NCBI GenBank assembly: GCA_009785395.1
Contig: WQWK01000004.1
Location: forward strand, 1 to 19,931
Source: Conexibacteraceae bacterium
GTDB lineage: Bacteria; Actinomycetota; Thermoleophilia; Solirubrobacterales; Solirubrobacteraceae
DNA: 19,931 nucleotides
Reading direction: 5' to 3'
The translations under genes and the position numbers were made by a program. The notes under the pieces are model-generated. The model made no database searches and had not been told where the DNA came from. It saw only the letters and a list, made by a program, of their open reading frames with translations. This document shows positions 1 to 19,931 of the stretch, piece by piece; within the stretch, counting starts at the first letter, position 1; every line of letters begins with the position of its first letter.

Positions 1-738
1 AAGCAGGGTCTGCTGATGAAGGGCTTCGAGCCGAAGGTGTCCTGGGACAAGCTCGGCGCGCAGGTCGTTCCGACCGACAAGAGCTACACGCCCACCGGCG
101 TCACGCTGATGGCGGCCGTTGTCTACAACTCCAAGGTCGTCAAGACCCCGCCCAGCGACTGGCAGCAGCTGCTGTCGCCGCAGTGGAAGGGCGCCGTCGG
201 CATGAACGACCCGTCGCAGTCGGGGCCGACGTTCCCGTTCATCGCGGGCATGATGAACCACCTCGGTGGCATCTCCAAGGGCAAGGCGTTCTTCGCCAAG
301 CTGAAGTCCAACGGGCTGATCGTCAACCCGACCAACGGCCCGACGCTGCAGGCGCTCACCAACGGGCAGATCAAGCTCGCGCTCGTCCAGAGCTCTGCCG
401 GCATCGGCGCGGCGCTCGGCGACAAGGACCTCAAGGTCAAGTTCCTGAGCCCCGCGACGCTGCTCCCGAGCGCCATCGGCATCGACGCCAAGGCGCCGGC
501 GGCCGTGCAGCAGGAGGCCGAGAAGTTCATCGAGTTCGTGCTCTCCAAGCAGGGCCAGCACGTGATGCAGACCGGCGATCCGACCGGTGACTCGCTGTAC
601 TACCCGGTGCTCAACGGCGTCAAGCCGCTGCCGGCGCTGCCGTCGCTGGGCAGCGTCTCGACCCAGCGCATCAGCCCCTACACCTGGGGTCCGCGCGAGG
701 CGTCGATCAACAGCTGGTTCGACAGCAGCATCAAGTAG
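1..738 (+). CDS. ABC transporter extracellular solute-binding protein, 5' end missing
   Basis: The frame is open from base 1, so the N-terminus with its signal peptide lies outside the window and the visible 245 residues are the C-terminal part. The text fits the family 1 / ferric-thiamine type of periplasmic binding proteins: a lobe-crossing stretch (TPTGVTLMAAVVYNSKVV), then WQQLLSPQWKGAVGMNDPSQ, a GKAFFAKLKSNG helix, and a C-terminal helix ending KFIEFVLSKQGQHVMQ. The protein would bind the solute outside the membrane and deliver it to the permease encoded next. A Tyr pair (SLYYPVLNGV) occurs near the end, but its alignment to the iron-binding tyrosines of FbpA cannot be judged here, so the substrate is undetermined. 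It is the first visible gene of a five-gene plus-strand cluster. Family is confident; substrate is not. Confidence 0.88.
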   Translation, partial: KQGLLMKGFEPKVSWDKLGAQVVPTDKSYTPTGVTLMAAVVYNSKVVKTPPSDWQQLLSPQWKGAVGMNDPSQSGPTFPFIAGMMNHLGGISKGKAFFAKLKSNGLIVNPTNGPTLQALTNGQIKLALVQSSAGIGAALGDKDLKVKFLSPATLLPSAIGIDAKAPAAVQQEAEKFIEFVLSKQGQHVMQTGDPTGDSLYYPVLNGVKPLPALPSLGSVSTQRISPYTWGPREASINSWFDSSIK

Positions 739-779
739 GTCCCAGGTACCAGTCGAGCGACAACTGAAGAAGCAGAAAA

Positions 780-2552
780 GTGTCGTTCGACTCCAGGTCG
801 AGTAGTCCCGGGGGCGCGGTCCTGAGCGGACCGCGCCCCCGCGCTCGCCGCCCGGCCATGCCGACGTTCGGCAACATGCTGCAGGCGAGCTTCTGGGTTG
901 TGCTCGTCCTGATCATCCTGCTGCCGTGCCTGGCGTTCTTGGTCCTGGCCGTCTCGCCGAGACTGTTCGATCAGGGCAACTCGTACTTCACGCTGCATTA
1001 CCTCGGCAGCGTCTTCACCGGCCAGACCGCTGTTGCGATCGGCAACTCGCTGTGGGTCAGCGCGGTCGCGTCGATGATCGGCGTGGCGGTCGGCTTCCCG
1101 GTTGCCTGGGTCACAGCCCGCACCGACCTGCCGGGCCGCAGCCTGATCACCGCGGGCATGTGGCTCGTGCTGCTGCTGCCGAGCTGGCTGCCGTCGCAGG
1201 GCTGGGTGCGGCTCGTGCAGCTCGATGGGGTCATGTACCGGATCGGGATCGACGCGCCGTTCATCACGCACACGATTCTCGGTCCGTTCGGAGTGGTGCT
1301 CGTGCTCGGTCTGCGCAACGTCCCGTTCGCGTATCTGGCGATCAGCATCGCGCTCGCCGGCATGGGGCAGGAGTTCGAGGACGCGGCCCGGGTCCACGGC
1401 GCGTCGCGCTGGCAGTCGATCCGGGTGGTGGCGCCGATCATCGCCCCGGCGATCTGGTCGGCGCTCGCGATCGGCTTCGCGGAGGCCGTCAGCGACTTCG
1501 GTGTCGCGGCGACGCTCGCCTACCAGGCGAACTTCTCGCTCGGCACCTATCAGCTCTATGCCTTCATCAACAACTTCCCGCCCAGCTTCCCGGGCGCCGC
1601 CTCGATGGCGTGGCTGCTGGTGGCGTCGGTCGGCATCCCGCTGGCGCTCCAGGCCCGCGCGCTGCGCGGGCGTTCCTACGCGGTCCTCTCCGGCCGCTCG
1701 CGGCAGGTGATCCGCCGGCACGTCGAGCTGCGCGGCAGGGTGCTGTCGCTCGGCGCGATCGGCTTCTTCTTCCTAATCGCGCTCGGAATCCCAGCGCTGG
1801 GGGCGATCAGCGGGTCGCTGCTCGCCGACTACGGCGCCTCCTTCTCGCTCACCACCACGAACTACTCGGCTGTGTTCAGCTCATCGGACCTGATCGCGCC
1901 GATGATCAGATCGCTGGAGTACGGTGCGATCACCGCGACGATCACGGTCGTGCTCGGCTACGTGGCGGCGCGTCAACTCACAAAGGTCAAGACCCGCGCG
2001 ACGCGCTTCCTAGACTTTCTGCTGCTCGCCGCCGTGGCGATCCCGAGCGTGATCTTCGCCGCGGGCTACATCATGGCCTACAACCTGCCCATCCTCTCGC
2101 GCATCGGGATCAACCTGTACCAGACCGTCGGGCTGCTGATCATCGCCTACGCGGCGTCCAGCCTTCCGACCAACGCACGTGTTCTGGTGGGCATCGTCTC
2201 CCAGCTGCAGGCCTCGCTGCAGGACGCCGCACGCGTCCACGGCGCCAATCCCGTCATCGCGTGGCTGCGCGGAGTCGCGCCGCTGATCTCGCGCCCGCTG
2301 CTCTACGCCTGGCTGCTCACCTTCACTGGGGTCTTCCTTGAGCTGCCGATCTCGCAGCTGCTCTACGCGCCCTCGAAACCGCCGATCTCGGTTGCGATCC
2401 AGGACAACCTCAGCAACTATCACTTCGGTGTCGGCACCGCCCAGTCGGTGGTCGCGGTTCTGCTGGCGCTTGCCGTGGTGGTCTGTGTACTCAGTGCATA
2501 TAGGCTGCTGACACCCAACGGGTGGCGGCGGATCGGAGCTTCCAGTGGCTGA
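780..2552 (+). CDS. ABC transporter permease, fused two-domain type
   Basis: This 590-residue polytopic membrane protein contains two consecutive copies of the binding-protein-dependent permease domain, as in FbpB- and ThiP-like permeases, so one polypeptide would form the whole membrane channel. Each half has several hydrophobic segments and a cytoplasmic EAA loop that docks the ATPase: EDAARVHGAS near residue 200 and QDAARVHGAN near residue 481. The two loops are nearly identical. The GTG start at 780 is preceded by the purine-rich GAAGAAG. ATG 858 (Met27) is an alternative that starts closer to the first membrane segment and leaves the strong hairpin outside the coding region, but it has no evident ribosome binding site. 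The 3' end overlaps the ATPase gene by 8 nt. Substrate unknown. Confidence 0.93.
   Translation: MSFDSRSSSPGGAVLSGPRPRARRPAMPTFGNMLQASFWVVLVLIILLPCLAFLVLAVSPRLFDQGNSYFTLHYLGSVFTGQTAVAIGNSLWVSAVASMIGVAVGFPVAWVTARTDLPGRSLITAGMWLVLLLPSWLPSQGWVRLVQLDGVMYRIGIDAPFITHTILGPFGVVLVLGLRNVPFAYLAISIALAGMGQEFEDAARVHGASRWQSIRVVAPIIAPAIWSALAIGFAEAVSDFGVAATLAYQANFSLGTYQLYAFINNFPPSFPGAASMAWLLVASVGIPLALQARALRGRSYAVLSGRSRQVIRRHVELRGRVLSLGAIGFFFLIALGIPALGAISGSLLADYGASFSLTTTNYSAVFSSSDLIAPMIRSLEYGAITATITVVLGYVAARQLTKVKTRATRFLDFLLLAAVAIPSVIFAAGYIMAYNLPILSRIGINLYQTVGLLIIAYAASSLPTNARVLVGIVSQLQASLQDAARVHGANPVIAWLRGVAPLISRPLLYAWLLTFTGVFLELPISQLLYAPSKPPISVAIQDNLSNYHFGVGTAQSVVAVLLALAVVVCVLSAYRLLTPNGWRRIGASSG
809..841 (+). 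other. Perfect 14-bp inverted repeat at the start of the permease gene
   Basis: Positions 809-822 and 828-841 are exact reverse complements around the 5-nt loop TGAGC, giving a very GC-rich stem. No T-tract follows, so it is not a classical intrinsic terminator. It sits 71 nt after the solute-binding protein stop, either in the first codons of the permease (start GTG 780) or in an intergenic spacer if the permease starts at ATG 858. Such structures between a binding-protein gene and its permease commonly protect the upstream mRNA or lower downstream expression. That role is inferred here. Confidence 0.75.
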
Positions 2553-3750
2553 AGCTGAACGACTCGAGCTCGACGATGTCCACAAGCGCTACCCGGGTGG
2601 GGTGGACGCGCTCCACGAGGTGTCGCTGAGCGTCGGCGCCGGCCGCTTCCTGGTGTTGCTGGGCCCGTCGGGCTCGGGCAAGTCGACGCTGATCCGCTGC
2701 CTGGCCGGGATCGAGCGCCCGACCGCGGGCACGATCGCGATCAACGGCGCGGTCGTCGCCGACGGCCGCCGGCACGTCCCGCCCGAGCAGCGCGACCTGG
2801 CGATGGTCTTCCAGGACTTTGCCCTGTGGCCGCACATGACCGTCGCCGAAAACGTCGCCTTCGCGCTGCGTCGCGGCCGTGGGGGCAAGGGGGACCCCCG
2901 CAAGCGCTCGCTGGAGATGCTCGAGCGCGTCGGCCTGCACCTGCACGCAAAGCGTTACCCGCACGAGCTCTCGGGCGGCGAGCAGCAGCGCGTCTCGCTG
3001 GCGCGGGCGCTGGTCGGCAACCCCGGTCTGCTGCTGTTCGACGAGCCGCTCAGCTCGCTGGACGCGAACCTGCGCGAGCGCCTGCGGATCGAGATCGGAA
3101 CGCTCGTGCGCGAGCAGGGCGCGACCGCGGTCTACATCACCCACGACCAGAGCGAGGCCTTCGCGCTCGGCGACGAGATCGGCGTCCTGCAGTCCGGCCG
3201 CATGGTCCAGCACGGTCCCCCGGAGGCGATCTACCGCAACCCCGCAACCCCGTTCGTCGCGCGCTTCACCGGCCTCGCAGGCGCGTTCGCAGGTTATGTC
3301 TCGGGTCCGGGTCCCGCTGGACCCGGACCCATCACGGTCGTGGTGCCCAGCACGGATCCCGCCCGCAGCCTCGAGCTGGCCGCGACCGCGATGTCCGAGC
3401 TGGCGCCGGGAGCGCCAGTGCAGGTGATGCTGCGGCCGACGGCGGCGCGCATCTGCCGCACCGGCTCACGCTCCGCGATGCTGCGGGGGATCGTCCGCGA
3501 CAGCGCCTTCCACGGCCGCGGCTATGACTACGTGATCGAGCTCGGCGAGGGCCTGCAGCTGACCGGCGTGTTCGACCGTCGGCACTTCAACCGCGGTGAC
3601 GTCGTCGAGTTGTTCGTGAAGCCGGAGGGCTCGCTGGTGTTCGCCGACGACGAGGAGCGCGGCGCGCCGCTGCTCTCGGGCGACGCCGTCGTACGGGCCG
3701 TGCCACCATCAGTATCAGACGCAACCAGGAGTTCGAGCATCGAATCATGA
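2545..3750 (+). CDS. ABC transporter ATP-binding protein
   Basis: This 401-residue ATPase energises the upstream permease from the cytoplasmic face. All nucleotide-binding motifs are present: Walker A GPSGSGKST (40-48), Q-loop Gln90 in VFQDFALWP, signature LSGGEQQ (142-148), Walker B LLLFDEP (162-168), D-loop SSLD (170-173) and switch His200 in YITHD. A C-terminal extension from about residue 235 contains a TOBE-like region around RPTAARIC and LTGVFDRRHF, as in the ferric, spermidine and maltose type importers. The GTG start at 2545 has GGAG about 8 nt upstream and overlaps the permease stop by 8 nt. Its own stop overlaps the next start as ATGA, so the genes are very likely translationally coupled. 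Substrate cannot be read from the sequence. Confidence 0.95.
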   Translation: MAEAERLELDDVHKRYPGGVDALHEVSLSVGAGRFLVLLGPSGSGKSTLIRCLAGIERPTAGTIAINGAVVADGRRHVPPEQRDLAMVFQDFALWPHMTVAENVAFALRRGRGGKGDPRKRSLEMLERVGLHLHAKRYPHELSGGEQQRVSLARALVGNPGLLLFDEPLSSLDANLRERLRIEIGTLVREQGATAVYITHDQSEAFALGDEIGVLQSGRMVQHGPPEAIYRNPATPFVARFTGLAGAFAGYVSGPGPAGPGPITVVVPSTDPARSLELAATAMSELAPGAPVQVMLRPTAARICRTGSRSAMLRGIVRDSAFHGRGYDYVIELGEGLQLTGVFDRRHFNRGDVVELFVKPEGSLVFADDEERGAPLLSGDAVVRAVPPSVSDATRSSSIES

Positions 3751-4514
3751 GTGGGACAGAAGTAGGCTTAGTCGTATCCGTATTCATCGCCTGCGCGGTC
3801 GAGGCCGTGGAGGCGCTCACGATCGTGCTCGCGGTCGGGGCGACGCGCAGCTGGCGCTCGGCGATGATCGGTGTCGGGGTGGCGCTCGTGGCGCTCGCGG
3901 CGGTCACCGCGGCGCTGGGTCCGGCACTGACGGCGCTGCCGATCAACGTGCTGCGCGGTGCCGTCGGCGGGCTGCTGCTGGTCTTCGGGTTGCAGTGGCT
4001 GCGCAAGGCGATCCTGCGCGCGAGCGGGCTCAAGGCGCTGCACGACGAGGATGCAGCCTTCGCCGAAGAGACCGACGCCGCCCGCGGAGCGGGGGACGTG
4101 CCCGCCGCGGGAATCGACGGCTACTCGTTCTTCGTCTCGTTCAAGGGCGCGTTCCTGGAGGGCCTCGAGGTCGTGTTCATCGTGCTGACGTTCGGCTCCA
4201 ACCAGAAGAACGTGCCGCTGGCCGCGGCCGCCGGGCTGGCCGCCGTGCTGGTCATTTCAGCCGTCGGCGTGGCGCTGCGCGCGCCGCTGGCGCGCGTGCC
4301 CGAGAACTCGCTCAAGTTCGTCGTCGGCGTGATGCTGACCTCGTTCGGGATGTTCTGGGGCGGCGAGGGTGTGCACGCCCACTGGCCCGGCGGCGACGCG
4401 GCGCTGCTGGTGATCATCCCGGTGGTGGCGCTGTTCGCGATCGGCACCGTGGCGTCATTGCGACGCTACCTGGGGGTCCCGGTCGCTTCGAGTGAGACGG
4501 CGGTGAAGGCATGA
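3747..4514 (+). CDS. Polytopic membrane protein with duplicated ExxE motif, COG4280-like
   Basis: A 255-residue membrane protein with about six or seven hydrophobic segments and a charged cytoplasmic loop at residues 93-122. It contains two related half-repeats: EAVEALTIVLAVG (Glu19, Glu22) and EGLEVVFIVLTFG (Glu138, Glu141). I recognise the family as COG4280, an uncharacterised membrane protein family. The paired acidic motifs in membrane helices resemble the REGLE motif of FTR1/EfeU iron permeases and the acidic motifs of GDT1-type cation exchangers, so metal-ion transport is a reasonable inference but is not shown. ATG 3747 overlaps the ATPase stop by 4 nt (ATGA), and its own stop overlaps the next gene the same way. 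It is therefore probably made together with the ABC importer. Confidence 0.8.
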   Translation: MSGTEVGLVVSVFIACAVEAVEALTIVLAVGATRSWRSAMIGVGVALVALAAVTAALGPALTALPINVLRGAVGGLLLVFGLQWLRKAILRASGLKALHDEDAAFAEETDAARGAGDVPAAGIDGYSFFVSFKGAFLEGLEVVFIVLTFGSNQKNVPLAAAAGLAAVLVISAVGVALRAPLARVPENSLKFVVGVMLTSFGMFWGGEGVHAHWPGGDAALLVIIPVVALFAIGTVASLRRYLGVPVASSETAVKA

Positions 4515-4714
4515 AGCGCGTCGAGCAGTTCCTGCGGTTCCTCTGGGACTTCGTGATCGGCGACGACTGGCGGATCGCCTTTGCGGTGGCGGTCGCCCTG
4601 GTTGTCACGCTGGTTCTCTCGAACAACGGCGTGACCGCCTGGTGGCTGCTGCCTGCGGTGGTCGCGGCGATCCTCAGCGTGTCCGTGTGGACGGTCGCGC
4701 GGAGCAAACGCTGA
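4511..4714 (+). CDS. Small two-helix membrane protein of unknown function
   Basis: This 67-residue protein has an N-terminal amphipathic stretch (VEQFLRFLWDFVIGDDW), two hydrophobic segments at about residues 21-37 and 42-60, and a basic C-terminus (VARSKR). ATG 4511 overlaps the stop of the preceding membrane protein as ATGA, so it is the last gene of the cluster and is probably a partner or small subunit of that protein. No catalytic motif is visible. A family name is not offered. The coding call is well supported by the overlap, the membrane-protein composition and the end of the cluster at the convergent cupin gene. The 42 nt to that gene hold only a weak 6-bp stem. Confidence 0.8.
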   Translation: MKRVEQFLRFLWDFVIGDDWRIAFAVAVALVVTLVLSNNGVTAWWLLPAVVAAILSVSVWTVARSKR

Positions 4715-4756
4715 GCCACTTGCCCCGCCGGCGCGCGGAACGGGAGCCCGCGTGCC

Positions 4757-5230
4757 TCAGACGAGCCACTCGACGTTGTGGCGCGGGCCGGCCTCGAGCA
4801 TCCGCTCGATCAGCTCGGGCGTGACCGCCGGGGCCGGCAGCGACGGATCGCTGACCGGCGTGCAGACCTCCAGGAACCATCCCTCCATGCCCGCCGGCGT
4901 GTAGACGGTCAGCATCCGCGCCGGCGCCTCCGTCGCATTCACGTACGAGTGCGCCGTGCCCCTGGCGATGAAGGCTGACTGGCCGGCTGTGATCGTGTGG
5001 GTCTCGCCCTCGACCGTGAAGTCCACCTGGCCCTCGTAGACGTGGAACAGCTCGTCCTCGGCGAGGTGGCGGTGCGGCGGAGGGCCGCCGCCCGGGCCGA
5101 GCACGCAGTCCATCGCGAACATCGCCCCGCCCGACTCCTCACCGGTGACGAGAAACGTATAGGTGTCACCCGGGCCCCAGTACGCGCGCATGGCACCGCC
5201 CGCGCGGGCTGGGGCACCGCCCAGCACCAC
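4757..5230 (-). CDS. Single-domain cupin protein
   Basis: The protein has a cupin motif 1 of normal spacing, PPPHRHLAEDELFHVYEG (His, His, Glu, His), and motif 2 AGQSAFIARGTAHSYVN, in which the usual Pro of PxG is Ala. The metal-binding His and Glu set is therefore complete, so a metal-dependent dioxygenase, isomerase or sensor role is possible, but the substrate cannot be inferred. The start is uncertain. The frame is open up to TTG 5290. GTG 5230 gives an N-terminus (VLGGAPARAGGAMRAYW) that looks like relatives. ATG 5191 would start at MRAYWGPGD. A strong ribosome-binding-like GAGGAGGGAG lies at 5251-5260 (minus strand), followed by a hairpin that contains GTG 5230. It lies downstream of the Cys-rich gene on the same strand and converges on the transport cluster. 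Confidence 0.85.
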   Translation of the reverse strand: MVLGGAPARAGGAMRAYWGPGDTYTFLVTGEESGGAMFAMDCVLGPGGGPPPHRHLAEDELFHVYEGQVDFTVEGETHTITAGQSAFIARGTAHSYVNATEAPARMLTVYTPAGMEGWFLEVCTPVSDPSLPAPAVTPELIERMLEAGPRHNVEWLV

Positions 5231-5245
5231 ACGGCTGGGCGGTGC
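5214..5245 (-). promoter_or_regulatory. Hairpin at the cupin translation start
   Basis: Positions 5214-5225 and 5234-5245 are perfect 12-bp complements with an 8-nt loop. In the minus-strand transcript the order is GAGGAGGGAG (5260-5251), 5 nt, then this hairpin with two tandem in-frame GTG codons at its loop (5230 and 5227). A second perfect 12-nt palindrome (5198-5209) and ATG 5191 follow. The structure could hide or position the start codon. No ligand-binding fold is recognised, so a regulatory role is inference. Confidence 0.5.
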
Positions 5246-5276
5246 GGAATCTCCCTCCTCAGGCGACGTCAACGGC

Positions 5277-5759
5277 TCACGGGACCGCAATGCCCCTGCG
5301 CGTGCTGCTCAGGCGGGCCGGACAGGCGACGATCGTGGGCGGGCTGGTGAGAGGACATTTCTGTCCCAGCGTCGGCTGGCAGGTGCACACACACGGGTCG
5401 ATTGGCTCGGGCCCGAGTTTCCCGGCCACACACATCGCGCCCGAGTTGCACGGGGGGCAGGTCGGGCATTGACCACACGGTCCCGTCGTGGTGGGCGTCG
5501 TGGTCGTGGTCGGTGTCGTGGTCGTCGGAGCAGGCGTCGTCGTGGTAGTGGTGGCGGTCGGGTGCGGCTTGGGCCTGGCCTTCTTGCACCTGGCTCGGTG
5601 CCGAGCGTGCTTGCCCTTGGCCTTCGACACGGTGGCGCAGTGCGAATGGTGTCTCCTGGCGCCCGCCGAGTAGCTCACGGCCGGGAACGCAACGCTCGCG
5701 CATAGGATCCCGAGAACGATTCCGATCAGTGTCCGGCGTCTCAACATGGCGGCGATCAT
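5277..5759 (-). CDS. Secreted Cys-rich protein with Thr-rich linker, unknown function
   Basis: This 160-residue protein begins with a Sec signal peptide (MLRRRTLIGIVLGILCASVA, cleavage near SYSAGA). A short basic part (HHSHCATVSKAKGKHARHRA) follows, then a Thr/Pro linker of about 26 residues with long Thr runs. The C-terminal Cys cluster contains CGQCPTCPPC, MCVAG, CVCTC and further single Cys residues, about twelve in the mature protein. This suggests a disulphide-knotted or metal-binding extracellular domain on a flexible, possibly glycosylated stalk. GGAAGGAG lies immediately before ATG 5759 and 12 nt before ATG 5747, so either could be used. I do not recognise a family. The Thr-rich stretch is coded by near-repetitive ACG/ACC codons that give a GT-rich plus strand at 5488-5560. 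It could be co-transcribed with the cupin gene. Confidence 0.65.
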   Translation of the reverse strand: MIAAMLRRRTLIGIVLGILCASVAFPAVSYSAGARRHHSHCATVSKAKGKHARHRARCKKARPKPHPTATTTTTTPAPTTTTPTTTTTPTTTGPCGQCPTCPPCNSGAMCVAGKLGPEPIDPCVCTCQPTLGQKCPLTSPPTIVACPARLSSTRRGIAVP

Positions 5760-5963
5760 CTCCTTCCAAACCTGCTTCGCAGGTGTCGCTCGGCGGCTCA
5801 GAAGCCAGCCGGGCAATGGGTTTCGCAGCACTCCGTTGTTGGAGCGAGAATGGAACCCCAAACCATCCGCGCGCTACTGCAAATGCTCGATCAAGCCGGG
5901 CGCAATGTCAAGCGCACGTAAATCACAGAGCCCGTCGGGGCGCTCGCGTTCGAGTTGTTGGAC

Positions 5964-5977
5964 GCTTCCGCGGAAGC
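5964..5977. other. 14-nt perfect palindrome in the gene-poor stretch
   Basis: GCTTCCGCGGAAGC is its own reverse complement. It lies in 5760-6030, where I see no convincing gene on either strand and where base composition is less GC-rich than the neighbours. It is about 200 nt upstream of the Cys-rich gene, so an operator is possible. Nothing else supports one. Confidence 0.3.
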
Positions 5978-6030
5978 ATCGCGCTAAACGCCTGTATGCG
6001 ATAGCGAACGGTCGCGGCGTCAGGATGCAC

Positions 6031-6299
6031 TTAGGCTTCGAGCTGGTCAAATGCCGCCAGTAGCACGGCGTTGACCGCTGCAACAACCGCGAGCGCGATC
6101 CCTGCCACCGTGGCCCGGCAGCGATCACAGCCACCGCCGCGAGCGCGAAGCAGCCGAGCTCGAACGGCACCCGCGTCGGACTGGGAAGCCGGCGGGGGGA
6201 GCGCGGTGCCGCCCAGATGCCCCACGCGGCGGCGAACATCGCTGGGACCGCGATTGCGAGGATCACGGCGAGAATGACCGGAGAGCGGCTCGGCTCACA
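6031..6299 (-). pseudogene. Remnant of a DUF2568/YrdB-like small membrane protein
   Basis: Reading leftwards from 6299, one frame gives VILAIAVPAMFAAAWGIWAA, PRSPRRLPSPTRVPFELGCF and ALAAVAVIAAG. The continuation expected for this family, ATVAGIALAVVAAVNAVLLA ending AFDQLEA and a stop at 6031, is found in a different frame. A single missing base near 6110-6116 (in GGGCCACGG on the minus strand) would join them. The N-terminal membrane segment normally found in DUF2568 proteins is absent, because a TGA at 6300-6302 precedes the frame. So this is either a decayed, N-truncated gene or a gene hit by a sequencing error plus a missed start. Known family members are short proteins of unknown function with three or four helices. 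It is downstream of the YVTN propeller gene on the same strand. Confidence 0.65.
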
Positions 6300-6308
6300 T
6301 CAGGCCCA

Positions 6309-7328
6309 TTACGGGCGTGAGATTGCGACCTCGCGTGTGGCGGGTGCCAGCTTGACGACCCGGAGCAGTTTGAGGCCGGGTGTGTAGACGGCGAGGGTTC
6401 CGCGCAGCAGCGAGCTGCTGACGACGTAACCGTCGGCGACATCGAGTTCGAATGATCCGTATGGCGCGCTTGTCCGTTTGACGACCCTGCCGGTGGCGGC
6501 GTTGACCTTCTCAATGGTGCTGCCGTAGCCGGAGGTCACGTACGCATAGTTGCCCTCGAATGCGAGGTGCTGCGGCGGTGCGCCGACCGGCACGCGGAAG
6601 AGCACACGGTGGGTGCGTGAGCTGAAGGCGGTGACGTCGGGACCTGCGGCTGAGGTGATCCAGATCGTCCGCCCATTTGGATCGAACGCAAGGTCGTGAG
6701 CTGGAAAGCCCGGATTGAAATGCCCGACCACCTTCGGGTGACCAGGGTCGAGAACCGGGCTCCCTGGCGGTCTGCTGATCACGGTGCTGAGGGTTGTGAT
6801 CTGTTGCGCGTTCTCCCCGAGCGCCACCCACACGGTGTATTCGGTTGGGCTGAACGCGAGGTGGTGGGCGCCAATCCCCACGGAGACCGTGGCGGTCACC
6901 TTCATGTCGCTGAGGCGGATGACGGTGAGCGTGCCGCGGGCATCGTCTGTGATGTACGCGTAGGAGCCGTCGGGTGAGATCGCGGCGATGTGCGGCTCGT
7001 CGAATCCCGAGAACGTTTTGATGACCTTGAGCGTGTCCCGGCTCAGGATCGTGACCTTGCCCGCCCGGGAGCTCACAACGATCACGACGCCGCCGTTTCC
7101 CGATGATGCGATGTCCTCGGGATCGGCAGGCACCGGCACCGACCTTGCGATCCGGCCGCTGGGGAGATCAACCACCAGAAGCCGGTTCTGCGCCTCATCC
7201 GTCACGAGCGCCTGCGGTGGCGCTGACGCACGCGCAGCCTTCGCGACGCTCGGGCTGGCCGCTGCCGAAGTGCAGATTGCTATCAGCAATCCCAGCGACG
7301 GCAGGATGCTACAACCTGAGCGTTTCAT
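6309..7328 (-). CDS. Secreted YVTN-type beta-propeller protein
   Basis: The 339-residue product starts with a signal peptide (LPSLGLLIAICTSAAASPS) and then shows six or more propeller blades with the typical pattern of short strands, for example NRLLVVDLPSGRIARSVPV, HIAAISPDGSYAYITDDARG and HHLAFSPTEYTVWVALGENA. These match YVTN/NHL-like repeat proteins that act outside the membrane in binding or scaffolding. No catalytic residue set is evident. ATG 7328 overlaps the stop of the upstream membrane-propeller gene as ATGA and has GGAG about 9 nt upstream. A longer reading from 7355 would run into the previous gene and is less likely. Because of the coupling I infer that it works with the ECF/membrane-propeller pair, for example as an extracellular sensor or an output. 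Confidence 0.85.
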   Translation of the reverse strand: MKRSGCSILPSLGLLIAICTSAAASPSVAKAARASAPPQALVTDEAQNRLLVVDLPSGRIARSVPVPADPEDIASSGNGGVVIVVSSRAGKVTILSRDTLKVIKTFSGFDEPHIAAISPDGSYAYITDDARGTLTVIRLSDMKVTATVSVGIGAHHLAFSPTEYTVWVALGENAQQITTLSTVISRPPGSPVLDPGHPKVVGHFNPGFPAHDLAFDPNGRTIWITSAAGPDVTAFSSRTHRVLFRVPVGAPPQHLAFEGNYAYVTSGYGSTIEKVNAATGRVVKRTSAPYGSFELDVADGYVVSSSLLRGTLAVYTPGLKLLRVVKLAPATREVAISRP

Positions 7329-8491
7329 CCTGCCGCTCCGGGTGCGGTGCAGCACCAGCCGTCAAGACGCGGGAAGTGGGCACGTGAGAACGTCGTGAAC
7401 TGCTGCGCTATCCGTGAGACCGCTGCGATCTGTGGCTGTCCGTTCACATGCACGAAGACCCACTGGTCAGCTGCTGGCCAGCTGACCAGGAGCCACTTCC
7501 CGTTCGGTGACCATGCTGCCTGGCCGAGCTTCGCGCCCGTGAGCACGCGTCGCGCCGTCGGACGCGCGACGTCAGCGGTGTACACGGTCACGGCGCTGAT
7601 GCTGCCTGCAGTGACGATCGCGATGTGCTGGCCGTTGGGTGAAACCGCACCAGCCGTGATCGGCCCACCACCAGGCGCCGGTCGGGTTGCGAGCAGGCGT
7701 CCGTCCGGGGCGTACAGCAGCGCGGCGGTACGCGTCAGTGCGAGCAGACGACGGCCATCCGCCGACCAGCTCAGCTGATGTACTCGAAGCCGCGGGTTCG
7801 CCGACCACAGGTCTGCGCCCGAAGCATCGTCGCGGAGGATCACCCTGCCGTCGCTGGCGACATATGCCAGCTGATATGGATGCCCCGGGCGCCATGCCGG
7901 TGCGACATGAGCGACGGGCGAGGCCACGAGGTGGTCGCCGGTGCCGTTGCCGGCGACGACGCGTAGCTCGCCTCCGGAGATGTACGCCACGCGGAAGCCG
8001 CTCGGCGAGTACCATCGCGCGTCGCTCACGTCTGGTCGCGTGAGCATCCACTGCAGTGATCCCCTGGTGCTGACGGCGGCGAGCTCGTCGCCGGCGGTGA
8101 CAGCGAGAAAGAGCCCGTGCGGTGACCAGCTGGCATGCTCCCATGGCCCAACATGGCGCGCGGCCCCGTCTGCGTTCACGATCCAGGTTCCGTCGGGACC
8201 AGACACCAGCACCCGACCCGGTGCCGGCAGCGCCGAGAGCGCGCGGGCAGCGTGCGGCACGCCGAGCGCGCGGTCAACGAATCGCCCGACCGTGGCGCCG
8301 GCGGGTGAGAGCGCAACAACCACCGCTATCGCGACCGCGGCTGCAGCGACGCCAGTCGGCCGGCGGAACCTCACGCGGCGAGGCGACGACGTCCGTTGCT
8401 CATAAGCGGCGCGCACGGTGAGCCATGCCCGCTCCTCGGCACCCCGCTCGTCAGGGACACGAATCCTGCTCAAGGCTCGCCTCGCGTTCAC
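7325..8491 (-). CDS. Membrane-anchored beta-propeller, probable ECF partner or anti-sigma
   Basis: The 388-residue protein has a cytoplasmic N-terminus of about 45 basic residues (SRIRVPDERGAEERAWLTVR), one membrane helix at about residues 47-62, and an extracytoplasmic region of WD40/PD40-like blades. Repeated phrases such as HASWSPHGLFLAV, QLSWSADGRRLLAL, AVSPNGQHIAIV and AAWSPNGKWLLVSW mark the blades. It ends with a Cys pair (DGWCC). GTG 8491 overlaps the sigma stop as GTGA. A single-pass protein directly coupled to an ECF factor is the usual arrangement for an anti-sigma, and I have seen this N-terminal/propeller layout beside ECF genes in Thermoleophilia. No classical zinc anti-sigma motif (HxxxCxxC) is visible in the cytoplasmic part, so sigma binding is inference. 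Confidence 0.8.
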   Translation of the reverse strand: MNARRALSRIRVPDERGAEERAWLTVRAAYEQRTSSPRRVRFRRPTGVAAAAVAIAVVVALSPAGATVGRFVDRALGVPHAARALSALPAPGRVLVSGPDGTWIVNADGAARHVGPWEHASWSPHGLFLAVTAGDELAAVSTRGSLQWMLTRPDVSDARWYSPSGFRVAYISGGELRVVAGNGTGDHLVASPVAHVAPAWRPGHPYQLAYVASDGRVILRDDASGADLWSANPRLRVHQLSWSADGRRLLALTRTAALLYAPDGRLLATRPAPGGGPITAGAVSPNGQHIAIVTAGSISAVTVYTADVARPTARRVLTGAKLGQAAWSPNGKWLLVSWPAADQWVFVHVNGQPQIAAVSRIAQQFTTFSRAHFPRLDGWCCTAPGAAG

Positions 8492-9096
8492 TGCAGCCCG
8501 GCCCCCCGCAGCCGCGTCTCCAGGGCGTCCAGCCCGCGGCGCAAGCGCGAATTGACAGTACCGCGCGGCAGCTCCAGCGCCCGCGCGATCTCACCTGGCG
8601 TGTACTCGAGCACATAGCGCATAACCACAACCGTGCGATGCTCCGGCGAGAGCGCCGCCAGCGCAGCGAGAACCTCGTCGGAGTACCGGCCAATCGGCGG
8701 CGACGGCGAGCCGTGCTCCAGTTCCGGCTCGGTGATCTCCCGTCGAGCGCTTCTTGCCCTGACCCAGTCGATCGCACGATTCGAAACGATTGCGCCGAGC
8801 CACGGCCCGAACGGCCTCTGGCGGTCGAAACGATCCAGCCTGCGGATCGCTGCGACAAAAGCCTCCTGAGCCACGTCCTCCGCCGCCGCAGCGTCCTGCA
8901 CGATCAGAAACGCCGCACGGTAGGCACGAGGCCAGTGCCGGCGAAACAGGAGCTCGAGGTCCGACTCGACGCCTGCGAGCGCCCCGGCGATCAGCGAGCG
9001 GTCGCTGCGAGGACGAAGCATCCGCGCACGCGCTACCCGGCCACCGACCGAAATGCTCTGCACTGCGCCCGACACCGGCTCACCTGGAACGGACAT
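8488..9096 (-). CDS. ECF RNA polymerase sigma factor
   Basis: The 202-residue protein has a region 2 domain at about residues 47-115 (LFRRHWPRAYRAAFLIVQD, DVAQEAFVAAIRRLDRF, FGPWLGAIVSNRAIDWVRAR) and a region 4 helix-turn-helix at about 141-195 (LSPEHRTVVVMRYVLEYTPG, then EIARALELPRGTVNSRLRR). It would direct RNA polymerase to a small stress or signal regulon. ATG 9096 lies 12 nt after the stop of the small secreted protein gene. No ribosome binding site is obvious, and ATG 9021 (Met26) is an alternative that removes a non-conserved leader. The stop overlaps the start of the membrane propeller, which supports a sigma/anti-sigma pair. No C-terminal extension is present. Confidence 0.93.
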   Translation of the reverse strand: MSVPGEPVSGAVQSISVGGRVARARMLRPRSDRSLIAGALAGVESDLELLFRRHWPRAYRAAFLIVQDAAAAEDVAQEAFVAAIRRLDRFDRQRPFGPWLGAIVSNRAIDWVRARSARREITEPELEHGSPSPPIGRYSDEVLAALAALSPEHRTVVVMRYVLEYTPGEIARALELPRGTVNSRLRRGLDALETRLRGAGLQ

Positions 9097-9108
9097 GGCG
9101 TAAGCACA

Positions 9109-9552
9109 TCATGCGGAATGCTCGGAACCCACCACGAAGTCGATCCGGATCTGGCCAGCCGGACCAGCAACTTTTCGCACTCGGAAATGCCAGGTCGCGG
9201 GCGGCATCGGGCAAGCTTCTTCCTGTTCATTGCAGGCGGTGGTGCTGCCGTGACGTGAGCACGTCTCTGCATTGATGCGGCGATCCTGGGGAACCGCGAT
9301 GCTCACGCCAGCCAGTCCCGGGATCACACCGCTGACCTTCACGCGAGTGGCGCCTGGAGCAACCACTCGCAGCAACCGGATCACCCCGGCTGGTTCTGGG
9401 ATCTCCACGCGAGCCACCGTCGCGCCCGCCGGCATGCGTACGACCATGCTGGTCGACCTTCCGGTCGCCGGCGCGCCCACCGCAACCGCCGCGCCCGACA
9501 CAGCCAGGAACGCCACGATGGCCACCGCAGAGCGTCCGAGAACCTTGCGCAT
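9109..9552 (-). CDS. Small secreted protein at the head of the ECF module
   Basis: A 147-residue protein with a signal peptide (VLGRSAVAIVAFLAVSGAAV, cleavage near AVGAPA) and a beta-rich mature part. It carries three Cys in CSRHGSTTACNEQEEACP and ends PAGQIRIDFVVGSEHSA. ATG 9552 is preceded by AAGGAGAT, a near-ideal but closely spaced ribosome binding site. I do not know a named family. Similar short exported proteins with a Cys-containing hairpin before a PATWHFRV-like strand occur, in my recollection, beside ECF/propeller pairs. It is the first gene of the four-gene minus-strand unit ending at 6309, so it may be a ligand, sensor part or product of that system. Confidence 0.75.
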   Translation of the reverse strand: MRKVLGRSAVAIVAFLAVSGAAVAVGAPATGRSTSMVVRMPAGATVARVEIPEPAGVIRLLRVVAPGATRVKVSGVIPGLAGVSIAVPQDRRINAETCSRHGSTTACNEQEEACPMPPATWHFRVRKVAGPAGQIRIDFVVGSEHSA

Positions 9553-9645
9553 ATCTCCTTATACGTGGGACAGACAGGAATAGGTCCGTCAGGCGGCGAG
9601 GCCGTCACTGATCCCAGTCATCACCGGCCGGCGCGCGGCGCGGCT

Positions 9646-10407
9646 TCAGTTGTCGTTCACGACCGCTGCTGCCGGATGCGCGGTTGTGACCGCGAGCAGC
9701 GCGTCGTTTGCGCGCGTCGCGGGGAGGTACTCGTAGGTTGAGAACACGATCTTGCCTGCGGTGGAGTCGATCTCGAGCGGCCGGTAGTCGCTCCGCGCGA
9801 CGTACGCGGTGCCGTTCGAGAGCCAGTCACCTGAGACGCTGAGCTGGAGCTCGTAGGCTGGGACGCCGTCGAACGTGGCCGCGGTGGCGGTCGCTTGGCC
9901 GGAGTTGACCATTGCCTTGAGCCTGCTGGCGGGGTCAACAGAGTGTGCGATCTCGTACGCATGACTTGCCGGCGGCAGCGGCGAGACCGTGACCGTGCGT
10001 GTCGACGAGTTGTAGATCTCGTTCTGAGTTGCTGACTGGCTCACCTCCTGGCCGTACTTGATCACGCGGTAAACGCCCGTACCGCCGATCTGCGCCCAGA
10101 GCTCGAACGGCGCGGAGGAGCCACCTCTGGGCGTTACGGTCGCGACCTCATGCAGGATCGAGGCGGGAGGGGCAGTGAGTTCTGCGCTGACGTGCCGCAT
10201 GATGGCGGCGTCAGCGGCCGACAGTCCGGCGGTGCCGCCGGCGCTGAGCAGCACCGTGGCAGCCGCCGTGGCCGCGCCAACGGGAACCACCAAAGTCAGG
10301 GCGCGCCTCCGGCGCCGCGCGCGTCCGGAACGAGCAAGGTCGTGCTCGATGGCTTCATGGAGCTGGCACCGGTAGGTCTGAAGGAACTCGGGTGTATCGG
10401 TGTTCAC
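9646..10407 (-). CDS. Single-pass membrane protein, probable anti-sigma factor
   Basis: The 253-residue protein has a cytoplasmic N-terminus of about 36 residues (FLQTYRCQLHEAIEHDLARS, then a RARRRRR stop-transfer), a membrane helix at about residues 37-56, and an extracytoplasmic beta-rich domain (GGTGVYRVIKYGQEVSQSAT, VPAYELQLSVSGDWLSNG, YRPLEIDSTAGKIVFSTYEY). The outer domain resembles the LolA-like or CU044_5270-type sensor domains found on actinobacterial anti-sigma proteins. GTG 10407 overlaps the sigma stop as GTGA and has AGGAG 8 nt upstream. The cytoplasmic part has one Cys and no zinc motif, so sigma inhibition is inferred from gene order and topology. The 93 nt downstream (9553-9645) hold no gene. 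Confidence 0.78.
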   Translation of the reverse strand: MNTDTPEFLQTYRCQLHEAIEHDLARSGRARRRRRALTLVVPVGAATAAATVLLSAGGTAGLSAADAAIMRHVSAELTAPPASILHEVATVTPRGGSSAPFELWAQIGGTGVYRVIKYGQEVSQSATQNEIYNSSTRTVTVSPLPPASHAYEIAHSVDPASRLKAMVNSGQATATAATFDGVPAYELQLSVSGDWLSNGTAYVARSDYRPLEIDSTAGKIVFSTYEYLPATRANDALLAVTTAHPAAAVVNDN

Positions 10408-10973
10408 GGTTCTTCTCCTAGTGCAATGTTCAAACGTCGTAGCGCGCGCGAAACCCGCAGGCGCGCGGCGGCCTGGGTGCAGTTGAGTCGCGCCGCAATT
10501 TCTTTGTACGGGCAGCCCTCGACAACGCGAAGGCCGAGTACCTGGCGGTCAGCGTCGGGCAGTTCGGCGATGGCCCTCAGCGCGGCATCAGGCAGCGACA
10601 GTCGCTCCTCGACGAGTTCGTAACCGACTTCGTTGACGATCTCCGTTGGCAGCCCGAGCCTGGCTCTGGCCCGATCCTCGATTCGCTGTTTGCGCAACGA
10701 GTCGACCAGGAGGTGCTGCGCGATCCCAAAGAGCCACGGCCGCGCTGAACCGTCGGCATGATCCTTGAACGAGCCGCGCGAGAGCCACGCCTGAGCGAAC
10801 GTCTCGGCGGTCAAGTCGGCGGCATGATCGCCGACCCTCGACCGGGCCCACCGAAATATCGCCGTCGCGTGTCGGTCGTAGACGATCGCGAACTGATCAG
10901 CGCCACCTGCGCGGATCAGTTCTGCGTCGGGAGCGTTGGCGTAATCGGGCCTCACTACTGCTGAATCGAACAC
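10404..10973 (-). CDS. ECF RNA polymerase sigma factor (second)
   Basis: The 189-residue protein has region 2 at about residues 26-98 (DQFAIVYDRHATAIFRWARS, LTAETFAQAWLSRGSF, RPWLFGIAQHLLVDSLRK) and region 4 at about 128-182 (LPDADRQVLGLRVVEGCPYK, then EIAARLNCTQAAARLRVSRA). The Gln-Ala-Ala-Ala in the recognition helix is a normal variant for this group. GTG 10973 is preceded by GAAGGGC. Its partner is the overlapping single-pass membrane protein gene. It is only distantly similar to the sigma factor at 8488-9096, so the two modules probably read different signals. It transcribes away from the tRNA-Gly gene on the same strand. Confidence 0.93.
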   Translation of the reverse strand: MFDSAVVRPDYANAPDAELIRAGGADQFAIVYDRHATAIFRWARSRVGDHAADLTAETFAQAWLSRGSFKDHADGSARPWLFGIAQHLLVDSLRKQRIEDRARARLGLPTEIVNEVGYELVEERLSLPDAALRAIAELPDADRQVLGLRVVEGCPYKEIAARLNCTQAAARLRVSRALRRLNIALGEEP

Positions 10974-11035
10974 GCCCTTCGAAATGTGTCAACACCGACC
11001 GCGACTGTCGACGCCCCGAGCGCGGTCGTTCTGCA

Positions 11036-11108
11036 AGCGGGCGACGGGGTTCGAACCCGCGACCTTCGGCTTGGGAAGCCGACGCTCTACCAACTGAGCT
11101 ACACCCGC
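11036..11108 (-). tRNA. tRNA-Gly (anticodon CCC)
   Basis: Read on the minus strand, the sequence folds into a full cloverleaf: acceptor GCGGGTG/CGCCCGC, D stem GCTC/GAGC with loop AGTTGGTA, anticodon stem TCGGC/GCCGA with loop TTCCCAA (anticodon CCC), and a T stem GCGGG/CCCGT around TTCGAAC. The discriminator base is T, usual for bacterial glycine tRNAs. The 3' CCA is not encoded, so it must be added by CCA-transferase. Length is 73 nt. It reads GGG codons. Confidence 0.97.
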
Positions 11109-11118
11109 ACTGGGGCAC

Positions 11119-11124
11119 ATTCTA
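11119..11124 (-). promoter_or_regulatory. Probable -10 element of the tRNA-Gly gene
   Basis: TAGAAT on the minus strand lies 10 nt before the first base of the mature tRNA, so a transcript starting about 7 nt downstream would have a short 5' leader. A clear -35 box is not visible. Confidence 0.4.
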
Positions 11125-11174
11125 TGGCGCGCGCGGCTCACACCACGCAGCCGCATGCGCTCGGATCTGCGAGG

Positions 11175-11180
11175 TACCCT
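11175..11180 (+). promoter_or_regulatory. -10 element of a probable leaderless promoter before the thioredoxin gene
   Basis: TACCCT fits the actinobacterial TAnnnT -10 box and is followed by exactly 7 nt and then ATG 11188. Transcription would therefore start at or next to the A of the start codon. No ribosome binding site is placed for that ATG, which agrees with leaderless translation. The same layout occurs before tgt. Confidence 0.5.
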
Positions 11181-11187
11181 CAGACTG

Positions 11188-11739
11188 ATGCGCAGGTTTG
11201 CCGTGCCGGCTGTCATATCGCTGATCGTGGTGGCGCTGCTGGCGGTGCTCGCGTTCGGGGTGGCGCAGAGCGGGCCGGGCAATGCGCTGGCCGCGCGAGT
11301 GCGGCGCGGGGAGACGCCGGTGGCGCCCAACGCGCACACTCCGCTGCAACTGCTTGGCGGCGGGCGCGCGACGCTCAGCGAGCTGCGCGGCAAGGTCGTG
11401 ATGGTCAACGTCTTCGCCGGCTGGTGTGTCGCCTGTCAGGACGAGGTGACGCAGATCAAGCACGCGCAGCAGGTGCTCGGTCAGCATGGGGGCGAGGTCC
11501 TCGGCGTCACCTATCAGGACTCGAGCAGCGACGCCCAGAGCTACATGCGCAAGTACGGCCTCCGCTACCCGGTGCTGCTCGATCCGGGTGACAGCTGGGT
11601 CGCGCCCTACGGCGTCACCGGCGTGCCGGAGACGTTCATCATCGGGCGCGATGGCCACGTCGTGGCAGCCAACACGGCGCAGATGACGTCGAAGTGGCTC
11701 GATCAGGCACTCAACCGCGCGCTGGAGACGAGCGCGTGA
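11188..11739 (+). CDS. TlpA/CcmG-type membrane-anchored thiol-disulphide oxidoreductase
   Basis: The 183-residue protein has an N-terminal membrane anchor (PAVISLIVVALLAVLAFGVA) and a thioredoxin fold outside the membrane. The active-site CxxC is in FAGWCVACQDEV (Cys80 and Cys83). The cis-Pro loop is YGVTGVPETFIIGRDG. Proteins of this type reduce apocytochrome c or the CcmH pair during haem attachment. The start at 11188 is chosen over ATG 11155 because it begins directly at the membrane anchor and follows a leaderless-type -10 box. The stop overlaps the ccmH-like gene (GTGA), which supports a cytochrome c maturation role. No other maturation gene (CcmF, ResB or CcsA) is in the window. Confidence 0.9.
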   Translation: MRRFAVPAVISLIVVALLAVLAFGVAQSGPGNALAARVRRGETPVAPNAHTPLQLLGGGRATLSELRGKVVMVNVFAGWCVACQDEVTQIKHAQQVLGQHGGEVLGVTYQDSSSDAQSYMRKYGLRYPVLLDPGDSWVAPYGVTGVPETFIIGRDGHVVAANTAQMTSKWLDQALNRALETSA

Positions 11740-12215
11740 GGCTGCAAGGCATGAGGCTGGGGCGCGTGGTCGCGACCGCGCTCGTCGCGCTCGCGCTGGG
11801 CGCCGCAACGGGCGCAACGGCGGCGGCCGCCACGGTCAACTACAGCTCGGTGGTCAGCCAGTTCATGTGCGTCTCCTGCCACGAGCCGCTCGAACTGGTC
11901 AACTCGCCGCAGGCGATCTCCGAGAAGCAGACGCTTCAGGGCTTCGTCAACCGGGGCCTGACCATGTCACAGATCAAGACCGCGATGGTCGGCCAGTACG
12001 GTCCGGCGGTGCTCGCGCGCCCGCCGGCGAGCGGCTTCAACCTGACCATCTACATCATGCCGCCGGCGATCTTCGTGGCCGGCCTCGCGCTGCTGATCTT
12101 CACCCTGCCGAAGTGGCGTCGCCGCGCGCGTGCGGTACAACCGCTCGCGGGCACCGATGAGCTCCCCGCGGCCGAGGCGAGCCGCCTGGACGACGAGCTC
12201 AGCCGATTCATCTAA
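11736..12215 (+). CDS. ccmH: CcmH-like cytochrome c maturation protein
   Basis: The 159-residue protein has a signal sequence (LGRVVATALVALALGAATGA), a haem-lyase CcmH/CycL/NrfF-type domain with CxxC in FMCVSCHEPLELVNSPQA (Cys45 and Cys48), the family's helical part (GFVNRGLTMSQIKTAMVGQY), and a membrane helix at about 103-124 followed by a basic cytoplasmic tail. It is thought to hold the apocytochrome thiols for haem ligation, with the upstream thioredoxin as reductant. GTG 11736 overlaps the upstream stop by 4 nt and has GGAG 8 nt before it, which is better than the in-frame ATG 11694. The stop codon directly abuts the convergent argS stop, with no intergenic base. Confidence 0.88.
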   Translation: MRLQGMRLGRVVATALVALALGAATGATAAAATVNYSSVVSQFMCVSCHEPLELVNSPQAISEKQTLQGFVNRGLTMSQIKTAMVGQYGPAVLARPPASGFNLTIYIMPPAIFVAGLALLIFTLPKWRRRARAVQPLAGTDELPAAEASRLDDELSRFI

Positions 12216-13877
12216 CTACATCGACTCGGGTGCGCTGACCCCAAGCAGCCCGAGCACCAGCGCGAGCTGCGTCTTGGTGGCGACGCACAGGGCGACCCGG
12301 AAGGACTCGACCGATTCCGGCGAGGCGCCGACGACCTTGCAGTCCCGGTAGAAGGCGGTGAAGTCCTGGGCCAGCTCCAGCGCGTAGGCGGCGATCCGGT
12401 GCGGCGCGCGGCGATCGGCCGCCTCGGCGATGTCCTCGGGCAGCGCAAGCAGCTTCTTGATCAGCTCCCGCTCGGACAGATGCAGTTCGGTGTCCGGCGC
12501 ACTCCAATCGGCCCCGGCCGCCACCGCCGACCCAACCCGCTCCGGCCCCAGCCGCGTCAGCATCGAGGCGATCCGCGCGTGCGCATACTGGATGTAATAG
12601 ACCGGGTTCTCGGCGGAATGTGAGCGGGCCAGGTCGAGATTGAGATCCAGAGTCCGGTCGTGCGAGCTCTGCAGCATGAAATAGCGGGTCGCGTCGACGC
12701 CGATCTCGTCGAGCAGTTCATCCAGGGTCACGAACTCGCCGCGGCGCTTGGACATCGCGGCGCGCGTCCCGCCCTCGACCAGGTGCACGAACTGCAGGAT
12801 CAGCACCTCGAGCATGTCGGGGTCGTTGCCGAGCGCCTGGAACGCGGCTTTCAAACGCGCCACATAGCCGTGGTGATCGGCGCCGACCGGCAGCAGTTGC
12901 CGCTCGTAGCCGCGGTCGCGCTTGTTGAGCATGTAGGCGACATCCGCCGCGAAGTAGGTGGGCTGGCCGCCGGAGCGCATCAGGACACGGTCCTTGTCGT
13001 CTCCGAACGTGGTGGTCCGCAGCCAGACCGCGCCATCGTGCTCGTAGACGTGGCCGGCCGCGCGTACGTCCTCCAGCGCGCGGTCGACCGTGCTCGGTGA
13101 GCCCTCGTGCAGCGTGGCCTCGCTGAAGAACGTGTCGAAGTGGACGCCGTAGCGCACGAGCGTCGCCTTGATCTGGGCCAGGAGCACGTCGACCGCCCGG
13201 CGGGCGATCACATCGATGTCGACCGACTCGTCGGCCGCGTCCTCGATCTCCGCGGCAAGCTCCGCGACGTAGTCACCCTGGTAGCCGTCCTCGGGCGGCT
13301 CCAGCCCCAGGGCACGCGCCCGCACCGATTCGCCCAGCCGGCGGATCTGCGAGCCGGCGTCGTTGAAGTAGTACTCGCGTGAAACCGAGTGCCCGTGGTG
13401 CAGGAGGATCCGGGCAAGCGAGTCACCGTAGGCGGCGTGGCGTCCGCTGGCTGCGACCAGCACGGCTGTCGGGTTGGCGGAGACGAACTCGAGCAGGATC
13501 CGCTCGGGGTGCTCGGCGCCGCCCGCACCGAACCGCTCGCCTGCGGTGAGCACCGAGCGCAGCGACGCACGATGCCACTCGTCAGACAGGAACAGGTTGA
13601 GGAACCCGGGTCCGGCGACCTCGGAGCGCTCGAGCGTGGGGCCGAGCCGTGTGGCGAGCTCGTCGCCGAGTCGCTCCGCGATCTCCCGAGGGGGCGCGCC
13701 GAGCGCCGGCGCCAGCAGCATCGCGGCATTGGTCGCGTAATCACCCTGCCCGGCGCGCTTGGGGCGCTCAAGCCGGGGGTCGGGGCCATGAGCGGGGTCC
13801 GTCTCGCCACTGGTGCCACGCAAGGCACCAGTGGCAGCGCCAAGCGCTGTCCGCAGTTCGGCTACCGGATCGCTCAT
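12216..13877 (-). CDS. argS: Arginyl-tRNA synthetase with altered HIGH motif
   Basis: This 553-residue class I synthetase is full length. An Add1-like N-terminal part (GQGDYATNAAMLL at 43-55) is followed by the catalytic core (EFVSANPT at 130-137, REYYFNDAGSQIRRLG at 167-182, LPVGADHHGYVARLKAAF at 329-346), a KMSKS-region AAMSKRRGEF (373-382) and a DALR anticodon-binding domain ending LGLLGVSAPESM. The HIGH signature, expected right after NPTGPL, reads VAAS at residues 141-144 (NPTAVLVAASGRHAAYGD). Both catalytic histidines are missing while the flanking sequence keeps register, so no frameshift explains it. Either the protein is inactive, another argS exists, or this lineage uses a different HIGH variant. 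ATG 13877 overlaps the channel stop (ATGA). Confidence 0.93.
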   Translation of the reverse strand: MSDPVAELRTALGAATGALRGTSGETDPAHGPDPRLERPKRAGQGDYATNAAMLLAPALGAPPREIAERLGDELATRLGPTLERSEVAGPGFLNLFLSDEWHRASLRSVLTAGERFGAGGAEHPERILLEFVSANPTAVLVAASGRHAAYGDSLARILLHHGHSVSREYYFNDAGSQIRRLGESVRARALGLEPPEDGYQGDYVAELAAEIEDAADESVDIDVIARRAVDVLLAQIKATLVRYGVHFDTFFSEATLHEGSPSTVDRALEDVRAAGHVYEHDGAVWLRTTTFGDDKDRVLMRSGGQPTYFAADVAYMLNKRDRGYERQLLPVGADHHGYVARLKAAFQALGNDPDMLEVLILQFVHLVEGGTRAAMSKRRGEFVTLDELLDEIGVDATRYFMLQSSHDRTLDLNLDLARSHSAENPVYYIQYAHARIASMLTRLGPERVGSAVAAGADWSAPDTELHLSERELIKKLLALPEDIAEAADRRAPHRIAAYALELAQDFTAFYRDCKVVGASPESVESFRVALCVATKTQLALVLGLLGVSAPESM

Positions 13878-14731
13878 GTGTGGACGGCCGATTCCAGCGC
13901 GAGCCGGGCCATCTCGGTGGCGGAGATCTTGTACGGCGAGATCACCTCGTCGGCGCCGGCCCGGATCAGCTTGCGCTCGGCGTCCTCGCGGGAGGCGCGG
14001 GCGATGACCCTGATCTCGCTGCTGAGCTCGCGCGCGCTGAGCGCGATGAATATGTTCTCAGCGTCCGAGTCGACACAGGCGATCACGGCGTGCGCACGTT
14101 CGATGCCGGCCCGGATCAACACGTCGTCGTCGGAGGATTGGCCCTCGATGTAAGTGACGCCGTCGGCCTTGGCCGGCTCGCGGTGCATTGGGTTCTGATC
14201 GATCACGACGACCTGGGCGCCGTGGCGCAGCAGATCGCGCGCGACCTGCTGGCCGACGCGGCCGTACCCGCACACGATGTAATGGTCTGAGTAGGAGTCG
14301 ATCATTTTCTGCGTGCGGCGAAGCTGGAGCACGCCGCTCAGCTGCCCGGAGACGAAGAACTCGGCGACCGTCGCCAGGCCATAGAAGAGCGTACCTATCC
14401 CGAGCACCTCGAGACCGACGAGGATGATGCGTCCGACGTTGTTCCTCGGTGCCGGCAGCGAGCCGAGTGTCGTGACGGCGTCAAGGGTCCAGTAGAAGCC
14501 GAAGGCCAGCGAGGTGTGTTCGTCGATCGAGTAGGCGACCGCGCCGACGACCATCACGAGCGTGACGGCGACCAGGAGAACCGTCAGCCGCGTGATGAAG
14601 GCGCGCAGCTCTCGGTCCTGCTGGCGGCGGCGCGCTGCCACGATCCGTGCGGCCGTGTCGTAGGTGACGGCCGGACGGTCGCCTGCCGAGGGCGGCGTGG
14701 GCGAGATGGGCGGTTGGTAGCGGTCCGGCAT
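13874..14731 (-). CDS. Two-helix ion channel with TrkA-N (RCK) domain and unusual filter
   Basis: The 285-residue protein has a cytoplasmic N-terminus, membrane helices at about residues 47-68 and 101-127, a pore helix between them, and a cytoplasmic Rossmann domain (YIVCGYGRVGQQVARDLL at 151-168, VVVIDQNP, EGQSSDDDVLIRAGIERA). This is the layout of prokaryotic 2TM/RCK potassium channels. The filter, normally TVGYGD, reads TLGSLP (88-93, in AVTTLGSLPAPRN). Ion selectivity may therefore differ, or the protein may serve as a sensor. A TrkA-C domain is absent. ATG 14731 is 16 nt after the rlmH stop, with GAGAGG upstream. The stop overlaps argS, so rlmH, this gene and argS form an operon. Confidence 0.88.
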   Translation of the reverse strand: MPDRYQPPISPTPPSAGDRPAVTYDTAARIVAARRRQQDRELRAFITRLTVLLVAVTLVMVVGAVAYSIDEHTSLAFGFYWTLDAVTTLGSLPAPRNNVGRIILVGLEVLGIGTLFYGLATVAEFFVSGQLSGVLQLRRTQKMIDSYSDHYIVCGYGRVGQQVARDLLRHGAQVVVIDQNPMHREPAKADGVTYIEGQSSDDDVLIRAGIERAHAVIACVDSDAENIFIALSARELSSEIRVIARASREDAERKLIRAGADEVISPYKISATEMARLALESAVHT

Positions 14732-14747
14732 GTGCCGCTAATCCTCT

Positions 14748-15158
14748 CTAATGGTGATACGGCTCGCCAGCGAGAATCTTGTGGCCGCGGTAGAGCTGCT
14801 CGAGCAGCACGACACGGGCGAGCTGATGGGGGAGCGTGATCGCTCCGAGCGAGAGCCTGTGGTCGACTCGCTCGAGCCGCAGGCCGCCGAACGGCCCGCC
14901 GATCACGAAGCAGAGATCGCGGCCGCTGGCGCGGCGCTGCTCGAGGAACTCGCTGAAGGCGACAGAGTCGGGTGCCTGTCCCGCGACGTCCAGCAAAGAC
15001 ACGAAAGCGCGCGCGGGGATCCGGCCGGCGACGTGGGCATCCTCGCGAACCTCGATCAGCTCGAGGCGGGCGTAACGGCTCAGCAATTTCGCGTAGTGCG
15101 CGATGTCGTCGACAAATGGAGAGCGCAGCCGGCCTACGGCGACGACGATGATCCGCAC
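14748..15158 (-). CDS. rlmH: 23S rRNA (pseudouridine1915-N3)-methyltransferase RlmH
   Basis: The 136-residue protein is a small SPOUT-class methyltransferase that modifies position 1915 of 23S rRNA in the assembled 70S ribosome. Family landmarks are the start RIIVVAVGRL, the knot-forming SAM site FVIGGPFGG (84-92) and the C-terminal LPHQLARVVLLEQLYR (109-124) followed by ILAGEPYHH. It is somewhat shorter than the 155 residues of the E. coli protein but complete at both ends. GTG 15158 is preceded by a TAGTAT box 9 nt away and by CAGGATC. It is divergent from the DUF3467 gene, with overlapping promoter boxes, and heads the operon with the channel and argS. Confidence 0.95.
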   Translation of the reverse strand: MRIIVVAVGRLRSPFVDDIAHYAKLLSRYARLELIEVREDAHVAGRIPARAFVSLLDVAGQAPDSVAFSEFLEQRRASGRDLCFVIGGPFGGLRLERVDHRLSLGAITLPHQLARVVLLEQLYRGHKILAGEPYHH

Positions 15159-15166
15159 GATCCTGA

Positions 15167-15173
15167 GATACTA
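15167..15173. promoter_or_regulatory. Overlapping divergent -10 boxes (rlmH and DUF3467 gene)
   Basis: GATACT (15167-15172) on the plus strand lies 8 nt before ATG 15181. TAGTAT (15173-15168) on the minus strand lies 9 nt before GTG 15158. The two boxes share five bases, and only 22 nt separate the start codons, so both transcripts would be leaderless or nearly so and initiation in one direction should exclude the other. No -35 boxes are clear. Confidence 0.45.
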
Positions 15174-15180
15174 AGCAGAT

Positions 15181-15510
15181 ATGTCCGAACCAACCCAGCC
15201 CGAGCGGCACATCAACATCCACTTCTCGCCGGAGATGATGGCCGGCCACTACTCGAACTTCGCGAACGTGAGCCACTCCGATTACGAGTTCACGATCACA
15301 TTCGCGAGGGTGGACCACGAGATCGAGGACGAGGAGGTCCCCGGCGTCGTGGTCGCGCGAGTGAACCTCTCGCCGCGTTTCATGCGCGAGCTGATCGACG
15401 CCATGCAGGACAACTACAGCAAGTGGCAGGCGCGCGAGAACATCAAGAGCCTCCCGGAGTTCGGCGGTAACCGACCGGCCGGCGACGATCCGCTCGAGGA
15501 CGCGGAGTAA
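15181..15510 (+). CDS. DUF3467 family protein
   Basis: A 109-residue acidic cytoplasmic protein with the conserved features of DUF3467: an N-terminal strand (HINIHFSPEMMAGHYSNFAN), a second strand SDYEFTITFARV, a charged turn (EIEDEEVPG), VVARVNLSPRFMRELIDAM and a helix DNYSKWQARENIK. The C-terminus is acidic and disordered-looking. The function of the family is unknown to me. The ATG is placed 8 nt after a -10-like box and lacks a clear ribosome binding site, which fits a leaderless transcript. The metallophosphoesterase gene follows after 38 nt and is probably on the same transcript. Confidence 0.88.
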   Translation: MSEPTQPERHINIHFSPEMMAGHYSNFANVSHSDYEFTITFARVDHEIEDEEVPGVVVARVNLSPRFMRELIDAMQDNYSKWQARENIKSLPEFGGNRPAGDDPLEDAE

Positions 15511-15548
15511 CGGCGGCTCAGCCGCGCGTCCGCGCGTCCACCGGTGCC

Positions 15549-16280
15549 GTGCGGATAGCGATCGTCTCTGACATCCACGGGAATCGGCAGGCGCTCGAGG
15601 CGGTACTCGACCAGATCGCGGCGGCGGAGTGCGACGCGATCTGGTGCCTGGGTGACCTCGTCGGGTATGGCGCCGACCCGGACGTGTGCGTCGAGCTGGT
15701 GCGCGAGCACGCCGAGATCTGCCTGGCCGGCAACCACGACCTGGCTGTGATCGGGGCGCTCTCGATCGACGATTTCTCCGACGCCGCCCACCAGGCCGCG
15801 GAGTGGACGCGGGCGACGATCTCGGCTGAGACCCGAGCCTTCCTGGAGACGCTCGAGCCTGCGGATGAGACCCAGGCCGTGGCGCTCTACCACGCGAGTC
15901 CGCGTGACCCGGTGTGGGAGTATGTGCTCTCGCCGCTGCAGGCGGAGCTCGGCTTCGAGGTGCAGTCCCGTCGCATTGCCATCGTCGGCCACACGCACGT
16001 GGCGCTGGCCTTCCACCGGTTCGAGGGCGCCGACACCACGGGCGAGACGCGGCACGCGGACGAGACCCTCGATCTGAGCACCGGTCATTGGCTGGTGAAC
16101 CCCGGGAGTGTCGGACAGCCTCGCGATGGCGACGCGCGCGCCGCCTGGATGGAACTGGACACGGAAGCCTGGACAGCGGCCTACCGACGTGTCGAATACG
16201 ACATCGACGGCGCCGCCATGGCGATCCGTGGCGCACGCCTGCCCGAGACGCTGGCCGAGCGTCTGCGTTTCGGCCAGTAG
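15549..16280 (+). CDS. Calcineurin-like metallophosphoesterase
   Basis: The 243-residue cytoplasmic protein carries the complete dimetal site of the family: DIHGN (8-12), GDLVGYG (35-41), GNHD (61-64), GHTH (147-150) and NPGSVGQPRD (184-193). It resembles the YfcE/MJ0936 and bacterial protein-phosphatase-like group, so phosphodiesterase or phosphoprotein phosphatase activity is expected. The true substrate is unknown. A membrane-kinase gene lies only one gene further along the same strand, which allows a phosphatase partner role, but that is speculation. The GTG start at 15549 has no clear ribosome binding site. It gives the standard RIAIVSDIHGN beginning, so the start is likely correct. Confidence 0.93.
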   Translation: MRIAIVSDIHGNRQALEAVLDQIAAAECDAIWCLGDLVGYGADPDVCVELVREHAEICLAGNHDLAVIGALSIDDFSDAAHQAAEWTRATISAETRAFLETLEPADETQAVALYHASPRDPVWEYVLSPLQAELGFEVQSRRIAIVGHTHVALAFHRFEGADTTGETRHADETLDLSTGHWLVNPGSVGQPRDGDARAAWMELDTEAWTAAYRRVEYDIDGAAMAIRGARLPETLAERLRFGQ

Positions 16281-16351
16281 CCTGCAAAAACAGCCGCAGC
16301 GCGGGGCGAACGTGAAACTTTGGCCGCATCAGTGGCTAAAGTCGGAGGCCG

Positions 16352-17083
16352 ATGGGGTTCGTACACAGGGCATTCGTTGCTGCCGGTGTCGGCGTCGCCA
16401 TGTCTGTGATCGCGGGATGCGGGAGCAGCGGCGGGCGGCTGCTGACGGGGTCGGAGGCAAGCCGTCTTCAGGGCAGGCTCAACAGCATTTCAGTGGCGTT
16501 GGATGACGGCCGCTGCGCTGCCGCGCGGGCCGAGATGGAGCGCTTCCAAACCTCGCTGGGGAACCTGAGCGGCGTCGACGCGACGCTGGTCTCGATGCTC
16601 GACCAGGGTGTCAGCACGGTCCAGCAGCTCGCCAACGACCACTGCCAGACGCTCGCGCAGACGGATACCACGCAGACGCAGGCGCAGACGCAGACCGCGC
16701 CGACGCGCACGCAGACGACGCCGACCAACACGTATACGGCCCCGCCGCCGGTCACGACGACGGCGCCGGCCGACACGAACCCTGGTGGCACCAGCACCAC
16801 CGGCGGCCAGGGGATCGGCGGCGGCACGACGAATACCGGACCTGCGACCACGCCCACCACGCAGACGACGCCAACCACCTCGACCACGCCGACCACGCAA
16901 AACACCTCGACCACGCCGGCGACGCCGCCCCCGGCACCCGGACCGCCCAGCGGCGGCCAGGGGATCGGCGGCGCCGGCGCCTCCTCCTTCAACAACGGCA
17001 GCGGGAAGTCCGACAACGGCAACGGCAACGGCGGCATCCCGGGCAACGGCGGCCAGGGCAACCAGGGCAACGGCGGCGACTGA
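16352..17083 (+). CDS. Lipoprotein with Thr/Gln/Pro- and Gly/Asn-rich tail
   Basis: This 243-residue lipoprotein has a lipobox VIAGC (Cys23) after a hydrophobic signal. A helical part of about 75 residues follows (SRLQGRLNSISVALDDGRCA, FQTSLGNLSGVDATLVSMLD) with two Cys that could pair. The tail of about 140 residues is low complexity: TQTQAQTQT and TTPTT repeats, two copies of GGQGIGG, then Asn/Gly repeats. The tail could span or bind the cell wall. GGAGG lies 3 nt before ATG 16352. Its stop overlaps the kinase start (TGATG), so lipoprotein and kinase are probably translated together, and the lipoprotein may be a sensor or substrate of the kinase pathway. No family recognised. Confidence 0.8.
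   Translation: MGFVHRAFVAAGVGVAMSVIAGCGSSGGRLLTGSEASRLQGRLNSISVALDDGRCAAARAEMERFQTSLGNLSGVDATLVSMLDQGVSTVQQLANDHCQTLAQTDTTQTQAQTQTAPTRTQTTPTNTYTAPPPVTTTAPADTNPGGTSTTGGQGIGGGTTNTGPATTPTTQTTPTTSTTPTTQNTSTTPATPPPAPGPPSGGQGIGGAGASSFNNGSGKSDNGNGNGGIPGNGGQGNQGNGGD
16801..16973 (+). repeat. 23-bp direct repeat inside the lipoprotein gene
   Basis: The same 23 bases, starting CGGCGGCCAGG and ending ATCGGCGGCG, occur at 16801-16823 and 16951-16973. They encode the two GGQGIGG segments that frame the second Thr-rich block. Identity at the DNA level suggests a recent duplication or slippage event. Confidence 0.9.
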
Positions 17084-18333
17084 TGGCGACCGCATCCGTG
17101 ATCGCCGGGCGCTACCGCGTCGAGGGCCGCATCGGCGTCGGCGGGATGTCGACGGTGGTGCTCGCCACCGACGACCGGCTCGAGCGCCACGTCGCCGTCA
17201 AGCTGCTGGCCGAGCACCTGGCGGATGACCCGACCTTCGTCTCGCGCTTCCGGCGCGAGGCGCTCGCCGCAGCGCGGCTCGTGCACCCGAACATCGTGCA
17301 GGTCTTCGACTCCGGCTTCGACGAGTCGGCCCATCAGCACTTCATAGTGATGGAGTACGTGGCCGGCCAGTCGTGCGCCGAGATCCTGCGCGACCGCGGC
17401 CATCTCGACGTCGACCAGGCTGTCGACATCATCACCCAGGCATGTCGCGGGCTCGATTACGCGCACCGCAATGGCGTCGTGCATCGCGATGTGAAGCCCG
17501 GCAACCTGCTCGTCTCGGAGAGCGGGGTCGTGAAGCTGGCCGACTTCGGGATCGCACGCGCGACCGGGCAGGTGAGCATCACGCAGGTCGGGTCGGTGCT
17601 CGGCACCGCCGCCTACCTCTCGCCGGAGCAGGCCCGTGGCGACGAGGCGGGCCCGCAGGCCGACCTCTACTCGCTCGGCGTGGTCGCCTACCAGCTGCTC
17701 TCCGGCCGGCTGCCGTATGAGGCGAACTCGTTGTCAGAACTGGCGTTGAAACAGCAGCGCGAGGCGCCGATTCCGCTCCAGCGCCTGAACCCGCACGTCC
17801 CGGCGGCGCTCGCGGAGGCCGTGGCGCTGACGATCTCGGTCGTTGCGAGCGAGCGCCCCAACACGGCGATCCAACTCTCCGAGATGATCGTCGACGGCGC
17901 CCGCGGAATCTCGCCCTGGGCCGACGGCGGGCCCACGCGGAACCTGAGTGAGTCGGAGACCCGAGTTCTGCCCCGCCGTGACCGCTCGACCGCGGAGACG
18001 GTGGTCACGGCGCGGCAGGTTCGCGAGCCTGCGCGCACCCCGCGCACCGTGCCGGCGAACCGGCCGCCCGTGCAGGAGCCGGTGCGGCCGCGTGAGCGCC
18101 AGCGCGAGAGCGCTCCGGCACGCGGGCGTGACCAGCGGCGCAAGAGCCGTCACACCGCCCGCCGTCTCGCACTGCTGGCGCTGCTGCTGATGCTCGCGGT
18201 GGTCGCGGTCGTGGTGGTGATCGTCGTGCAGCGGGGAACGCAGTCCGCGGTCCACTACGAGCGGGTGATCGCCCATGACTGGCGCTCCGCCGTCCAGCAG
18301 GTCTCGACGATCATCAGCAAGTACACCAAGTAG
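17083..18333 (+). CDS. Transmembrane Ser/Thr protein kinase, PknB-like without PASTA
   Basis: The 416-residue protein has an N-terminal eukaryotic-like kinase domain (about residues 11-270) with a Gly loop GVGGMSTVV (18-26), Lys40, HRDVKPGN (134-141), DFG (154-156) and SPEQARG (180-186), so it should be active. The activation segment TGQVSITQVGSVLGTAAY offers Ser and Thr autophosphorylation sites. A Pro/Arg-rich linker (about 280-355) leads to one membrane helix (about 362-383) and a short outer tail of 33 residues. PASTA or other sensor domains are absent, so sensing may depend on a partner, for which the overlapping upstream lipoprotein is a candidate. It converges on tgt, with one base between the stop codons. 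Confidence 0.95.
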   Translation: MATASVIAGRYRVEGRIGVGGMSTVVLATDDRLERHVAVKLLAEHLADDPTFVSRFRREALAAARLVHPNIVQVFDSGFDESAHQHFIVMEYVAGQSCAEILRDRGHLDVDQAVDIITQACRGLDYAHRNGVVHRDVKPGNLLVSESGVVKLADFGIARATGQVSITQVGSVLGTAAYLSPEQARGDEAGPQADLYSLGVVAYQLLSGRLPYEANSLSELALKQQREAPIPLQRLNPHVPAALAEAVALTISVVASERPNTAIQLSEMIVDGARGISPWADGGPTRNLSESETRVLPRRDRSTAETVVTARQVREPARTPRTVPANRPPVQEPVRPRERQRESAPARGRDQRRKSRHTARRLALLALLLMLAVVAVVVVIVVQRGTQSAVHYERVIAHDWRSAVQQVSTIISKYTK

Positions 18334-18334
18334 G

Positions 18335-19531
18335 TCAGGGCGCGGCGCCGGCCATGAACGCGGCGACGGTGTCGTCGAAGCTGCCGGAGCCGATCGCGTC
18401 GCGCAGGTCGGCCATCAGGCGCTGGATGTAGCTGAGGTTGTGGAGCGTTAGCAGGCGGGGCCCTGTGGTCTCGCCGGCCTTGGCCGCGTAGTGGATGTAG
18501 CCGCGCGTGAAGCCGGCGCTGCAGGCCGGGCAGGGGCAGCCATCCATGATCGGCTCTTGCGAGTTCCTGAACCTCGCCTTGGCCAGGTCCACGCGCCAGC
18601 GGGCGTCGGGCTCGGGCACGATCGCGACGCCGTGGCGGGCCAGCCGTGTCGGCATCGCGCAGTCAAAGGTGTCGATCCCGAGGCCAACGCCGATCAGCAG
18701 GTCGTCGATGTCGCCGATGCCGAGCAGATGGCGCGGGCGCTCCGGAGCCTTGCGTTCCAGCGTCGCCGTCGTCCAGTCGACGACCTCGTGCATCTGCGGC
18801 TTGTCCTCGCCGAGCGAGCCGCCGATCGCGATGCCGCCGCTGCGGCTCGCCGCCACCGTCTCCGCGGAGGCGACACGCAGATCCTGCTCGACGCCGCCCT
18901 GCACGATTCCGTAGACGAGCTGGTCGCGGGGACCGTGCGCGGCGTGCCAGTCGAGGCAACGCTCGAGCCAGCGGTGGGTGCGCTCGGTGGAGCGAGCCGT
19001 GTAATCGCGGGTGACGTGAAACGGCGTGCACTCGTCGAACACGAGCGCGATGTCCGAGTGCAACGCCGCCTGCACCGCCATCGAGGTCTCGGGCGTCATG
19101 AAGCGCTCGCTGCCGTCGAGGTAGGAGCGGAAGCGCACCCCCTCCTCGAGGATCGAGAGGATGGCGCCGTTCGAGGCGCCGGCCGGCCCGCCGCGCCCGC
19201 GGCCCTTGATCTCGTCGGCGACGCTGCCGTGTCCCATCGAGAACACCTGGAAGCCGCCCGAGTCGGTGATGATCGGCTTGCGCCAGCGCATGAAGGCGCC
19301 GAGCCCGCCGTAGCTGTCGATCAGCTCCGGACCGGGGGAGAGATACAGGTGGAACGTGTTACCCAGCACCATCTCGTAGCCGAGCGCCTCGACGTCACGT
19401 GGCTCGAGCGTCTTCACCGCCCCGCGCGTCGCCAGCGGCACGAACGCCGGGGTCTGCACCTCTCCGTGAGCGAGGCGCAGCGTGCCGGTCCGGGCGCGGC
19501 TGTCAGGTGCGCGCGTGTGGATATCGAACAT
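18335..19531 (-). CDS. tgt: tRNA-guanine transglycosylase (Tgt)
   Basis: The 398-residue enzyme exchanges the wobble guanine of GUN-anticodon tRNAs for the queuosine precursor. It shows ITDSGGFQVFS with the catalytic general-base Asp (about 90), LVYGIVQGGV, GGIAIGGSLGE, the nucleophile Asp in GIDTFDCAMPTR (about 290), and the zinc site CPCPAC with a His in LLTLHNLSY. An extra loop (MGHGSVADEIKGRGRGGPAG followed by ASNGA) follows the SGGFQVFS segment where other enzymes have a shorter turn. ATG 19531 is preferred over an upstream in-frame start at 19555 because it gives the usual FDIHTRAPDSRART start and lies 7 nt after a TACCTT box. No other queuosine gene is in the window. Confidence 0.96.
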   Translation of the reverse strand: MFDIHTRAPDSRARTGTLRLAHGEVQTPAFVPLATRGAVKTLEPRDVEALGYEMVLGNTFHLYLSPGPELIDSYGGLGAFMRWRKPIITDSGGFQVFSMGHGSVADEIKGRGRGGPAGASNGAILSILEEGVRFRSYLDGSERFMTPETSMAVQAALHSDIALVFDECTPFHVTRDYTARSTERTHRWLERCLDWHAAHGPRDQLVYGIVQGGVEQDLRVASAETVAASRSGGIAIGGSLGEDKPQMHEVVDWTTATLERKAPERPRHLLGIGDIDDLLIGVGLGIDTFDCAMPTRLARHGVAIVPEPDARWRVDLAKARFRNSQEPIMDGCPCPACSAGFTRGYIHYAAKAGETTGPRLLTLHNLSYIQRLMADLRDAIGSGSFDDTVAAFMAGAAP

Positions 19532-19538
19532 CGCCTGC

Positions 19539-19544
19539 AAGGTA
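19539..19544 (-). promoter_or_regulatory. -10 element of a probable leaderless tgt promoter
   Basis: TACCTT on the minus strand is followed by 7 nt (GCAGGCG) and ATG 19531. This matches the spacing of TACCCT before the thioredoxin gene at 11188. An AGG in the spacer could alternatively be read as a weak ribosome binding site. Confidence 0.45.
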
Positions 19545-19648
19545 CAAGGGCGCACTTGATCTGCTGCTCACACGCGCGGACGTGTAGGGTCCGGTCTACA
19601 CGCGCGTAACCCAGGCAATTGCTGTCGTACGTCAGATAAGGAGTGGAG

Positions 19649-19931
19649 ATGCCGCAGGCCCGTTCCGCCGGAACCAGCACCAACAAGTCGACGGCCGCGA
19701 AGCCCGCTGCCGCTGCGAAGCCCGCTGCCGCCGCCAAGCCGGCCGCCGCCAAGCCGGCCGCCGCCAAGAAGCCTGCCGCGGCGAAGTCCGCCGCTGCCAA
19801 GAAGCCGGCCGCCAGCAGGGCGACTGCCGCGAAGTCGTCCGCCACCGCCAAGAAGCCGGCCGCCGCCAAGAAGCCGGCCGCCGCCAAGAAGCCCGCCGCG
19901 AGCAAGGCCGCGTCGAGCACGGCCGGCAGCG
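19649..19931 (+). CDS. Ala/Lys/Pro-rich histone-H1-like protein, 3' end missing
   Basis: ATG 19649 has AAGGAG 6 nt before it and opens a frame without stop to the window edge (94 codons). After SAGTSTNKST the protein is built of repeats such as AAAKPAAAAK and AAAKKPAAAK, with about one Lys per four residues and almost no other side chains except Ser and Thr. Such tails occur on histone-H1-like and HU-type nucleoid proteins of actinobacteria, and also as N-terminal extensions of phasin-like granule proteins, so the missing C-terminus is needed to decide. It is divergent from tgt. The 117 nt between the start codons contain a 7-bp stem (19581-19587 with 19596-19602). Confidence 0.8.
   Translation, partial: MPQARSAGTSTNKSTAAKPAAAAKPAAAAKPAAAKPAAAKKPAAAKSAAAKKPAASRATAAKSSATAKKPAAAKKPAAAKKPAASKAASSTAGS
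19847..19894 (+). repeat. 18-bp tandem repeat in the Ala/Lys-rich gene
   Basis: GCCAAGAAGCCGGCCGCC is repeated exactly at 19847-19864 and 19865-19882 and continues imperfectly to 19894, coding AKKPAA units. Related, more diverged units lie upstream in the gene. This suggests growth by slippage or unequal exchange. Confidence 0.85.

Follow-up and report, generated by a model that had tools for sequence, protein, structure and literature searches.

The argS gene in the window, as we call the whole 19,931-nucleotide stretch of DNA analysed here, encodes an arginyl-tRNA synthetase (ArgRS) with VAAS in place of the class I HIGH signature, and the loss of HIGH in ArgRS was found to be spread over much of the bacterial class concerned. 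Of the class I synthetases compared, only ArgRS showed the loss, CysRS and GluRS being the other two. The state of the motif has changed several times, either by several losses or by an old loss with several regains, and the HIGH-less gene is conserved and usually the single full argS in the genomes checked. Judged from the sequences, the gene of the window very probably provides an actinobacterium of Solirubrobacterales type with its ordinary and active ArgRS, one member of a large HIGH-less group. The nearest named relatives of its organism carry the label Solirubrobacterales, which we take to belong to the class Thermoleophilia.

By textbook account, the catalytic signature of class I synthetases lies in the HIGH histidines, and a search of the open-access literature returned no paper on the loss of HIGH in ArgRS. 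A broad group of organisms seemingly lives on a class I synthetase without both histidines and often without the glycine. Such enzymes are natural test cases for the role of the signature, with near relatives on both sides allowing clean swaps, and they would be missed by annotation that relies on HIGH. A comparative study covering Plasmodium and mammals describes HIGH in all class I proteins that it examined (PMC6366043). The HIGH-less ArgRS bear, furthermore, on models in which the backbone and not the side chains carried early catalysis, as discussed in PMC10450160.

The argS gene of the window and its close relatives

Translation of the minus-strand open reading frame gave the local reading EFVSANPTAVLVAASGRHAAYGDSLARIL, in which the motif stands in the context NPT-AVL-VAAS-GRH-AAYGD and residues 141-144 correspond to bases 13457-13446. 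This agrees with the initial annotation, which had read VAAS at the HIGH site of an ArgRS at this place and had described the register as kept on both sides; C. jejuni ArgRS (3fnr) aligned across the motif site with no gap (E 5e-75). All three conserved positions of HxGH are replaced. The GXHH pattern of IleRS2, in which the first and third positions are swapped, is absent too, the third place of VAAS being Ala.

The protein had also been called full length, with AMSK and the DALR domain intact, and the profile searches support both statements. It matched TIGR00456 (NCBIfam) over residues 31-553 with 349.3 bits, the curated equivalog cut-off being 261.65, and the N-terminal (PF03485), catalytic (PF00750) and anticodon-binding DALR_1 (PF05746) domains all scored above their Pfam gathering scores; the best PF00750 stretch covered profile positions 137-303 only, with the HIGH half lying outside. 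The KMSKS-type motif is present as AMSK, its second lysine being K377, and the first position of this motif varies also in HIGH-bearing relatives. The AlphaFold2 model had a mean pLDDT of 94.4 and a pTM of 0.93, and its best 20 fold matches in the PDB were all ArgRS (TM 0.75/0.92 for 3fnr). By profile and predicted fold, the protein is an arginyl-tRNA synthetase, which presumably charges tRNA-Arg. Coordinates are collected in Table 1.

Table 1. Features of argS and its neighbours in the window
Feature	Position	Strand	Basis
argS, arginyl-tRNA synthetase, 553 aa	12216..13877, stop included	-	ORF translation, TIGR00456, Pfam, AlphaFold2, PDB fold matches
Arg_tRNA_synt_N domain, residues 20-97	13587..13820	-	Pfam PF03485, 63.4 bits
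VAAS at the class I HIGH motif site, residues 141-144	13446..13457	-	direct reading, gap-free ArgRS alignment
Predicted helix, residues 142-161, beginning in the motif site and including residue 147	13395..13454	-	AlphaFold2 model, DSSP
His147, third residue past the motif; candidate compensating residue, window's branch only	13437..13439	-	row counts
Tyr169, often common to HIGH-less ArgRS of both branches	13371..13373	-	row counts
AMSK, KMSKS-loop motif, residues 374-377, second Lys kept	12747..12758	-	translation, alignment
DALR anticodon-binding domain, residues 429-553	12219..12593	-	Pfam PF05746, 93 bits
TrkA_N-domain protein, overlapping the argS start; near argS in 5/18 relatives tested	13874..14731	-	Pfam PF02254
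rlmH-like gene; near argS in 16/18 relatives tested	14748..15158	-	NCBIfam RlmH models, all below their cut-offs

HxGH was absent from all 120 best of the 7995 proteins scored, one of them the window's own; 105 read VAAS, nine VVAN, four VAAN, one VAAG and one VTAS, a recurrence well outside what chance would give. Comparison of argS with seven relatives (NG86) gave dN of 0.11-0.22, dS of 0.68-0.92 and dN/dS of 0.16-0.30, and the gene is under purifying selection. The motif codons differed synonymously among these relatives. That VAAS arose as a sequencing, assembly or frameshift artefact was rejected and has practically no probability left, since identical residues recur in independent genomes with different synonymous codons.

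Genes for ccmH and redoxin were found near argS in 13 of the 18 loci tested. The ccmH/redoxin/rlmH neighbourhood was also present at the HIGH-bearing loci L009 (there with no rlmH match), L013, L014 and L016; as these neighbours are common to HIGH-bearing and HIGH-less loci, the motif has changed within one and the same gene. It may be added that positions 780-3750 of the window carry permease and ATP-binding genes of ABC transporters, similar to importers of 2-aminoethylphosphonate, sulfate and polyamines, with every score below the equivalog cut-offs.

Motif states across the class and on the tree

Of 300 genomes of the class, 292 contained an argS-family match, 284 of them over the cut-off; with the protein of the window as query the number was 291 of 300. 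Search-given loci, 120 regions and later 60 more loci were fetched, and the counts below refer to this fetched set and not to all 292 matching genomes. Five partial or unrelated matches and duplicates were left out (254 kept), and the removal of 58 further rows, namely E. coli-type argS copies and most loci from other phyla, left 196. The second sample of 60 genomes yielded 59 usable rows (the short L374 was dropped), and both sets were joined into a 255-row alignment comprising the window, its class and 11 outgroups.

Both HIGH histidines were missing from 139 of the 255 ArgRS rows, His141 was present in 109, and seven lacked the first histidine only. The 139 HIGH-less motifs were mostly T..S forms such as TVAS, TAAS and TVGS: position 141 held Thr (108 rows), Val (30) or Pro (1), position 143 Ala (110), Gly (23), Ser (4), His (1) or Pro (1), and position 144 Ser (105), Ala (16), Gly (14) or Thr/Asn/Gln (4). 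Replacement of the motif throughout a lineage, which the initial annotation had held to be a real possibility, was thus found on a wider scale than had been guessed, with several state changes on the tree. Within the second sample, 56 of 59 rows lacked His141, 51 lacked both histidines and none carried His147. Among 62 loci of other groups (L019-L080), a biased set since they were fetched by similarity to the query, both histidines were missing in three (NVVN in L020, TLGS in L038 and L040), and four others had lost just the first.

Some rows are worth recording individually. L020:6001-7578, an ArgRS from Bacillota, reads NVVN at this site, apparently an independent loss outside the class. L005 reads VAHS, with a third-place His as in the GXHH of IleRS2, and is the sole such row among the 139. 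In L154 (VVPS-GQH) the third place is Pro and the otherwise nearly invariant Arg146 is replaced by Gln. Loci L345-L404, from the branch of G036-G101, form a second HIGH-less branch in which Asn147 is constant and the motifs include TVAS, TVGS, TIGS, VVSA and PVSS; in VVSA the first place is taken by neither His nor Thr.

Two other class I synthetases were read in 19 HIGH-less genomes. CysRS showed HVGN or HIGN, with the first His kept, in all 19, and GluRS showed HIGG, HVGG or HIGN in 16, the other three being unread by the pattern used. An erosion of HIGH across class I enzymes at large was rejected, given that CysRS and GluRS keep the first histidine.

A careful tree was calculated from 81 of the 196 rows, hand-picked across motif states, with residues 138-150 left out and with L015 and L272 as the only members of the later-sampled branch. 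On this tree the loss of His141 needs eight changes and the His147 trait nine; the quick tree of 255 rows gave nine for each, and a further count of the His147 changes gave eight. When all rows without His141 other than L015 and L272, 40 in number, were forced into one clade, the log-likelihood fell by 270 units (AU p = 1.2e-6), and a single HIGH-less clade was rejected by this test, which does not discriminate between repeated loss and an early loss with later regains. The second branch, with 61 rows including L015 and L272, mostly T..S forms, three HVAH and Asn147 throughout, stands beside the 153-row branch holding the window in the 255-row quick tree, where several forks are weak. An old loss followed by several regains is therefore no less possible than a number of separate losses, and the motif may also have been transferred locally from one lineage to another.

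Other argS genes and the activity of the HIGH-less enzyme

Other argS genes were sought in 27 genomes, 25 of which carry a HIGH-less argS (G188 and G191 have HVGH). A single argS-family match was found in 18 of the 25, and a second gene over the cut-off in none. G200-G205 contain an extra ArgRS-like protein of about 600 residues with 100-105 bits versus the cut-off of 261.65, G201 has one more ArgRS-family match (88 bits), and G226 a second argS fragment on another contig with 247 bits, which is below the cut-off. A single contig covers G161 completely, and G205 and G231 for the most part. In the second branch, one argS was found in each of 15 genomes, with pieces adding up in one frame and strays of 18-27 bits; all 15 lack His141 and 14 lack both histidines.

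A complete E. coli-type argS with HVGH (APNVAKEMHVGH) stands beside the TAAS copy in G264-G267 and G269, so that the TAAS copy need not be the only one there. The corresponding loci L103-L107 (G267, G269, G266, G265 and G264) come from five large genomes of 7-9 Mb with both argS types. For L108-L110 (G194, G106 and G107) the best match was an E. coli-type argS and the NPT type did not rise above weak scores; the motif of L109 reads HVAH. Of the proteins of about 600 residues, L305:1108-2907 (G204) and L306:1123-2919 (HIGH-bearing G191) both show HVGH and, by Pfam, a catalytic domain only. Matches of this kind were also seen in G188, G200-G203 and G205, the range to argS being 87-106 bits.

The initial annotation had considered that the enzyme might be inactive or have a new role, a second argS being present elsewhere. 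Such a pseudo-enzyme or regulatory paralogue, with another argS charging the tRNA, would accord with the textbook role of HIGH, with the E. coli-type gene in five genomes and with the extra protein of G200-G205, which has HVGH where read (L305, G204). It is nevertheless very unlikely, and we rejected it: most of the HIGH-less genomes in the first check (18/25) gave no other argS match, the second-branch genomes have one argS each (15/15), the extra proteins score 100-105 bits against 261.65 and that of L305 consists of the catalytic domain only, and the HIGH-less rows keep the other active-site residues tested. Synteny with HIGH-bearing argS and purifying selection point in the same direction, i.e. 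to an active ArgRS.

Retained residues, candidate replacements and precedents

E130, S133, N135, P136, Y308, D312, G332, D334 and H335 were present in all 146 rows without His141, and K377 in 145 of them; we take these, partly from general knowledge, to be ligand-site residues. Two further sites are not fully kept, since D173 is changed to Asn in 5/90 and Ser376 of KMSK to Gly in 12 and to Ala in one of the 146 rows. The second signature motif, KMSK, also wavers in part of the HIGH-less group, at this Ser376. Dependent evolution was assessed on the 255-row tree in 95 tests, not one per column. Tyr169, which occurs in 95% of rows without His141 versus 43% with it, ranked first with a likelihood ratio of 27.7, and His147 second with 27.3; on the 196-row tree His147 reached 23.6, again the second rank, among 255 tests. 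As independent changes are so few, the ratios should not be read as probabilities. Arg379, two past the KMSKS lysine, was found in 62% of rows without His141 versus 13% with it, and the correlated columns other than His147 were 4, 169, 220, 236, 379, 403 and 408. Sign tests on independent pairs in the 196-, 81- and 255-row sets did not reach 0.05.

The HIGH-less ArgRS probably manages through hydroxyl replacements and spread-out compensation, and we infer that it still makes arginyl-tRNA. In Neisseria LeuRS, where HMGH spans residues 49-52, H49 is described as binding the beta-phosphate and H52 the alpha-phosphate (PMC9424281). The phosphate contacts of both histidines would be partly replaced by hydroxyls, those of Thr141 and Ser144 in most HIGH-less rows, and the remaining ones might be provided by the helix N-terminus, Lys377 of the KMSKS loop, Mg2+ and dispersed helpers, among them Tyr169 and Arg379. 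In the sub-branch of the window, Thr141 would have been exchanged for Val after, or together with, the change of Asn147 to His. The Ala that stands for Gly would imply a slightly shifted helix tip which still admits adenine, by analogy with IleRS2. Against an active ArgRS stand the five genomes with a second complete HVGH argS, the variation at D173 and Ser376, HIGH-less rows lacking an obvious stand-in (three VVSA-ARN rows and VVAN-GRA), and the strong impairment reported for full-length LeuRS with Ala in place of both histidines (PMC10450160).

The HIGH-bearing NPT-type bacterial ArgRS (L009 with HVGH, L013 and the Patulibacter L014 with HIGG; solved homologue 3fnr) are orthologous to the window protein with 52-59% identity and share with it the ccmH and redoxin neighbours and the tested ligand-site residues, whereas in the window His141, Gly143 and His144 are replaced and Asn/Gly147 is His. 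The nearest precedent is the G/AXHH of IleRS2, also a natural housekeeping class I synthetase with an altered HIGH. It is reported to be active, to have arisen at least twice and reverted, and to make room for adenine through a displacement of the third motif residue by 1.7 angstrom, and the same source gives an activation rate lower by about a thousand-fold in several enzymes upon mutation of the first HIGH His (Brkic et al. 2023, PMC10485003). IleRS2 keeps one His inside the motif, whereas VAAS, in ArgRS, keeps neither His nor Gly. TrpRS with TIGN has no HIGH histidine either and shares the first-place Thr with most HIGH-less ArgRS (PMC10201369), but it keeps Gly and ends in Asn, while VAAS has no Thr, Gly or Asn. 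In the AVGA mutants of Pyrococcus LeuRS and its urzyme, both histidines are changed to small residues, as in VAAS (Tang et al. 2023, PMC10450160). These are, however, laboratory mutants with Gly kept and a strongly impaired full-length form, in contrast to the natural, full-length VAAS ArgRS.

The motif change could conceivably have been favoured as a protection against some natural inhibitor of the ArgRS ATP site made by soil competitors, comparable to the mupirocin hyper-resistance that the altered motif gives to IleRS2, a reading that we regard as unlikely. To our knowledge, no natural ATP-site inhibitor of ArgRS has been described. The repeated state changes do parallel those of G/AXHH, which arose at least twice and reverted (PMC10485003), and VAHS of L005 has the third-place His. 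On the other hand, the spread over much of the class fits drift equally, and no linked resistance or biosynthesis gene was detected with Pfam or NCBIfam among the 17 window ORFs scanned.

Somewhat better placed, yet still doubtful, is a relocated histidine, in which His147, one helix turn on, would take over an ATP contact in the window's branch. His147 is found in 82 of the 139 rows without both histidines versus 5 of the 109 with His141 (82 of 88 HIGH-less rows in the first sample of 196 rows), it ranked second in both dependent-evolution analyses, and rows holding both His141 and His147 exist (HVGG-GRH and HIGH-ARH). The place, three past the motif, is presumably equivalent to that of Thr51 in TyrRS. 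LeuRS has N55 there, which contacts the ribose 3'-OH (PMC9424281). However, 53 of the 139 HIGH-less rows keep Asn147, which makes the relocated histidine a minority reading; VVAN-GRA (nine of the best 120 of 7995), TTAS-GRG, TVAA-GRG and TAAG-GRG, all of this same branch, do without His147, Tyr169 correlates equally well, and the sign tests stayed short of significance. Moreover, all 59 added rows have Asn147, so that His147 is a mark of the window's branch and no general solution; it may be nothing more than such a branch marker.

A fuller scenario of the same kind is equally tentative: the ArgRS active site may have been rebuilt without HIGH across much of the class, first with T..S hydroxyls, and in the window's branch the catalytic His may then have moved by +3 to the ribose-contacting place (GRH) via HVGG-GRH, HIGH-ARH and TVAH-GRH, until even Thr141 was given up (VAAS). 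It is possible that His147 lets Val replace Thr141; among the 30 V-type HIGH-less rows, only the VVAN row and the three VVSA rows lack His147. VAAN-GRH, found in four of the best 120 of 7995 proteins, may represent a step between VAAS-GRH and VVAN-GRA.
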